Part shown: piece by piece, positions 1-64,000 of the stretch
Layout of the letters: each line of letters begins with the position of its first letter
How positions within the stretch are numbered: position 1 is the stretch's first letter
Origin: Phycisphaerae bacterium
GTDB lineage: Bacteria; Planctomycetota; Phycisphaerae; UBA1845
Direction of reading: 5' to 3'
NCBI GenBank assembly: GCA_024102815.1
Contig: JAGFJJ010000005.1
Location: 167,363 to 231,362, forward strand
Length of the DNA stretch: 64,000 nt
The notes under the pieces: model-generated
The model's database searches: none
Told to the model about the DNA's origin: nothing
The model's input: the letters and a program-made list of their open reading frames with translations, nothing else
Program-made: the position numbers and the translations under genes

Positions 1-7
1 TCGACCT

Positions 8-469
8 GTGGCCGAGGTCGCGCGCGTCGACGTGATCACGGGGACCCGCCGGGATCTTGTCGTGGATGCCATGACCCATGCTTCCCAACTACTCCAGGAA
101 GCCCAGGAGACCTGCGAGCGCGTCGCGGGATTGCTGGTCGAAGGGAAGACGCAGGAGGGGATAGAGACCCTCGGCGAATGTACGCGGGCCTGGCAGCAGA
201 TCCACGAAGCGCTCCTTCAGTCGCTGCGGATGCTCGATTCCGATGTGGCCGGGTTGAAAGTGCGGGATATGACGTTTGAACAGGCATTGGAGCGGCCACG
301 CGAGGCGCTGCTCCAGATTCGCCAATCGCTTCAGGCCGGCGACTACGTTACCCTGGCCGATGTGCTCCAATACGAATTTGCCGAGGCGACGGAGCTGTGG
401 CAAGCGATGATGGCCATGGTCCGTCGTCTCGCCGAGGAGTTGCCGCAGTCGGGCGACGCGTCTACTTGA
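8..469 (+). CDS. Small helical protein, DUF8042-like, possibly truncated at left edge
   Basis: This encodes about 153 residues that are almost entirely helical and acidic, with no signal peptide or membrane segment. The segment around residues 110-125 (G-D-Y-V-T-L-A-D-V-L-Q-Y-E-F) resembles the 'DYVLLADLLEYEL' signature of small uncharacterised helical proteins (DUF8042 type), but I recall this family only loosely. The reading frame is open to the left edge of the window, so the GTG used here may be internal and the gene may start upstream. It ends convergently with the next gene, and the two coding regions overlap by 8 bases. The function is unknown. Confidence 0.6.
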   Translation: MAEVARVDVITGTRRDLVVDAMTHASQLLQEAQETCERVAGLLVEGKTQEGIETLGECTRAWQQIHEALLQSLRMLDSDVAGLKVRDMTFEQALERPREALLQIRQSLQAGDYVTLADVLQYEFAEATELWQAMMAMVRRLAEELPQSGDAST

Positions 470-812
470 ATCTCCCCCGGAAGGCATCCGCCGGGTATTT
501 CTCGGCGTTTTTCTTCATTTTCGCCTCGAACGCCGCGGCGAGATCGATCCCCATGCTGTTGGCGAACGAGAGCAGGTACGCGGCAATGTCCGCGACCTCC
601 TCGGTGATCTCCGCCATCATCGCGCGGTCGTCCCGCACCGCCGGAAGCTGTTCACTGCGTAACCACTGGAAGTGCTCCATGAGCTCGGCGGTCTCGATGG
701 CCAGTGACATCGCAAGGTTCTTGGGGTCATGAAACGGTTGCCAGTCCCGTTCGGCTACGAATTCGGCCATGTGACGCTTTAGCTCCGCCACCGTTGTCAT
801 CGAATCTTGCAC
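462..812 (-). CDS. MazG-like nucleotide pyrophosphohydrolase (RS21-C6/DCTPP1 type)
   Basis: The predicted protein has about 116 residues. It carries the helical E-x-x-E plus E-E-V-x-D signature of all-alpha NTP pyrophosphatases: an ETAELMEHFQW helix and an ITEEVADIAAYLL helix, whose acidic residues would bind magnesium. The size and the C-terminal K-x-A-E-K-Y-P end match the RS21-C6/DCTPP1 subfamily, which hydrolyses dCTP and modified dNTPs as a house-cleaning activity. I chose the GTG at 812 because a GGGAGG Shine-Dalgarno lies 8 bases upstream (complement of 821-826). An ATG four codons later (800) is the alternative. The exact substrate cannot be told from sequence. It converges on the gene at the left edge. 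Confidence 0.88.
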   Translation of the reverse strand: MQDSMTTVAELKRHMAEFVAERDWQPFHDPKNLAMSLAIETAELMEHFQWLRSEQLPAVRDDRAMMAEITEEVADIAAYLLSFANSMGIDLAAAFEAKMKKNAEKYPADAFRGRFK

Positions 813-1377
813 TGCAACGTCCTCCCAGTCTGACACTGTCTCCCGCGTCTCGTGACCAAAAGGGCGTGATCGTACCCGGTCGTGGAGAAATCGAACAGAA
901 TGGAGCGGTGCCGCGCGCTGGCCGCACATCCGACAGCTCTCTGGAGGCGTTCGTCAGCGTCTGCGTCAATGGAATTTAACGTTTGGGTCTGCTGACGTCC
1001 GCAGGCCGCCGCGGCGATCGGTTCAGAACCGGACGGCGTGAGGCAGATCGCCATGAACACGAGCATTGATTTCCGAGCGATTCTCGGACGCCCGCCCCAA
1101 CGACTGGCTTAAACTCCGGCGCACGTGCCAGCAAACAAGGTTCATCGAACACTCATGAAGCACTGCACGCCCGCGCAGCGGTGACGGGCATGAAGTTGCC
1201 CTTGATATGAACCGGGTTCGAATGCATTACCGGGCTCCCCATCGCGGTGCCTTTTTTCTTGCGGTCGGATTGAAAAAAGTGTTCAATGAACGCTTGTTTG
1301 GTATCCCCTCCGGGCTCTAACGACGCATCTGCGCGAAGATCGCAACCGTGTGCGCGATCGGCGGTACGAAAGGGATC
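813..1377. other. Intergenic stretch, no gene seen
   Basis: About 560 bases lie between the divergent pyrophosphohydrolase and GyrI-like genes. The open frames here are short, lack plausible protein character and run across real genes. An AT-rich inverted repeat, CTTTTTTC at about 1250-1257 pairing with GAAAAAAG about 13 bases later, is followed by the small palindrome GTTCAATGAAC. These could be regulatory but are weak. I see no RNA gene. Confidence 0.4.
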
Positions 1378-2625
1378 ATGGTTATTTCGGGTGGACTTGG
1401 TCGCGCGCGGCGTGTGCGGGGGATTTCCCTCGTGGGTGCCCTGTGCGCCTGCTGGATGTCTCCGTGGTCGGCACATGCCGGGACGGCTTCGCCACCGGAA
1501 GACGCGGCAGTCAGCGTGCGAACGCTCCCGGCCGGGCGGTTTGTGTACGTGACGTACACCGGTCCCTACTGGGCCGTCGGTCCGCGCCTTGCCCAGGTGC
1601 GGGCGGACATGGCTCGCGCCGACGCGCCGGAATGCAAGCTGCTGGTTCGCTATCTGGATGATCCGCAGACGACCTATCCGAGCCGGATGCGCATTCAGGT
1701 CGGATTCCTCGCTCCGGATTCGTTTCAAGCGGGATCGGCATACTCTGCCGTCGACTGGCCGGAAACCAGAGCGGCGGGTGTCGATCTTGGTACGGCGCGA
1801 TCCTCTCCACGCCGGTCCATGGCGGAGCTCAGCGCCTGGGCGCTGGATCAGGGGCTTGAGATCTGCGGCCCCCTAATGGAGATCTACGAGAATCCGTCTG
1901 TTGGCAGTGGCGAGCTGGAAACGACCGTACTGCTTCCCGTCCAGGTATTGCCCAATGTGATAGCGCCGGAATTTCCCACTCTTTCAAGTGAAGTAACAAC
2001 GGCGGGGGAGCAGCAAGCGGCGGTCGAGCCTGCTTCCGCGGGAGGCGTGACAAACAACGAACGCACCCTTGTCCACGCGGAGAATCCGGTGGGATTCCAC
2101 GACACGCCGCGTCCCAGCGAATCCAGTGCCGTGGTTGGGGCAACGTTGCCGGGGGCCCACCAGAGAATTAAGGAATCGGGCTCGCCCCCCCACGAGGATG
2201 ATCTGGCGCCCAAGGAGCGCGTCATTGTAGATGGGCTCTTGGGTGGTCAGGACGCTTCCCACAAGACGTGGGACGCAATGATCACACTCCGCGTTCGCGC
2301 CGTTGCCAGAGCTTTGGCACGCCGGGGAAGTTCCTCTGCGCCCCGAGTCGGAGCGCTTTCCGCGGCGCTGGATCGACGTTTTACGGAAGTCTGGGGCGCC
2401 GATGCCGGGGATGTCAGCCGGCACCCGTTGTCATCCCCGAATGATGCGAATTCGAGCGTTCGACAGAATGCCTTGCGTGAAGTGGACCATCTGCTGGGAC
2501 AAATGGCGGTTCGGACCATTTCCGACGATGCAGCGGCGGACCGCCTCGTGGAACTTCTCGGGCAGATGGCGGCTCGTTTTGGCAGCGCCGGCGAGGCCAA
2601 CGCGGCCATGATTCCGGACAATTGA
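1378..2625 (+). CDS. Secreted GyrI-like (effector-binding) domain protein with unknown C-terminal region
   Basis: The product is about 415 residues. It starts with a signal peptide: a basic n-region (GLGRARRVR), a hydrophobic core, and a likely cut after S-A-H-A. Residues about 35-175 look like a GyrI/AraC-effector-binding ('SOUL-like') domain: V-R-T-L-P-A-G-R-F-V-Y-V-T-Y-T-G-P-Y at the start, then a helix with W-A-L-D-Q-G-L-E-I-C-G-P and the conserved glutamate of E-I-Y-E-N-P. Such domains bind small hydrophobic or cationic ligands. The remaining roughly 240 residues are low-similarity, Ser/Pro/Ala-rich and then helical, and I do not recognise them. The start is not certain: an in-frame GTG lies 30 bases upstream (1348), but ATG 1378 gives the best signal peptide. 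Confidence 0.75.
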   Translation: MVISGGLGRARRVRGISLVGALCACWMSPWSAHAGTASPPEDAAVSVRTLPAGRFVYVTYTGPYWAVGPRLAQVRADMARADAPECKLLVRYLDDPQTTYPSRMRIQVGFLAPDSFQAGSAYSAVDWPETRAAGVDLGTARSSPRRSMAELSAWALDQGLEICGPLMEIYENPSVGSGELETTVLLPVQVLPNVIAPEFPTLSSEVTTAGEQQAAVEPASAGGVTNNERTLVHAENPVGFHDTPRPSESSAVVGATLPGAHQRIKESGSPPHEDDLAPKERVIVDGLLGGQDASHKTWDAMITLRVRAVARALARRGSSSAPRVGALSAALDRRFTEVWGADAGDVSRHPLSSPNDANSSVRQNALREVDHLLGQMAVRTISDDAAADRLVELLGQMAARFGSAGEANAAMIPDN

Positions 2626-2678
2626 GTTTGCGAGATGGCGCAGGAACTGCCGATAACCTCTGCTGTAGCGTGTCTCGA

Positions 2679-2699
2679 CTTTGTCAGTTGGCGACAAAG
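2679..2699. other. Perfect 7-bp inverted repeat upstream of accA
   Basis: CTTTGTC, a 7-base loop (AGTTGGC), then GACAAAG. It sits 54 bases after the GyrI-like stop and about 157 bases before the accA start. No T-run follows, so it could be a terminator stem, an operator or chance. Confidence 0.35.
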
Positions 2700-2855
2700 C
2701 GCCCGATATTGTGACACTCAGCACTTGTCGAATTGCCGTTCCGCGGTAACCTGTAGGGGAGAAATTGATCATCCCAAGGCGCGGAGCCTCGGTCGTGGCG
2801 GCACTCAGGTCGGCCGAGGACATTGGACCTACGAAATCAACGCGGATCAATCGAT

Positions 2856-3959
2856 ATGACGACCGTACCGGATTCTCGGGCGGCGGTTCCTGCCGTCCAA
2901 TACCTTGAGTTTGAGCGTTCGCTCCAGCAGATCGATCGTGCGATCGCAGAATTGGGGCAGCGGGCGAGCACCAACGGCAACGATGCGGGTGAAGAGATTC
3001 GCCGTCTGAGCGAGCAGTATCAGGCGACACTGAAGCGCATCTACTCGGGATTGACGCCGTGGGAGACAGTTCTGGTAGCCCGCCACAGCGCCCGGCCGCT
3101 GGTTCCAGATTACCTCCGCATGATCTTTCGCGATTTCTGTGAGCTTCACGGGGACCGCGCCTATGGCGACGACAAGGCGATCATCACCGGGTTTGCTCGA
3201 ATCGGGGCACACAAGGTGATGGTCATGGGCCACAACAAGGGTAAGGATACGAAGGAGCGCGTGGCGTGCCACTTCGGATGTGCCCATCCGGAAGGATATC
3301 GCAAGGCCCTGCTCAAGATGCGGCTGGCAGAGAAGTTCGGGCTCCCGGTCGTCTGTCTGGTTGACACGCAGGGTGCGTATCCGGGCATTGGGGCCGAGGA
3401 GCGCGGGATTGCCCAAGCCATCGCGGTAAACCTGATGGAGATGTCCCGCCTGCGGACGCCGGTCGTTTGCGTGGTGATCGGCGAGGGCGGCAGCGGGGGA
3501 GCACTCGGGCTGGGTGTGGGCGACCGCGTGGCCATGTTCCGCAACGCGTTCTATTCCGTCATTTCGCCGGAAGGATGCGCGGCGATTCTGTGGAAGACGG
3601 CGGAGCGAAGGCAGCATGCCGCCGAAGCTCTGAAGCTCACGGCCGCGGATCTCAAGGGTCTCAACATCATCGACGACATCATTGACGAGCCCGTCGGCGG
3701 GGCGCACCGCGATCCCGAGGCGGCGGCGGAGAACCTCGAGAAGTACATCACCGAGTCGCTGACGCACCTGAAGCGGATGACGCTGGAATCGCTGGTGGCC
3801 AAGCGGCAGGAGCGAATCCGCAATCTGGGCCGGTTCTTCGAATCGGCCAGCGAACCTGTGCGCGGGAAGGTTACCAAGCAGCGGAGTGCCCGCCGACTCA
3901 CGAGTCGAAGCAACCGCCTGGCTGCACCGGTCTCGCGTTCGCGCGACGTGGCGTCGTAG
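2856..3959 (+). CDS. accA: Acetyl-CoA carboxylase, carboxyltransferase alpha subunit
   Basis: This is the alpha subunit of the carboxyltransferase that, with AccD, moves the carboxyl group from biotin to acetyl-CoA to make malonyl-CoA for fatty acid synthesis in the cytoplasm. The 367-residue protein has the usual layout: an N-terminal helical part with Y-L-E-F-E, then the crotonase-fold core with D-F-x-E-L-H-G-D-R, G-H-N-K-G-K-D-T, V-D-T-Q-G-A-Y-P-G and the oxyanion motif E-G-G-S-G-G-A near residue 210. The family is usually about 320 residues; the extra length is a basic, low-complexity C-terminal tail rich in Arg and Ser. ATG 2856 fits the family N-terminus; a TTG at 2823 in frame is less likely. 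accD is not adjacent. Confidence 0.96.
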   Translation: MTTVPDSRAAVPAVQYLEFERSLQQIDRAIAELGQRASTNGNDAGEEIRRLSEQYQATLKRIYSGLTPWETVLVARHSARPLVPDYLRMIFRDFCELHGDRAYGDDKAIITGFARIGAHKVMVMGHNKGKDTKERVACHFGCAHPEGYRKALLKMRLAEKFGLPVVCLVDTQGAYPGIGAEERGIAQAIAVNLMEMSRLRTPVVCVVIGEGGSGGALGLGVGDRVAMFRNAFYSVISPEGCAAILWKTAERRQHAAEALKLTAADLKGLNIIDDIIDEPVGGAHRDPEAAAENLEKYITESLTHLKRMTLESLVAKRQERIRNLGRFFESASEPVRGKVTKQRSARRLTSRSNRLAAPVSRSRDVAS

Positions 3960-4059
3960 ACGAATTCCGCCACAGAGGAACGTAACAGGTCCATTTTCAT
4001 TGACCGCCGGGCGTTCGGGCTGGCCGCGGTTTTCTTCCACGCCATGATCGAGGTTTTGG

Positions 4060-4800
4060 TTGCCCGTGATCCTGCTGGGACGATCGATCGAAGGCCGGCG
4101 CATCGAGGCTTTCGAAATCGGTCGCGGCGGGCGTCCTCGCGTATTGATTCTGGGGGGCACGCACGGCGACGAGCCGAAGAGCGTCGATATTGCACAGCGA
4201 TTGATCCGCTCACTCGCCCAGATTTTTGAAGGCGGATCAGGATCGCGCGGGCTCAAGCCTGCGGCTCGGAAGAACAGCCGGGAGACGCATTGGCTGATCG
4301 TGCCCTGCGTGAACCCGGACGGGTTTGCGTTGCGGAAGCGGCGTAACGCGCGAGGTGTGGACATCAATCGCAATTTCCCAACGGATAATTGGACACTGCT
4401 GGCGGAGCGAAGTCGCATGTACGGGGGCTCAAGGCCGGCAAGCGAGCCGGAGACGCGGGCGGTCATCCGCGCTGTGGAGCACCATCAGCCTGCGCTTATC
4501 GTGACCATCCACTCCATCGATCGGAATCGCTATTGCGTCAACTACGACGGCCCGGCGAGGCGCGTCGCTAAGCGCATGTCTCGCGTGAACGGCTATCCCC
4601 TGGCAGAGAGCATCGGTTACCCCACGCCGGGGAGCTTCGGCACCTGGGCGGGCATCGAGCAGGGCATCCCGACGATCACTCTGGAACTGCCATCGCATCA
4701 TTCCGCGAAGCGGTGCTGGGAGGACAACGCGGCCGCGCTGCTGGGGGTCGCCGTTTCCACGGGCACTCGCGCACAGGCCAAGTTCAGTGTGCTTCGTTAG
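4060..4800 (+). CDS. M14-family zinc carboxypeptidase, MpaA-like
   Basis: The 246-residue protein is a compact M14 metallopeptidase. Zinc ligands are visible as the H-x-x-E pair (His35 and Glu38 in G-G-T-H-G-D-E) and a later histidine (about His151 in V-T-I-H-S-I-D). N-P-D-G (85-88), D-I-N-R-N-F-P (101-107) and the catalytic glutamate in T-L-E-L-P (about 209) complete the site. The short length and these motifs resemble murein peptide amidase A, which cleaves gamma-D-Glu-diaminopimelate bonds in recycled cell-wall peptides, so a cytoplasmic role in peptidoglycan recycling is a reasonable inference. There is no signal peptide. The start is TTG 4060, with GAGG 6 bases upstream; GTG 4066 is an alternative. 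Confidence 0.85.
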   Translation: MPVILLGRSIEGRRIEAFEIGRGGRPRVLILGGTHGDEPKSVDIAQRLIRSLAQIFEGGSGSRGLKPAARKNSRETHWLIVPCVNPDGFALRKRRNARGVDINRNFPTDNWTLLAERSRMYGGSRPASEPETRAVIRAVEHHQPALIVTIHSIDRNRYCVNYDGPARRVAKRMSRVNGYPLAESIGYPTPGSFGTWAGIEQGIPTITLELPSHHSAKRCWEDNAAALLGVAVSTGTRAQAKFSVLR

Positions 4801-4812
4801 CGGCGGGCCTGG

Positions 4813-4832
4813 ATTCCGGCCTTCACCGGAAT
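4813..4832. repeat. REP-like palindrome (ATTCCGG-N6-CCGGAAT)
   Basis: A perfect 7-bp stem, ATTCCGG and CCGGAAT, with a 6-base loop lies between two convergent genes. Its context (GGATTCCGGCCTTCACCGGAATGACG in outline) resembles the dispersed intergenic palindromes of the 'ATTCCCGC..GCGGGAAT' kind found in many bacteria. It may act as a bidirectional transcription stop. Confidence 0.55.
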
Positions 4833-4874
4833 GACGCGTTCAATGGCCCTTCGACGCTCCTGGTTGAGCGAGCT

Positions 4875-6005
4875 CTACGCCGGTTTCCTGACGGATCGGC
4901 GCAGAAGGGTGCGGTAGGTTTTTTCCAGGTCGATGATGCGATCGTACAGCACATCGTCCCGGCCGGCGTAGGCATGGGGGGTGCGGGCCAGCTCCACGAA
5001 CCATTTCACCACGTTCTCGAAGTCGCTCAGGTCGATGAACTCCGGGGCGATCTTGCGGCGCTTGGCATCGATGTTGTGGTAGTTACCCAGGGCGAGGCAC
5101 ATGCCGGTGGCCTCGTAGCCCAGCACGCAGTAGGCGCTGGACTCGCACGTGCCGCCGTCCATGAGCTTGCGCTGATATTTGAAGGAGGAGTCGGTCGAGG
5201 CCAGCTCGCGGGCGACGCGGTGACAGAACGATGTCACCGCAGGCGTGAACGTGCTGGCGCGATCGCCGACGCGGAGGATAGGTCCGTCACCCATGCGGGC
5301 ATTGGGAAGCTGGGAGCTGTTCTCCATGGCTACGACAAGGCATTTCTTCGGAATGGTCTTGAGCCGGGCGGCGGCGATGGCCCCGATGAAGCCGACCTCC
5401 TCGGCCCGCGTGAAGAGGTAATACGTGTCGCAGGAAACGTTGCGGCGGACGAGCGATTCCATGGCGCAGAGCATGGCCGACGCCCCGGCGATGTCGTCGC
5501 ATCCGCGGGCATGAATGCGCCCGTTCCGGATCTGCGGATCGGGCAGGTCCCACATGCCGACGGTCCCGTGGGGGACGTCGGCCGCGCGAGCGAGTTCCAC
5601 GGTGCAGGTATCGACGCGTTTCTGCCCATCGCGATCGACGGTCTTGATCGACCTGATCCTACCTTTCACGGCACCGCCGTCGGTGTAAAAGCGTACGCCC
5701 GTGCCGACGAAATACTCTTTCGGGACGCCGCCGCGCCAAAAGGCCCGCAGGCGCTTGCCGCCGAGCATCCTGTCCGCGATGAAGCCGGGGTGGTCGAGGT
5801 GGGCGGTGATGCACACGGGGCGGGTGACCTTGCGATTGCCCTGGCGAATGTGCACGAGCAGATTGCCGACCTTGTCCTCAGCAACCCGCGGCGTGCCCAG
5901 CTTCTGGCAGAATTTTCTCACGTAATCGATGACGGCGTGTTCGGCGAAGGGTGCCGTGGGAATGGAAAGCATATCCTGGAGAATCTTCTGGTGGAGGGCA
6001 AGCAT
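4875..6005 (-). CDS. M42/M20-type zinc aminopeptidase
   Basis: The 376-residue protein has the co-catalytic metallopeptidase pattern of the M42 (glutamyl aminopeptidase/FrvX/tetrahedral TET) group. It shows A-H-L-D-H-P-G-F near residue 69 (His and Asp ligands), an intervening beta-barrel-like insert, G-C-D-D-I-A-G-A-S near 170 (bridging Asp), T-R-A-E-E-V-G-F near 202 (catalytic Glu pair), a further acidic ligand in V-A-M-E-N, and a late histidine in N-Y-H-N. It would remove N-terminal residues from peptides in the cytoplasm. ATG 6005 is preceded by GAGG at 6-base spacing. It follows the small membrane protein gene with 47 bases between them, so the two may be co-transcribed. Substrate is unknown. 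Confidence 0.88.
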   Translation of the reverse strand: MLALHQKILQDMLSIPTAPFAEHAVIDYVRKFCQKLGTPRVAEDKVGNLLVHIRQGNRKVTRPVCITAHLDHPGFIADRMLGGKRLRAFWRGGVPKEYFVGTGVRFYTDGGAVKGRIRSIKTVDRDGQKRVDTCTVELARAADVPHGTVGMWDLPDPQIRNGRIHARGCDDIAGASAMLCAMESLVRRNVSCDTYYLFTRAEEVGFIGAIAAARLKTIPKKCLVVAMENSSQLPNARMGDGPILRVGDRASTFTPAVTSFCHRVARELASTDSSFKYQRKLMDGGTCESSAYCVLGYEATGMCLALGNYHNIDAKRRKIAPEFIDLSDFENVVKWFVELARTPHAYAGRDDVLYDRIIDLEKTYRTLLRRSVRKPA

Positions 6006-6052
6006 GGGAATCCTCACGAGGTCGCCGCGTGAATGACGCGGCGAGGACCGAT

Positions 6053-6466
6053 TCAGGCGGCGACGAGCTTGTGCCGCAGCATCATGAACGCCAGCAGCAG
6101 GATCAGGCTGAGCGTGCAGATCGTGCCGCCGAGAAAAAATCCAATCCAGGAAAACACGGGGCGCTCGTTCCGTCGCTGCCCGGCGCTGTTGAAACCCAAC
6201 ACGAACGCTACTCCGCCCAGCAAGATTGATACCGCCAGACACCCGAGCAGGGCGGGTACGAACAGACGCTTCTCGCCGTACACGATGCGGCCGACGTCGG
6301 GATTGTAGTTTCTCGCTACCAGCGCCGCACCCGCGACAAACGGTGGCACGGCGAGAATGCCGAGCAGGAGAGCGTACCGGGCCTGCACCTCGAAGCGTCG
6401 AAGAGTCGTCACCAAGGCCAATTCTCCGGCGAAAGATCGCGACGATTCCGCGCGAATCGCCCGCAT
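6053..6466 (-). CDS. Small membrane protein, unknown function
   Basis: The predicted 137-residue protein has three clear hydrophobic spans at about residues 30-50, 68-92 and 107-130, with no recognisable enzymatic motif. The short polar N-terminus before the first span argues against a cleavable signal. I do not recognise a family. It lies upstream of, and in the same direction as, the M42 peptidase gene, and is divergent from the transporter gene at 6601. Codon use looks like its neighbours, so I think it is a real gene. Confidence 0.6.
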   Translation of the reverse strand: MRAIRAESSRSFAGELALVTTLRRFEVQARYALLLGILAVPPFVAGAALVARNYNPDVGRIVYGEKRLFVPALLGCLAVSILLGGVAFVLGFNSAGQRRNERPVFSWIGFFLGGTICTLSLILLLAFMMLRHKLVAA

Positions 6467-6600
6467 GATGCGTGGACGGATGACAGTCTAGTCGGCCCGC
6501 AACGTCCGTCCAGTCGGAGGTATCGGGTTCCGAACGGGCACATCTGCGTGTAAGATCCGCCACGACCGGAGCCTCCCTGTCGTTCAAAGGAGCGCACTCA

Positions 6601-7977
6601 ATGACGAAAGAATTCGTCGCGGCCGAGCCCAGGCTCACGTGGCGCTACCCCGCACGATTCTGGATCGCTAACGTCGGCGAGCTTTTCGAGCGTGCGGCGT
6701 ACTATGGCATGTTCATTTCGCTGACGCTGTACCTCAGTCGGGTCGTCGAGTTCAGCGATCGGGAGGCGGGCGTGGTTTCCGGGACCTTTGCCGCCGTGCT
6801 TTATCTCATGCCGCTATTCATGGGAGCGCTGGCCGACAAGATCGGGTTTCGGCGGGCCTTGATGGCGGCGTTTGCCCTGCTGGCCATCGGGTACTTGCTA
6901 ATGGGCGCCGTTCCCGGCAAGGTCTCAACGCTTGCGGCGCTGGGGTTCGTCGCGATAGGCGGGGCGATCGTCAAGCCGGTGATCAGCGGGACGGTATCGC
7001 TGAGTTCCGACGATACCAACCGCGCCCGGGCCTTTTCGATATTCTACTTCATGGTCAACGTCGGAAGCTTCACGGGCAAGACCGTGGCCGCTCCGCTCCG
7101 CGAATATTGGAGCCTCGAGCACATCATGTACTATGCCTCGGCGATGGCCGTCTGCGGGTTCATTGTCACGGCGCTGTTCTATCGCCACGAGGATACTCCC
7201 GGCACGGCCAAGCGGCCGAGTGAAGTGCTGACCGGGCTGTTCAAGGTCGTGCTCAACTTCCGGTTTATGGCCCTGATCGTCATCATCGCTGGTTTTTGGT
7301 TGATTCAGGGACAGCTGTATGCGAGCATTCCCAAGTACGTCCTGCGCCTGCAGGGCGAAGCGGCCAAGCCCGAATGGCTGGCGAACATCAATCCGCTCAT
7401 TGTCGTATTGCTGGTCGTGCCCATCACGCATATGGTGCGAAATCTCAAGCCGGTTATCTCGATTGGCATTGGGCTTTTCATCATACCGCTCGCGGCATTG
7501 AGCATTGCTCTGACTCCTATGTTGGAAGGAATCGCGGGGTCTTTGATCGATTTCGGTGCCTTCACCCTGCATCCTCTCACGGTGATGGCCATCGTGGGCA
7601 TTGCCATGATCGGCCTGGCCGAGTGCTTCCTCTCCCCGAAATTCCTGGAGTTCGCGTCGAAACAGGCCCCACCGGGAGAGGAGGGGCTGTACATGGGCTA
7701 TCAGAATCTGACCGTTTTTATCGCATGGTTCGTAGGATTCATCCTGGCGGGTGACCTGCTAGTTCGCTACTGCCCCGATCCGGCGACGCTGCCGGAAGCC
7801 GTGCAACGGCAGTGGGAAACGGCGATCGCGACGGGGAGTGCGTTGCCCGAAGCCTACGCCCATGCCCACTACATCTGGTTCGTGTTCGCGGCGATCGGCG
7901 GGGCGGCGTTCGTGGCGTTGTGGATCTTCTGGCTGGTGACCAGTTGGCTGGACAAGAAGGGTGAATCTGCGGGGTAG
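6601..7977 (+). CDS. POT/PTR-type MFS transporter (peptide:proton symporter family)
   Basis: The 458-residue protein has about 12 membrane spans. Near the N-terminus it has the E-x-x-E-R-x-x-Y-Y signature (G-E-L-F-E-R-A-A-Y-Y-G) that marks proton-coupled oligopeptide transporters, and a G-A-L-A-D-K-I-G-F-R-R-A loop like the MFS loop 2-3 motif. Members usually import di- and tripeptides with protons, but divergent members carry other solutes, so the substrate is not certain. A strong AAAGGAG ribosome-binding site sits about 9 bases before the ATG. A second, only distantly similar POT gene occurs at 28.4-30 kb. Confidence 0.85.
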   Translation: MTKEFVAAEPRLTWRYPARFWIANVGELFERAAYYGMFISLTLYLSRVVEFSDREAGVVSGTFAAVLYLMPLFMGALADKIGFRRALMAAFALLAIGYLLMGAVPGKVSTLAALGFVAIGGAIVKPVISGTVSLSSDDTNRARAFSIFYFMVNVGSFTGKTVAAPLREYWSLEHIMYYASAMAVCGFIVTALFYRHEDTPGTAKRPSEVLTGLFKVVLNFRFMALIVIIAGFWLIQGQLYASIPKYVLRLQGEAAKPEWLANINPLIVVLLVVPITHMVRNLKPVISIGIGLFIIPLAALSIALTPMLEGIAGSLIDFGAFTLHPLTVMAIVGIAMIGLAECFLSPKFLEFASKQAPPGEEGLYMGYQNLTVFIAWFVGFILAGDLLVRYCPDPATLPEAVQRQWETAIATGSALPEAYAHAHYIWFVFAAIGGAAFVALWIFWLVTSWLDKKGESAG

Positions 7978-8129
7978 GAGCCGGCGCGCTAAGCCGGGCG
8001 TCAAGCGCTCGGCAGGTGAAGCCGGGCCGAGTGGAAAGACGGAAGCAGCCCACGGCTCCGACGCGAGAGGCGACACATGATTCGCTTTCGCGAGGTCGGT
8101 TCCGCGGGCCGCTCCAATCGAATGATCGG

Positions 8130-9125
8130 TCATTTCGTGGTGACACGCACTGCAAGGGCGATGGCGTCGCCCGCCGAAGTCGTGCTGGGCGCGGCCGCGA
8201 GGACCACGTACTCGCCGAGCTTCAGCGTCAACGTCGTGTTGACATCAAACTGCGTGCGACCTTCGGGCTTTTCCTCGTCCGGGCCGAATTCCCCGAAGAC
8301 CTGTCCGCGAATTTCCATCTGTGCGAATTCCGTTTCCGGCAAGGGCCGGGCGGTTCCTTTCACCGCGAATTCGAGCACTTCGCCGGTGCCGTCGGTCGTT
8401 TTACGGTTGATCGCGCTGGAGGACGAGAAGCCTCCCTCGCCGCCCGACGTGATGATAATCGGGGCGAGGTCTTCGATGGCGTTCCATCCTCCCTCGCGCA
8501 GAGCCGAGGCGACGGATTGGAGGCTCTTGGGCAGATTCGGGGCATCGCCTCTCGCGTTTCCACTGAGTGATCCGCGGAGAAAGTGGAATTCGAGTTGTAG
8601 AGGCGAGGGCGAAGCATCGGCCTCCTTCAGGAATGCTGCGACCCGGGCGACGGACGCCGGTGACGCACGAACCACGAGGCGGTGGTTGAGAGGATCCAAT
8701 GCGAATTGCTCCCGGGGCTTGCTGAGGATCGTGTCGATAACCGGCCCGAGGGTGGCGGTCGAGACATTGCCGAGCGGCAGAAACGCCGTTGTTGAATCGG
8801 AAGACAGGGACGTTGCAGGTTTGTCGAGTTCTTCGACAACGCTGCGCACGGCCCCCATCATTTCCTCGCGGGCTCGGACAATCAGGGTGGTATCGTTCAC
8901 GGCGGACGCGTGGAAGCCGGCGAGAATCCCGCCTTCGGCGCTGAGTTCCTTCAGCGCGTGGGCGACCGCCGGAGCGTGTGCGTGCTCGAGCCGGAGCACC
9001 TGGAGGTTCTTTCCGAGCGTGAGGTCGAATGAACCCGCTTCGGGGGCGGGTGGCTCGGCCAGCGCCGCGGCAGCGATTACACCTGTTACCATCGTCGAGA
9101 GCATGAAAAAGCGAGACTGCGTCAT
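8130..9125 (-). CDS. Secreted protein with two secretin N-domain-like repeats
   Basis: The 331-residue product begins with a signal peptide cut after about residue 23. Two related alpha/beta modules follow (about 38-100 and 110-172), each with the pattern of secretin N1/NolW domains: a strand, a helix such as A-P-A-V-A-H-A-L-K-E-L, a short loop, a V-N-D-T-T-L-I-V-R-A type strand, then a helix ending in an L-D or E-A-D. The rest is beta-rich and ends with L-K-L-G-E-Y-V-V-L-A-A, reminiscent of a secretin-core edge, but it is too short to form a secretin channel. ATG 9125 is preceded by GAAGGAG at 8-base spacing. It is the third gene of a leftward set with a sigma factor and its anti-sigma factor. 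Confidence 0.65.
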   Translation of the reverse strand: MTQSRFFMLSTMVTGVIAAAALAEPPAPEAGSFDLTLGKNLQVLRLEHAHAPAVAHALKELSAEGGILAGFHASAVNDTTLIVRAREEMMGAVRSVVEELDKPATSLSSDSTTAFLPLGNVSTATLGPVIDTILSKPREQFALDPLNHRLVVRASPASVARVAAFLKEADASPSPLQLEFHFLRGSLSGNARGDAPNLPKSLQSVASALREGGWNAIEDLAPIIITSGGEGGFSSSSAINRKTTDGTGEVLEFAVKGTARPLPETEFAQMEIRGQVFGEFGPDEEKPEGRTQFDVNTTLTLKLGEYVVLAAAPSTTSAGDAIALAVRVTTK

Positions 9126-9223
9126 GACTATCACTCCTTCGGATCTACTTGTTCAACGTGCCGCGGCGTCCAATGCGCTGAGGCCTCGCAATCGCATCGA
9201 ACGCGCCGCAGAAAACTCCGTAT

Positions 9224-9745
9224 TCAGCGCTTTGCCCCTGACCCTTCATCCAGGGTTGGAAACAGCCAATACACCTGCACTCCGCCACGCGGATGCGCAT
9301 CCGCGACGGCGAGAAACCGGCCTTCGCTTGTGCCACGCAGCGTCATACCGGCGATCGGGCCATGTCGCCCGGATGCGAGCGAGGCATCTGGTGGTGCAGC
9401 ATCGGGCGAATCCGGAACGACCGAGACGTTTGATACTCTTGCGGTCTCACCAGACCGGTTTACAAAGATGAACCCGGCTGTCGCGACGATCGCCACCGCT
9501 GCGGCGATTCGCAACATGCGATACGCGCGCGGGAGGCGGGTCCTGGGTGAGCGAATATCCCTTGACGACAGGCCGACGTGTTCCGTAGCGTTTCGCAGTT
9601 CGCGGAGGCCGTCGACAACAGCCGTTATCTGTTCGACGTATGCGCGGCACGCGGGGCAGGAGTACAAGTGAGCCTCGTACTCCGGAACCTCGCTGCCGCC
9701 GTCGAGTCGATTTTGCCAATAATCTCGCGCTTCTTCGCAACGCAT
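9224..9745 (-). CDS. Anti-sigma factor with N-terminal zinc-finger-like module
   Basis: The 173-residue protein starts M-R-C-E-E-A-R and carries H-L-Y-S-C-P-A-C near residues 26-33. This fits the H-x3-C-x2-C zinc-binding anti-sigma domain (zf-HC2/ZAS type) that clamps ECF sigma factors in the cytoplasm. One membrane span follows at about 79-96 (I-A-A-A-V-A-I-V-A-T-A-G-F-I-F), leaving roughly 75 residues in the periplasm as a possible sensor. Its ATG is 18 bases after the sigma factor stop, so translation is probably linked. The partner is inferred from position. No cleavage-site motif is obvious. Confidence 0.8.
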   Translation of the reverse strand: MRCEEARDYWQNRLDGGSEVPEYEAHLYSCPACRAYVEQITAVVDGLRELRNATEHVGLSSRDIRSPRTRLPRAYRMLRIAAAVAIVATAGFIFVNRSGETARVSNVSVVPDSPDAAPPDASLASGRHGPIAGMTLRGTSEGRFLAVADAHPRGGVQVYWLFPTLDEGSGAKR

Positions 9746-9763
9746 GGGGAAACTCTCCGAGAT

Positions 9764-10324
9764 TCAGAGGTCGTTACGCCCGCTGCCGGGCGCGCCCTCC
9801 GCGCAGGTCAGCCGCTTGCGCAAGGCTTCCCTCCCTGCATGGGCATGAACTCGCGCTGTCACGGGCGAGATGCCCAGCACTTCGCCGATCTGCTCGAAGG
9901 GCATGTCCTCCAGATGGCGAAGTACAAGCACATCGCGCTGTCGGTCGGGCAATTCGAGCAACGCCGTTCTCAGTCGTGTTGCTTGAGGAGAAAGCTGATC
10001 GGTCGTGGACTCTACATGCTTCTCGGCACGAGACGGGAGTAATGATTCCGCTCGTCGGCGCATCCGTTGCCGACGCTTCTGCAGATGGCAGCGTTGCACC
10101 ACGATTCGCATCAGCCAGTTCCACCATCGATTCGGCTCCTTGACGTCGTTCGCCTTCTGGCGCGCCGTAACCAGCGCGTCCTGCACCACGTCTTCCGCGT
10201 CGTGCAGATTCCAAACGAAGCGGTAGGCCAGGCGGACGAGCCGTTGACGTTCCAGCGGATCGAATTCGCCCAACCGGTGGATCGAGGGCGTGGGCGAAGT
10301 TTTGTCCGATTGGCCGGACGGCAT
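9764..10324 (-). CDS. ECF-type RNA polymerase sigma factor
   Basis: The 186-residue protein has the two-domain layout of ECF (sigma-70 group 4) factors. Region 2 is the L-A-Y-R-F-V-W-N-L-H-D-A-E-D-V-V-Q-D-A-L stretch near residues 30-50, which contacts the -10 element and core polymerase. Region 4 is the helix-turn-helix L-P-D-R-Q-R-D-V-L-V-L-R-H-L-E-D-M-P-F-E and the following I-G-E-V-L-G-I-S-P-V-T-A-R near 125-165. The linker is rich in Arg. It heads a leftward set with the membrane anti-sigma factor and the secretin-domain protein, which is typical of cell-surface signalling. The regulon is unknown; such factors often drive their own operon. Confidence 0.9.
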   Translation of the reverse strand: MPSGQSDKTSPTPSIHRLGEFDPLERQRLVRLAYRFVWNLHDAEDVVQDALVTARQKANDVKEPNRWWNWLMRIVVQRCHLQKRRQRMRRRAESLLPSRAEKHVESTTDQLSPQATRLRTALLELPDRQRDVLVLRHLEDMPFEQIGEVLGISPVTARVHAHAGREALRKRLTCAEGAPGSGRNDL

Positions 10325-10460
10325 CTGAATCTCGTCGCGTGCGTTAACCCCGGCGGCCGTGCCGCTCGATCCGTCGAATAGATGGATGCGCGAGCGGCTG
10401 CCGGCGTTTAGGCCACACCTTGTTTTTTATTCGCGCAGGTCTTTTCCGGACGCAGTTGGG

Positions 10461-10973
10461 CTATCCTGGCAAGCCTTGCAGACCGGGGAAGCACCAAGTG
10501 AGCAAATGGAGCAGGAGACAGGTGTAGATTCCGGCCACGACGTCATCGCCGACGACGCCCCAGCCTCCGGGCCAGCGGTCTTCGATCCAGCGGGCGGGAG
10601 GCACTTTCGCAATGTCGATGGCGCGTTCGAGGAAAAAGGCGATGATCACGATCGGCCAGGAGAAGGGCACAAAGGCGACGCCGATAAGAAACCCGACGAT
10701 CTCATCCCAGACCAGGGTCGAGCTGTCCTTCTTGCGGAGGATCCGGTCGCCGACATCGTGGAGCCAGACCGCGAACAGCGTCAGTGCGGTAACGAGCGCG
10801 AGGTACGCGGCCGGCGGCAGGCCGAGGTAGGTGCTGAGCAACCAGTACAGAGGAACGCCGATCAAGGCGACCGTGACCGTGCCGGATGCCGGCGCATGCC
10901 CCAGCGGCCCGAAGGAGCCGATGAGCAGCAGCAGGCGACGAAATGGTGTCCGTTCCTCGGTCAGCACGGACAC
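10461..10973 (-). CDS. pgpA: Phosphatidylglycerophosphatase A
   Basis: The 170-residue membrane protein removes the phosphate from phosphatidylglycerophosphate to make phosphatidylglycerol, at the inner membrane. It shows the PgpA signatures: F-G-P-L-G-H-A-P-A-S-G-T near the N-terminus, K-D-S-S-T-L-V-W-D-E-I-V-G-F in the middle (acidic metal ligands) and the conserved D-D-V-V-A-G-I-Y at the C-terminal side, with four hydrophobic spans. The length matches the family. The G-W-G-V-V-G-D-D block replaces the more usual G-x-G-I-M-x-D-D, which is conservative. It is transcribed leftward and divergent from the DUF1573/thioredoxin gene. Confidence 0.92.
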   Translation of the reverse strand: MSVLTEERTPFRRLLLLIGSFGPLGHAPASGTVTVALIGVPLYWLLSTYLGLPPAAYLALVTALTLFAVWLHDVGDRILRKKDSSTLVWDEIVGFLIGVAFVPFSWPIVIIAFFLERAIDIAKVPPARWIEDRWPGGWGVVGDDVVAGIYTCLLLHLLTWCFPGLQGLPG

Positions 10974-11307
10974 AAGATGTAACCGGAGTCCGCGCGGGCG
11001 GCAATTCAGAGTGGTCAGGGACGACGGCAGAGAAACCGCCGTCTCGACGCCCGAAAAGGGCGAATCTGAACATAACGAGGCGGTAACGCTGCCGTAACAT
11101 AGCTTCCGTCGCGTTGATCGTTCAACGTCCCGAGGGTTATATAGACCGATCTCGATGATAGAGGGGGTGTGGGACTCTCTGAATCACTTTGCTGATTCAA
11201 GACTGCTCCCGGTTGAAGAGCTTGCGAGGCAGGATCGACGGCCTTCGGCAGCAACCATCAGTTCCAGAAAGTTCCGGATTCGTCAGGATCAAAAGCGAGG
11301 GCGAGTA
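10974..11307. other. Divergent intergenic region, likely promoters, none assigned
   Basis: These 334 bases separate the divergent pgpA and thioredoxin-repeat genes. No believable gene lies here; the in-frame extension upstream of the thioredoxin gene has no protein character. A TATATAGA-like AT-rich spot near 11139-11146 could be a -10 element, but I could not pair it with a convincing -35. Confidence 0.35.
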
Positions 11308-14300
11308 ATGAGGATGACCATCATGGATCGGAAACAGCATTGGAAGCAGGCGCAGGCAATCTTGGTAACGGCGTTTGCGATTTCGTTCGTGCTTGCGGGG
11401 TGGGTGGAAGCGAAGCCGCCGCCGATGAAGGTTGCACCAAAGTCTGCCACCGGGGAATCCCGAACGAACGTTCCCACGATGGCAGTCATGCCTCAGCAGG
11501 ACGGTCCGGCGCCCAGCGTCGAGATCGTCGGCAGCGAGGACTTTGACTTCGGAGAAATCTGGGCCGGGCCCAAGCTGGACGCCACGTTCAAGCTCAAGAA
11601 CACCGGCGACGCCCCGCTCGAGATCCTGCGCGTGAAGCCGGGGTGCGGTTGCACCATTGCCGGTCCGTATCCGCAGCGGATCGAAGCGGGCGAGTCGGGC
11701 GAATTCCCGTTCTCGCTGAACAGCATTCGGCTCAACGGCCGATTCCGCAAGTCCATCACCATCAGCACAAACGATCCCAAGAAGCGGGAGCTGCGGCTCG
11801 GCCTGACCGGCGTCGCCAAGCAGCACGTGGACGTGCTTCCGGGAAACGCGATCTTCGGCAAGGTAACGGCCGACGAGCCCCATGAGCGCGTGATCAAGAT
11901 CGTCAGCAACGTGGAACAGCCGTTGAAGATCTCTCTGGATGAGACGAGCAAGCCGCCGTTCACGTTCGATTTGAGCGAGGTCGAGCCGGGCAAGGAATAC
12001 GAGCTGCGGATCAAGATGACGCCGCCGTATACCACCGGACCGCAGTATGCGAAGGTGAACCTCCTCACCAACATCGAGGAGCGAAGCAGCATTCCGGTTG
12101 TGGCCAATGCCACGGTGCCGGAGCGCCTGGATGTCAGTCCGTCGCAGATCATCATTTCGCCGATTGACGGAATGCAGGCCGGCGGGAATATCCGCCTTCG
12201 ACCGGTACGCGTCACGAACTACGGGAAGAGCCCGGTGCACATTCTGGAAGGGATGAGCGACGATCCGGAGATCAAGGTCACGGTGAATGAGCAGACTCCC
12301 GGCAAGGCCTACATCGTCAATGTCGAGACGCCGCCGAACTACATGCCGCCGGACGGCGGACGGATGGTCACGCTCAAGACCGACGACAGTGCCATGCCCG
12401 TCATTCAGATTCCCGTGTCGGGACGGGTCGTTCGTACGCCGATCAAGACGGCTGATCTGGAAGAGAAACGGGCGGCGCAACGACGTCCCCCCACGCGACA
12501 GACTCCGCAGGATTTGGTCGGCAAGCCCGCGCCCGGTTTCAACCTCAAGACGATGAGCGGCAAGGAGATCGGCAGCGAGAACTTCGACAAGCATCCCGCG
12601 ACCATCCTGAACTTCGTGGCGGCCAATTGCGGCTTCTGCAAGAAGCAGGTTCCACGTTTGGAGGAGATTCGCAAGGAGTACGAGCCGAAGGGGATCCGCT
12701 TCGTCAACGTCGTGGAGACCATGGGCAAGGAATTCGGCGAGGACGTGATTGCCGCGGTGTTCAAGGACATTGGCTCGAATATTGACCTTGCCAAAGATGC
12801 CAGCAACAAGGTTGGCCAGGAGTATTATGCGACCGGCTATCCAACCATGGTCGTGGTCGGAAAGAGCGGCAAGGTCGAGGCTGTAAATATCGGGAACATG
12901 GCCGATTTCGAGAGCCAGGTGAAATCGCAACTGGATACGTTGCTGTCGGGCAAGTCTGTGTCCAAGGACTCGCCGGTCAAGGCGGAGCTCGCAGCCAAGC
13001 CGGCGGATAACAAGCCCGCTCAGCCCACGCAGCGACGCCGTCGCCCCGCCGAGGAAATGGTCGGCCAACCGGCACCGTCTTTCAGCCTGAAGACCGTCGA
13101 CGGACAGACCGTTTCGAGCGCGGACTTTGGGAAGCACCCCGCCACGGTTCTGAACTTCGTTGCGGCCAACTGCGGATTCTGCAAGAAGCAGACGCCGCGG
13201 CTGGAGGAAATCCGCAAAGTGTACGAGCCGAAAGGCGTTCGATTTGTCAATGTCGTCGAGACGATGCGGCAGAAGTTCGAGCCCGACCAGATCGTGGACA
13301 TCTTCCACAAGGCCGGTTCAAACCTGACGCTCGCCCCTGACCCGGACAACAAGGTCGGCCCGCAGTTCAAGGCGACCGGTTTCCCGACGATGGTGATCGT
13401 CGGCAAGGACGGCAAGATCCAGGCCGTGAACGTCGGCAATATTGGCGATCTCGAGACGCGCGTGAAAGGCCAGCTCGACTCCCTGATCGCCGGCAAGCCG
13501 GTCAAGGGAGCGGACGCCGATCCGCCCGCACCGACGCCGCGTCCGAGCCCGGCCGGTGGCTTTGGCATCGGCAAGCCCGCCCCGGCGTTTGCCATCAATA
13601 CCGTGGAAGGGAAGTCCGTTGGAAATACGACGTTCGGCAGCAACAAGGCCACGGTGCTCAATTTCGTTGCGGCCAATTGCGGGTTCTGCAAGAAGCAGGT
13701 TCCGCGCGTCGACGAGATCCGCAAGGAGTACGAGCCGAAGGGCGTCCGCTTCGTGAATGTCGTTCAGACCATGCGGCAGAAGTACGAGACGGACCAGGTC
13801 ATCGACATCTTCAAGAACGCCGGTTCGCATCTTGAGCTGGCCCATGACGCCGACAACAAGGTCGGCCCGCTCTATCAGGCGAATGGATTCCCCACGATGG
13901 TGATCGTCGGCCAGAGCGGCAATGTCGAGGCGATCAACGTGGGCAACATCGCCGATCTCGAGTCGAAGATGAAGGGGCAGTTGGATGCCCTCGTGGCCGG
14001 AAAGTCCGTTCCTTCGAGTTTGGCAGGCTCCGCGCCGGCTGAGCGCCGGGCGCGTCGCCGACCGGCGGAGGACCTCGTGGGCAAACCCGCTCCCCAATTC
14101 AGCATCGAGACGATCGAGGGCAAGAAGCTGAGTAATGCGACCTTGGCCCAGCATCCGGCCACGGTCCTGAACTTCGTCGCCCCGAACTGCGGCTTCTGTA
14201 AGCGGCAGGTTCCGAACGTCGAGAAGGTTCGCGAGGAATACGAATCCAAGGGCGTTCGCTTCGTCAACGTCGTGCAGACGATGCGCCAGGCTTACGAGAC

Positions 14301-14517
14301 GGACGAGGCCAAGAAGATCTTTGATGCCACGGGCTCGAAGCTGGAATTCGCGCACGACAAGCCCAACGCCGTCGGCGGGGCGTTCAAGGCTACGAGCTTC
14401 CCCACGATGGTCGTTGTGGATCGCAACGGCATGGTCAAGCATGTGAACATCGGCGCCAAGCCGGACATCGAGCAGGTTCTCAAGACCCAGCTTGATGCTC
14501 TGATCGCCGGTTCGTAG
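11308..14517 (+). CDS. Secreted DUF1573 protein with four tandem thioredoxin-like domains
   Basis: The protein is about 1069 residues. A signal peptide (to about 35) is followed by a DUF1573/ASH-type beta-sandwich (about 70-170, with F-D-F-G-E-I-W-A-G and L-K-V-K-P-G-C-G-C-like strands) and a second all-beta region to about 390. Four TlpA/redoxin-type domains of about 170 residues follow, each opening with V-G-K-P-A-P-x-F and carrying an N-C-G-F-C-K active site; the first cysteines fall at about residues 441, 622, 791 and 961. All four keep the redox pair, with Asn replacing the usual Trp before it. Linkers are Pro/Ala/Arg-rich. It would act outside the cytoplasm in disulfide chemistry, a role I infer. 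Start ATG 11308; ATG 11323 is also possible. Confidence 0.88.
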   Translation: MRMTIMDRKQHWKQAQAILVTAFAISFVLAGWVEAKPPPMKVAPKSATGESRTNVPTMAVMPQQDGPAPSVEIVGSEDFDFGEIWAGPKLDATFKLKNTGDAPLEILRVKPGCGCTIAGPYPQRIEAGESGEFPFSLNSIRLNGRFRKSITISTNDPKKRELRLGLTGVAKQHVDVLPGNAIFGKVTADEPHERVIKIVSNVEQPLKISLDETSKPPFTFDLSEVEPGKEYELRIKMTPPYTTGPQYAKVNLLTNIEERSSIPVVANATVPERLDVSPSQIIISPIDGMQAGGNIRLRPVRVTNYGKSPVHILEGMSDDPEIKVTVNEQTPGKAYIVNVETPPNYMPPDGGRMVTLKTDDSAMPVIQIPVSGRVVRTPIKTADLEEKRAAQRRPPTRQTPQDLVGKPAPGFNLKTMSGKEIGSENFDKHPATILNFVAANCGFCKKQVPRLEEIRKEYEPKGIRFVNVVETMGKEFGEDVIAAVFKDIGSNIDLAKDASNKVGQEYYATGYPTMVVVGKSGKVEAVNIGNMADFESQVKSQLDTLLSGKSVSKDSPVKAELAAKPADNKPAQPTQRRRRPAEEMVGQPAPSFSLKTVDGQTVSSADFGKHPATVLNFVAANCGFCKKQTPRLEEIRKVYEPKGVRFVNVVETMRQKFEPDQIVDIFHKAGSNLTLAPDPDNKVGPQFKATGFPTMVIVGKDGKIQAVNVGNIGDLETRVKGQLDSLIAGKPVKGADADPPAPTPRPSPAGGFGIGKPAPAFAINTVEGKSVGNTTFGSNKATVLNFVAANCGFCKKQVPRVDEIRKEYEPKGVRFVNVVQTMRQKYETDQVIDIFKNAGSHLELAHDADNKVGPLYQANGFPTMVIVGQSGNVEAINVGNIADLESKMKGQLDALVAGKSVPSSLAGSAPAERRARRRPAEDLVGKPAPQFSIETIEGKKLSNATLAQHPATVLNFVAPNCGFCKRQVPNVEKVREEYESKGVRFVNVVQTMRQAYETDEAKKIFDATGSKLEFAHDKPNAVGGAFKATSFPTMVVVDRNGMVKHVNIGAKPDIEQVLKTQLDALIAGS

Positions 14518-14586
14518 TTGCTGTCGAGTCGCCGCCGGTCGAATCTCGGGAGTTCCGGCGGCCTGGTGAACATGGCTTCGAACCCT

Positions 14587-14629
14587 GCAGCGCCTCGTCG
14601 TCTTCGTGATGGCGGGGCGCTGCTTTTTT
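14587..14629 (+). terminator. Rho-independent terminator after the thioredoxin-repeat gene
   Basis: GCAGCGCC (14587-14594) pairs perfectly with GGCGCTGC (14616-14623), followed at once by TTTTTT (14624-14629). It lies 70 bases after the stop codon, in the right direction. Confidence 0.85.
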
Positions 14630-14687
14630 CCGTAATGGGCGATCGGGCGGGCCCGGGCCCAATCCATTCGGTGCGGATCGTACCCGC

Positions 14688-14718
14688 TTGACACCGGAAC
14701 TTGCCTGACCGAAATACT
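14688..14718 (+). promoter_or_regulatory. Possible housekeeping promoter for serS
   Basis: A perfect TTGACA (14688-14693) is followed after 19 bases by AATACT (14713-14718), a 4/6 match to the -10 consensus. The spacing is long, so this is tentative. It lies after a terminator and about 60 bases before the serS start. Confidence 0.35.
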
Positions 14719-14779
14719 CCACTGCCGCACGGGGCGACGCACGTGGTTTCGCCGGGCGGATTACCCAACGGGGCAATTC

Positions 14780-16117
14780 ATGCTCGACATCAAATATATC
14801 CGCGAGAACGTGGATCGCGTTCGACAGGGTGCGATCGACAAGCGCATTACCTGCGAACTGGATCGGCTCATCCAGGTGGACCAGCGCCGCCGGGAGATTC
14901 AGCAGGAACTCGATACGCTTCGCACGAGGGTCAAAGAAGACGGCTCCCGCGTGGGCCTGCTGCGCAATCCAAAGTCGGATTGGTATCGCCGGGCGGTAGC
15001 CGAGGGCAAAACGCACGAGGACATTCAAGCCGAGGCAGAGCGGGTTCAGGCCGAGCTTGCAGACATCAAGCCGCGCGTCAAAGCGCTGGAGGACGAGCAG
15101 GGTTCCGTCGTCGAGGAGTTCGATCGCCTGATGCTGACGATTCCCCAGCCGGCCGATCCGGATGCGCCGCTCGGAAAGGACGAATCTGAGAACGCCGAAA
15201 TCCGCCGCGTGGGCGAGATCCCCGCGTTCGACTTTGAACCCAAGGATCATATTCAGCTCGGCGCCGCCCTGGGCATCATCGACGTGGAACGCGGCGTGAA
15301 GCTGGCCGGCTCACGCAACTATGTCCTTCGCGGTGACGGCGCCTTGCTCCACCAGGCTGTACTGCGTCTCGCCCAGGACACCGTCGTCGCCCGCGGCTAT
15401 CAGCCCATGGTCGTACCCGTCCTCGTGAAGGAAGAGGTCATGTATGGCACGGGCTACTTTCCCACCGGTCGCGATCAGGCGTACCTTTGCGAACGCGATA
15501 CGCTCTCTCTCGTGGGCACGGCCGAGGTGCCGCTCACCGCGTTTCACACCGACGAGATTCTGGCCGAGCAGGACCTGCCGGTCCGCCTGTGCGCTCTGAG
15601 CACGTGCTTCCGCCGCGAGGCCGGTGCGGCCGGCAAGGATACGTACGGGCTGTATCGCATACATCTTTTTGACAAGGTCGAGCAGGTCGTGCTCTGTCGA
15701 AATGACGTGGAAGAGAGCAAGCGATTCCACGCGGAGATCATGGCCAACGCGGAGGCGGTACTTCAGGCCTTGGAGCTGCCGTACCGCGTGGTCAACGTTT
15801 GCACCGGCGACCTGGGCATGGGGCAAGTGCAAAAGTACGACATCGAGACGTGGATGCCCTCGCGAAATTCCTACGGCGAGACGCACTCCGCGTCACGCTT
15901 TTACGAGTTCCAGGCTCGCCGCCTCATGCTCCGCTATCGTGACGGAGCCAAGAAGATCCATTATTGCCACACGCTCAACAACACCGTCATCGCCTCTCCG
16001 CGTATTCTCATCCCGCTGCTGGAGCTGAACCAGAACGCCGATGGATCGATCACGATTCCGAAAGCGCTGCGGGGATACATGGGCGGGAGAGAGCGAATTG
16101 CGACCGCGGGAAAGTAG
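14780..16117 (+). CDS. serS: Serine-tRNA ligase
   Basis: This cytoplasmic enzyme charges tRNA-Ser (and tRNA-Sec where present) with serine. The 445-residue protein starts M-L-D-I-K-Y-I-R-E-N, has the long N-terminal antiparallel coiled-coil arm that grips the tRNA (about 25-115), then a class II catalytic core. The serine-binding G-T-A-E-V-P-L is near residue 245. Motif 2 is F-R-R-E-A-G-A-A-G-K-D-T-Y-G near 277. Motif 3 carries the ATP-binding arginine in the form L-N-N-T-V-I-A-S-P-R-I-L-I-P near 400, a variant of the common L-N-G-S-G-L-A-V-G-R-T. Length is normal. It follows a terminator and probably has its own promoter. Confidence 0.97.
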   Translation: MLDIKYIRENVDRVRQGAIDKRITCELDRLIQVDQRRREIQQELDTLRTRVKEDGSRVGLLRNPKSDWYRRAVAEGKTHEDIQAEAERVQAELADIKPRVKALEDEQGSVVEEFDRLMLTIPQPADPDAPLGKDESENAEIRRVGEIPAFDFEPKDHIQLGAALGIIDVERGVKLAGSRNYVLRGDGALLHQAVLRLAQDTVVARGYQPMVVPVLVKEEVMYGTGYFPTGRDQAYLCERDTLSLVGTAEVPLTAFHTDEILAEQDLPVRLCALSTCFRREAGAAGKDTYGLYRIHLFDKVEQVVLCRNDVEESKRFHAEIMANAEAVLQALELPYRVVNVCTGDLGMGQVQKYDIETWMPSRNSYGETHSASRFYEFQARRLMLRYRDGAKKIHYCHTLNNTVIASPRILIPLLELNQNADGSITIPKALRGYMGGRERIATAGK

Positions 16118-16186
16118 GTTCCGCCCTGCGGAGCATCTTGTGGGGCATGCGGTTCGCGTGTCGCTTGGCACGCGGTTCGCATCCCG

Positions 16187-18601
16187 TTACGACTGCTCCA
16201 CGACTTGCCTCAGGTACTTCCCCATCTCCTCAAGAAACTTCCCCATCTGCGCCTTGTAGCTGAACCGCTCGATTACCACCTCGCGCATTCGGTGTACGAT
16301 TTCCTGCCGCAGCGCCTCCCCCTCCAGGAACCGCTCCGCCACGCGTTCGAATTCCTCGGCCGAGTCAAACACGAGGTCCGCGAACCCGGGGAATGCTTCG
16401 TCCGGGTAGGGCAGCTCGGCTGCCATGCGCAGATTGGCCACGATGTAATCATCGCCCGGATCGACGTCATCGAGTCCCCGTCCGCAAAACGTCCGCAGGT
16501 TTTCCCATAATTCGCCGTCCTCGCAGGCAAGCACATCTCGCATCGTGTGCAGATTCAGCGCATCCAGCCGCGCCGCGAGCTGCCGCAGTGTCCCGCTCAT
16601 TAGATCATGCGGCACACGCCGCGAGAGGAAGAATCCCCCGGCTGCCAGCCCGTCCAAGGCCCGCTGATGGATGAACCCGGCGGGCATCAGTTGCAGGTTG
16701 ATCCGCGACGCCCGGTATACGCCAATGAGCTCCCGCCCGTTTTCTGCCGGACCGGCCGCGAACTCCGCCAGGGTCGGATGCCGATCCCAGCCATTGCCGT
16801 AGATGCGAAAGCGACGCCGCGCGCGCCGCGCCCATGCCGCCACCCATTCCAACGCTTCGTGGCGAAAAATGCGATCACCCAGGCGCCACAGATACCAGCC
16901 GCACAGTTGCCGGGCGCCCGCTTCGTCCACGCTGATTCCGGTTCGGCGCGTGGCCTCGCGCAGGATCAACCGGGGCAGTCCGCTGTGCATGGTTCTCGCC
17001 TGCGCAAGTTCCACGAGCGCGAGCTCGTACAACTCATCCAGCAAATGAGCGAGTCGAGGATCGCCCGCCTTTTTCCGCTCTTCTTCATGAAACGCTCGCG
17101 GCGTCTGCGATGCGTGGCTGACGTATGACACGTCGCATGCGTAACGCGTTCGTTCTTCCTCAGTGAGCGGCTCACCGCCGAACTGCTCCGGACATGTAGG
17201 CACGATCGCTGAAAGAAACTGCCTCGGATCGCAGCCCGCCATGAGCCACCGCGTCTTGGAGCATCCAGTCAGAAAGTCGTGCCGCGCGACCTGGCGAAGA
17301 TTCTCGTCCGTGAACACGTGCGGAAGCTGGTCCTGGTCCCATGTCAGTATGGGCAGGTTCTCGGGAACGATCTGCCCGAACTCGGGGCGGAGGTGATCGA
17401 GATTGAAGAACACGTCGGGGTCGAGCCGGCGAATGGTATCGTGATAGGTTGCCAGCCCCACGACCTCATGCGGCCGGCGCTCCTTGAGCACCTCGCAGGT
17501 GTGCCCCAGCGACTCGAACGCTCGCTGGGCATCACGCACGGAATGCTGGAGAAACGTCGTATGGACGCTGACCGCGGACAGGATTCTCAGCGGTGCGCCC
17601 TTCCCCGAAAGCGCCTCGTCAAAACGCCGCGCCCAATAAGAGACATCGCGTCCGGCGTACTGCCGCTGCAATGCTTCCCATGATTGCAGCGCAGCCTGCT
17701 CACGCTCTGCCAAAACGGTCTGCGCAGCAGCCACGGCACCCGGCGACGGCCCCAATCGGAAACGACCGAGCGTGAACGCGTGGGCGGGAACGGGAAGGTC
17801 GACGTTCGCCCGGAGCAAGTCGACAAACCGCTGCGCGGCGCCTTCGCCGGTGAACAGGAAAAGCCGCTCGTCGGCGAGCCGATCGGACCAGTCCCGCAGG
17901 TGGAGCGCGATCGAAAGCAGCGCTGCGTCGGGTTCCACGACATACAGCGCACTGGAATGTCGAAGAAAGCTGTTGAGCGTGCGGTCGTAGATGCGCTCGA
18001 AAAGGTGGCCGAGGTCGAGGCCCTCGAAAAGATAGGGCCCCGGGAAGGCGTTGCCGATGTCGGGCGGGAGCGGATGTCGATCCGCCTCGGCGCGATGGTC
18101 GGCGAGGTCCGGTATCCACCGCCACCCCGACGGTTCGATCCATCGCACCTGTTCGTTTCCGCAGGCATCTTCGTAGAGCTCGAATTGCCGGTGCGATGCG
18201 CGCCATGCCCGGCGGATGCCCGTCACATCGACGTTGCGCGATTCGAGTGCCTGAAGGTTCCGCTCAAACCGGGTGGCGTATCGAGACCAGGGCACCCGGC
18301 CATCGGGACGTCCCGCAAGCGCCCGGGACATTCTCCCAGCTTCACTCGCAGCGTCGCTTCCTTCCTCGTCGGGGTTGAATCGCTGCGCGGATGCGTGATT
18401 TTCCGGGATCGACGAAAGCAAGTCTCGCGCCGGACGGACGAGCCCCAGGCGAGCATATTCTCGCGCGATTCTCAGCCGCAGTGTCGGCGCGTGCGGCGAA
18501 ACCGAAAGCTGCCGGTGCACTCCGGCGATGATCGCGTAGGCCTCGCTCGCCGGTCCGGCGCTGGGGAGCACATTCCCTTGGATTTGTGTCATGCCGTCCA
18601 T
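16187..18601 (-). CDS. CgeB-like glycosyltransferase family protein
   Basis: The product is about 804 residues. The C-terminal part (about 520-800) has the layout of CgeB/glycosyl transferase group 1 proteins: R-F-R-I-Y-G-N-G-W-D, then Y-R-A-S-R-I-N-L-Q-L, and A-L-D-G-L-A-A-G-G-F-F-L, the loop that normally holds the donor nucleotide sugar. The middle (about 340-500) includes D-V-F-F-N-L-D-H-L-R-P-E-F and L-T-W-D-Q-D, as in the DUF3880 region often paired with it. The first 300 residues are unfamiliar and include a TPR-like helical start. No membrane segment is seen. It follows the lpxD-lpxI-lipoprotein set by 140 bases, which hints at surface glycan or LPS work, but this is inference. The start is uncertain; M at 18592 is the alternative. 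Confidence 0.72.
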   Translation of the reverse strand: MDGMTQIQGNVLPSAGPASEAYAIIAGVHRQLSVSPHAPTLRLRIAREYARLGLVRPARDLLSSIPENHASAQRFNPDEEGSDAASEAGRMSRALAGRPDGRVPWSRYATRFERNLQALESRNVDVTGIRRAWRASHRQFELYEDACGNEQVRWIEPSGWRWIPDLADHRAEADRHPLPPDIGNAFPGPYLFEGLDLGHLFERIYDRTLNSFLRHSSALYVVEPDAALLSIALHLRDWSDRLADERLFLFTGEGAAQRFVDLLRANVDLPVPAHAFTLGRFRLGPSPGAVAAAQTVLAEREQAALQSWEALQRQYAGRDVSYWARRFDEALSGKGAPLRILSAVSVHTTFLQHSVRDAQRAFESLGHTCEVLKERRPHEVVGLATYHDTIRRLDPDVFFNLDHLRPEFGQIVPENLPILTWDQDQLPHVFTDENLRQVARHDFLTGCSKTRWLMAGCDPRQFLSAIVPTCPEQFGGEPLTEEERTRYACDVSYVSHASQTPRAFHEEERKKAGDPRLAHLLDELYELALVELAQARTMHSGLPRLILREATRRTGISVDEAGARQLCGWYLWRLGDRIFRHEALEWVAAWARRARRRFRIYGNGWDRHPTLAEFAAGPAENGRELIGVYRASRINLQLMPAGFIHQRALDGLAAGGFFLSRRVPHDLMSGTLRQLAARLDALNLHTMRDVLACEDGELWENLRTFCGRGLDDVDPGDDYIVANLRMAAELPYPDEAFPGFADLVFDSAEEFERVAERFLEGEALRQEIVHRMREVVIERFSYKAQMGKFLEEMGKYLRQVVEQS

Positions 18602-18741
18602 GATCAACGCGGAGTCGTCCCTCCGGCCTCTGTCCATCGGTTGTGGGGGCGCTGAACAAACGCCCACTGGCCGCATACAGAGATTCATCGGTGTGCGGCG
18701 CGGCGCGCCTTGCGGAGAACTGGGGGCAATCGGAAGCGGGG

Positions 18742-19440
18742 CTATTCAACACCGGCCTTCTCGACGCTGCGGCGAAATTCGTAGGGACCTGCGGTCGATC
18801 CCCAGACCTGCTTGCCGGCGGCGTCAAAGCCGCGATCCCAGGTGCGCAGACCCCACGAGGCGACGGTGACTTCGGATGTAGCGTACGATGCACCTCGCAA
18901 CGTACTTGTGCACTCCCGGCCGGGGGTTGATCCCTCAAACCAGCCGTTCGGCGAGCGTCGCAGCAATATGGCGCAGCCCTTGCGGGGCGTGAGCTGCTCC
19001 GGCGAAACGAGGGCCAGCGGATGTCTTTCCCGCCAGGCGCCGACAAAACGAAGCGGGTCGCCCGGCAGTTCGAACACGCGACTCTCAAGCACGCGATCGG
19101 CTTCGCGTGAGATTCGGTACACGCGCTGGCGATACGGCTTATCCGGCGTGGCCGCGGCGGACTGCTCGACGTACATCCATGTTGCATCGCGGCGCGCCGG
19201 CCAGATCGGCACCATGTGCAGGCGGATATCGTAGAAGTTGTCCGGATCGGACTCGTGTTGCGCCGTACTGGAGAATGAACCGGTCATCCATTCCACCAGT
19301 TGGGCGAGGTCGCGATCTTTCTTGGCGCCGGCACCGCGCCCCGTGGTAGCGCAACCAGCGACGAGAATCGACGCGACCAGCAAGAACGTTGCAACGTGCG
19401 TTCTCAAATCAAGCGAAAGGGCCCGTCTCATGATCCCCAT
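18742..19440 (-). CDS. CpcT/CpeT-like (phycobilin lyase family) lipoprotein
   Basis: The 232-residue protein is a predicted lipoprotein with lipobox L-V-A-G-C at about residues 26-30. The mature part matches the CpcT/CpeT pattern along its length: L-V-E-W-M-T-G-S-F-S-S, then I-R-L-H-M-V-P-I-W, W-M-Y-V-E-Q-S-A-A, P-Y-R-Q-R-V-Y-R-I, K-G-C-A-I-L-L-R-R, L-R-G-A-S-Y-A-T-S-E-V and W-D-R-G-F-D-A-A-G-K-Q-V-W-G. In cyanobacteria these proteins attach bilins to phycobiliproteins; nothing here suggests phycobilisomes, so the ligand is unknown. It overlaps the lpxI end: starting from M4 (19431) gives a 4-base ATGA overlap, so it is probably translated with lpxI. Confidence 0.82.
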   Translation of the reverse strand: MGIMRRALSLDLRTHVATFLLVASILVAGCATTGRGAGAKKDRDLAQLVEWMTGSFSSTAQHESDPDNFYDIRLHMVPIWPARRDATWMYVEQSAAATPDKPYRQRVYRISREADRVLESRVFELPGDPLRFVGAWRERHPLALVSPEQLTPRKGCAILLRRSPNGWFEGSTPGRECTSTLRGASYATSEVTVASWGLRTWDRGFDAAGKQVWGSTAGPYEFRRSVEKAGVE

Positions 19441-20327
19441 CCCACGAGCGTGACTGTTCCAAAGTCTGCTAAGTACGGCTCACGGAGTCCCATGATCACG
19501 ACGCCCGCCGCTTCAGCATCGGCGATCATTCGTTCACGCTCGACAATGACGGTTCGTCCTGCCTCGATGACGAGCAGCTTGCCCCCGTGCTGCTTGAGGC
19601 GGGCAATGGTGTCGGGCCCGACCGTGGGCACGTCAAAACGCATGTCCTGGTTCGGCTTGGCGACCTTGACCAGGGTCCACCCGCCCGCGCGACAGAGGGC
19701 TCCGGCGCGTTCGATCATGCGGTCGGTGCCTTCGATCGCTTCGACCGCGATAACTTCCTTCTCCTTCACGGCGACGGATTGCCCGATGTCGAGGCGTCCC
19801 ATCTCTCGGGCGATCGTCCAGCCGAACGTGGCGTCCGCCCGCTGTGCATCGTTCGGCGCTCGGCGCGTGAGCACGCCTTCCGGTGCCATGTCTTCTGCGC
19901 TGTATTTCATGCATGGCTGCATGATGATGCCCTGTCTCGCGAGCTTTTCAGCGACGGCTGACAATACGGTGTCGTTACGCTTGTCCGCGATCTCAAAAAA
20001 CCAGAGCCGGATGGCGGTCCAGTCGGGCAGATACTTGATCAACCGGAACCGGCCGTACATCTCCGTCTTGCGCACCGACCCGGCAAGGATGACCTCACGG
20101 GCGCCGAACCTTCGGAGAAGTCTGATCCAGCTACCCGGCCGGGCCAGCCCCGACCAGCAGAAGGCATCGGCCAGCCGTGACAGTGCGGGATCGGCGAAGC
20201 CTCGTAAGCCGATGACCATGCACTCACAGCCGGCGCGCCGGGCGCCCTCGACAACCATGAAGGGGAATCGACCGGCTCCGGCGATAATGCCCAGCCGCGA
20301 GGATTCCGGTTGTCCGGCTCGACTCAT
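19428..20327 (-). CDS. lpxI: UDP-2,3-diacylglucosamine pyrophosphatase LpxI
   Basis: LpxI (formerly DUF1009) hydrolyses UDP-2,3-diacylglucosamine to lipid X, the fourth step of lipid A synthesis, replacing LpxH in many bacteria. The 299-residue protein has the family features: L-G-I-I-A-G-A-G-R-F-P at the start, G-S-V-R-K near residue 85, D-T-V-L-S-A-V-A near 120, a central F-G-W-T-I-A-R-E-M-G-R-L-D-I-G-Q-S-V block, E-A-I-E-G-T-D and the C-terminal V-K-V-A-K-P-N-Q-D-M-R-F-D-V-P-T. The length is slightly above the usual 270-285. It overlaps lpxD by 4 bases (ATGA) and the CpcT/CpeT-like gene downstream, so three genes form one tightly coupled operon. Confidence 0.95.
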   Translation of the reverse strand: MSRAGQPESSRLGIIAGAGRFPFMVVEGARRAGCECMVIGLRGFADPALSRLADAFCWSGLARPGSWIRLLRRFGAREVILAGSVRKTEMYGRFRLIKYLPDWTAIRLWFFEIADKRNDTVLSAVAEKLARQGIIMQPCMKYSAEDMAPEGVLTRRAPNDAQRADATFGWTIAREMGRLDIGQSVAVKEKEVIAVEAIEGTDRMIERAGALCRAGGWTLVKVAKPNQDMRFDVPTVGPDTIARLKQHGGKLLVIEAGRTVIVERERMIADAEAAGVVIMGLREPYLADFGTVTLVGWGS

Positions 20328-21379
20328 GATGTCCGGCCGCCGCCTCGCAGTTTTTCCACTTCCCGCTCGAGCTCGCGCACGCGCTTGACCAGTTCCGGCA
20401 ATTTCTGAACCGCGATCATGGCCCGTTTGGCTTCGTTCAGCTCTATCGCCGGGCTTCCCAGCAGCTTCATGCCGGCAGGTACATCTCCGGAGATTCCCGC
20501 CTGCGCGCCCACTTGAACGTCATCGCCGATGGAGCAATGTCCGGCCACCCCGACTTGTCCCGCAAGTGTGACGTGTCGTCCAATGTTGACCGACCCGGCG
20601 ATGCCCACGAGCCCGACGAAAAGGCAGTCCGGTCCGATCTTCGTACCGTGTCCGACGACGATCACGTTCCCGAATTTCGTTCCTGTCCCGATCTCGGTGC
20701 GCCCCAGCGTGGCCCGATCCACGGCGCAGTTGGCACCGATCTCCACGTCGTCGCCGATGACGGTCCGTCCGACCTGAGGGATTTTCACCCATTTCCCCTC
20801 GTACGGCGCGTAACCCAGCCCATCTTCGCCGACCACGGAACCGGCATGTATGGTCACGCGATTGCCGAGGACGCAGCGATCGTACACCACGACGTTGGGA
20901 AAGAGCACGCAGTCATCACCGATCGTAACATGCTCGGCGACGTAACATCCGGGATACACGGTGCAGTTCTCGCCAATGATGACATGAGCAGCGATTGTCG
21001 CACCGGGGGCGATGTTCGCACCGTTGCCCAGCTTGGCAGTCGGGTCAATATGGGCCTTCTCGCTGATGCCCCATTGGGGATGCTTGCGGTAGCCGTGCAG
21101 AGCGATGATCGCCGCTGTGACCGCCGCATAGGGGTCGCCGCAGCGGATCGCGGCGAGTCCGTCAGGAACCGGCACATCATCGCGCAGAATCACGGCCGAC
21201 GCCCGGGTTCTGGTCACCTGGGACGTGTATTTGGGGTTGGACAGGAAGGTCAGGTCCCCTTCTGCGGCATCCTCGAGCGTGTTGACGGCGCGGACTTTGC
21301 GGTCCGAACCGTCCAGCCGGACGGAGAGTCCGTGTCCGGACATGAATTGACACAACTCGCTGAGTAGTCGCTCGGCCAA
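20324..21379 (-). CDS. lpxD: UDP-3-O-acylglucosamine N-acyltransferase
   Basis: LpxD adds the second acyl chain to UDP-3-O-acylglucosamine in lipid A synthesis. The protein has an N-terminal uridine-binding domain ending in G-D-L-T-F-L-S-N-P-K-Y, then a long left-handed beta-helix of hexapeptide repeats (about 100-310), with the likely catalytic histidine in V-V-G-H-G-T-K-I-G, and a charged C-terminal helix (E-L-V-K-R-V-R-E-L-E-R-E-V-E-K-L). The start is not certain: TTG 21379 places the N-terminus where the family begins, while the frame is open to TTG 21424 and an ATG occurs only at 21343, inside the domain. It leads the lpxD-lpxI-CpcT/CpeT operon and is divergent from hemL. Confidence 0.94.
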   Translation of the reverse strand: MAERLLSELCQFMSGHGLSVRLDGSDRKVRAVNTLEDAAEGDLTFLSNPKYTSQVTRTRASAVILRDDVPVPDGLAAIRCGDPYAAVTAAIIALHGYRKHPQWGISEKAHIDPTAKLGNGANIAPGATIAAHVIIGENCTVYPGCYVAEHVTIGDDCVLFPNVVVYDRCVLGNRVTIHAGSVVGEDGLGYAPYEGKWVKIPQVGRTVIGDDVEIGANCAVDRATLGRTEIGTGTKFGNVIVVGHGTKIGPDCLFVGLVGIAGSVNIGRHVTLAGQVGVAGHCSIGDDVQVGAQAGISGDVPAGMKLLGSPAIELNEAKRAMIAVQKLPELVKRVRELEREVEKLRGGGRTS

Positions 21380-21553
21380 GGCGCGTCTTTCCCTATTGCA
21401 GGCGTTCGGGTGTAAAACTCCCAACCAGACCGGCGTGGATTGTCCAAGTGGGTGCGAAGACTGTCAACGCGACGCACCGCATCGCGGAATCGGCGGCTCT
21501 TCCGTGACAACCCTCGCCTCGTGCGTTCTAATGCCTCGCGGGAGGACTTTTCG

Positions 21554-22861
21554 ATGACCAAGTTGACGGAGGTCAGGCGGACACGCTCGGCCGAGCTCTT
21601 CAAGAAAGCGTGCAATCTGCTCGTCGGAGGCGTGAACAGCCCCGTGCGGGCCTTCCGCGCCGTCGGTGGCGAGCCCGTGTTTCTCGAGCGCGCCGAAGGT
21701 GCTTACGTTTTTGACGTTGACGGGAACCGCTACGTCGACCTCGTGGGGACCTGGGGGCCGGCGATCGTGGGCCACGCCCATCCGGCCGTCGTCGAGGCGG
21801 TTCAGCAAGCGGCGACGCGTGGGCTGAGTTTTGGGGCATGCTGTGCCGCCGAAGCGGAGCTCGCGGAGATCGTCGTTTCGGCATTGCCTTCAGTCGAGAT
21901 GATCCGGTTTGTCAACAGCGGGACAGAAGCGGCCATGAGCGCCATTCGGTTGGCGCGGGCCGCGACGAAGCGATCGTGCGTGGTGAAGTTCACGGGTTGC
22001 TACCACGGTCATACCGATGGCTTGCTCGTCGCGGCCGGATCGGGCGCGGCGACCTTTGGCGAGCCGGACTCCGCCGGCGTGCCACCGGAATACGCCCGGC
22101 TGACATTGCTGGCCGAATACAACGACCTTCCCAGTGTTGAAAAACTGCTTGCTGAACACGGGTCGAAAGTCGCCGCGATACTTGTCGAGCCGGTCGCGGG
22201 GAACATGGGCTTTGTTTTGCCGGAGCCGGGCTTCCTCGAAGGCTTGCGGAGCCTGTGCGATCGACACGGCTGCCTGCTGGTTTTCGATGAAGTGATGACC
22301 GGCTTTCGTGTCGCGTGGGGCGGATACCAGAATCACTGCGGCGTCCGACCCGACCTGACCGTGCTCGGCAAGGTCATCGGCGGCGGCATGCCCGTTGCCG
22401 CGTACGGCGGTCCGCGAAAGATCATGGAGTTTCTCAGCCCACTGGGCCCGACGTACCAGGCCGGGACGCTCAGCGGGAACCCGATCGGTATGGCTGCCGG
22501 AATTGCCACCTTGCAGATTTGCCAGTCGCCGGGATTCTACGAGGACCTTGAGTCGACGGCGGAGAGAGTCACTCGGGTGCTTGCATCCGCCGCTGAACAT
22601 GCGGGACTGCCCCTTCAAACCGGTTTTCACGGCGGGATGCTGGGAATGTACCTCTCGGACCATCCCGTACGCAACTTTGCCGATGCCAAACGTGCCGATC
22701 ACGCGCGCTTCGCCAGGTTCTTCAGGGCGATGCTCGATCGCGGCGTGTGGCTCCCGCCATCCGGATACGAGGCCATGTTCGTTTCCGCGGCGCATGACGA
22801 AGCGGCCATCAGCTACATCGGCGATGCGGCAAGGGAGGCGTTCCAGGAGGCGGCAAGATGA
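21554..22861 (+). CDS. hemL: Glutamate-1-semialdehyde 2,1-aminomutase
   Basis: HemL converts glutamate-1-semialdehyde to 5-aminolevulinate, the second step of the C5 heme pathway, using PLP or PMP. The 435-residue protein has N-S-P-V-R-A-F near the N-terminus, F-V-N-S-G-T-E-A-A-M-S-A-I-R-L-A-R-A, F-D-E-V-M-T-G-F-R and the PLP lysine in L-G-K-V-I-G-G-G-M-P. ATG 21554 has a GGGAGG Shine-Dalgarno 8 bases upstream. The stop overlaps the hemC start by 4 bases (ATGA), so hemL, hemC and hemD form a translation-coupled operon. The C5 route is confirmed by the HemA-like domain at 53.3-54.6 kb. Confidence 0.97.
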   Translation: MTKLTEVRRTRSAELFKKACNLLVGGVNSPVRAFRAVGGEPVFLERAEGAYVFDVDGNRYVDLVGTWGPAIVGHAHPAVVEAVQQAATRGLSFGACCAAEAELAEIVVSALPSVEMIRFVNSGTEAAMSAIRLARAATKRSCVVKFTGCYHGHTDGLLVAAGSGAATFGEPDSAGVPPEYARLTLLAEYNDLPSVEKLLAEHGSKVAAILVEPVAGNMGFVLPEPGFLEGLRSLCDRHGCLLVFDEVMTGFRVAWGGYQNHCGVRPDLTVLGKVIGGGMPVAAYGGPRKIMEFLSPLGPTYQAGTLSGNPIGMAAGIATLQICQSPGFYEDLESTAERVTRVLASAAEHAGLPLQTGFHGGMLGMYLSDHPVRNFADAKRADHARFARFFRAMLDRGVWLPPSGYEAMFVSAAHDEAAISYIGDAAREAFQEAAR

Positions 22862-23739
22862 GCAAACTGCGCGTCGGAACCCGCGGCAGCGACCTTGCCC
22901 TCTGGCAGACCGGATGGGTCTGCGATCGGCTTCGAGAAGCTCATCCGGGGCTCGAGATCGAGCGCATTATCATCAAGACGCACGGGGACGTCCGGCCTGA
23001 CGAGCCGTTCGGGGGCGACCTTCCGGTCGGGGCGTTTGTCACCGCTATTGAGCGCGCCCTGCAATCGAGCGAGGTGGATTTCGCCGTCCATAGTTACAAA
23101 GACCTCCAGACGGCCGAGACCGCCGGGCTGACCATCGCGGCCGTGCCGGTGCGTGAGGTTGTCCACGACGTGCTTCTCAGCCGGGCGCCGGTCGACCTGG
23201 CGCGTGTTCCAAACGGCTTCCGCTTGGGGACCAGCAGTCCGCGGCGGGCCGCGCAGTTCCGGCGGCTGGCAGAAATTGAGGTTGTAGCGATACGCGGCAA
23301 CGTCCCCACGCGCGTCGCCAAGCTTGAGTCGGACAAACTCGATGGGGTGGTTCTGGCCGGAGCAGGGCTCAAGCGCCTGGGAATTACCCACCCGCACATG
23401 ACAGCATTGCCGACGGATCGGTTTCCCCCAGCCCCGGCACAAGGGGCACTGGCTGTCCAGACTCGGTCGGACGATCCGGCCCAAGCGGTCATCGCGGCGA
23501 TTGACCACCGGAAAACGCGCCGGGCGGTGGATGCCGAGCGGTCGTTCCTTCGGACGATCGCGGCCGGTTGTCATACGCCCGTCGCAGCACTGGGAAGCGT
23601 CAATGGAGATTCCATTCGGCTTCATGCGCAGCTTTTCAGCGACGACTACACGCGTGTGGCCGAGGGGGTCGAGGAGGGGGGCGATCCTGTTGAGGTCGGG
23701 GCGGCGCTTGCCCGCAGGCTGCTCCACGAGCTGGGTTAA
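22858..23739 (+). CDS. hemC: Porphobilinogen deaminase (hydroxymethylbilane synthase)
   Basis: HemC joins four porphobilinogens into hydroxymethylbilane. The 293-residue protein shows V-G-T-R-G-S-D-L-A-L-W-Q-T at the N-terminus, F-A-V-H-S-Y-K-D-L, L-G-T-S-S-P-R-R-A-A-Q, I-R-G-N-V-P-T-R-V and the dipyrromethane-cofactor cysteine in A-A-G-C-H-T-P-V-A. It is a little short because the C-terminal domain is trimmed. H-S-Y-K-D replaces the common H-S-L-K-D, a minor change. It overlaps hemL by 4 bases and is followed by hemD after 66 bases. Confidence 0.96.
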   Translation: MSKLRVGTRGSDLALWQTGWVCDRLREAHPGLEIERIIIKTHGDVRPDEPFGGDLPVGAFVTAIERALQSSEVDFAVHSYKDLQTAETAGLTIAAVPVREVVHDVLLSRAPVDLARVPNGFRLGTSSPRRAAQFRRLAEIEVVAIRGNVPTRVAKLESDKLDGVVLAGAGLKRLGITHPHMTALPTDRFPPAPAQGALAVQTRSDDPAQAVIAAIDHRKTRRAVDAERSFLRTIAAGCHTPVAALGSVNGDSIRLHAQLFSDDYTRVAEGVEEGGDPVEVGAALARRLLHELG

Positions 23740-23805
23740 GCGAGCGGTGGCCGTCAGACTGCACGGGCACACCATAGTCGGACAGTCAATGGGGTTCTTT
23801 TCAGC

Positions 23806-24465
23806 ATGATCCGCGTCTGGGTAACCCGAGAAGAAGACGATGACGGCCCGCTTTGCCATGCGCTGCGGGCCGCGGCGCTGGAGCCTGTCCTGGAACCGGT
23901 CATCGAGCGCCGCATTCTGGGGGATGCCCATCTGGTCATCGGCTCGCTTGCGGCCGAGGACTGGCTCGTGCTCACCAGTCCCTTCGCGGTGAATGCCGTC
24001 GAGCCCGGATCGGCCCGGGTGCCCAAGGTCGCCGTCGTGGGGGAGCCGTCCCGACAGGTGGCGCTGGCCCGGGGATTCCGCGTGGAGTTGGTGGGCAAGG
24101 GGGACGGCGAGAGCCTGTTCGAGATGCTCCGCCACCACGTGCATCACGGACGAGTCTGCTACCCGCGATCGTCGCTGGTGACGCCGCCGCACCCGTGGAG
24201 CGACGTGGAGATCCTCAGCCCCATTCTTTACGAGACCACCCGGCGGGACTTCGACCGCGATGTCGTTCATCGCGTGGACGTGATTTCCGTGGCCAGCGCG
24301 TCGGCCGTGCGCGCCGTCGGGAAGTACGACAAACGCTACGCGTCGATCGGATCAACGACGACGAAGGCGCTGCGGGAGTTGGGCGTTGATCCCTGGGTGC
24401 AGGCCGAGACGCCGAGCTTCGAGGCATTGGCGCAGGTGATAGCGAAAGCTGCGAAGGTCCCCTGA
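23806..24465 (+). CDS. hemD: Uroporphyrinogen-III synthase
   Basis: HemD closes hydroxymethylbilane with inversion of ring D. This family is poorly conserved, but the 219-residue protein keeps its features: V-W-V-T-R-E near the start, L-V-L-T-S-P-F-A-V-N-A-V, V-A-V-V-G-E-P-S, Y-P-R-S-S-L-V, Y-E-T-T-R, the second-domain S-V-A-S-A-S-A-V-R-A-V and the C-terminal S-I-G-S-T-T-T-K-A-L-R-E-L-G. Position directly after hemC supports the call. It is shorter than the usual 250 residues. Confidence 0.9.
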   Translation: MIRVWVTREEDDDGPLCHALRAAALEPVLEPVIERRILGDAHLVIGSLAAEDWLVLTSPFAVNAVEPGSARVPKVAVVGEPSRQVALARGFRVELVGKGDGESLFEMLRHHVHHGRVCYPRSSLVTPPHPWSDVEILSPILYETTRRDFDRDVVHRVDVISVASASAVRAVGKYDKRYASIGSTTTKALRELGVDPWVQAETPSFEALAQVIAKAAKVP

Positions 24466-24561
24466 GGTGCGCCGGACGGGCGACGATCTTCCTGGAGGGA
24501 GCAGGGATGCCCACATGGCAAGTCGGTTGCAAGAGGCCGTCTAAACCGAGGGCAATCCGCG

Positions 24562-25518
24562 ATGAGCAAGAAAGAGAAAACAAGCGGAACCAAGGTCAAA
24601 ACGAACAGCAGAGCTTCGAACGGAAAGTCAAGGGTCTCTAACGCCAAGAATAAGACAAAGACTACCGGCAAAGGGAAGAAGAAGGCCGCGACCAAGACCT
24701 CAAAGACGACCGCTAAGAAGCGTCGCGCCAGCGTCGTTGCCGACATGACGACCAAGCAGTTGCACGAATTCGTCAGCAATCACAACTGGGATTTCGGAAA
24801 CGCGCCCATGCGTAAGGCCTCTCAGAGCCCAAAGTGCGACCTGGGAACGGCGCTGCTCATCTACTGGCTCATTGACCCCACGTACTATTTTGCCGAATAC
24901 TCCGAACGTTCTGAGGTACCACGAGATCTTCAAGGTTGGTGGGATTTCCTCGTTGATATTGAGCAACGTGTCGCGGAAGGCTTCTACAAGACAAAGAAGT
25001 ATCTCTTTGATCCCGCCGATTATGAGGGCGATGACATTACTTATGTGGAGGGGAAACTCAAACGCCCCATCCCCAAAGAAATGTACGGCCCGCTCTACTC
25101 GGGACCACGGCCGCGCCCGCCCAAGGTCACGCGTACCCAGATAAAAGGCATGACATCGGGCGAACTCCACGAATTCGTGTCACGCCATGTTCGGGATGAT
25201 GGAATCCACTTATTCTATGCGGTTCTCGGGCATCCGGAACTTGACGCTGGCACTGCACTCGCAATCTATTGGCAGTCCGATCCACATTACTTTGATGCGT
25301 ACAGATCGCTGAGCGATGTCCCCGCGGAGGATCGTCCATCATATAGCCTAATGATGAAGGCTGAGAAGCTCCTGGTTAGAGACGCATTCAAGAGTCGCAA
25401 TATGGCATACGACCCGGCTAACGACAATGGAATCGATTGGACGCGTGACGAGTACCACGATCCCAAGAGGCGAACAATTCCACAGCAGCTATTCAAAAGA
25501 TTGCTCCCTGCGGAATGA
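24562..25518 (+). CDS. Protein with lysine-rich tail and two DUF4274-like domains
   Basis: The 318-residue protein has an N-terminal stretch of about 60 residues made of Lys, Ser, Thr and Ala with no hydrophobic core, then two related domains (about 62-155 and 200-300). Each domain repeats M-T-x-x-x-L-H-E-F-V-S, C-D-L-G-T-A-L-L-I-Y-W or its counterpart L-D-A-G-T-A-L-A-I-Y-W, and a D-P-x-Y-F motif, which matches DUF4274, a family of unknown function often found near contact-dependent or immunity genes. The basic tail suggests nucleic acid binding, by inference. Its coding sequence is visibly lower in G+C than its neighbours, a sign of transfer. It stands alone between hemD and the sucC remnant. 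Confidence 0.75.
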   Translation: MSKKEKTSGTKVKTNSRASNGKSRVSNAKNKTKTTGKGKKKAATKTSKTTAKKRRASVVADMTTKQLHEFVSNHNWDFGNAPMRKASQSPKCDLGTALLIYWLIDPTYYFAEYSERSEVPRDLQGWWDFLVDIEQRVAEGFYKTKKYLFDPADYEGDDITYVEGKLKRPIPKEMYGPLYSGPRPRPPKVTRTQIKGMTSGELHEFVSRHVRDDGIHLFYAVLGHPELDAGTALAIYWQSDPHYFDAYRSLSDVPAEDRPSYSLMMKAEKLLVRDAFKSRNMAYDPANDNGIDWTRDEYHDPKRRTIPQQLFKRLLPAE

Positions 25519-25597
25519 CTGCCGGGACGCAACGCGATTGCAGACGTAATCAATCGGATACGAAGGCGTTTGGGAAGGCGCGCTGGAACGATCGCCC

Positions 25598-25741
25598 TCA
25601 CGCCACCGGCTTGCAGACCTTGTTGGCCGGGTCGGTCGGGTCGTCGGCCGGGATCAACTGCGGGATCTTCGCCTCTGCGAGTAGCTTGCGGGCATGCTCG
25701 ACTTCCTTGCCTTCCAGGCGCACCGCCGCCGGAATCTTGAG
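25598..25741 (-). pseudogene. Decayed duplicate of the 3' end of sucC
   Basis: The complement codes for the last 47 codons of succinyl-CoA ligase beta and its stop: K-I-P-A-A-V-R-L-E-G through K-V-C-K-P-V-A. Read base by base, it matches the end of intact sucC (27178-27321) at 124 of 144 positions, about 86%, without gaps. Eight amino acids differ, several of them non-conservative (for example three prolines gained), so selection on the protein seems lost. The match stops abruptly at about 25742. The frame stays open upstream to 25867 but with unrelated sequence. It lies downstream of the ACR3 gene in the same direction as sucC, so acr3 sits between two direct repeats of the sucC end. Confidence 0.85.
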
Positions 25742-25833
25742 GTGGGGCAGAGTGCATCTTGATGCATCGATTGGGATGGTTGGCATGTTCGGCCATGCCC
25801 GCGTGCCGTGGGTGGGGCGCTCGTTGAAGAGGC

Positions 25834-25854
25834 GCGTCAGGGGACGCACCCTGC
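25834..25854 (-). repeat. Dispersed palindrome, copy 1 (AGGGTGCGTCCCCTGACGC)
   Basis: The complement reads GCAGGGTGCGTCCCCTGACGC; GCGTC and GACGC pair around a CCCT loop. The 19-base core AGGGTGCGTCCCCTGACGC is identical to a site at 43266-43284 and differs by one base from one at 45564-45582. All three lie between genes, as expected for a REP-like element. Confidence 0.6.
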
Positions 25855-25868
25855 GAAGCTGGTGCACT

Positions 25869-26966
25869 TCAACCGGCCACAGCCCCCGTGGCGTGAGTTT
25901 CCGTCATGAAGTGCTTTCGCCTGAGCCAGAATGCCACGTTGACCAGGCCGATCAGTACGGGCACCTCGACCAGCGGGCCAATCACGGCCGCAAAGGCCAC
26001 ACCGGAGCCGATACCGAAGACCGCCACGGCCACCGCGATGGCTAACTCGAAGTTATTGCTGGCCGCCGTGAAGGCGATAGTCGTTGTCTTCCCGTAGTCG
26101 GCGCCGAGCTTCTTGCCCATCCAGAAAGATACCAGGAACATCACCACGAAATAAACACAAAGCGGAGTCGCGACGCGGAGCACGTCAAGCGGCAGCTGAA
26201 CGATATACTCGCCTTTCAGGGAGAACATGACCAGGATCGTGAAGAGCAGGGCGATCAGTGTGATGGGCGAGATCTTCGGAATGAATTTCGCCTCGTACCA
26301 TTCACGGCCCTTGGCCTTGAGCATCACGAAGCGCGTGATCATGCCGGCAAGGAACGGGACGCCGAGATAAATGAACACGCTCTCGGCAATCTGGCCGATT
26401 GTCACCTCGACGGCCGCACCTTGCAGACCGAAGAGCGGCGGTAGAACCGTAATGAAGAACCACGCGTACACCGAGAAGAACAGCACCTGGAAGATCGAGT
26501 TGAACGCGACCAGGCCGGCCGCGTATTCGGTATCTCCCTCGGCCAGATCGTTCCACACGATCACCATCGCGATGCAGCGCGCCAAGCCGATCATGATGAG
26601 CCCGACCATGTACTCGGGGTATCCGCGCAGGAACAGGATGGCCAAAACGAACATCAGAATCGGCCCGATGATCCAGTTCTGAACGAGTGATAGGGCGAGA
26701 ATCTTGAAATTGCGGAAGACGTCACCGAGCTCCTCGTATTTCACCTTCGCCAGTGGCGGGTACATCATCAGGATCAAGCCTATAGCGATCGGAATGTTGG
26801 TGGTTCCGACCTGGAACCGGTTGAAGAAGCTGTCGACACCGGGGATGAAATAGCCACCGAAGACGCCAATGGCCATCGCGAGAAATATCCACAGCGTAAG
26901 GAAACGGTCGAGAAACGATAGCCGTTTTCGCACCGGTGTGCCTTCACCTGGGCAGGCACGCTCCAT
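25869..26966 (-). CDS. ACR3-family arsenite efflux transporter
   Basis: The 365-residue protein has 10 hydrophobic spans and the diagnostic ACR3 motif [16 protein letters not shown], whose cysteine is needed for arsenite transport. Also seen are [11 protein letters not shown] and the late [13 protein letters not shown]. It would export arsenite, and perhaps antimonite, from the cytoplasm, driven by the proton gradient. ACR3 is usually with arsR and arsC; neither is here, so it is a lone gene. It is flanked by the sucC stop and by a degenerate copy of the sucC 3' end, both in its own direction, which suggests it arrived by an insertion or recombination event. Confidence 0.92.
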
Positions 26967-27177
26967 CTTGATTGCTCCGCACTCCTAGTCGTCTGTTCGA
27001 TCGGGTCACCAACGGCACGCGCTTCATCCACTACGCTGACGCTCCAGATCTTCACGCGATACGCCAATCTCCTGAGGGCACAACTTCACGCGGTCGATCA
27101 ACGTACGCACCAGCCTCCGCGCGCCGCGTTTGATGTGGTAGTCGGGTGCAGCTCGAAGCACCTCTTGCCTCGTGCCG

Positions 27178-28341
27178 TCACGCCACCTGCTTGCAGACCT
27201 TGTTGGCCGCGTCGGTGAGGTCGTCGGCCGGGATCAACTGCGGGATCTTCGCCTCCGCCAGCAGTTTGCGGGCCCGCTCGACGTTGGTTCCTTCCAGACG
27301 CACCACTACCGGAATCTTGAAGCCGATTTCCTTGGCCGCGGCGATCAGCGCCTCGGCGATCGTGTCGCATTTGGCGATGCCGCCGAAGATGTTGACCAGC
27401 ACGCCCTTGACCTTGTCGTCGGAGAGGATGATGCGGAAGGCCTCGACGGCGCCCTCGGCCGTGACCGATCCGCCCACGTCGAGGAAGTTGGCGGGCATGC
27501 CCCCGTGGTACTTGATGAGGTCCATCGTGGCCATGGCCAGGCCGGCACCGTTCACCAGGCAGCCGATGTTGCCGTCGAGGGCGATGTAGGAGAGGTCGTG
27601 TTTCTTGGCGCGGAGTTCCAGGGGATTCTCCTCGCTGGGGTCGAACATCTCCTGCAAGCGCTTGTGGCGGAAGGTGGCGTTGTCGTCGAAGTTCATCTTG
27701 GCGTCGATGGCCATGACCCGGCCGTCCTTGGTGCGGACCAGCGGGTTGATCTCCGCCAGCGAGCAGTCGTACTGGTAGGCCACCTTGACCAGCCCGCGGA
27801 TGATCTTGCCCGCGGCTTTGGCCTGCTCCTTGTCGGTGAATCCGAGCGCGGTAACGAGTTGGCCGACCTGGAAGTCCATCAAGCCCAGGTGCGGGTGGAG
27901 CCAGCGTTTCTCGATCGCGCCCGGTTTCTCCCTGGCGACGACTTCGATCTCCACGCCGCCCTCTCGCGAGACCATCACCACCGGGCAGCGCTTGGCGCGG
28001 TCCACGACCACGGCCGCGTAATATTCGCTCTCGATGTCCACCGCTTCGGCGATAAGCAGCTTCTTGACTTCGATGCCCTCGGCCCCGGTCTGCGGTGAGA
28101 CCATGCGATGGGTGAGCATGAAGGTCGCCGCATCGCGGACTTCGTCGGCGTTGCCGCAGAGTTTGACGAACCCGGCCTTGCCGCGTCCGCCGGCGAAGAC
28201 CTGGGCCTTGACCACAACGCGCCCGCCGATCTCGTTGTACGCCGCCACCGCCGCCTCGGGCGACTCGACGACCTTGGACGGAGGAACCGGAACGCCCGCC
28301 TCAGCGAGCAACGCACGGGCTTGGTATTCATGAACTTTCAT
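27178..28341 (-). CDS. sucC: Succinate-CoA ligase, beta subunit
   Basis: SucC binds the nucleotide and succinate in the ADP- or GDP-forming succinyl-CoA synthetase of the citric acid cycle, together with SucD. The 387-residue protein has the ATP-grasp layout: M-K-V-H-E-Y-Q-A-R at the start, V-V-K-A-Q-V-F-A-G-G-R-G-K-A-G, L-A-E-I-N-P-L-V, D-A-K-M-N-F-D-D-N-A and the C-terminal ligase part with G-C-L-V-N-G-A-G-L-A-M-A-T-M-D and N-I-F-G-G-I-A-K-C-D. Length is normal. Oddly, no sucD follows: the next gene is acr3, and a second partial sucC end lies beyond it. Confidence 0.97.
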   Translation of the reverse strand: MKVHEYQARALLAEAGVPVPPSKVVESPEAAVAAYNEIGGRVVVKAQVFAGGRGKAGFVKLCGNADEVRDAATFMLTHRMVSPQTGAEGIEVKKLLIAEAVDIESEYYAAVVVDRAKRCPVVMVSREGGVEIEVVAREKPGAIEKRWLHPHLGLMDFQVGQLVTALGFTDKEQAKAAGKIIRGLVKVAYQYDCSLAEINPLVRTKDGRVMAIDAKMNFDDNATFRHKRLQEMFDPSEENPLELRAKKHDLSYIALDGNIGCLVNGAGLAMATMDLIKYHGGMPANFLDVGGSVTAEGAVEAFRIILSDDKVKGVLVNIFGGIAKCDTIAEALIAAAKEIGFKIPVVVRLEGTNVERARKLLAEAKIPQLIPADDLTDAANKVCKQVA

Positions 28342-28426
28342 GGTTGTCTCTCGGACAAGGTCCGCACTGCGGACCGATACTTTGCATTCGAAGATGGTCC
28401 GCCGGGCGGACCCTATGCGCTGACAC

Positions 28427-29965
28427 TCATTTCACGCCGAACATCATCTTCTTAAGAGGCGGCGTCAACAGGAAGAGCAATACGCCGGCGCCGACGGCCA
28501 CGATGCCGATGAATCTGAATACATAGGCGAAGCCCTCCGCCTCGGTCCAGCCGCCGATAATGCCGGCAAACACGTTGCCCAAGGCCGAGGCGAGGAACCA
28601 CACCCCCATGAACATGCCGACGAATTTCGGGGGCGAGAGCTTGGTCACCGTGGACAGCCCTACGGGCGACAGGCAGAGCTCGCCCGTGGTGTGGAGCAGG
28701 AAGCCCAGGGCCAGGAATATGATGCTGCATTTCCCGCCTGATCCTGCCTGCAAGGCCCCAAGATACATGACCCAAAAACCGGCACCAAGCTGAGCTAGGC
28801 CGAGTGCGAACTTAAAGGGGCTGGACGGCTCCATGCTGCGCTTGTTCAACCAGACCCAGAGCTTCGCAAAAGGCATACCCAAAATGATGATAAAGGCCGC
28901 GTTGGTGAACGCGGTGATGAAGGAAGCAGTGATTTCGCCGAAGATCGGGAGTGTGCGGTCGACTTTCTCGTCGGCGAAGAGATTGATCGTGCTGCCGGCA
29001 AGTTCGAAGAATCCCCAGAACATCATCGAGAAGCAGCAGAGAACGATGATGACGATCATGCGTCCGCAATCCTCGCGCGAGCTGCGGAACGATTCCCAAA
29101 GCAGGTAGGCAAGAACGGGGATTGCAATCCAGATGGCCAGATCCTGGACGACCCCCGGGCGGGCCATCAACAGCGCCGCCAGGGGGATGAAGACCACGAC
29201 ACCGATTCCCACACCGATGGTACTGATGCCGGGGCCTCCCGTCGCCCCCTCCGTGCGGTTCGACGTCGGAGGGAGTCCGTGATCACCGAGGAGGGGTTTT
29301 CCAAAGAAGAAGATGACTTGTCCCAGGACCATGCCTGATCCGGCCAGTATGAATCCCCAGTGCCAGCCGACTGTTTCCGCAATCTGGCCGGAAAACGCCG
29401 CGAGCATGGCTCCGATGTTGATACCCATATAGAAGATCGTGAAGGCCCCGTCCCGCCGCGGGTCATTTCGCTCGTAGAGCGTACCCACGATCGTAGAGAT
29501 GTTGGGTTTGAAGAACCCGTTGCCCGCAGAGAGCATGCCCATGCCGAGGAAAAAAAGGATGTTGATGCCTGTGAAAAGACCCGTTTCCTGTGTGGCCTCC
29601 TCCGATAACGGAGCTCCCACCAGGAGGGCATGCGTGGCCAGTGAAAACTGCGCTGCCGCCATCAGCGTGCCGCCGATGACAATCGATCGGCGCTGCCCCA
29701 ACAGTCGGTCCGCGAGCATTCCCCCGACGAAAGTCGACGCATACACGAATCCCAGGTAGGCGCCGTAGATCTCGTTGGAAATACGCTCGCTGAACAGGAG
29801 CGCTTTGGTCATATAAAGGACGAGGAACGCCCGCATGCTGTAGAAGCTGAACCGCTCCCACATCTCCGTGAAGAAGAGGACGTAGAGCCCTTTGGGGTGC
29901 CCGAAGAGTTCGCCGGCTGAAACGTCACTTGCTGGAACAGGTCGGCCTGCGGTGTTCCCTTGCAT
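28427..29965 (-). CDS. POT family proton-coupled oligopeptide transporter
   Basis: The 512-residue membrane protein shows all the marks of bacterial POT/PTR carriers: the E-x-x-E-R-F motif (T-E-M-W-E-R-F-S-F-Y-S-M-R-A) in the first span, G-G-M-L-A-D-R-L-L-G-Q-R-R in loop 2-3, N-G-F-F-K-P-N-I-S in span 4, and the PTR2 signature-like region F-Y-M-G-I-N-I-G-A-M. A later F-W-G-F-F-E-L-A-G-S-T matches span 7. About 14 spans are likely. It would take up di- and tripeptides with protons. It is transcribed toward sucC with 85 bases between them; a functional link is not obvious. Confidence 0.93.
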   Translation of the reverse strand: MQGNTAGRPVPASDVSAGELFGHPKGLYVLFFTEMWERFSFYSMRAFLVLYMTKALLFSERISNEIYGAYLGFVYASTFVGGMLADRLLGQRRSIVIGGTLMAAAQFSLATHALLVGAPLSEEATQETGLFTGINILFFLGMGMLSAGNGFFKPNISTIVGTLYERNDPRRDGAFTIFYMGINIGAMLAAFSGQIAETVGWHWGFILAGSGMVLGQVIFFFGKPLLGDHGLPPTSNRTEGATGGPGISTIGVGIGVVVFIPLAALLMARPGVVQDLAIWIAIPVLAYLLWESFRSSREDCGRMIVIIVLCCFSMMFWGFFELAGSTINLFADEKVDRTLPIFGEITASFITAFTNAAFIIILGMPFAKLWVWLNKRSMEPSSPFKFALGLAQLGAGFWVMYLGALQAGSGGKCSIIFLALGFLLHTTGELCLSPVGLSTVTKLSPPKFVGMFMGVWFLASALGNVFAGIIGGWTEAEGFAYVFRFIGIVAVGAGVLLFLLTPPLKKMMFGVK

Positions 29966-30251
29966 GGAGTCGTCCTAGATGCTGAGACCGTGTTTTTCCC
30001 TGCAACGCCGCCGTCGGCAGCGTGCACCCGATGCCGCCGAGGTTGTTTCACCGGCGCGACACCAAGGCGGGCAGCTTAGCCAAAACCGCCCGGGGATGCC
30101 AGCGATGGGTGCAGAGCAGCGGGCCACGGGCAAGAAGGGGAAGGAACGCAGGCCCGAGGGCAAGGGGGCACGGAGCAGAAGTTGACGGAGGCCGAATCTT
30201 CGAACCTGCGTTACAATGCCCTGCGATCACGTCATGGACCCGGAGTTGGCC

Positions 30252-31172
30252 ATGCCCGAGCTGCCCGAAGCCGAGACCATTGCCCGCGAACTCGCCGGCG
30301 CGATCACCGGGAAGGTGGTTGGCGAGGTCATCCTCTCCCGACCGGACATCGTTCGGGGTGATCTCAAAATGGTGACGCAGGGGCTGCGCGGCCGGAGCGT
30401 CATTGGTGTCGCACGGCGCGCGAAGCGGGTCATCCTGCGATTCGACGGTGCCCAACTGATGTTCCGCCTGGGCATGACCGGCCGGCTGGATGTGTGCGAA
30501 GCGGCGGCCCCGGTCGAAAATCACACGCACCTGCGAATGGCCATCGGGGGGACGGAAAAGGAGCTTCGCTTTCGCGATCCCCGCCGGTTTGGCGGCATCT
30601 GGTGCAGCCCGATTGAGAATGGCGCGGAACAGGAGAGCGGGGGGCCTTCCAAGGTTCCGGCCGATGCTGAGGACGATCTCGGTCCGGAACCGCTCGAGCT
30701 GATCTCCGGGCAGTTCCGGCGAATTCTCCAGAGGCGGCGGCAGATCAAGGCCTTGCTCATGGATCAACGGGCCATCGCCGGGCTGGGCAACATTTACTGC
30801 GATGAATCGCTGCACGCGGCGGGGATCCACCCGCTTCGTCCCGCGAATTCACTCAACGATCAAGATGCGGATCGCTTGCTGCGAGGCATCAAGACGATCC
30901 TCCGTCGGGCGATCCGCCACAACGGCACGACATTGATGGATTATCGCCGCCCGAACGGAGCCGAGGGTTCGTTCCAGCGACATCACCGCGTGTATCATAG
31001 GGAGGGTCAGCCGTGTCGAAGCTGCGGCACGGCGATCAAACGCATCCTGGCCGCCGGACGCTCGACGTTCTTCTGTCCTCGCTGTCAGCGATTGTTGCGG
31101 CGTTCCCGGTTGATTGCATTACGCGCCAGTGGAAAACGCCGGAGAGTGGGCGAGAATTCCCAGCCGCATTAG
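30252..31172 (+). CDS. mutM: Formamidopyrimidine-DNA glycosylase
   Basis: MutM/Fpg excises oxidised purines such as 8-oxoguanine and nicks the abasic site. The start must be ATG 30252 because the mature enzyme needs Pro at its N-terminus as nucleophile: M-P-E-L-P-E-A-E-T. An upstream in-frame start would bury this proline. The 306-residue protein has the helix-two-turn-helix region with M-D-Q-R-A-I-A-G-L-G-N-I-Y and the C-terminal zinc finger, C-R-S-C-G followed by F-F-C-P-R-C-Q. A short Glu/Gly/Ser-rich insert near residue 130 is unusual. The last bases of the gene overlap the mgtE stop codon on the other strand. Confidence 0.95.
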   Translation: MPELPEAETIARELAGAITGKVVGEVILSRPDIVRGDLKMVTQGLRGRSVIGVARRAKRVILRFDGAQLMFRLGMTGRLDVCEAAAPVENHTHLRMAIGGTEKELRFRDPRRFGGIWCSPIENGAEQESGGPSKVPADAEDDLGPEPLELISGQFRRILQRRRQIKALLMDQRAIAGLGNIYCDESLHAAGIHPLRPANSLNDQDADRLLRGIKTILRRAIRHNGTTLMDYRRPNGAEGSFQRHHRVYHREGQPCRSCGTAIKRILAAGRSTFFCPRCQRLLRRSRLIALRASGKRRRVGENSQPH

Positions 31173-32497
31173 AGCATGGTGCCGCGCAACACCACTGCGG
31201 CGATGCTGAAGTAGATTACCAGGCCGGTCACATCGACCAGCGTGGCGACAAACGGCGCCGAGCTCGTCGCGGGGTCGAGGCGGAAGGCGCGGAGGATGAA
31301 CGGAAGCATACTGCCCGTCAACGTTCCGAAGCACACGACGCCGATGAGGCTCAGCCAGACGGTCAGGGCCACGAGCACGAAATGCTCGCCGTAGTCGATC
31401 AAGCCGAGTTCGTGCCAGAGGACGACCCGCAGGAAGCCGATCAAGCCCAGCCAGGCGCCGAGCGTCAGCCCCGAGGCCAATTCGCGGCGGATGACCCGCC
31501 ACCAGTCGCGCAGACGCAGCTCCGCCAGAGCCATGGCGCGAATGATCAGCGTGGCTGCCTGCGATCCGGAGTTTCCGCCGCTGCTAATAATGAGCGGTAC
31601 GAACATCGCCAGCACCACGGCTCTGGCGATTTCCTGCTCGAAATAGGCCATCGCGGAGGCCGTCAGCATTTCGCCCAAGAAGAGCACGGATAACCAGACG
31701 CCGCGCTTCCTGATCATCGTGAGCGCAGTCGTTTGCAGGTAGGGAGCGCCGAGACTCTCGAGACCGCCGATCTTATGGAAGTCCTCGGTCGCTTCTTCTC
31801 GGATAACGTCGACAATGTCATCGACGGTGACGATTCCTTTCATTCGGCCGGTGTCGTCGACAACGGGAACGGCAAGGAGATCGCTGGTATCAATGACTCT
31901 TGCGACCTCCTCCTGATCGGTGTGCTCCCGGACGACGATGGGGTCGCGTCGCATGACGTCACTGACCAGCGCGTCCGCATCGGCGGAGAAAAGTTCGCGG
32001 AATGAGATGACGCCCCGCAGGCGCTGCTCAGCGTCGAGGACATATACGTAATAAAGTGTCTCAGGATTGCTGCGAATCTGCTGGCGAAGATAGCGGATGG
32101 CCACGTCGACCGTTACGTTCGGGCGCAGACGCACATATCGCGGACTCATCAGCCCGCCCGCGATGTCCTCGGCATACGCCATCAGGGCCTGTACCTCGCG
32201 CAGCGTCGGTCCGTCGAGCATGGCCTCGAGTCGCTGCTGCTGGTCAGGCGGCGCCTCCTGCAGCACGTCTGCCGCATCATCCGGTGCCAGGAACCGCATC
32301 CAGACGGCGGCCTTGGCGTTGGGGAGAAATTGGAGGATGCCCGCCTGATCGTCGGCCTTCAGCGAAGCGAAGAGTTCCTGCGCGTTGTCCTCCGCAAGCA
32401 GGGCGAAGGCCTCCGCACGCTCCTCGTTGGAAAGGGCAGGCCATGCCGCGCGGACGGATTCGGCATCGAAATCGTTGGTAGTGGTGAGAGTCTGCAT
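31169..32497 (-). CDS. mgtE: Magnesium transporter MgtE
   Basis: MgtE is a homodimeric Mg2+ channel of the inner membrane, gated by its cytoplasmic domains. The 442-residue protein has the MgtE N-domain superhelix (about 15-125), two CBS domains (about 130-250, with P-R-Y-V-R-L-R-P-N-V-T-V and T-V-D-D-I-V-D-V-I) and five membrane spans (about 280-440) containing G-G-N-S-G-S-Q-A-A-T-L, the pore-lining signature. ATG 32497 has GGGAGG 9 bases upstream; a longer reading from 32548 lacks support. The stop overlaps the mutM stop, tail to tail. Confidence 0.95.
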   Translation of the reverse strand: MQTLTTTNDFDAESVRAAWPALSNEERAEAFALLAEDNAQELFASLKADDQAGILQFLPNAKAAVWMRFLAPDDAADVLQEAPPDQQQRLEAMLDGPTLREVQALMAYAEDIAGGLMSPRYVRLRPNVTVDVAIRYLRQQIRSNPETLYYVYVLDAEQRLRGVISFRELFSADADALVSDVMRRDPIVVREHTDQEEVARVIDTSDLLAVPVVDDTGRMKGIVTVDDIVDVIREEATEDFHKIGGLESLGAPYLQTTALTMIRKRGVWLSVLFLGEMLTASAMAYFEQEIARAVVLAMFVPLIISSGGNSGSQAATLIIRAMALAELRLRDWWRVIRRELASGLTLGAWLGLIGFLRVVLWHELGLIDYGEHFVLVALTVWLSLIGVVCFGTLTGSMLPFILRAFRLDPATSSAPFVATLVDVTGLVIYFSIAAVVLRGTML

Positions 32498-32688
32498 GAC
32501 CGACGGCCTCCCGCCCGACGGCGGGGACCGGCGCGCCGGGGCGATCACGGCTGGTTTCGTGTGAACCGCTTACTCGGACCTCCCGAATCGAACTTGGTTT
32601 CCGCTGCTTCCATCAGGTTGGGACTTCTACCTCTGCCCGCTGCATGCGTCAACGGCGACACGGCGCGGATGCTTCCGGTGGACGAAAA

Positions 32689-35600
32689 CTAGCGCGACGG
32701 TTGCGTTTCCACATGCGACCAGGCCCGAATTGTGCGCCCGACCTGGATAATCAGGCCACCGTCGACCACAAGGCAACTCGAAACGTCGTCCAGCGGTCCC
32801 AGCGGCAACATTCCCCCTGTAGTTGCCAGCACGCCGCTGTTGTTGCGAAGGTCGTAGAAGAACGCCGTCGCTTCCGGGATGATCGAGTCCTCTTCGTCCT
32901 CGGGAAAGTGGACCGCCGCGACGTAGTCCTCCGTGACCGCGCGAAGGACGAAGTGGATTCCGTCGGGCGTGGTCCCCTGCCACAGCAGCACGCCGCTCGT
33001 TTCGTCAAGAGTGAGAATCTCCTGCTCCGCTGCGGCGATGATGGCTGAATCCCGACGCTCAATCTGAACCTCCGAGCGCGTCCGGCGAGACAGCGGCTCG
33101 GATTCCCACAACACCACGCCATCCGACAGTCGCAGCTTTCGAATCGCTCGACCGTCGTCGCAGAAATAGAGTGTGTCGACATCCAGCAGGAGCGAGGATT
33201 GTCGAACATGTCCACGAACCGGAACTTCCCACTGCTTCGTGCCCAGCGTGCCGTCGAAAGCGGCAATGCTCTGCGAGGTCACCACGACCACGTCGCCGTC
33301 CAGAGTGGCAAGAAGCTCTTCGACCGGTCGTGCATCTAGGGTGGAAAAGGAGCCAAGCCACTCACCTGTGTTGGCGTCCAAACGACCGACCAAGACCCGT
33401 TCGTCCTGGGCAATCGTATAGAGCACCCACGCATCGCCCAGAACCAGTGTGCGTTCCGGCGTCGGACGGTGTGACGCCGACCACACCAGACGGCCGTCGC
33501 GAATGTCCACGCAACGCACCAACCCGCGGTCGTCTGCGAAGACCAGACGATCACCGTGCAGCGCGTGCAGCCGAATGGTGGCGAAGTTCTCCCAGTCGGC
33601 GTCGGGGTCCTCCGCGCCGAGTTGCTCGGGACCGTGGGACCAAAGCTTCTTCCCCGTAACCGGATCGAGTCCCAATACCTGAAACCGGGTTGACAGCACA
33701 ATGGCTTCCGGCCGAGCGACAAGCAACTCCACGTCCGGGCGAACCGATTGCGGCTCGGGCCAGACCTCGCGATGGGTCCTCGAATCGAAAGCCGAAAGCG
33801 CGCCATCCGAATACACGAAGTAGCGCGACCAATCGCCCCGCGGTGCATCGCTAAAGCGCGGCGTCAGCAGACGAATGTCATCCGGAAACGCGTGCGTGAA
33901 CTTCTCGTCCAGCGGCAGATCCAGTTGGGGACGGGCGGGCAGGATATCCATGCGGACGTCGGCAAGACGCTCACGATATTCCCGGAAAGATGTGGGCCGA
34001 CCGTCTACCGGGAACCGGGTGTCCATATGTTGCCGCATCGCCATGGTGAGCCATCGGAAAGCCCGGCTCGGCTCCCCCGCCTGCTCGTAGGCATCGGCGA
34101 TGGCGCGAAGAAGTACGACCGCGTTGGATTCGCCGTTGTCCTGACGCCATGCCGTTTCCAGCACGGCCGCGGCTTCCCTGAACTGACCACGCGCGCGAAG
34201 TCGCTCCGCCTGCGCGAGTCGAGCGTCGAACGCCGCTTCCGCATTGGGAAAGATGGCGGCCACGTCGGCAAGCATCTCCACGTCGCCGCTGGATTTTCCC
34301 GCCTCCAGTTTCCGGCGGGCCTCCGCCTCGTGGTCAGCATAGATCGCTCGGCCATGCTCGCGCAGCAGCGCGGCGATCCGATTTTCAGCCACCACGGCGG
34401 CTCGCACCTCGCCGGCGGCCGGGGCGACAACGCCCGCTTCTTCGTGAAGCGCCACCGGACCAGAGTTGTCCGGCGCCTTGACCCCATCGGGGAGACCTTG
34501 TGTGTCGAATGAGACCGCAAGTCCGCGCAGCGAGCGATCCCGAAGGATCTGCTGGTACAGATCAATCGCTTTTTCCGCACGGCCCGTCGATTCAAACAAC
34601 ATTGCGAACAAGAGGCGATAACGCAGGTGACCGGCAATGTCCGGTGCGAACGTCGGGGCGATCCCAAAGAGCCTGTCGAGCGTTTCCGCGGACAGCGCTC
34701 CGCGCCGTTTGAGCGTCTCCGAGAATGAGAGGATATCGTTGAACAACCGCTCCTGGAGGTCCTTGTCGAGTTCCGCGTCCGCACTGTCGGCACGGCGAAC
34801 GGAGTCCAGCAGGTACGCGACGGCCTCGTCAAAATCGCCGCTTCGCAGGGCGACTTCTGCCGCATCGAGAGCGGGTTGGGGGTCATCCGGGCGCGCAGCC
34901 ATTGCCGCGCGAAGCGAGCGCCAAAGCTCCTCTTTCCGTACGTAGCTCGTCAGCCCGGAGACGCCCGAGACCAGCAACTGATCCGGCAGGGAGACAAGAT
35001 TTCCGCCGAGTTCGCCGCCCGTCCATGCCACATCGAGGCGCGATCCTGTGCTTACATCGAATCGACTCAACCCGGATTGCGCCGGCACGAGCAGTTCCTC
35101 GCCGCACCACTGTCCCCGACCGAAGACCTCCGCGTTCTTGGGCAATGACGCCTGCCAGAGCGGACGATCGCCGGACAAGTCAAAACAGCCTACCTGCTCG
35201 CCGGCCGTGCAGACGACGCCGGCCCGCACACCGAGCAAGGTCTGTGGCGATCCCAGCGCCGCAGTCGGTACCGATCGCAAGAGCGAGCCGTCCTCGGCCG
35301 AGATCCAGAGCAACGCCGGGCTATCCAGTGGCAATACGACGAGTCGACCATTCTCCACGATGACCGGGTTCAGGGCCCAGGGTTCCACCTCCGGCGCACC
35401 CCATGAAGCCTCGCGATTGGCAAAGGCCCCGGACCGTTCGTAGACCCGCAGCCACCGGATCCGCCCCGAGTGAGCATCGACCGCCGCAATCGTTCCAAGG
35501 TTGGATTGGGCGAAGATCGTATCTCCTTCCGCTGCCAACATGGAAAGAGTCGCCTGCCGCGTGCCGAACGAACCTGTCGAGGCGCTGCCCAGATGCGTCC

Positions 35601-36984
35601 GCGAAAGCAGACGTCCGCTGTTGGCGTCGAATCGAAAGAGGTAGCAGTCTTCGAAGCCGAACGAGCGCCGGCGCCGGCCGATGACGCTTACGGAACCCTG
35701 GTGAACCAGCGGCGTGCCGTCCATCTCAATGTCGGCCAACTCTGTCACCGCCGGACTGCGCTCGACGATCCAGTTGACCCTTCCATCCCGCGCATTCAGG
35801 CAGACCAGCGCCGGAGCGGTACGGCGTGCACCGGCACCGTAGATGGCCGACGTCGATCCGGGGAGCACGGCGAAGATCCGCTCCCCATCGAAGGCCGGCG
35901 CATCCACGCCGGCGGCAAGGTCGTCGTATTCCGACGCCAACCAGCGGTTCTCTCCGAAGCCGTATCGCCATAGCACCATGCCCGAGGTGCGATGTAGAGC
36001 GTAGATTTCCCGATGAAACTGCACGAAGAGCCGGTCGGCCGCGACGATCGGTTGGGCGCCGAGCCGTCTTCCCAACCGGCGTGCACCACGCGTTTCCGCG
36101 AACTCCGCAAGCCCGTGCGGGTCGCCTTCTTCCCCGGCGAGCTCGAATCGCCAGAGGAGGCCCAGTTCGTCAAGGGCGATGGAGTCGATTCGATTGCGGT
36201 GGATGTTCCCGCCCAGCATGGGCCAGGCGTCTTCATCCGGCACAGACGTGACCTGAAACGTGCCTCGAATATCCTCCAACGCCGAGGCCAGATCACGGTC
36301 GGTTCCCTTCCATCGCACCGAGCCCTTCACTTCGACTCCGTTTGCCTCCTGCCCGAGCATTGCCCGCAGCAGGACCAACCGCTGCTCGTATCTGGTTCGA
36401 ACACTGTCACCGCTGGGATGGTCATCCAACACGCGGAGATACACGCGCTCCGCCATAGCAAAGTAGCCGGCTTCCAGTGCGAGCTGCCCCAATACGTCCG
36501 CAGCTTCAGCCGCTTCGGGGAGGCAGAAGTAGCGATCAAGCGTTTCGTACAATGCCGCAACATCGCGGCGGTCGGATGCCGAGGCGAGAGCCGCCTTCGC
36601 TTCCGAATCGAAGATCGTCCGATAGGCCTTTCGCCCTTCCGGAGGCCAGGAACAGAGCATCCCGTTAATGTGATTGCGGACACTCGTGAAGCGTCCGTCG
36701 CCAACTTGAACGAGCTTATCGCCGGACTCGATCGACGTTCGCTGAAGAAGCTCCGCCGCTTCAGCCCATCGTGCTCGATCGACCAGTCCCTGGGCTTTCG
36801 CAATGGTCTCGGCAACGGCGAAACTGTCGTCGAGGTAGACCTGCGGGCCGTCCGGTGCGCCTTGCGGAATCTGTGCAAAGGCGACACCTCCCGCCATGAC
36901 CATGACCGACCCAACGAGGATTGCTTGCCAGACTCGGGGGCGGGAAAGCCACATGGGACGGATCATCGCGTTTGGTAGGCTCAT
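32689..36984 (-). CDS. Giant exported protein: PQQ-type beta-propellers flanking a TPR-like helical region
   Basis: The 1431-residue protein has a signal peptide (about 15-38). Residues 45-230 are helical, TPR-like. From about 240 to 690 there are repeated blades of PQQ/BamB type, each with G-x-x-x-W or W-R pairs such as L-V-C-L-N-A-R-D-G-R-V-N-W and V-D-A-H-S-G-R-I-R-W. A second helical region (about 700-1040) holds TPR-like repeats. A second propeller set (about 1060-1425) follows, with D-P-V-T-G-K-K-L-W-S, V-D-I-R-D-G-R-L-V-W and L-D-E-T-S-G-V-L-L-W. Residues for PQQ cofactor binding are not evident, so it is more likely a scaffold like BamB. Such proteins are common in planctomycetes; function unknown. 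Confidence 0.82.
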   Translation of the reverse strand: MSLPNAMIRPMWLSRPRVWQAILVGSVMVMAGGVAFAQIPQGAPDGPQVYLDDSFAVAETIAKAQGLVDRARWAEAAELLQRTSIESGDKLVQVGDGRFTSVRNHINGMLCSWPPEGRKAYRTIFDSEAKAALASASDRRDVAALYETLDRYFCLPEAAEAADVLGQLALEAGYFAMAERVYLRVLDDHPSGDSVRTRYEQRLVLLRAMLGQEANGVEVKGSVRWKGTDRDLASALEDIRGTFQVTSVPDEDAWPMLGGNIHRNRIDSIALDELGLLWRFELAGEEGDPHGLAEFAETRGARRLGRRLGAQPIVAADRLFVQFHREIYALHRTSGMVLWRYGFGENRWLASEYDDLAAGVDAPAFDGERIFAVLPGSTSAIYGAGARRTAPALVCLNARDGRVNWIVERSPAVTELADIEMDGTPLVHQGSVSVIGRRRRSFGFEDCYLFRFDANSGRLLSRTHLGSASTGSFGTRQATLSMLAAEGDTIFAQSNLGTIAAVDAHSGRIRWLRVYERSGAFANREASWGAPEVEPWALNPVIVENGRLVVLPLDSPALLWISAEDGSLLRSVPTAALGSPQTLLGVRAGVVCTAGEQVGCFDLSGDRPLWQASLPKNAEVFGRGQWCGEELLVPAQSGLSRFDVSTGSRLDVAWTGGELGGNLVSLPDQLLVSGVSGLTSYVRKEELWRSLRAAMAARPDDPQPALDAAEVALRSGDFDEAVAYLLDSVRRADSADAELDKDLQERLFNDILSFSETLKRRGALSAETLDRLFGIAPTFAPDIAGHLRYRLLFAMLFESTGRAEKAIDLYQQILRDRSLRGLAVSFDTQGLPDGVKAPDNSGPVALHEEAGVVAPAAGEVRAAVVAENRIAALLREHGRAIYADHEAEARRKLEAGKSSGDVEMLADVAAIFPNAEAAFDARLAQAERLRARGQFREAAAVLETAWRQDNGESNAVVLLRAIADAYEQAGEPSRAFRWLTMAMRQHMDTRFPVDGRPTSFREYRERLADVRMDILPARPQLDLPLDEKFTHAFPDDIRLLTPRFSDAPRGDWSRYFVYSDGALSAFDSRTHREVWPEPQSVRPDVELLVARPEAIVLSTRFQVLGLDPVTGKKLWSHGPEQLGAEDPDADWENFATIRLHALHGDRLVFADDRGLVRCVDIRDGRLVWSASHRPTPERTLVLGDAWVLYTIAQDERVLVGRLDANTGEWLGSFSTLDARPVEELLATLDGDVVVVTSQSIAAFDGTLGTKQWEVPVRGHVRQSSLLLDVDTLYFCDDGRAIRKLRLSDGVVLWESEPLSRRTRSEVQIERRDSAIIAAAEQEILTLDETSGVLLWQGTTPDGIHFVLRAVTEDYVAAVHFPEDEEDSIIPEATAFFYDLRNNSGVLATTGGMLPLGPLDDVSSCLVVDGGLIIQVGRTIRAWSHVETQPSR

Positions 36985-37243
36985 GGCTGGTCAGGGTTTA
37001 TCCTGCCGAGCAGGGCTCAGCTTGAGTCGATAGCCCATTGTTAAGCATCGGCCGGTCGATCACCGCACGATGCCGCAACCATTGTAGGAGCACGATTCCC
37101 GGCGAAGGAACCAAGATCCTTCTGTTTTTATCGGCCACAAGGGAGCACGCCGTTCTCTTCGCTCGAGGGAAGACCTGACATGACCCAGCCTGCTGTTGGT
37201 GCGTTGGGCCGGGCATGGCAACCCTGCATGACGTTCGGCTTTG

Positions 37244-38239
<996 letters not shown>

Positions 38240-38389
38240 GATCTCCCTGTTCTTCTGGATTGTGTACCGGTTTCAGTCGCTGACCTGTCCCCCTCCGAAG
38301 GCGGTTAAGGTGGGAGAGGCGCAAAAGGGACTCTATGCGAGCGAAGCTTCGAGGTGCAATCGATTATTTGGGCGGGCCACGAGCCCGAT

Positions 38390-39529
38390 CTAATGGGTCA
38401 GCGCCGTCAAACGAGACACCAATCCCGGCAGCAGCGCCAGAATCCGGTCAATTTCGTCAGGCGTGTTAAACCGCGAAAGACTGAATCGCAGCGCCCCGTG
38501 CGTGCGCGATTGCGGCAGTCCCATCGCGTTGAGCACGTGCGACGGCTCCAGCGACCCGCTGCTGCACGCCGAGCCTGCCGAAGCGCAAACGCCTTGCTCG
38601 CTCAACAGGATCAGCAACGCCTCGGCTTCCAGTCCCTCGAAGCTGATATTCGCCGTGTTGCCGATTCGTTCCGCACCCGCGCCGTTCACTGCCGTTCCAG
38701 GAATGCGCTCCAAAATGCCGCGCTCCAGCGCGTCTCGAAGTGAGGTCACCTGCGAGACCGAATCATTCGTTCGTCGATTGGCCGCGTCCGCTGCCACACC
38801 CATGCCCACGATCCCCGCAACATTTTCGGTTCCGCCGCGAAGCTCCCGCTCCTGCGAGCCGCCGAGGATCATCCCCGCGATTCTCGTCCGCCGCCGGACG
38901 TACAAGGCCCCGGCTCCCTTGGATCCGTGAAACTTATGCGCCGCGATGCTCACCAGATGTGCGGGCCATTCGCCAACGGGGATCGGTAGCTTTCCGGCCG
39001 ACTGCACCGCGTCGATGTGGACAATTGCCCCCTGACTCGCCGCGACGGCGGCCAATGCCTGCACGTCCTGAACAACGCCCGTCTCGTTGTTGGCGTGCAG
39101 CAACGAGACCAGCGCCGTCTCGCTCGTGACCTTCTCCGCCCACTCCGCCATTTCGACGCGACCTTCGCCGTCTACGCCGACGTAATCGACCCGGTATCCC
39201 TCCTCTGTCAGCCGCTCCATCACGCGGAGCACGGCCGAGTGCTCGACGGCCGTCGTCACCACCTGCCGCTTCTTCGGCTCAAGTGCCAGCGTTCCCCGGA
39301 TTGCCAGGTTGATCGACTCCGTCCCGCCGCTCGTGAACACGACCTCGCGCGGCGCCGCATGAAGCAGCGCGGCCACCTTCTCCCGCGCCTGCTCCACCGC
39401 GAATCGCACCGCCTGCCCGAACTGGTGCACGCTGGAGGGATTGGCGTACTGCTCCCGCAGGAAGGGGAGCATCGCTTCGACCACCTCAGGAAGGGGCTGC
39501 GTCGTCGCGTTGTTATCCAGGTAGATCAT
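38390..39529 (-). CDS. Cysteine desulfurase (NifS/IscS family)
   Basis: The 379-residue class V aminotransferase-fold enzyme takes sulfur from cysteine for Fe-S clusters and thiolated tRNAs. Seen are Y-L-D-N-N-A-T-T at the start, T-S-G-G-T-E-S-I-N, H-A-N-N-E-T-G, the PLP lysine in A-A-H-K-F-H-G-S-K-G, and the active-site cysteine loop C-A-S-A-G-S-A-C-S-S-G. The short loop around this cysteine and the length fit the IscS/NifS (type I) group. ATG 39529 is chosen because the family begins M-I-Y-L-D-N. No iscU or other isc gene is adjacent. It lies 54 bases after rsmA on the same strand. Confidence 0.95.
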   Translation of the reverse strand: MIYLDNNATTQPLPEVVEAMLPFLREQYANPSSVHQFGQAVRFAVEQAREKVAALLHAAPREVVFTSGGTESINLAIRGTLALEPKKRQVVTTAVEHSAVLRVMERLTEEGYRVDYVGVDGEGRVEMAEWAEKVTSETALVSLLHANNETGVVQDVQALAAVAASQGAIVHIDAVQSAGKLPIPVGEWPAHLVSIAAHKFHGSKGAGALYVRRRTRIAGMILGGSQERELRGGTENVAGIVGMGVAADAANRRTNDSVSQVTSLRDALERGILERIPGTAVNGAGAERIGNTANISFEGLEAEALLILLSEQGVCASAGSACSSGSLEPSHVLNAMGLPQSRTHGALRFSLSRFNTPDEIDRILALLPGLVSRLTALTH

Positions 39530-39583
39530 GGCAAAAGACAACAGGCAACAGGGAACAGGCAACGGGAGGATTGTAGAACAGCT

Positions 39584-40501
39584 TCAGTCGGCAGGCGACG
39601 GTGCGGTTTCCCGCCATCGCCGAAAAACCTCCAGCCACTCCGCAACACCCAGCGCCTCCGGGCGCAGGTTCTCGTCCACATGTTCGCGAACGCGCGCGAA
39701 TCCCTCATCTCCCAAGGCCAGCGCCAGCGCCGAACGCAGCTTCTTCCGCCGGTGGTCGAACACGCCCCGCACCATGCGCGCAAACGCCGCGACCTCGCCG
39801 CGATGCGCAAACGGCGGATCGAGCACGTCGATTTGCAGCATCACCGAGTGCACCGCCGGCGCCGGCCAGAATGCCTGCGGACCGATCCGCGTGATCGTTC
39901 GCACGCGCGTCAGCGCCTGCGTGACGATACTGAGCGGTCCGTAATCTCTGCAACCCGGCCCCGCCGTGATCCGATCGCCGACTTCCGCCTGCACCGTAAA
40001 GCAAAACCGCCGAACCCGAGGGAAATCGATCAGCAGATTCATCACCAGCGGCGTGGCGATCTGGTAGGGCAGGTTCGCCACCAATTTGACGGGCGATTCC
40101 GACATCGCCTTCCCGTCCGCGGTTGAATCACCTTTTCCGCTCCCCAGAAGTGCCGCTACCTCCGGCATGATCTTGTGCTTGCCGGCCAGTACGTCGCCGC
40201 AGATCAGCGTCACGTTCTCCACATCGCGAAATCGATCCTGCAACAGCGTGAACAGGTCCCGATCGATCTCCACCGCCACGATCCGACCCGCATGCCGCGC
40301 CAGCAGATCGGTCAGTCCGCCGGTGCCCGGGCCGACCTCCAGCACCGTGTCCTGCGACGTGATCTCCGCGCACTCCACCAGCCGCCGCATGAGATTGCCG
40401 TCGATCAGAAAACGCTGCCCGAACCGCTTCCGCGGACGTACGCCCAGCCCCGAAAGCGCCGTCTGGATCTCCCGCTTGGTCTGCACGTGTTCAACGGACA
40501 T
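39584..40501 (-). CDS. rsmA: 16S rRNA dimethyladenosine transferase
   Basis: RsmA (KsgA) dimethylates two adjacent adenosines near the 3' end of 16S rRNA during small-subunit assembly, using S-adenosylmethionine. The 305-residue protein has the K-R-F-G-Q-R-F-L-I-D-G motif near residue 25, the SAM-binding V-L-E-V-G-P-G-T-G-G-L-T, the acidic V-A-V-E-I-D-R-D, and the catalytic N-L-P-Y-Q-I-A-T-P. The C-terminal helical domain includes F-D-H-R-R-K-K-L-R-S-A-L. A stretch before N-L-P-Y (about 105-125) is somewhat longer than usual. The frame is open upstream to 40621, but ATG 40501 is the family-like start. Confidence 0.95.
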   Translation of the reverse strand: MSVEHVQTKREIQTALSGLGVRPRKRFGQRFLIDGNLMRRLVECAEITSQDTVLEVGPGTGGLTDLLARHAGRIVAVEIDRDLFTLLQDRFRDVENVTLICGDVLAGKHKIMPEVAALLGSGKGDSTADGKAMSESPVKLVANLPYQIATPLVMNLLIDFPRVRRFCFTVQAEVGDRITAGPGCRDYGPLSIVTQALTRVRTITRIGPQAFWPAPAVHSVMLQIDVLDPPFAHRGEVAAFARMVRGVFDHRRKKLRSALALALGDEGFARVREHVDENLRPEALGVAEWLEVFRRWRETAPSPAD

Positions 40502-40623
40502 GAGCAATCGGCCGGTCCTTCTTTCGCGGCGAACTTCCCCGCTCGTCCGCGACGGCCTAGTATAGACCCGATCGGCGATCGCCTGAAATCGCCGCCCATG
40601 CACCCGTTGCAACGGAGCCATCC

Positions 40624-41103
40624 ATGCGGTCCCACGAAATCCTCAAGCGCGCGGCCGACCGCGTGGGCGTCAAGGCCCTCGCCGCGGAGCTCCGCCTCTC
40701 GCCCGCCCTCATCTACAAATGGTGCCAGGAGTTCGACGCCACCGATCCCGATGCCAGCGGCGCCCGCAACCCGCTCGACCGCCTCTCCGATCTCGTCCGC
40801 CTCACCGGCGACCACGCCGTGGTCAACTGGCTCTGCCACGAGGCCAACGGCTTTTTCGTCCGCAACCCCGCGCCGCCCACGCCGGACATCAGCACCGAGC
40901 TGCTCATCAACACGCAACGCCTCGTCAAGGAGTTCAGCGATCTGCTGCTAACCGTCACCCGCTCCATTGAGGACGACGGCCAGATCGAGCCCCACGAGGC
41001 CGACCGCATCCGCCAGGAGTGGGAGGTCTTCAAATCCTACGTCGAATCCTTTGTCGTCGCCTGCGAGCAGGGGGCGTACCGCAGCAAACGAAGCGGCCAA
41101 TAG
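40624..41103 (+). CDS. Phage CII-like helix-turn-helix regulator
   Basis: The 159-residue protein has an N-terminal helix-turn-helix (about 5-35, with V-K-A-L-A-A-E-L-R-L-S-P-A-L-I-Y-K-W) and then a helical region with N-P-L-D-R-L-S-D-L-V and D-H-A-V-V-N-W-L-C, as in the 'phage regulatory protein CII' family. The C-terminal half is a long helix rich in Glu and Arg, probably for oligomerisation. No other phage gene is nearby. A copy of its last 26 codons lies at 43353-43431, carried there by the tandem duplication. It is divergent from rsmA with 122 bases between. Confidence 0.75.
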   Translation: MRSHEILKRAADRVGVKALAAELRLSPALIYKWCQEFDATDPDASGARNPLDRLSDLVRLTGDHAVVNWLCHEANGFFVRNPAPPTPDISTELLINTQRLVKEFSDLLLTVTRSIEDDGQIEPHEADRIRQEWEVFKSYVESFVVACEQGAYRSKRSGQ

Positions 41104-41214
41104 GTGCTTCATTTCCTTCGCTTTTCCTGCGATTGCGACGCCCCATCCTCGAATTTCGTTGTTTCGCCGCACATACGGGGATAAGATGGAGCCACCAATT
41201 CCCGGAGGCCCACC

Positions 41215-43260
41215 ATGTCCATCGTCAGGGCTTTGCTCCATTCATCATTGGTGTCCGTCGTTCTTGGCGCGGGATTCTGCTTGCCATCCGCGCGTGCGGA
41301 ATCAGATCCAATTGTCGAAACCCCGGCCGGTCAGGGTGCTTTTACTTCGGCACCGATTACCGATCCGGCATGGACCTGCTGTCTGCCGAGCGGAACCTGC
41401 GTGGCCGATCCCGCCGAGTGCGGCGCCGAAAACCCCGTCCCCGTTTCGGATTGCCTGCATTGCATCCCGCCGGGCGATGACTGCTGGGAGATGGCGTGTG
41501 GAAGGACATCTTACGATTTCGACTTCATTCCCGAGGACTTTTTTGATCCCGGTTCGAACTGGTTTGCAGGTCGTGCCGAATTTCGAAGCGATCCCCAGTC
41601 GGGACCCGGCGTGCGAATTCGAAGGGTGGAAGGCATGGCGCTCGAATTGCCTGGGGAATCCGCCCAGATTCCGATCGAAGTCGTTTCAATTGACCTGATC
41701 AGTTGTCAACCGATCGAGATCATGACCAACGGCCAGCCGCAGCTTTGGGATGTGCGACTTACGCTTTCACCGTCCACCGAATGGCCCGGGAATGAAGGCA
41801 TGATGACCGTGCGCAAGCTCGGCCCAAGCGGTGGAGATTTCAGTCTGGAATTGACTTTTTGGCCGGTCTTCACGTTCACACGGGTGGCCGAGCCTCATGA
41901 CCAGAGGATTCTGGATGCCGACACGTATGGGTTTGACACACTGGAATGGCTGAGTCTGCAATCGCCTCCGAATACCGCGCCGTGGGTGCACGAGGCGGTC
42001 GTTCCCATATCCACGCCCTGTCCGGCCACGAACTTCGTGCCCGGTGTGAATGGTGATCCGCAGGTGGGGTGCACAGCGGCGGCGCAATGCTGCGAGGAGA
42101 CGGCTTATATCGCATTGGGTCTATTCAGTATCGGGGGAATTCTGTTTGTTCCCCAACCGGTGTGCGCGCCGTGTGAATGTGGCGCATGTTGTCAAGGGGC
42201 GGTCGGGAGTTGCAGCGAAGTGCTCGGGACGCCACAGGAGAGTGCAGTAGCCGTCTGTGCGAATTCCGGCGGGCATTACATGGGGGCAGGCTCAAATTGC
42301 TTTGACACGGATGGGGACGGCATTCCAGACGTCCAGGAAACCAAAGCCCTTTGCACCTGGGAATGGGCGGTGCCTGGCGAGGACGATTTCTGCGATGTCC
42401 CGACAGATCCGTGGGAGCCGGATTCCGACGGCGACGGCCGAACCGACGGTGAGGAGCTCATGAGCAGCATCGTCAGTCCTTGCATCGCCGAGGAGGGATT
42501 CGCGCCGCCGCTGGCGGTGACAACCTATCCCCACGGCGCGCTCAAACAGCGGTACATCAGCTTTGCTCCGGACGAGCTTCACACTAACTTTGCCTACCGG
42601 GTCAAAGACGTCGGCTCTGGGACAGCCTACTTCATCAGCACGCCGCGCACGACTCCCGCGGCCATCGCGGGACAGGGGCTGACGTTCCTCGTCTCGGACG
42701 CCGCGCCCCCGCTCAACGATTGGACCTCGCTGGAAGTCATTCACGTCGGCGGCTGCATGATCGCGCCGGGCGACGATACGGGTTCCGGAGCGGGGCGAGC
42801 TTACGAGGTAACTGTGACGGCAGATGGCGCGACTTTCACCGCAGCGCTGACAGTCTACACCGCCGCCCGGCCCACCTCGGCCAACGGCCGCTTCTGGGGC
42901 GATGTTGTGGGAGCGTTCTCCGCGGGCGGTGACGGTGGCACGACCCCGCCCACGCCGGCGAACTCGTGGGCGCCGCCGAATCGGAGTGTGAACGGGTTCG
43001 ACATTTCGGCGACCTTGCAGGCCGCGTCGTCGGCATCGACCGCGCCGCACTTCACCTGGACCGACGTGAATCCCCAACCGCCGGATCGCGTGACGATCGG
43101 CTCGGACGTGCTGCGCGTCGTGAACGCCTTCAGCGTGGGATCGGGCAAGGAGTTCTATCCGTACGCCTATCCGCAAGCGCCAACGCCGATCCACGGCCCG
43201 ACGCCACCGAATCCGGCGCTGTGTCCGCCACCGCCGCTCATGAGCCAGCTCAACCCGTGA
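41215..43260 (+). CDS. Secreted cysteine-rich protein with calcium-type DGDG repeats, copy 1
   Basis: The 681-residue protein has a signal peptide (about 1-28). Just after it comes a cysteine-rich module: W-T-C-C-L-P-S-G-T-C, P-A-E-C-G-A-E-N, then C-L-H-C-I-P-P-G-D-D-C-W. A second module near 320-365 has C-A-P-C-E-C-G-A-C-C-Q-G and ends in F-D-T-D-G-D-G-I-P-D, followed by D-S-D-G-D-G-R-T-D-G, which resemble thrombospondin type-3 calcium repeats. The rest is beta-rich with Gly/Ser/Thr/Pro. Such modules are common in planctomycete exported proteins; function unknown. The C-terminus P-P-P-P-L-M-S-Q-L-N-P is identical in the second copy. No C-terminal anchor motif is visible. Confidence 0.8.
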   Translation: MSIVRALLHSSLVSVVLGAGFCLPSARAESDPIVETPAGQGAFTSAPITDPAWTCCLPSGTCVADPAECGAENPVPVSDCLHCIPPGDDCWEMACGRTSYDFDFIPEDFFDPGSNWFAGRAEFRSDPQSGPGVRIRRVEGMALELPGESAQIPIEVVSIDLISCQPIEIMTNGQPQLWDVRLTLSPSTEWPGNEGMMTVRKLGPSGGDFSLELTFWPVFTFTRVAEPHDQRILDADTYGFDTLEWLSLQSPPNTAPWVHEAVVPISTPCPATNFVPGVNGDPQVGCTAAAQCCEETAYIALGLFSIGGILFVPQPVCAPCECGACCQGAVGSCSEVLGTPQESAVAVCANSGGHYMGAGSNCFDTDGDGIPDVQETKALCTWEWAVPGEDDFCDVPTDPWEPDSDGDGRTDGEELMSSIVSPCIAEEGFAPPLAVTTYPHGALKQRYISFAPDELHTNFAYRVKDVGSGTAYFISTPRTTPAAIAGQGLTFLVSDAAPPLNDWTSLEVIHVGGCMIAPGDDTGSGAGRAYEVTVTADGATFTAALTVYTAARPTSANGRFWGDVVGAFSAGGDGGTTPPTPANSWAPPNRSVNGFDISATLQAASSASTAPHFTWTDVNPQPPDRVTIGSDVLRVVNAFSVGSGKEFYPYAYPQAPTPIHGPTPPNPALCPPPPLMSQLNP

Positions 43261-43269
43261 TCTGTAGGG

Positions 43270-43285
43270 TGCGTCCCCTGACGCA
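43270..43285 (+). repeat. Dispersed palindrome, copy 2 (TGCGTC-CCCT-GACGCA)
   Basis: A 6-bp stem, TGCGTC and GACGCA, encloses the loop CCCT, 9 bases after the copy-1 stop. The surrounding AGGGTGCGTCCCCTGACGC is identical to the core at 25834-25852 (complement). Confidence 0.6.
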
Positions 43286-43352
43286 ATTCTTCTGAATCCC
43301 ATCTATGCAGGGCGTGCGAGTCACTTGTCGGAGACACGCGGATCGAGCATGG

Positions 43353-43431
43353 GGTTTTCAAGTCCTACGTCGAATCCTTTGTCGTCGCCTGCGAGCAGGG
43401 GGCGTACCGCAGCAAACGAAGCGGCCAATAG
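43353..43431 (+). pseudogene. Duplicated 3' fragment of the CII-like regulator gene
   Basis: These 79 bases repeat the last 26 codons and the TAG stop of the gene at 40624-41103, differing at only two positions (T for C at 43356 and G for A at 43362). The encoded end S-Y-V-E-S-F-V-V-A-C-E-Q-G is intact, but the frame has no start or helix-turn-helix. It marks the left boundary of the second unit of the tandem duplication. Confidence 0.85.
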
Positions 43432-43542
43432 GTGCTTCATTTCCTTCGCTTTTCCTGCGATTGCGACGTTCCAATCCTAAAATCTGTTGTTTCCCTGGAG
43501 GCACGGGCGTATCATGGAGTCCCCAGCTTCCGGAGACCCGCC

Positions 43543-45558
43543 ATGTCCATCGCCAGGGCTTTGCTCCATTCATCACTGGTATCCGCCGTTCTTGGCTTGG
43601 GATTCCGCTTGCCGATCGCGCGTGCGGGATCAGATCCAATTGTCCAGACCCCGGCCGGTCAGGGTCCTTTTTCTTCGACACCGATTACCGACCCGGCATG
43701 GACCTGCTGTCTGCCGAGCGGAACCTGCGTGGCCGATCCCGCCGAGTGCGGCGCCGAAAACCCCGTGCCCGTTTCGGACTGCCTGCACTGCGTCCCGCCG
43801 GGAGACGATTGCTGGGAGATGGCGTGCGGAAGAACGTCCTACGATTTCGACTTTATTAACTCGGATTTCTTTGAACCCGGCTCGAACTTTTTCCACGGCC
43901 GTGTCGAGTTTCGAAGCGACTCCCAGTCGGGACCCGGCGTGCGAATTCGGCGGGTAGAGGGCATGGCTCTCGATCAACCCGGGGATTCAGCCGAGATTCC
44001 GATTGAAGCCGTATCGCTTGACCTGGTCAGTTGTCAGCCGATCGAAGTCATGACCAACGGCCAGCCGCAGCTTTGGGACGTTCGTCTGACACTTGCGCTG
44101 TGCAGCGAATGGCCTGGAAATCTAGGGACGATGGTCGTGCGAAAGTCCGATCCGGGCGGCGGCCGTTTTGACCTCGAAATCTGGTTCTGTCCGACGTTTA
44201 CGTTTACGCGCGTAGCCGAGCCTCACGACCAAAGGATTCTAGATGACTTGGATTGGCTGAATCTGGGTACACCGCCAAGTGGGGCGCCGTGGGTGCACGA
44301 GGCTCTGGTACCCACGTCCACCCCTTGCCCATCTGCGAATTTCGTGCCCGGAGTCAATGGCGACCCGCCGCCAGTTTGCACGGCAGCGGCGCAGTGCTGC
44401 GAGGAGACGGCCTATATTCCGTGGTTCTATTTCAGTAGGGGCATTCTGTTCGTTCCCCAGCCGGTCTGTGCGCCGTGTGAGTGTGGTGCTTGCTGTGACG
44501 GCTCCGTGGGATCCTGCACCGAGGTGGTTGGGACAACGCAGGACAGTGCCGAAACGGTCTGCCTGAGTCTCGGTGGGCTGTACAAAGGAGCAGGCTCAAG
44601 TTGTGTTGACACGGACTTGGACGGCATCCCAGATGTCCAGGAGACCAAGGCAAGTTGCACTTGGGTGCAGCCGGGAGATTACGACCTCTGCGACGCGCCG
44701 ACTGATCCGAGGAATCCCGATACCGACGGCGACGGTCGGAATGACTTCGAGGAACTGATAAGCGGCTTGGTCAGCCCTTGCATATCCGAGGACCAATTCT
44801 CAACCCCGCGGGCTGTGACTACCTACCCGCATGGCACACCCAAGCAGCGTTACATCAGCTTCAAGCCGGATTTGGCGAGCGTGGCCTTGGGGTTTCGCGT
44901 GAAGGACTTGGCCACGGGTTCGCAGTACTACATCAGTACTCCGCGTACCACCCCGGTCGCCGTCGTCGGGCAAGGGCTGACGTTCCTCGTCTCGGACGCA
45001 GCACCTCCCATCAGCAACTGGACGTCTCTCGCGGTCATTCATGTTGGCGGGTGCATGATCGCACCGGGCGACAACGCCGATTTCATTGCGGGCCGTTCTT
45101 ATGAAATCCGCGCGACGGCCGAAGGCGTGGTCTTCTCCGCGCCGCTTACGGTACTCACCGCCGCGCGACCGACGACGGCCAACGCCCGCTTCTGGGGCGA
45201 TGTGGTGGGCGTGTTCTCCGCAGGCGGTGACGGGGGCACGACCCCGCCCACACCGGCGAATTCGTGGACGCCGCCCAATCGCGCGGTGAGCGGGTTCGAC
45301 ATTTCGGCGACCTTGCAGGCGGCCTCGTCGGCCTCGACCGCGCCGCACTTCACCTGGACGGACATCAACCCCGAACTGACCGACCGGGTAACCATCGGCC
45401 CGGACGTGCTTCGCGTCGTGAACGCCTTCAGCGTGGGTACGGGCAAAGAATTCTATCCGTTCGCCTTTCCGCAGACGCCGACGCCGATCCACGGCCCGAC
45501 CCCGCCGAATCCGGCGCTGTGTCCGCCACCGCCGCTCATGAGCCAGCTCAACCCGTAA
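43543..45558 (+). CDS. Secreted cysteine-rich protein with calcium-type DGDG repeats, copy 2
   Basis: The 671-residue protein is a paralogue of the copy at 41215-43260, similar along its whole length, with the same signal peptide (M-S-I-A-R-A-L-L-H-S-S), the same W-T-C-C-L-P-S-G-T-C module, the A-C-C-D-G-S-V-G-S-C module, D-T-D-L-D-G-I-P-D and D-T-D-G-D-G-R-N-D. It is ten residues shorter. The last third, including S-G-F-D-I-S-A-T-L-Q-A-A-S-S-A, is nearly identical between copies, whereas the middle has drifted, which may reflect recent local gene conversion or selection for variety. ATG 43543 matches the start of copy 1. Function unknown; probably a surface or secreted protein. Confidence 0.8.
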   Translation: MSIARALLHSSLVSAVLGLGFRLPIARAGSDPIVQTPAGQGPFSSTPITDPAWTCCLPSGTCVADPAECGAENPVPVSDCLHCVPPGDDCWEMACGRTSYDFDFINSDFFEPGSNFFHGRVEFRSDSQSGPGVRIRRVEGMALDQPGDSAEIPIEAVSLDLVSCQPIEVMTNGQPQLWDVRLTLALCSEWPGNLGTMVVRKSDPGGGRFDLEIWFCPTFTFTRVAEPHDQRILDDLDWLNLGTPPSGAPWVHEALVPTSTPCPSANFVPGVNGDPPPVCTAAAQCCEETAYIPWFYFSRGILFVPQPVCAPCECGACCDGSVGSCTEVVGTTQDSAETVCLSLGGLYKGAGSSCVDTDLDGIPDVQETKASCTWVQPGDYDLCDAPTDPRNPDTDGDGRNDFEELISGLVSPCISEDQFSTPRAVTTYPHGTPKQRYISFKPDLASVALGFRVKDLATGSQYYISTPRTTPVAVVGQGLTFLVSDAAPPISNWTSLAVIHVGGCMIAPGDNADFIAGRSYEIRATAEGVVFSAPLTVLTAARPTTANARFWGDVVGVFSAGGDGGTTPPTPANSWTPPNRAVSGFDISATLQAASSASTAPHFTWTDINPELTDRVTIGPDVLRVVNAFSVGTGKEFYPFAFPQTPTPIHGPTPPNPALCPPPPLMSQLNP

Positions 45559-45568
45559 GGCGTAGGGC

Positions 45569-45582
45569 GCGTCCCCTGACGC
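45569..45582 (+). repeat. Dispersed palindrome, copy 3 (GCGTC-CCCT-GACGC)
   Basis: The same stem and CCCT loop as the other two copies, 10 bases after the copy-2 stop. AGGGCGCGTCCCCTGACGC differs by one base from the 19-base core. Confidence 0.55.
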
Positions 45583-45698
45583 ACCTCTTCTGAATCCCAT
45601 CTATGCAGGGCGTGCGATTCGCGCGCAACAGCCGCCGCCCTGTACAACGCCTCTCGATTCCGTCACGATCACGTTTATCAAATAGACGGACCTGCTTT

Positions 45699-47102
45699 AT
45701 GGACCCCGACGCCAATGCAGCTCGCTCCTCCACCGCCTCGCCCGAAGTGGCCGGCCGCGACATGTTTTCGCGTGGGGGCGGTATGCAACTGGGCGGGACC
45801 GGTCTCTCGTTGGCCGCCAACTTCCGTTGGATGTTCGCCGGGAACATCGTCAACGCTCTCTGCCAGTGGGGCATGCTCGCCGCCCTCGCCCGACTGGCCG
45901 ACAAAGCCTCCGTCGGCCACTTCGTTCTGGGCATGTCCATCGCCGCGCCGATCCTGGCCTTGACCATGCTCCAGCTCCGCAGCGTGCTCGTGACCGACGC
46001 TCGGGACGAGTACGCCTTCGCCGACTACTTCGGCAACCGCATCCTCTGGACCGCCGCCGCCCTGGTCGCCATTGTCGCGATCGCCGTTCCCGCCTCGCCG
46101 GATGCATCCGCACTGTGGATCGTCATCTTCGTCGGTGTCGCGCGATGCTCTGAGAGTCTCTCCGACATCGTTCGCGGTTTGTTTCAGCGCCGCGAGCGGA
46201 TGGACCTCAGCGGCATCAGCCTGATGCTCAAGGGCCTGGTCGGGCTGGCGGTGTTGATTCTTGCCGTCCGGCTGACGGGGAACGTGCCGATCGGCGTCGC
46301 CACGATGGCACTGTCCGGGTATGCGATCTACCAGCTCTACGACATGCGGCGTGCACATGGACTGGTGCGCCGCGACCCGGACGGCGAATCCACACGCCTG
46401 TCGCCGCGCTTCCACTGGCCGGTCGTTCAAAGGCTGACTGTCGTGGCGTTTCCGTTGGGGATCGTCATGGCGTTGATCACGCTCCAGGCCAACATCCCCC
46501 GATATTTCCTTCAACTCTTCGCCGGCAGCGCGGCCTTGGGTTACTTCGGCGCCATCGTTTATCCCATGATGGCCGGGATCATGGTCACGACAGCGCTGGG
46601 GCAGGCGGCCTCGCCCCGGCTCGCGGTACATTACTTGAGCGACCGCACCGCGTTCTTGCGATTGCTTGTCCGCATGTGCGCCTTGTCTGCGGCACTCGGC
46701 GTTTTGCTGATTCTCGGCGTGCTGGTGGCGGGCGACTGGGTACTCTGGCTCATCTACGGCCCAGACTACACGGCCTACCACGCCGAATTTCTCGTGGTTT
46801 CCATCGCCATGGCCGTGCAGCTTGTGGGCAGCTGCTTGGGATTTGGGCTGACTGCCGCGCGTCATTTCCGGTCACAAGCCGTGCTGAGCGCCTTGGCGTG
46901 CCTGGTAACGACGATTGCCTCGCTCGCGCTCATTCCCGATCGCGGCGTGATGGGCGCCGCCTGGGCCGTCGTGGCCACCTCCCTGTCCATGACCGTGGGA
47001 TTCGCCTTTGTGATTGTCTTCGCCCTCCGCCGCCCAGCATTGCCGTTGGCTCCCGGTCCCGGTTCAGCCTCCAACGCTGAGCCCCATGACCTGTTTCAGT
47101 AA
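45699..47102 (+). CDS. Polysaccharide flippase-like membrane protein (MOP/Wzx type)
   Basis: The 467-residue protein has about 12 hydrophobic spans and the general layout of oligosaccharide flippases: F-R-W-M-F-A-G-N-I-V-N-A near the N-terminus, a central G-Y-A-I-Y-Q-L-Y, and M-A-G-I-M-V-T-T-A-L-G-Q-A-A-S-P-R-L, followed by L-I-Y-G-P-D-Y-T, typical of the Wzx/MurJ-like superfamily. It would flip a lipid-linked glycan across the inner membrane. No glycosyltransferase gene is next to it, so the substrate is unknown. ATG 45699 is chosen; upstream in-frame codons run into the palindromic repeat region and have no protein character. Confidence 0.82.
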   Translation: MDPDANAARSSTASPEVAGRDMFSRGGGMQLGGTGLSLAANFRWMFAGNIVNALCQWGMLAALARLADKASVGHFVLGMSIAAPILALTMLQLRSVLVTDARDEYAFADYFGNRILWTAAALVAIVAIAVPASPDASALWIVIFVGVARCSESLSDIVRGLFQRRERMDLSGISLMLKGLVGLAVLILAVRLTGNVPIGVATMALSGYAIYQLYDMRRAHGLVRRDPDGESTRLSPRFHWPVVQRLTVVAFPLGIVMALITLQANIPRYFLQLFAGSAALGYFGAIVYPMMAGIMVTTALGQAASPRLAVHYLSDRTAFLRLLVRMCALSAALGVLLILGVLVAGDWVLWLIYGPDYTAYHAEFLVVSIAMAVQLVGSCLGFGLTAARHFRSQAVLSALACLVTTIASLALIPDRGVMGAAWAVVATSLSMTVGFAFVIVFALRRPALPLAPGPGSASNAEPHDLFQ

Positions 47103-47529
47103 TTTGCCCGCCGCAATCAGAGCGTTCGCCAAGGAGTTCCGTCATTGCGAATTCTCGAATGCCGTTTGCGACTCCTCAGTGCGTCAAATGGCGCAAATAC
47201 AGCGCGGGTGGACGCATGCCGTTTCTTCGCGTCGAGTGACCGCGGCCGGCTTGTTAGCGTCCGCCATCACCCCGTTACCGCCTTATGCGCAATCGATGTT
47301 GTTGTAACTCGCTTGCTCTAAGACTGTTATGTGCGACGGGTCACTGGCCAAACAGATCGAACGCGGGAAACTCGCGTTTCCAGGTCCGTAAGGCACGCCG
47401 CGTGCTCTGTCTTCCTGAGGCTCTTGTTCGGGCCAAACGGGAGGAGAAGCGTGAGGCGTAGTTCGTCCTCACGACCGGGCTATTCTTCCCATTTTAACAA
47501 TCAACCCTCTTTCTCAGGGACATCGGGCT
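47103..47529 (+). other. Intergenic stretch before the cytochrome c assembly genes, no gene seen
   Basis: About 427 bases with stop codons in every frame and no RNA gene recognised. Two small inverted repeats occur: AACGCG (47360-47365) with CGCGTT (47373-47378), and GCACGC with GCGTGC near 47393-47404. It should contain the promoter of the ResB-to-HemB run, but I could not assign one. Confidence 0.4.
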
Positions 47530-49464
47530 ATGTCCATCCATTACGAAGGTGTTTTCCGGCGAGGGCTGAAGGTCGTTGGCTCCTTGTGGTTCGCGGCCGT
47601 GCTGCTTGTCATGCTCATGCTGGCGATGGCCTGTGCCACGATTTTTGAGTCGGCCAACGGCACTCCGCAGGCTAAGTTCGCGTTCTACCAGGCGCCGTGG
47701 TTTCAGGCGCTACTGCTGCTGTTTGCGGTCAACGTGACCGCGGCCGCGTTGGTGCGCTTCCCATATTCTCGAAAGCACGTGGGTTTCTTGCTGACGCACG
47801 CAGGACTGGTCATCACCGTTCTGGGTGCCTGGATCACGTATCAATTCGCTGTTGATGCCAACCTGGGACTGGTTGAGGGAGAAGCTTCGCGCAAAGTCAT
47901 GCTGCGCGACGTTGATACATTGACCCTGACCAATCGCGAGACGGGCGCCTCGCAATCCGTCGACTTGGTAAGCCGGGATTTTCACGCGTTTGACAAAGTC
48001 CAGAACCCCAGCATGCCAGCACTGGCATTGGGCGATGTGACCGTCGGCGTCGATACGTACCTTCCCAACAGCACCAAAACGGAGACATTGAAAAACGACA
48101 ACCCGCGCTTTAATCCGGCGGTCCTTGTTGAGCTCGACGGAGGCGATCAGGCAGGGCATTCGCACGGCGAACAGCAGACCTGGCTGCTGGCAAACCAGGC
48201 GAAAATGCTGGGGATGCGCCCGGCGGCGTTTCGAGTGATGAGCAGCCGTGCGGAATGGGATCGCGTTCGCCAACCTGCCGCCTCGTCCGGCGAAGGGGCT
48301 GATGGCGTTGTGCATGTTGCGCTCGGCGATGTTTCTTACGACATTGCCCTGGCTGAAGCACTGACGGGCAAGGTGTCCGTCGGCGAGACCCCGTATAGCG
48401 TTCAAGTGCTGCGGTACCTGCCGCACGCCAACGTTGGGCCGAACAACACGCTCATCAACGTCTCGGATCGACCGGAAAATCCCGCCATCATACTTGAGCT
48501 TACCGGTCCGAAGGGGACTGAAGAGCGCAAGGCGTTCGCCAATTTCCCCGATTTCGCCTCGATGCACGGGGACAGCGCCGCGCCGGAGGTCAAAATCACG
48601 TTCTCTGCCCCATCGGGGGCAAGTGACGCCGGAACGACACCGATCGAGATCATTGCCGGACCGGATGGTGAAATGGTCGCGCGGTTCACGCCGGAGAGCG
48701 GACCGGCCACCGTGCGCGATATTGCGCTCAACGAACCGATCGTAACTCCCTGGCCGGGAACGCGGATAGTCGTTCGGGAGTACTATCCGAACGCGCGCCG
48801 GGATACGGAAGTGACCCAACTCGACGCTTCCCCCAACAGCGGTGTGGTCCGACCGGCTCTGGAACTGGCCATTTCGCGGGGGTCGGATCGCTCTACGATG
48901 TGGATCCAGAAGTACGACAATCCCAAGCCGTTCACCGTGGACGGCGTCACGTACGACGTGACATACACAAACAAGGAAATCGATCTCGGATTCACGGTCC
49001 GTCTGGACAAGTTCACCATCGGCTTCTATCCGGGCGGCCGTCGTCCGCGCTCCTTTGAGAGTCGAATTACGATTCTCGACCCTGCTGCCGGCGGCGAGCA
49101 GGCCCGCGTGGTGAGCATGAATCATCCGACGACGTATGGCGGCTATTCGTTTTTCCAGTCGAGCTACCGGATGGACCGTGGCCGTACGGCCAGCTTTCTC
49201 AGCGTGTCCCGCGATCCGGGACAGTTGGTCGTGTACCTCGGCTATCTCAGCACGTTCGTGGGCATGATCGTGGTTCTCGTGCAGCGCATGTCGGTCCGAA
49301 AGCAGCAAGGGCGTTCGCTGCCGATTGGGATTGGCGTCTGCGAGAGCGGAGAGGCGGTGGGAGAATCCGGTGGACGACGTCTGATGTCCGCGCCGGTTCC
49401 CCAAGGTAACGGAAAGGCTGCGGGCACGCGCCGCGGACCGGTAACGTCGGATCGGGGCATTTGA
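47530..49464 (+). CDS. Cytochrome c biogenesis protein ResB (System II)
   Basis: ResB (Ccs1) works with CcsA to carry heme to apocytochrome c outside the inner membrane. The 644-residue protein has three spans near the N-terminus (about 18-38, 55-75, 85-105, the third with H-V-G-F-L-L-T-H-A-G-L), a large extracytoplasmic domain and a last span near 590-610 (L-V-V-Y-L-G-Y-L-S-T-F-V-G-M-I). The pre-span segment M-N-H-P-T-T-Y-G-G-Y-S-F-F-Q-S matches the conserved block before the last span of ResB. The C-terminus is Gly/Ser-rich and longer than usual. The next gene, CcsA, starts 29 bases later. Confidence 0.88.
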   Translation: MSIHYEGVFRRGLKVVGSLWFAAVLLVMLMLAMACATIFESANGTPQAKFAFYQAPWFQALLLLFAVNVTAAALVRFPYSRKHVGFLLTHAGLVITVLGAWITYQFAVDANLGLVEGEASRKVMLRDVDTLTLTNRETGASQSVDLVSRDFHAFDKVQNPSMPALALGDVTVGVDTYLPNSTKTETLKNDNPRFNPAVLVELDGGDQAGHSHGEQQTWLLANQAKMLGMRPAAFRVMSSRAEWDRVRQPAASSGEGADGVVHVALGDVSYDIALAEALTGKVSVGETPYSVQVLRYLPHANVGPNNTLINVSDRPENPAIILELTGPKGTEERKAFANFPDFASMHGDSAAPEVKITFSAPSGASDAGTTPIEIIAGPDGEMVARFTPESGPATVRDIALNEPIVTPWPGTRIVVREYYPNARRDTEVTQLDASPNSGVVRPALELAISRGSDRSTMWIQKYDNPKPFTVDGVTYDVTYTNKEIDLGFTVRLDKFTIGFYPGGRRPRSFESRITILDPAAGGEQARVVSMNHPTTYGGYSFFQSSYRMDRGRTASFLSVSRDPGQLVVYLGYLSTFVGMIVVLVQRMSVRKQQGRSLPIGIGVCESGEAVGESGGRRLMSAPVPQGNGKAAGTRRGPVTSDRGI

Positions 49465-49493
49465 GACGGCATTGCCGCAAGAGAGAACTTCTC

Positions 49494-51290
49494 ATGATTC
49501 GGTTGTTTGCGATTCTGATGGCTGCCACCGTTGTGGCACTGCCCGCGCGGGGGACGGAGCTCCCCCAGTCGATCGATCCGGCGCCGCTAAAGAAGATGGT
49601 GGTGCAGTTCGACGGCCGCTGGCCTCCTCTGGACACGCTGGCCCGCGACGTGGTGGAGGACGTCACCGGCGAGACATACTTCCGGGGGAGGGCTCCCGTG
49701 GTCGTTCTTCTTGCGTGGACGTTTGATCCGCGAGGCTGGATGACCGAGCCGCTCATTCCCATTCACAACGCCGAGCTCCGCGCGGCACTCAAGCTGCCCG
49801 CGGATAAAGAGGTTTTTTCGTTTGCCGAGCTTGCCGGTCATGACCCCTTGATGCAGGTGATCCGCGAGGCCGCGGCACTTCCGGAAGGGCAGAAACTTGA
49901 TCCGCTGCAATCCAAGGGTGTAGACATCAATGGCAAGCTGATGACGCTCCAGAGCGTATTCCAAGGTGGGCTTATCCGTCCCATTCCCAATCCGGAGGAT
50001 GCGGGAGGAGTATGGTCACCGATCGGCGCGGGAGACGGTCCGTTGGCAGCGGAGTGGGGTGCGGTGCGCTCCGCGTTTCTTGCCGACGATGCTTCGGCAT
50101 TCGCCAACGCGGCCCAGGCGCTGACCAGCAAGATCGCGGCGATGCCTGCTGCGTATCGTCCCCCGCCGTCCAAAATCAGCACCGAGCTTCATTACAACGA
50201 GTTGCGACCGTTCCGGACGGCATGGATCGTGATGGTGGCCGGCGCGGTGCTGTCTGCCATAGCGATGTTCGTGCGGAGGCGGTGGTTCGATGTGATTGCG
50301 GTCGTCGGGATGCTTGCGGGTTTCGGGCTACTGACTTACGGACTATCCCTTCGGTGGACGATTGCGGGGCGCATCCCTGCGGCAAACATGTTTGAATCCC
50401 TGCTCTTTCTGAGCTGGGGCATGGGTGCGTTCGCCATCGTTGCGATGATCGTGCAACGGCAGCGGATCGTGCCGCTCACGGCCTCGGCGATGGGGGCGCT
50501 GGCCTTGGCCCTGGCAGATGTGCTTCCCCTGGATCATTTTGTGCGACCGGTGCCGCCGGTGCTGATGGACACGATGTGGATGTCGATTCACGTGCCCACC
50601 ATCATGGTCTCGTACTCGGTGTTGGCGCTCGGCGTGCTGTTCGCGCATCTGCTCGTCGTGGCAAAGGCCGTGGCCCCGAACCGGTCGCGGCTCATCGGCC
50701 GGATCGACGCGATGCACTACTGGTACATTCACGTCGGGGCGATCCTGCTATTTGTCGGCATTGTTACGGGCAGCATGTGGGCCGCCTCGTCCTGGGGGCG
50801 GTATTGGGGCTGGGATCCCAAAGAGGTCTGGTCGCTGGTGGCGCTGCTTGGCTACCTGGCGATCATGCACGTGCGCATCGACAAGGAACAGATTCCTGCC
50901 TGGGCATACGTGGTCGGCGTTCTGCTGATGGCCGCATTGTTTACAATCGTGGTATTCAAGCTGGGGCCCGCGAGTCCGATGGCGGTGCTGGGCCTGGCCG
51001 GCGCGGCTGGAGCGATGATGCTGTTCGTTTTCGCACAGGGAATCTTTGCAACGGCGGTGAAGAGCATCGTCTGCTTCTGGCTGATCGTGATGACCTATGT
51101 CGGCGTCAACTACGTGCTGGGCATTGGTCTGCATAGTTACGGTTTCGGGACGGGAGCGATGGGGCGCTGGATGATGCTGATCGGCGGCGTCGATCTGGCG
51201 TTTGTCGCATTGTTTTCGGGAGTGTATCTGATCCGCCGCGCTGGGACGGCCACCGGTGAAGGCCACGTCGCGAGGCTTGCACCGGCATGA
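49494..51290 (+). CDS. Cytochrome c assembly protein CcsA/ResC-like
   Basis: CcsA holds heme at the membrane and, with ResB, attaches it to cytochrome c. The 598-residue protein has a signal peptide and an unusual N-terminal extracytoplasmic region of about 220 residues, then about 11 spans. The family hallmark is the tryptophan-rich W-G-R-Y-W-G-W-D-P-K-E-V-W-S near residue 440. Conserved histidines lie in S-I-H-V-P-T-I-M and W-Y-I-H-V-G-A-I-L-L before it. A separate N-terminal domain like this is more typical of the fused CcsBA/ResBC proteins, so here the fusion may have been split. ATG 49494 is chosen. Confidence 0.9.
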   Translation: MIRLFAILMAATVVALPARGTELPQSIDPAPLKKMVVQFDGRWPPLDTLARDVVEDVTGETYFRGRAPVVVLLAWTFDPRGWMTEPLIPIHNAELRAALKLPADKEVFSFAELAGHDPLMQVIREAAALPEGQKLDPLQSKGVDINGKLMTLQSVFQGGLIRPIPNPEDAGGVWSPIGAGDGPLAAEWGAVRSAFLADDASAFANAAQALTSKIAAMPAAYRPPPSKISTELHYNELRPFRTAWIVMVAGAVLSAIAMFVRRRWFDVIAVVGMLAGFGLLTYGLSLRWTIAGRIPAANMFESLLFLSWGMGAFAIVAMIVQRQRIVPLTASAMGALALALADVLPLDHFVRPVPPVLMDTMWMSIHVPTIMVSYSVLALGVLFAHLLVVAKAVAPNRSRLIGRIDAMHYWYIHVGAILLFVGIVTGSMWAASSWGRYWGWDPKEVWSLVALLGYLAIMHVRIDKEQIPAWAYVVGVLLMAALFTIVVFKLGPASPMAVLGLAGAAGAMMLFVFAQGIFATAVKSIVCFWLIVMTYVGVNYVLGIGLHSYGFGTGAMGRWMMLIGGVDLAFVALFSGVYLIRRAGTATGEGHVARLAPA

Positions 51291-51497
51291 CCGCAGAGGG
51301 TCGCTTCCCGATGTGTTTCCGCTGGAACACGGTTTGCAGTGGGTTCCGGTGGGCCAGAAGGCCGGAACGCGGCGCTTTGCCGCACCGTGCGTAATATCCA
51401 GCAGTCAGGCTCGTTTTCGGACGCCCGGCCAGTTCGGGGAAGGAATTGCGGTAGCAGGCATTGCCACCAGCGTTTGATCGACGAAAATGGAGAAAGG

Positions 51498-52049
51498 GTG
51501 CCGCTGGAAGCGATGAGCGTGATCTCGACAGTTTCCCGTCTGTTCTCCAGATCGTTGACCTGGCGCGTCTTCTGGGGGGCGATGATCCTCGCGCACGCCG
51601 AAGCGCTGGTCAGCGTTTGGCGCGGGCTGATTGAGTCGGGGCCCACAACGTCGACGATCGGCGGGTGCGTGGCGGTTTCGCTTTCGGTTCTGTTCTTTGC
51701 GATCAAGCTGAGTCATCCCGATTGGCTTCACATCCGCGGAGATCGCCGCGGATGGGTGGCGGTGTTCCTGGTGCTCTCGCTGATCCACGCGCATTGCCTG
51801 CCCACCTCGGCCGACGCACCCCCGGAAATGACCGCGTTCGCAGTGCTGACGGCGTCGGCCGTTGGCGGAACGCTATTGGTTCTCGAACTCGCCAAGCGCT
51901 CATCCAAGGGGCGGCGCGGTCTGGACGTACCGTCTTCTCTGCTTGCGCCCTGTGTTGACTGGGTCCGCAATCGACTCCTTGATGATCGTCCGACCTGCCG
52001 CGTTCTCGCTCTCCACGCTTTTTCCCTGCGCGCGCCCCCCTCTTGTTGA
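51498..52049 (+). CDS. Small membrane protein between CcsA and HemHA, unknown
   Basis: The 183-residue protein has four hydrophobic spans at about residues 20-40, 52-72, 83-103 and 108-132, and a cysteine-containing C-terminus. Nothing in it matches a family I know. Start choice: GTG 51498 has GGAG 5 bases upstream; ATG 51513 is the alternative. Its position between the CcsA gene (207 bases before) and the HemH-HemA gene (154 bases after), on the same strand, suggests a part in heme handling or cytochrome c assembly, which is inference only. Confidence 0.6.
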   Translation: MPLEAMSVISTVSRLFSRSLTWRVFWGAMILAHAEALVSVWRGLIESGPTTSTIGGCVAVSLSVLFFAIKLSHPDWLHIRGDRRGWVAVFLVLSLIHAHCLPTSADAPPEMTAFAVLTASAVGGTLLVLELAKRSSKGRRGLDVPSSLLAPCVDWVRNRLLDDRPTCRVLALHAFSLRAPPSC

Positions 52050-52203
52050 CGGGAATTCCGTCGGGCTCTGCCGGATGGGGTTGTTCCATTTTCCGTCCGG
52101 GTATCCGGAGCAATCTCAAGCCCTTTCAACGTGATGGTTCGTGCCGGCCGTGCGGGTCTTCGACCCGGCGGGATCGGGGCACGTCGCAGGACAAGAAAGA
52201 GAC

Positions 52204-54576
52204 ATGAACATGTCACTGAATTTCACGGGAGAGAGTCATCCCGGTGCGGGGCGGAGTGAGCCAAGCCGCCGGACCGGGGTTCTGCTGGTCAACCTGGGGA
52301 CGCCGGATGGTCCGGACGTTCCGTCGGTTCGCCGGTACCTGGCCGAGTTCCTGAGCGATCCGGACGTCATCAGCCTGCCGCGCTACCTTCGGTGGATGAA
52401 CAAGCCGCTGGGCCACATGATCGCGCGCTTTCGCGCGCCGCAATCGGCGGAGATGTACCACAAGGTCTGGAGCGAGGCTGGCTCGCCGCTTTCCTCGATC
52501 ACGAATGAGCAAGTACTGCGCCTGGCGGAGAAGCTGCCGTCCGGCTGGCGGGTCTACGCGGGGATGCGTTACGGTAACCCGAGCATCGCCGCGACGCTGC
52601 GGCGGATTGCGGAGGACGGCGTGGATGATCTGATCGTCATGCCGATGTATCCTCAATACAGCGAGACGACCACCGGCACGGCGCTTCGCGAGATGTACCG
52701 CGCCCTGGAACGCGGGCGATACGGCATCAACGTCAGCACACGCAATACGTGGTACGACGACGGCGGCTACATCCACGCCCAAGCCGGGTTGATCGCCGAT
52801 TATGCCCAGGCCCACGCGCTGGTGCCCGAGGACACCGTGCTGCTGTTTTCGGCGCACGGGCTGCCGGTTGCCTACGTCAACCGCGGCGATCCCTACCCGC
52901 GGCACATTCAGCGAAGCATCGACCTGATCCGGGAACATCTCGGATGGCCTGAGGACCGCGTGCGGCTGGGGTATCAAAGCCGCCTCGGTCCGGTGGAATG
53001 GCTCCGTCCCGCAACGGACGATCTGCTCAAGGAATTGATCGGTGAGGGGAATCAGCGCATCCTGGTGTGTCCGATCAGTTTTACGACGGACTGCCTGGAG
53101 ACGCTGGAGGAGATTGACGTCCGCTACCGCGAGATCGTGGAGGCGGAAGGCGGAGATCTTTATCTTTGTCCGGCGTTGAACGCTTACGGCCCCTTCATCG
53201 ATGCGCTCAAGAATCTCGTTACGCGCGGGCCAAGACCCGTTTCCTCCTGGGGCGCGCGGAACGTCCCGCTGCTGGCCAAGCACGCGTCGCACGTCGCTGA
53301 GAGAGTCGAGAACTGGATTGATACGCTGGTCGTGGTCGGCGTGTCATTGGACAACCCGATGGGGTCAGGCTGCGGGCCGGATGTCGGTCATGCCGATCCT
53401 CTGCAGTTACACTGTGTGAAGAAATCGCAAGCCGAGATGCCGGATCTGCTGCGGCAGATCTGTGCCAACGGCGTGGTTCGCGAGGGCTTCGTCTGGAACA
53501 CGTGCCACCGGTTCGAGTTCTACGGCTGGGTCGACGAATCCAGGGACATGCCCGAGGGCGACTGCCTCGTGGCGCGGGTGCGACGGGCGCTGTTCAACGG
53601 GGGGGAACACGAGTCCCTGGCCGTCAACGTGCTTGTGGGGGCCGAGGCGTGGCATCACCTGGTGCGAACCGTGGTCGGCCTGAACAGTGGCCTCCCGGGC
53701 GACGCCGACATCATCGAGCAGCTCGAAACGGCCCAACGTCTGGCTGAGAGGACGGGAACCGCCGGTCCGCTTGTGCGCCGACTGGTGAGCGAAGCCGTGC
53801 GCGTCGAGCGGCTCCTGCGCCGCGAGACGGTCTGGGGACGCTTCAATCCGGGCTACTGTTACGCGGCGCTGTCCAAGGTCGCAGAGCGGAAGAATCTCGA
53901 CTTCGCGTCCATCCGTACGGTTGTCGTCGGCGGGTCCTCGACGTCGCGATCGGTCCTGAGCACGCTGATCCAGCGTTTCGATGTTCCCAGCAGGCATCTC
54001 ACTCTCGTGTATCGCGGGCATTCCGGCGGGCAGATCAAGGCGTTGCGCAAAGCCATCCAGAACGGCAAGCGGGTCCGCGTTCACAACTATGACGAGCGCG
54101 TGGTCTACGATGCCATCCGCGCGGCCGACATGCTCGTACTCGGCGTCGACCGTGACGAGCCCATCCTGCACGCGCGCGATCTTCGAGGTCTGCGTGATTA
54201 CGCCGAGCGTCCCCTGACGGTGCTGGATTTTAACACCTTCGGATCTACGGAAGGAATCGAGGCTATTCCCGGGGTGCGCGTCATTCACGCCGGTGAGCTG
54301 GAGGAACTCGTTGGCGCATTCGCTTCAGACATGTGCGCCAGTGAGTCCTTCCGCCAAGCCGTGGACGAAGCCGAGCACTGGATCGTTGATCGCATTCCCG
54401 AGGTGGATTCCCCGCGTATTCGCCCGCACGCCTGCCACGAGCCGCTCCCGCGCGTCCGTGACGAGCAACAGGGGAGCGAATGGAGCGCGGCGTCGCAGCG
54501 CTGGCGCAAGTGCGTACGGTGCACGAAACTGCGCATCGGCCAGGAGGTCGATCAACTGGAAAGGAGCATTTCATGA
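52204..54576 (+). CDS. Fusion of ferrochelatase (HemH) and glutamyl-tRNA reductase-like (HemA) domains
   Basis: One 790-residue open frame joins two heme enzymes. Residues about 22-360 are ferrochelatase: G-V-L-L-V-N-L-G-T-P-D-G-P, the catalytic histidine (about 218) in F-S-A-H-G-L-P, and P-I-S-F-T-T-D-C-L-E-T-L-E-E-I-D with the conserved glutamates. From about 370 the sequence reads L-V-V-V-G-V-S-L-D-N-P, as at the start of glutamyl-tRNA reductase, then W-N-T-C-H-R-F-E-F-Y with the catalytic cysteine (about 434), the V-G-L-N-S region, an NADPH-binding-like V-V-V-G-G-S-S-T-S and a short C-terminus. In the HemA half the catalytic histidine and the G-E-P-Q-I-L-G-Q motif are not conserved. Start ATG 52204 is tentative. 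The stop overlaps hemN by 4 bases. Confidence 0.85.
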   Translation: MNMSLNFTGESHPGAGRSEPSRRTGVLLVNLGTPDGPDVPSVRRYLAEFLSDPDVISLPRYLRWMNKPLGHMIARFRAPQSAEMYHKVWSEAGSPLSSITNEQVLRLAEKLPSGWRVYAGMRYGNPSIAATLRRIAEDGVDDLIVMPMYPQYSETTTGTALREMYRALERGRYGINVSTRNTWYDDGGYIHAQAGLIADYAQAHALVPEDTVLLFSAHGLPVAYVNRGDPYPRHIQRSIDLIREHLGWPEDRVRLGYQSRLGPVEWLRPATDDLLKELIGEGNQRILVCPISFTTDCLETLEEIDVRYREIVEAEGGDLYLCPALNAYGPFIDALKNLVTRGPRPVSSWGARNVPLLAKHASHVAERVENWIDTLVVVGVSLDNPMGSGCGPDVGHADPLQLHCVKKSQAEMPDLLRQICANGVVREGFVWNTCHRFEFYGWVDESRDMPEGDCLVARVRRALFNGGEHESLAVNVLVGAEAWHHLVRTVVGLNSGLPGDADIIEQLETAQRLAERTGTAGPLVRRLVSEAVRVERLLRRETVWGRFNPGYCYAALSKVAERKNLDFASIRTVVVGGSSTSRSVLSTLIQRFDVPSRHLTLVYRGHSGGQIKALRKAIQNGKRVRVHNYDERVVYDAIRAADMLVLGVDRDEPILHARDLRGLRDYAERPLTVLDFNTFGSTEGIEAIPGVRVIHAGELEELVGAFASDMCASESFRQAVDEAEHWIVDRIPEVDSPRIRPHACHEPLPRVRDEQQGSEWSAASQRWRKCVRCTKLRIGQEVDQLERSIS

Positions 54577-55997
54577 TCGTCGCCGCCAGCGCCGTTGATT
54601 TGCAGGTATTTCGTCGCTACGCGGGACTCTCGCTGCCACGGCATGTCTCGTACCCGATGCCGACCTGGTGGCAGCCGCTTGACCAGGAATCGATCGGTGC
54701 GTTGCACGAGCGAGCCCGCGATCCCCACCGTGGGCACGGTGTTTCGCTCTATGTGCACATTCCGTTCTGCGAGCAATTGTGCAAGTTCTGTGCATGCACA
54801 CGCATCATCCAGCGCAAGACGGCTCCCGGTGCGGAAGAACGCACGGAGCGTTACCTCGCCGCGCTGGAGACGGAGCTGGCCCGAATGGTGGACGCCATCG
54901 GCCGGGACCGCGTCGTTCGCCAGGTTCACTGGGGCGGAGGCAGTCCGACGTACCTTTCGGCCGAGCAGATCGGTCGCATTCAGCGACGTATCGGCGAGCT
55001 TTACAATATTGCCGACGATGCCGAGATTGCAATGGAGATTGATCCGCGATCGTGCCCGCCGGAAAAGCTGGTGTCGATCCGCTCTTTCGGGTTCAACCGC
55101 GTCTCGCTGGGCGTGCAGGACTTCGACGAGCGAGTGCAGGAGCATGTGCGGCGGATTCAGCCGTTGGAGCTCGTGCAGTCCACGGTGGCGAAGGCTCGCG
55201 AACTCGGTTTCGATTCGGTCAACTTCGATCTGATCTACGGGCTGCCCTATCAGACGACGGACTCGGTACGGGAACTGGTCGATCGGACGATCGAGCTCTC
55301 TCCGGATCGGATCGCGTTTTACCACTATGCGCAAATCCCGGACAAGATCGCCACGCAGCGCGGCATGGATTACACCAAACTGCCCGACAGCGAGGCCAAG
55401 CTGGCGATGTTTCTCGTCGGGCTGTACCGGTTCCAGGAGGCGGGCTACGAGTTCGTGGGGCTGGACCACTTCGCCCGTCCGACGGAGGCCCTGTCTCGCG
55501 CGGCCGATGACGGCACGCTCCAACGCAATTTCCAGGGCATGACCACCGGCGGCGGGCTTGATTTGTACGGCGCCGGGGCTTCGTCGATCAGCCACCTGAT
55601 GGGGATCGGCTTCCTCCAGAACGTACGCGAGGTGGATGATTACGTGGAGCGTATCGAAGGTGGCACGTTACCCATTCATCGTGGCAAGCCGTTCACGGAC
55701 GATGACCTGATCCGCCAGGGCGTGCTCAACCAGCTCTACTGTGCCGGCGAGATCCGTCCGGCGGTGATCGAGCGTGTTTATGGGATCACCTTCGCGGACT
55801 ACTTCGCCCGGGAACTGGGCATCATGGCCGAACTGGAGCGCGACGGACTGGTGAGCATGGAGGACAGCGGCGTGATCAGGGCGACGGTGCCCCTGGGGCG
55901 GGTGCTCATGCGAACCATCGCGGCCGTGTTCGACGCGTACCTGGAAGCCGACGCCTACCGCGTGGGCGATCGGAATTGTTTCTCGGCCAACGCTTAG
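54573..55997 (+). CDS. hemN: Oxygen-independent coproporphyrinogen III oxidase
   Basis: HemN is a radical-SAM enzyme that decarboxylates coproporphyrinogen III without oxygen. The 474-residue protein has the cluster-binding motif Y-V-H-I-P-F-C-E-Q-L-C-K-F-C-A-C near residue 60 (C-x3-C-x2-C plus the HemN-specific following cysteine), G-G-G-S-P-T-Y-L, E-I-D-P-R and the later F-D-L-I-Y-G-L-P-Y-Q-T and E-F-V-G-L-D-H-F-A. A-R-P-T-E-A-L follows. The length and C-terminal domain match true HemN rather than HemW. The start ATG 54573 has AAGGAG 7 bases upstream and overlaps the HemHA stop (ATGA), so the two are translated together. Confidence 0.96.
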   Translation: MIVAASAVDLQVFRRYAGLSLPRHVSYPMPTWWQPLDQESIGALHERARDPHRGHGVSLYVHIPFCEQLCKFCACTRIIQRKTAPGAEERTERYLAALETELARMVDAIGRDRVVRQVHWGGGSPTYLSAEQIGRIQRRIGELYNIADDAEIAMEIDPRSCPPEKLVSIRSFGFNRVSLGVQDFDERVQEHVRRIQPLELVQSTVAKARELGFDSVNFDLIYGLPYQTTDSVRELVDRTIELSPDRIAFYHYAQIPDKIATQRGMDYTKLPDSEAKLAMFLVGLYRFQEAGYEFVGLDHFARPTEALSRAADDGTLQRNFQGMTTGGGLDLYGAGASSISHLMGIGFLQNVREVDDYVERIEGGTLPIHRGKPFTDDDLIRQGVLNQLYCAGEIRPAVIERVYGITFADYFARELGIMAELERDGLVSMEDSGVIRATVPLGRVLMRTIAAVFDAYLEADAYRVGDRNCFSANA

Positions 55998-56017
55998 TGT
56001 CAGATTGGCGGCACTCG

Positions 56018-57073
56018 ATGTTGCGAAATGATCTGGTATTGCGGGCGGCCCGGGGCGAGCGGACGCCGCGCACCCCGGTCTGGCTGATGCGCCAGGCGGG
56101 GCGGTTCGATCCGCAGTACCGCGACCTCCGCCAGCGGGCGGACCTTCCGCTGGAATTGCTTTTCCGCCACGTCGATCTGAGTGTGGAGATCTCCCTGCTG
56201 CCCAGGCGATTCGGCGTTGACGCAATCATCTTCTTTCAGGACATCCTCACGCCACTGGCGCCGATGGGCGCGGACTTCGTATTCCGACCCGGTCCCGTGC
56301 TGGAGTCGCCCATCCGCGACGAATCCGGTCTCGCCCGGCTTCGACCGTACGATCCGCAGCAGGAGCTGCCCTTCATTCCCGCGACACTGCAGGCGCTGAA
56401 GCGCGAACTCGACGGCGAATTGCCATTGCTGGGCTTTGGAGGTGCGCCGCTGACGCTGGCGTTCTTTTTGTTGGAGGGCGGCAGCCCGCATCCCGATCCG
56501 CAGCGGACAAGATCCCTGATGGAGCAGTCGCCGCGGGTTATGCACGATCTGCTCGATAAATTGACCGCGATGACCGCATCCTACCTGGCATCGCAGATTG
56601 AATCGGGCGTGGATGCGGTGCAGCTTTTCGAATCTGCTGCAGACCTGGTTTCTCTGGAGGCGTACGAGGAATTCGCCCTGCCGTACCAGCAGCGCGTGTT
56701 CGAGGCGATTGGAAAGCGCGTGCCGAAGATCCTGTTTGCCAAGGACTTCGCGGATGTGGAACTGCTTACCCGCGCCGGCGCGGATGTCATCAGCCTGTCA
56801 TCGGCTGTCGATCTCGCCGAAGCGCGCGCAAGGATAGGGCCGGGCGTCGCTGTTCAGGGGAACGTGAACAATCGGCTGATGGTGGAAGGATCGCCCGAAG
56901 CAGTCGAGGCGGCAGCGCGGCGCTGCATCGAAGCGGGAAATCACAGTGGCCACATCCTCAATCTTGGCCACGGCCTCCTTCAGGACACGCCGGTCGAAAA
57001 CGTGCAGCGGCTTGTGAATACCGCCCGTGAAATGCGCCTGAATGATGTCGCAGGCGCGACGAAACCGGGATAG
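56018..57073 (+). CDS. hemE: Uroporphyrinogen decarboxylase
   Basis: HemE removes four carboxyl groups from uroporphyrinogen III. The 351-residue protein has the full family set: V-W-L-M-R-Q-A-G-R near residue 22, then F-F-Q-D-I-L-T-P-L near 80, F-G-G-A-P-L-T-L near 145, Q-L-F-E-S-A-A-D and the C-terminal I-L-N-L-G-H-G-L. F-Q-D-I-L replaces the usual F-S-D-I-L. It begins 20 bases after hemN and ends 6 bases before the next gene, so all belong to one operon. Confidence 0.97.
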   Translation: MLRNDLVLRAARGERTPRTPVWLMRQAGRFDPQYRDLRQRADLPLELLFRHVDLSVEISLLPRRFGVDAIIFFQDILTPLAPMGADFVFRPGPVLESPIRDESGLARLRPYDPQQELPFIPATLQALKRELDGELPLLGFGGAPLTLAFFLLEGGSPHPDPQRTRSLMEQSPRVMHDLLDKLTAMTASYLASQIESGVDAVQLFESAADLVSLEAYEEFALPYQQRVFEAIGKRVPKILFAKDFADVELLTRAGADVISLSSAVDLAEARARIGPGVAVQGNVNNRLMVEGSPEAVEAAARRCIEAGNHSGHILNLGHGLLQDTPVENVQRLVNTAREMRLNDVAGATKPG

Positions 57074-57079
57074 ACGATC

Positions 57080-58534
57080 ATGAGTGGGACGACCCGGGAG
57101 GTCATCGTAGTCGGAGGCGGCGTCAGCGGACTGACGACCGCGTGGCACCTCCACCGACTCGGCGTTGACGTCGCCTTGCTCGAAGCGGAGGCAAGAGTCG
57201 GTGGCTGCACGAAGACCGAGCAGCGGGGCGGGTTCCTGCTGGAGAAGGGGCCATTCAATGTCATTGTTCGCGATCCGTCCTTTCAGGCACTGTTGGAGGC
57301 GATGGCTGACCGTGTCAATGTAGTCACCGCCTCTAAAGCCGCCCGAGCCCGCTTCCTTTACCGCCGCGGCGGGCTCGTCAAGGTACCTTCGGATCCCTTC
57401 TCATTGCTGTTTACGCCGCTTCTCAGTCCGCGTGCGCGACTTCGGCTCGTGCGCGGGCTGTTCTACAGCGGGAAGGGGAGTGATGAAGAGGAGACCATCG
57501 AACAGGTGGCATCGCGTCGCGTTGGCGTGGAGGCAACAGATACGCTGATCAGCGCCGTCGTCTCGGGAATTTTCGGCGGAGACATTCACAAGCTCAGCCT
57601 GCCGGCCTGTTTCCCTTCGGTGGCCCGCGTCGATCGCCAGGCGCGAAGTCTCGTCGGGTATGGGATTGCGCAGGCCTTTCGCGGTGGCAGGACAAAAGGC
57701 GGCAAGCCACGGCGGCGATGGCGGGGTCTGGTCAGCATTGATGCGGGCTTGGGCGGATTGATGGAAGCCTTGGGGGCGACGTTGGGGGACGATTTGCGAA
57801 CGGGAATCGCCGTGCGCGAAATTCGTGCTTTGGAACGGGGGGAGTCTGACGGGGCGCGGTATGAGCTCCTGTGCCGGACCAATGCTGGAAACGACGAGAC
57901 GTGGCGTTGTCGGCGACTCGTGCTGGCGACGCTGGCGCCCGCCTCGGCCGAATTATTGGAAGGGCTCGTGCCCGATGCTGCGGCTGACCTGCGTGGTATC
58001 GAAAGCGTTTCGCTATGCGTATTGAACCTCGGATTTAGTGCATCGGATATCTCGCATGATCTGCGCGGATTCGGTTTTCTCGTTCCGCGGAATGAACCGG
58101 ATCTGCCGGTGATGGGAATTCTCTGGGCGGACAGCATCTTCCCGCATCACGTACCCGAAGGGAAACGCCTCATCCGCGTGTTCGTGGGCGGTGCGCGTGA
58201 TCCCGGCGCCGTGGATCGCAACGATGCTCAGCTCTTGGACGCGGGCATGAACACCGCGCGCAAGTTGCTCGGCATTCGCGGCGACCCGATGCTGGTTGAT
58301 GTTTCCCGATGGCGGGAGGCGATCCCACAGTATTATCCGGGCCACGTGGAGCGCATCCGCCGTGTGCGGACGGCCGTCGCCGCAAGACAGGGCCTGTTTC
58401 TGGTCGGCAACTACCTTGACGGGGTCTCATTGAACGATTGCATTCGCCTGGGCACGGTTACCGGGGAACGCATCGCAGAGGATATTGCGGGAACGCTGAG
58501 CGGCGTTACCCATCAACAACTGCAACCGTCGTGA
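57080..58534 (+). CDS. hemY: Protoporphyrinogen/coproporphyrinogen oxidase (HemY type)
   Basis: This FAD enzyme oxidises protoporphyrinogen IX (or, in the coproporphyrin-dependent route, coproporphyrinogen III). The 484-residue protein starts with a Rossmann dinucleotide fold V-I-V-V-G-G-G-V-S-G-L-T-T-A, then L-E-A-E-A-R-V-G-G-C and L-E-K-G-P-F-N-V, with the family's G-I-F-G-G-D near residue 165 and a C-terminal FAD-contacting V-G-N-Y-L-D-G-V-S-L-N-D-C. Protoporphyrinogen as substrate is more likely because hemN (oxygen-independent) precedes it, but the true substrate is not proved. The operon position after hemE is firm. Confidence 0.93.
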   Translation: MSGTTREVIVVGGGVSGLTTAWHLHRLGVDVALLEAEARVGGCTKTEQRGGFLLEKGPFNVIVRDPSFQALLEAMADRVNVVTASKAARARFLYRRGGLVKVPSDPFSLLFTPLLSPRARLRLVRGLFYSGKGSDEEETIEQVASRRVGVEATDTLISAVVSGIFGGDIHKLSLPACFPSVARVDRQARSLVGYGIAQAFRGGRTKGGKPRRRWRGLVSIDAGLGGLMEALGATLGDDLRTGIAVREIRALERGESDGARYELLCRTNAGNDETWRCRRLVLATLAPASAELLEGLVPDAAADLRGIESVSLCVLNLGFSASDISHDLRGFGFLVPRNEPDLPVMGILWADSIFPHHVPEGKRLIRVFVGGARDPGAVDRNDAQLLDAGMNTARKLLGIRGDPMLVDVSRWREAIPQYYPGHVERIRRVRTAVAARQGLFLVGNYLDGVSLNDCIRLGTVTGERIAEDIAGTLSGVTHQQLQPS

Positions 58535-58564
58535 CAAAGACACAGCTTGGATGGAGGGTTCGCG

Positions 58565-59590
58565 ATGGCAAATTCCAGTGATCTACCTCGGCCTCATCGT
58601 CGTCCGCGGCGTATGCGGCGCAGCGAGACCATCAGGCGGCTGGTCCGTGAGACGCGGCTCACGCCCGATCGATTGATCCTGCCGCAGTTCATCATCGAGG
58701 GGCAGGGCAAGAACGAGTCGATCGACGCCATGCCCGGACGGTCGAGGTTGTCGATTGACCTGACCATCGAGGAATGCCACAAGGCGATGGAGCTCGGCGT
58801 CCGCTCCTTTGCCCTGTTCCCGGCCGTGGACCCCAAGCTCAAGACCAATGACGGACGCGAAGCCCTCAACAGCGAAAACCTTCTTTGCCGTGCCGTGCGG
58901 GCCATCAAGAAGGAGTGCCCCGAGGCCTGTGTGATCACCGACATCGCCCTCGATCCGTACTCCAGCGCCGGGCACGACGGCATCGTCAGCCCCAAAGGTG
59001 TGATCCTCAACGATGAATCCGTGGATGTTCTGGCGAAGATGGCCGTGGTTCACGCGAGGTGCGGGGCCGACATTGTGGCACCGTCGGACATGATGGACGG
59101 CCGGGTGGAAGCCATGCGCGAGGCGCTGGATGGCGCCGGCTTCGCGGACGTGGCGATCCTCGCCTATACGGCGAAATACGCGTCCGCCTTCTACGGGCCT
59201 TTCCGCGAGGCGCTGGACAGCGCTCCGGTCGACGCTCCAAACGTGCCCAAGGATAAGAAGACCTACCAGATGGATCCGGCCAACGCCCGTGAGGCGGTGA
59301 TCGAGGCAATGCTCGACGAGGCCGAGGGCGCCGACATGATCATGGTCAAGCCCGCGCTGCCCTATCTCGACGTGATCCACCGCCTGCGGCAGGAGACGGC
59401 ATTGCCCATCGCGGCGTACAACGTGAGCGGCGAGTTCGCCATGATCAAGGCGGCCGCGCGCCTGGGCTGGCTCAACGAAAAAGCGTGCATGATGGAGGCC
59501 GTGCAGGCCATCGCCCGCGCCGGCGCAGACATCATCCTTTCCTACGCCGCCCTGGATTACGCGAAGTGGTGGCGCGAAGATCTCGGATAG
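58565..59590 (+). CDS. hemB: Delta-aminolevulinic acid dehydratase (porphobilinogen synthase)
   Basis: HemB condenses two 5-aminolevulinates to porphobilinogen. The 341-residue protein has R-R-P-R-R-M-R-R near the N-terminus, the metal site region [23 protein letters not shown], the catalytic lysines in Y-T-A-K-Y-A-S and M-V-K-P-A-L-P-Y, and E-F-A-M-I-K. D-P-Y-S-S replaces the cysteine-rich D-V-C-x-C-x-Y, so this is a magnesium-type, not zinc-type, enzyme. ATG 58565 has GGAGGG 6 bases upstream. It ends the heme operon and faces deoC. Confidence 0.97.
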
Positions 59591-59591
59591 C

Positions 59592-59618
59592 AGCGCAAAC
59601 TTCCTATGAGTTTGCGCT
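59592..59618. terminator. Hairpin between convergent hemB and deoC
   Basis: AGCGCAAACT (59592-59601) and AGTTTGCGCT (59609-59618) form a perfect 10-bp stem around a 7-base loop, directly after the hemB stop and across the last codons of deoC. No T-run follows on either side, so it is a likely but not classical bidirectional terminator. Confidence 0.6.
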
Positions 59619-60308
59619 CATTCGTGCGAATTCGTCCAGAATCGCCACGCTGGAGGATGTGCCCAGCCGGGAGGCGCCGGCCTCGATCATGGCCAGAGCG
59701 TCTGCGGCGGTGCGAATGCCGCCGGCCGCTTTGACCCGGATCGGCGCGGCATGCTTGTGCAGAAGTCGAACGGCGTCGATCTTGGCCCCGCCGGCCGCGT
59801 GCATGCCTGTGGAGGTCTTGACGAAGTCGGCTTCGCCCTCCGCGCAACAACGGCAACCGGCGATGATCTCATCCTGCACAAGCGCCGCCGTTTCCAGGAT
59901 GACTTTCAGAACGCCGTCGGGACGATGGGTGTGGACGACGTGGGCGACGGCGCTGATGTCCGTCCGTACGTTGCGGACGTCCCCGCTCTTGAGCGATCCC
60001 AGCGCGACGACCATGTCGATTTCGATGGCCCCGTCGTCCATCGCCCGCTTCGCCTCGTCGGCCTTGATGTCCGATCGGCTCGCTCCCAGCGGGAATCCTG
60101 CAACCGTGACCACAACAGGTCTTCTGGCGGAACGACCGGCGCCGGATTCAATTCGTTTAACGGCGCGGGTTACGTACACGGGATTGACGCACACGCCGTG
60201 AAAACCGCGCTCCACGGCTTCATCGCACAAGACATCGATCTGAGCCGGCACTGCCTCCGGTTTGAGCAGCGTATGTTCGATATGTGCCGCGAGTTGTGCG
60301 GGGCTCAT
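59604..60308 (-). CDS. deoC: Deoxyribose-phosphate aldolase
   Basis: DeoC cleaves 2-deoxyribose-5-phosphate to glyceraldehyde-3-phosphate and acetaldehyde in nucleoside breakdown. The 234-residue TIM-barrel protein has I-E-H-T-L-L-K-P near the N-terminus, V-C-V-N-P-V-Y-V, V-A-G-F-P-L-G-A-S, E-I-D-M-V-V, K-V-I-L-E-T with the proton-relay region, the Schiff-base lysine in F-V-K-T-S-T-G, and V-K-A-A-G-G-I-R. The A-E-G-E-A-D-F-V-K-T segment is typical. It overlaps the upstream CxxCxxCC gene by 4 bases (ATGA), so the two are translation-coupled. The last codons overlap the hairpin with hemB. Confidence 0.96.
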   Translation of the reverse strand: MSPAQLAAHIEHTLLKPEAVPAQIDVLCDEAVERGFHGVCVNPVYVTRAVKRIESGAGRSARRPVVVTVAGFPLGASRSDIKADEAKRAMDDGAIEIDMVVALGSLKSGDVRNVRTDISAVAHVVHTHRPDGVLKVILETAALVQDEIIAGCRCCAEGEADFVKTSTGMHAAGGAKIDAVRLLHKHAAPIRVKAAGGIRTAADALAMIEAGASRLGTSSSVAILDEFARMSANS

Positions 60309-61639
60309 GCCATTGTCTCCGAGGGTGCCGAGTGTTCTCGACCAACGAGCGCGTTTTCGTCGACCAGTCGCGCGATTCCGTCATCGCCCAGTAGATACGC
60401 CAATCGGGTTCGTTCCGCCAGCGTGCCGAGGGCGGGCAGCCGCGTGGCTCCGCGATCGACGATTCCAATGCCGAACGAAGCATCGTCAAAGATGAGTGTG
60501 TTGCGGGCTTCCTGCACCGCCCGGTATCGCGCCAGCCAGCCCGCCACTGCAGCCGAAAGCCACAATGCGCCGAGCCCGTTGAACATTGACCAGCCGTAGT
60601 AGCCTCCGCCGAAAACGGCATTCCCTTGGAGTCGTCCGACCAGGTACCGCAATAGCAAGTCGTCCACGGCGTCGGCGTCATCCTTCGCCGGCTCGACCTC
60701 CTCAATGGCGTGAAACTGCGGGATGTCCTTGTCACGTGCTGGCAAGATATCGACGTTCACCCCGGCCAGCGGGGGCAATGCACCGCGACCGAGACGAAAC
60801 CGCCTCGCCATCCGCATTTGCTGCCAGCGCTTGGCGATGTTTGCGAACCAGCCCGCGCGAAGCTCGGCCAGCGATACATGCTCCGCATGTGCAAAGGCCA
60901 ACTGCCGGAGCATGCCACGTTGTCGTGGAGTAGGCGGCTCCGGGGTCTGGCCTGATTCCCCCGGCAGGGCCGCGAACACCAGATCAAGCAATTCCGAGAA
61001 CCGCGCCCCGCGAACCTTGTCGAAGCTCGCGGCCGCCAGAAGGCCCGTGATCCGCGCCGCCCCGATGAGTCGCCGCCGCAGAGGTAATTCACTGAACCGC
61101 AACCACACAACGAATCGCTCGACAATTTCGGAGATCTCATGCCGCGTCGCCTGCAGGCCGCGACGCAGATCGGGCAGGTCGTTGTCGCCGGGGTCGGCAT
61201 GGTCCAGCTCGCGCACGAGGGCTTCCAGCCATGGGCGATGTGATTCCAGCGATGCCCCCTGCGAGCGGGCCGCGCTGGGGCAGTCGAATCGAAATGACGC
61301 CTGCCAGCCTTTGCCTACCGCCCGGACGGAAAACGGGAAAATGCGGCACGCCAGCGGCTTGGACGATTCTCCCTGCTCCGCGTGGATGCGGCAGCGGTTT
61401 TCCTCATCGAGAAACACGCACGCGCCGTCAGAATGCTTGTTCAGGGACCAGCTTCCACCGGCGTGGATATACGGCGCGGTGCCCAGGCGCTCCCGCCAGC
61501 CGTACGCATCGATGCGCGCCCGCTCCTCGGACGTCAGGTGGCCCACCAGCTCCCGGCAGCATCGCCCGCACGAATGGCACGACCAGCGCTGACCGGGGAT
61601 TTCAGGCATCAGAACCGTGAGCGATCGCGATTTCGCCAT
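60305..61639 (-). CDS. CxxCxxCC (YkgJ-type) metal-binding protein with long C-terminal region
   Basis: The 444-residue protein opens with W-S-C-H-S-C-G-R-C-C, the C-x2-C-x2-C-C motif of the YkgJ-type (Zn/Fe-chelating) family, and has the later partner residues C-V-F-L-D-x-E-N-R-C-R-I-H and P-L-A-C-R-I-F-P-F. The family usually has about 120-250 residues and probably binds zinc or an Fe-S cluster; its role is unclear. Here about 250 extra residues follow, helical with a hydrophobic stretch near 370-390, and not recognised. ATG 61639 is preferred over TTG 61660. The stop overlaps the deoC start by 4 bases. Confidence 0.78.
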   Translation of the reverse strand: MAKSRSLTVLMPEIPGQRWSCHSCGRCCRELVGHLTSEERARIDAYGWRERLGTAPYIHAGGSWSLNKHSDGACVFLDEENRCRIHAEQGESSKPLACRIFPFSVRAVGKGWQASFRFDCPSAARSQGASLESHRPWLEALVRELDHADPGDNDLPDLRRGLQATRHEISEIVERFVVWLRFSELPLRRRLIGAARITGLLAAASFDKVRGARFSELLDLVFAALPGESGQTPEPPTPRQRGMLRQLAFAHAEHVSLAELRAGWFANIAKRWQQMRMARRFRLGRGALPPLAGVNVDILPARDKDIPQFHAIEEVEPAKDDADAVDDLLLRYLVGRLQGNAVFGGGYYGWSMFNGLGALWLSAAVAGWLARYRAVQEARNTLIFDDASFGIGIVDRGATRLPALGTLAERTRLAYLLGDDGIARLVDENALVGREHSAPSETMA

Positions 61640-61770
61640 GGTTGAATTCTTGCGCCGCAAAGTGGCTGTGGCAAACGGTGCCCGTCAATATTGCGGGTTT
61701 CGGGCGCTCCCTCGCATTTTTCACGGTCGGGCTGCGGGGGATCGCGTTTTGTTCGCCGTCGTTTGTGTCC

Positions 61771-61799
61771 TTGACGATCCGCAGCCGCTGTGTTTGAAT
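61771..61799 (+). promoter_or_regulatory. Likely promoter of tRNA-Lys
   Basis: TTGACG (61771-61776; 5 of 6 to consensus), a 17-base spacer, then TTGAAT (61794-61799; 4 of 6). The tRNA begins 12 bases after the -10 element, as expected for a short leader. Confidence 0.5.
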
Positions 61800-61810
61800 C
61801 GCCCGTTCGA

Positions 61811-61883
<73 letters not shown>

Positions 61884-62127
61884 ATCCTCAATAGAGCAAG
61901 CACTTACGAACGTAAATCGATTTGATTCCTGGGCGTGACTTGCGGCCCCGGGCGATGGGCGTGCTCCCGGCCGCAGGGATCGTCTGGAACGTCGGCGATG
62001 GTACCGCCGTCCCAGCGTCCCTGTGCCCCCGTCGTGGTTCGGTGAGAAACCGCTGCGGCTTTGCCTCGGCCGGCAGATAGAATCTCTCCATTTGATGCTC
62101 GGCCGTGATGTACAGTGAGGAAACAAG

Positions 62128-62472
62128 GTGAGCAGCAAAAAGATGGTACCGGAGACGAGGGGCGTTACGGTGAAGTTGCTTTCAACGGTCGACCTTGGCC
62201 CCGAGATCGAGGGCATGGCGGGCCGTCAGCTTCGAATGCGCATGGTCACCATCGAGCCTGGAGGCGTCTTTGGCCCTGTTCACGACCATAGGGACAGACC
62301 GGGCGTCGTATACGTTCTGCAGGGAACGATCACGGACCATCGCGACGGAGTCGCAACGGACTACGGCCCGGGAGTGGGCTGGCCCGAGGACAGAAATACC
62401 ACGCACTGGCTTGAGAACAGGGGAACGATCCCAGCGGTGGAGATCTCCGTTGATATCGTCAGGCAAGCGTGA
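62128..62472 (+). CDS. Small cupin-domain protein
   Basis: The 114-residue protein is one cupin barrel. Motif 1 is seen in G-P-V-H-D-H-R-D-R-P-G-V-V-Y-V-L-Q-G, with metal-binding histidines, and motif 2 in P-E-D-R-N-T-T-H-W-L-E-N. Such proteins bind a metal and can be sensors or isomerases; the reaction is unknown. GTG 62128 has GAGGA about 6 bases upstream. It lies alone after the tRNA, in the same direction as the DUF1801 gene. Confidence 0.85.
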   Translation: MSSKKMVPETRGVTVKLLSTVDLGPEIEGMAGRQLRMRMVTIEPGGVFGPVHDHRDRPGVVYVLQGTITDHRDGVATDYGPGVGWPEDRNTTHWLENRGTIPAVEISVDIVRQA

Positions 62473-62560
62473 GCCAGGGCTCTACATGACTTTGCTTGGT
62501 CAGCATACGTAGGATGAGGGCAATTCGGGCGAACTGCGTGCTCGTCCAAGGAGACCGTCC

Positions 62561-63139
62561 ATGCCAGCCAAACCGGCTACTGTCACGGAGTATCTGGGGA
62601 CCCTTCCCGAGGACCGTCGCGAGGATCTGGAGAAGATCCGGGCGGTGATTCTGAAGAACCTCCCCAGGGGCTACGAGGAGGGTTTTCAGTACGGGATGAT
62701 CGGCTATTACGTGCCGCATAGCGTCTATCCGCCCGGTTACCACTGCGATCCCCGCCAGCCGCTCCCGTTTGCCAGCCTGAGCGCCCGCAAAGGCTACATC
62801 TCCCTGGGGCTCATGAGCACCTATATGGACCCCAAGCTCGACGCGTGGTTCCGCCAGGCGTGGGCGAAATCGGGCAAGAAGCTGGATATGGGCAAGGCCT
62901 GCGTTCGCATCAAGAAGGTGGACGACGCCCCCTTGGACGTCATTGGCGAGGCCGTCCGACGCGTCCCGGCCGAGGCGTACATCGAGAAGTACGAGGCCAA
63001 TCTCGGCGGAAGCCGCAAGTCGTCGGCCAAGGAACCTGGCGCCAAGAAGATCACCGCCAAGTCGGCCGTGAAGAAGCGTGCCGCGACCAAGGCGGCCAAG
63101 AAGAATTCTGCTAAGTTGGCGAAGAAGCGCGGAGCGTAA
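62561..63139 (+). CDS. DUF1801-domain protein with lysine/alanine-rich tail
   Basis: The 192-residue protein has a DUF1801 (YdhG-like) domain over residues 1-145: a helical start with T-V-T-E-Y-L-G-T-L-P-E-D-R, then G-Y-E-E-G-F-Q-Y-G-M-I-G-Y, and P-L-P-F-A-S-L-S-A-R-K-G-Y-I-S-L-G. The usual family has about 110-130 residues and an unknown role. The last 45 residues are nearly all Lys, Ala, Ser and Arg, like the tails of histone H1-like bacterial proteins, so DNA or RNA binding is plausible. ATG 62561 begins right after an AAGGAGA-like site. Confidence 0.82.
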   Translation: MPAKPATVTEYLGTLPEDRREDLEKIRAVILKNLPRGYEEGFQYGMIGYYVPHSVYPPGYHCDPRQPLPFASLSARKGYISLGLMSTYMDPKLDAWFRQAWAKSGKKLDMGKACVRIKKVDDAPLDVIGEAVRRVPAEAYIEKYEANLGGSRKSSAKEPGAKKITAKSAVKKRAATKAAKKNSAKLAKKRGA

Positions 63140-63143
63140 GCAT

Positions 63144-63584
63144 CTAAGCTGGCCCGGGTGGTTGTTTGGGAATGTCCTTGTAGTCGACCTCCCGCCCGCA
63201 TTCGGGGCAGCGGCCGCTGACGTTGCCGGTGAGGTTGTAGCCGCAGGGGCAGTGGCCGGGTAGTGGGCGGCGGCCGGCGCGCCAGAGGATGAACGACAGG
63301 ACCGTGAAGACAAAAAGGGGGATCCAGTAGGCGACGACGATCCATTGATGATCGGCGATCCGAATGAACCACGTAAACTGGCGTGGATCTGCATCCTCCA
63401 ATGTGAGTCCTGTCGGAAGTCCAGTGCTCCAGCCGACGCCGATACACCCGGCGCTTGTCGCGACGCTAACCCCCCCTGCCGCATATAGTGCGGCCCAGTA
63501 CATGCTCATCGCCCACGCGACGAGGCACAAACCCGACATAAGCAAACCAATAGCCGCCAGCCGCTTGTTAACGCTGCGCTTCAT
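63144..63584 (-). CDS. Membrane protein with C-terminal zinc ribbon
   Basis: The protein has about 146 residues. An N-terminal hydrophobic span (about 8-27), a second (about 90-110, near W-I-V-V-A-Y-W-I-P-L-F-V) and an extracytoplasmic-like segment between them are followed by a C-terminal ribbon with C-P-C-G-Y-N-L-T-G-N-V-S-G-R-C-P-E-C-G, whose four cysteines would bind zinc. This ribbon and its wording recur in planctomycete genomes. Function unknown. The stop is 4 bases from the end of the converging DUF1801 gene. ATG 63584 is the chosen start. Confidence 0.78.
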   Translation of the reverse strand: MKRSVNKRLAAIGLLMSGLCLVAWAMSMYWAALYAAGGVSVATSAGCIGVGWSTGLPTGLTLEDADPRQFTWFIRIADHQWIVVAYWIPLFVFTVLSFILWRAGRRPLPGHCPCGYNLTGNVSGRCPECGREVDYKDIPKQPPGPA

Positions 63585-63739
63585 GGGATGTGGCCTAAAG
63601 GCCAATCGAGTTGGCGAACTCTCGGATGGCCGACACCGGCACGAGAAGCAAGGACAAAAGGAACAGGCTAAAGGTGATGATCAAGTCAGCAATCGTAGTA
63701 ATTGGGCCAGCCATCTTTCTCTCCATTCGGACAGAGTAA

Positions 63740-63952
63740 TCAAGTGGACGTCGTTAAAGATTCTATCTCGACCTCCCGGCCGCACTCGGGGCAGCGGCCG
63801 CTGACGTTGCCGGTGAGATCATACTCACATTCATTGCAGCGCGGGTGATCTTCAAGTTCAGGATCCTCGTTGCCTAGCCGCCATATTTCATGAGTTGTCG
63901 AATGAGACGGGCTGATTCGTTGTGGTCGGGCGTGCGAGCGGGCCGGGGACAC
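63740..63952 (-). CDS. Small zinc-ribbon protein, possibly partial
   Basis: A 70-residue frame ends in C-N-E-C-E-Y-D-L-T-G-N-V-S-G-R-C-P-E-C-G, the same ribbon as the gene at 63144-63584, and the DNA over it is nearly identical (about 63771-63829 against 63184-63242). Upstream of the ribbon, residues 1-37 look unstructured and the GTG start is uncertain, so this may be a remnant or a diverged paralogue of the neighbour. Confidence 0.55.
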   Translation of the reverse strand: MSPARSHARPQRISPSHSTTHEIWRLGNEDPELEDHPRCNECEYDLTGNVSGRCPECGREVEIESLTTST

Positions 63953-64000
63953 ACCGCCCCCTTTCCCCCGTGCTGATTTCGATTGTCGGTTACGGATGGT

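Follow-up and report, generated by a model that had tools for sequence, protein, structure and literature searches.

Ferrochelatase (HemH) is the last enzyme of heme biosynthesis and glutamyl-tRNA reductase (GluTR, HemA) is the first. In the window, the whole stretch of 64,000 nucleotides that was analyzed, from a bacterium whose relatives belong to Phycisphaerae, the two seemed to be encoded in one gene beside hemN, which raises the question of whether such a chain is genuine, whether both of its halves are likely to work, and what one half may do for the other.

The fusion gene, its surroundings, and its distribution

The sequence-only reading had claimed an uninterrupted frame with a ferrochelatase and a GluTR-like half, and this was confirmed. 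The frame runs without an internal stop from the ATG at 52204 to the TGA at 54574-54576, and Pfam analysis of the encoded protein revealed PF00762 (Ferrochelatase; 336 bits, cut-off 27) and GlutR_N (residues 405-542; 62.7 bits, cut-off 27), which are both known families. The protein also exceeded the cut-off of the NCBIfam hemH model TIGR00109 (303 bits, cut-off 124.6). The score with the hemA equivalog TIGR01035 was 63.6 bits, below the cut-off of 209.55, and no match to the dimerization domain PF00745 was obtained in the window protein at E 0.01. Because the TIGR01035 cut-off was missed, the divergent GluTR-like half was named HemA*, as a GluTR-like subfamily, rather than canonical HemA. The residue numbers of His216, Glu297, Cys432, and His483 follow protein P0001, whose start is the second ATG (Table 1). 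Structure prediction had been proposed as a check of the joint; in the model of the window protein, the relative orientation of the domains was uncertain (pTM 0.53).

Table 1. Coordinates of the fusion gene, its parts, and the neighboring heme genes in the window.
Feature	Position	Strand	Remarks
hemL	21440..22861	+	TIGR00713 586 bits, cut-off 527; match 21587-22849
hemC	22858..23739	+	PF01379 210 bits, PF03900 47 bits
hemD	23806..24465	+	PF02602 74.8 bits, cut-off 27.5
Small membrane ORF upstream of fusion	51339..52049	+	Homolog in 30/39 loci
hemH-hemA* fusion gene	52204..54576	+	790 aa; 788 aa from second ATG at 52210
Ferrochelatase half	52270..53226	+	PF00762, residues 23-341 of 790
His216	52855..52857	+	Aligns with catalytic ferrochelatase His
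Glu297	53098..53100	+	Aligns with catalytic ferrochelatase Glu
Linker between halves, ~25 residues	53233..53310	+	pLDDT < 50 at residues 358-366
HemA* half, GluTR catalytic and Rossmann domains	53311..54414	+	
Cys432 of NTC motif	53503..53505	+	Aligns with GluTR nucleophile
His483	53656..53658	+	Aligns with His84 of M. kandleri GluTR
Nucleotide loop GGSSTS, canonical GxG replaced	53929..53946	+	GGS in window protein
C-terminal tail, low confidence, at place of canonical GluTR dimerization domain	54415..54573	+	No PF00745; pLDDT < 50 at 735-767 and 769-784
hemN	54573..55997	+	TIGR00538 447.6 bits, cut-off 325; ATGA overlap with fusion
hemE	55976..57073	+	TIGR01464 304 bits, cut-off 303
Protoporphyrinogen oxidase (PPO)	57080..58534	+	TIGR00562 262 bits, cut-off 98
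hemB	58547..59590	+	PF00490 446 bits; NF006762 474.5 bits, cut-off 297

The 4-base overlap with hemN noted in that reading corresponds to ATGA at 54573-54576, and the heme operon setting was upheld, since the fusion is followed by hemN, hemE, the PPO gene, and hemB. The genes hemL, hemC, and hemD are located 28-30 kb upstream within the same window, and ResB and CcsA were detected by Pfam immediately upstream. The small membrane ORF has about three predicted membrane segments, matched no Pfam family, and has an upstream homolog also in Candidatus Hinthialibacteria OLB16, where hemH and hemA* are separate; it is a candidate partner or HemX-like regulator.

A search for the same architecture among bacteria, also proposed in the sequence-only reading, revealed both domains in all of the best 120 of 149 protein matches, and among these at least two fusion proteins additionally carried a radical SAM (HemN) domain. 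Among 397 genomes drawn evenly from the class, HemH was found over the cut-off in 42, fused in 26 and unfused in 16, and the fused frames comprised 763-873 aa without stops. A sequencing or assembly error at the joint, which had been named as a possible source of the fusion, was ruled out by these 26 one-frame fusions among 397 genomes. Two of the 26 fusion genomes (G278 and G325) have a second, unfused HemH. In a scan of named genomes, HemH and HemA* were in one frame at 37 of 39 loci, which by title belonged to Phycisphaerae or other Planctomycetota (36), Gemmatimonadota (two), and Ca. Hinthialibacteria (one). The two collections share genomes, as judged from several contigs of identical length, and are not independent samples, and therefore the counts 26/42 and 37/39 must not be summed. 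A stop and start near the joint, which the reading would have expected in close relatives if the genes were separate, was found only in the distant OLB16. In one genome of the same family (G394, 71% complete), a HemH from the same clade as the fused ones is truncated near residue 304 (L119, 7348-8457), and no HemA* was detected in the 17 kb covered.

The gene hemN adjoined or was fused to HemH-HemA* in 34/39 loci. All of hemN, hemE, the PPO gene, and hemB were visible in 21/39, many of the others being short contigs; hemN was absent from L126 and L135 although their contigs are long. One-frame triple fusions of HemH-HemA*-HemN occurred at L151 (5714-9421) and L153 (6834-10202) and in P0086 and P0103.

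HemA* as the likely entry enzyme

The GluTR active site, comprising Thr-Cys-x-Arg-x-Glu and His, is present in the window protein. Cys432 was conserved in all 198 HemA* proteins of three architectures (114/114 planctomycete fusions, 71/71 Gemmatimonadota-type proteins, and 13/13 with a Met8-type half), counted on rows cut at the TC pattern, with none dropped for lacking it. In the same three architectures, His483 was His in 111/114, 71/71, and 13/13. Among the genomic fusions it was His in 22/25 and Arg in G039, G347, and G368, and these three genomes contained no other GlutR_N. The nucleotide loop was compared, via the TC motif, between the fusions of all fusion genomes but G325 (n = 25) and 32 canonical HemA proteins from the loci at hand; its third position was Ser in 25/25 fused and Gly in 32/32 canonical proteins. 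The N-terminal motif of GluTR is absent from HemA*. The C-terminal tail of the window protein (54430-54573) and its homologs contained a CxxC preceded by Cys or His, a possible metal site, in 58/116 planctomycete fusions, compared with a shuffle mean of 12.7; it was not used as an argument for heme binding because it is missing in the other 58.

In the genome of the window, which is 95% complete, the fusion was the only GlutR_N match. The hemL match was over the cut-off and no ALA synthase passed (best 281.5 bits, cut-off 338.55), so that the assembly showed the pattern taken to indicate the C5 pathway, namely hemL present and ALA synthase absent. The fused copy was likewise the only GlutR_N match in 18/26 fusion genomes, for which the candidate explanation that HemA* is a pseudo-domain beside a normal HemA was ruled out. 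A hemL match was found in 26/26, 22 being over the cut-off (that of G278 with an internal stop) and 4 being cut by contig ends. As HemA* is the sole GlutR_N in 18/26 genomes and hemL was found in all 26, it is very probably a working GluTR, as far as sequence can tell.

A HemA* with no reductase function, serving ferrochelatase instead as an appendage of GluTR origin for regulation or tRNA binding, would suit the lost GxG loop, the absent N-terminal motif and dimerization domain, the TIGR01035 score far from its cut-off, and the stand-alone HemA present beside the fusion in 8/26 genomes. Such an appendage is very unlikely, however, given that HemA* is the sole GlutR_N in the 18 genomes, all with a hemL match, and in OLB16, and that Cys432 was retained in every protein of the three architectures.

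The second GluTR in 8/26 genomes, together with a second, canonical HemA in 2/2 Gemmatimonadota genomes examined, indicates that HemA* is not the only supplier in every genome. In one of the two (G399), the canonical HemA lies in one contig with hemC, hemB, hemE, hemH, the PPO gene, and hemL. In six of the eight two-copy genomes, the stand-alone HemA was at most 2 kb from a SUMT match (in G346, as a fragment at a contig end); in G142 and G325 it was not within 2 kb of such a match. Among seven relatives without HemH, HemA was within 3 kb of SUMT in six, and G065 had neither. Thus, in genomes with both copies, the stand-alone one is mostly associated with the siroheme/cobalamin branch and the fused one with heme. 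SUMT matches were also found in 13/18 fused-only genomes (that of G388 below the curated cut-off only), and therefore both branches would need to be supplied by HemA* there; a strict split, with the fused copy for heme only and the stand-alone copy for siroheme only, is accordingly not general.

Other arrangements of entry enzyme and chelatase were encountered. In G224 (L091, L085), a short stand-alone HemA without PF00745 precedes a CbiX-type chelatase gene by about 20 bases, followed by SUMT, a second pairing of the entry enzyme with a chelatase. In G025 (L100, 9285-11492, minus strand), a 736-aa one-frame protein combines a Met8-like domain, GluTR (GlutR_N + Shikimate_DH), and HemC; this fusion is independent and occurs in a genome outside the set with a HemH match. 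In G026 (L092, 4057-10022, minus strand), an unfused hemH on a different branch adjoins a canonical hemA with PF00745, followed by hemC, hemE, and the PPO gene.

Loss, exchange, and absence of the chelatase partner

The catalytic residues of ferrochelatase were compared between 40 of the 114 planctomycete fusions and 71 Gemmatimonadota-type proteins in one alignment. His216 was His in 40/40 planctomycete fusions aligned and in 1/71 Gemmatimonadota-type proteins, and Glu297 was Glu in 39/40 and 2/71, respectively. On sequence grounds, the HemH half of the window protein is very likely a working ferrochelatase. In the Gemmatimonadota-type proteins both residues were lost in 68/71, two keeping only Glu and one only His. 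A motif search found the His or Glu motif in 0/71, with patterns that also miss the Glu motif in 26/114 and the His motif in 3/114 planctomycete fusions. The 71 proteins are those of 600-720 aa among P0159-P0241 (n = 83; 12 others were dropped); PF00762 was listed in 69 and matched below the cut-off in the other two. "Gemmatimonadota-type" is a clade label, as hosts are known for 4/71, three Gemmatimonadota and one Zixiibacteriota. The HemA* half was intact in the 71 proteins, and in the one degenerate HemH half that was modeled the ferrochelatase fold was predicted to be retained.

In P0146 (L152) and 12 relatives (P0147-P0158), HemH is replaced by a Met8/CysG-type domain. The position of CysG Asp104 was Ser in L152 by alignment and Ser in 13/13 Met8-type proteins by the same motif; the D104A variant of CysG was reported to have neither dehydrogenase nor chelatase activity (PMC7018833). 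In a tree that sampled one in four of the 71 proteins and one in two of the 13, the Met8-type proteins branched inside the degenerate-HemH group. At both Gemmatimonadota loci examined (L152 and L170), a SUMT-HemD gene lies downstream of the fusion, which is a predicted siroheme-type setting. Further downstream, a PF03601 membrane protein is encoded (L152, 6359-7744; L170, 462-1748, minus strand), which is perhaps a link to sulfur metabolism.

A chelatase-like partner can thus persist after the loss of its catalytic function, suggesting a role in control or structure. Since the domain was kept after catalytic loss and in one branch exchanged, with HemA* remaining intact, it likely does something for HemA*. 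The degenerate HemH half could also be kept for structure alone. These proteins bear on the simplest explanation of the fusion, a plain tether of two independent enzymes that secures 1:1 expression or co-localization with no communication between them. The linker, which spans about 25 residues and was in part modeled with low confidence, the conserved operon, the occurrence of HemA* alone in some relatives, and the triple fusions, which show that neighboring genes can simply run together, are all consistent with a tether. However, a tether predicts that both enzymes are active, and the catalytic pair is missing from the ferrochelatase half of 71 relatives, while the Met8-like half of 13 carries Ser in place of the catalytic Asp; a plain tether is consequently unlikely.

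HemA* without a covalently attached partner was found in several places. In OLB16 (L156), the order is small membrane ORF, hemH, hemA*, hemN, and hemE; hemH ends at 7950 and the hemA* ATG is at 7947, so that the genes are separate with a 4-base overlap. This HemA* has 395 aa, lacks PF00745, and is the only GlutR_N match of the genome. The trees placed it among the fused proteins, although support was modest and the root of that set was poorly resolved; a simple transition from an unfused ancestor to the fusion was accordingly not borne out. Apparently genuine stand-alone HemA* of 378-401 aa, with neither a chelatase-like half nor PF00745, was represented by P0192 (56 kb contig), P0243 (53 kb), and P0217 (7 kb), and therefore the partner is dispensable in some lineages. 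Fewer than 110 residues preceded the TC motif in 11/109 further proteins, among them these three, and P0214 (888 kb contig) is a HemA* starting with a remnant of the HemH end. In a set of 25 proteins, the members without PF00762 were mostly on short contigs or started inside the first HemA* strand, with P0127 (27 kb contig) and P0135 (32 kb contig) as exceptions.

The partnerless proteins weigh on the explanation that the chelatase-fold half is a structural stand-in for the missing dimerization domain, with no ligand sensing. Such a scaffold is suggested by the absence of PF00745 from the fusion and its presence in the canonical HemA of G026, by the low-confidence tail in the model, and by the range of partners, which may be an active HemH, a degenerate HemH, or a Met8-like domain. 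Against it, the HemA* of OLB16 is a separate polypeptide without PF00745 and the sole GlutR_N there, and P0192, P0217, and P0243 stand alone without PF00745, so that attachment to a partner is not essential; the short stand-alone HemA of G224 likewise lacks PF00745. A purely structural role is rather unlikely on this evidence.

Proposed control of HemA* and comparison with known systems

The reading that we prefer, at a likelihood slightly short of even, is that the joined chain combines ferrochelatase with HemA* as the likely entry enzyme, and that the HemH half probably has a second role as a control domain. HemA* would reduce glutamyl-tRNA as the entry enzyme of the cell, the ferrochelatase half would bind a tetrapyrrole as a signal, and this signal would cross the joint, so that heme or porphyrin in the HemH half would restrain HemA*. 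Ligand-dependent regulation of HemA* by the HemH half is advanced tentatively. The sequence-only reading had likewise inferred that heme could be sensed where it is made and so govern entry into the pathway; this idea gains indirect support from the 71 Gemmatimonadota-type relatives, in which a HemH half that has lost its catalytic residues stays attached to an intact HemA*, and the relatives with HemA* alone speak against it. According to PMC6597238, GBP, Clp, and heme exert control over Arabidopsis GluTR through its N-terminus, and in bacteria Clp and Lon are responsible for GluTR turnover. In the fusion, the GluTR N-terminus forms the joint with HemH. The membrane protein HemX was reported to lower GluTR levels in B. 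subtilis and S. aureus, and an S. aureus GluTR without heme binding to leave heme homeostasis unaltered (PMC10991733).

The control reading can be extended to the relatives. In Planctomycetota, HemH would make heme and report it to HemA*. In the Gemmatimonadota lineage, the fused pair would have moved to a siroheme-type locus, where the ferrochelatase half would have ceased to be catalytic and persisted purely as a sensor of tetrapyrroles; in one branch it would have given way to a siroheme-synthase domain, itself catalytically degenerate, as a sensor suited to the new branch. This extended scheme is doubtful as a whole.

To our knowledge, how ALA synthesis is matched to heme demand outside model bacteria is mostly an open question. 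The proteins described here form a natural series within one protein family, consisting of overlapping separate genes, an active fusion, a degenerate-ferrochelatase fusion, a degenerate siroheme-synthase exchange, and HemA* alone, which makes this question testable. They also define a GluTR-like subfamily without the dimerization domain, and because it scores far under the HemA equivalog cut-off, genomes with HemA* could be scored as hemA-less. No paper reporting a HemH-HemA fusion was found by title or abstract start in openly licensed PubMed Central (CC0, CC BY, CC BY-SA). As far as the literature was searched, three features are undescribed: the fusion of the first step to the last, a GluTR-like subfamily that lacks the dimerization domain, and the degenerate chelatase partners.

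Compared with HemH (TIGR00109, PF00762), the window protein bears HemA* at its C-terminus, and the catalytic pair is gone in the Gemmatimonadota-type relatives. With HemA (TIGR01035, PF05201/PF01488/PF00745), HemA* shares GlutR_N, Thr-Cys-x-Arg-x-Glu, the His, and, across the first two domains, the general fold; however, it forms a separate clade (support 100/100) on a long branch, has a GGSTTS loop, lacks the N-terminal motif and the dimerization domain, and falls under the TIGR01035 cut-off. Like the siroheme synthase CysG, in which an earlier tetrapyrrole step and the terminal dehydrogenase/chelatase are reported to be in one chain (PMC7018833), the fusion pairs two steps of a pathway; CysG joins consecutive steps, whereas the fusion joins the first and last, and in the 13 relatives with a Met8/CysG-like half the residue corresponding to D104 is Ser. 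In the accounts of HemX of B. subtilis and S. aureus (PMC10991733) and of GBP of plants (PMC6597238), the control point is likewise GluTR and the signal heme; there the regulators are separate proteins, whereas the control domain proposed here is in the same chain.
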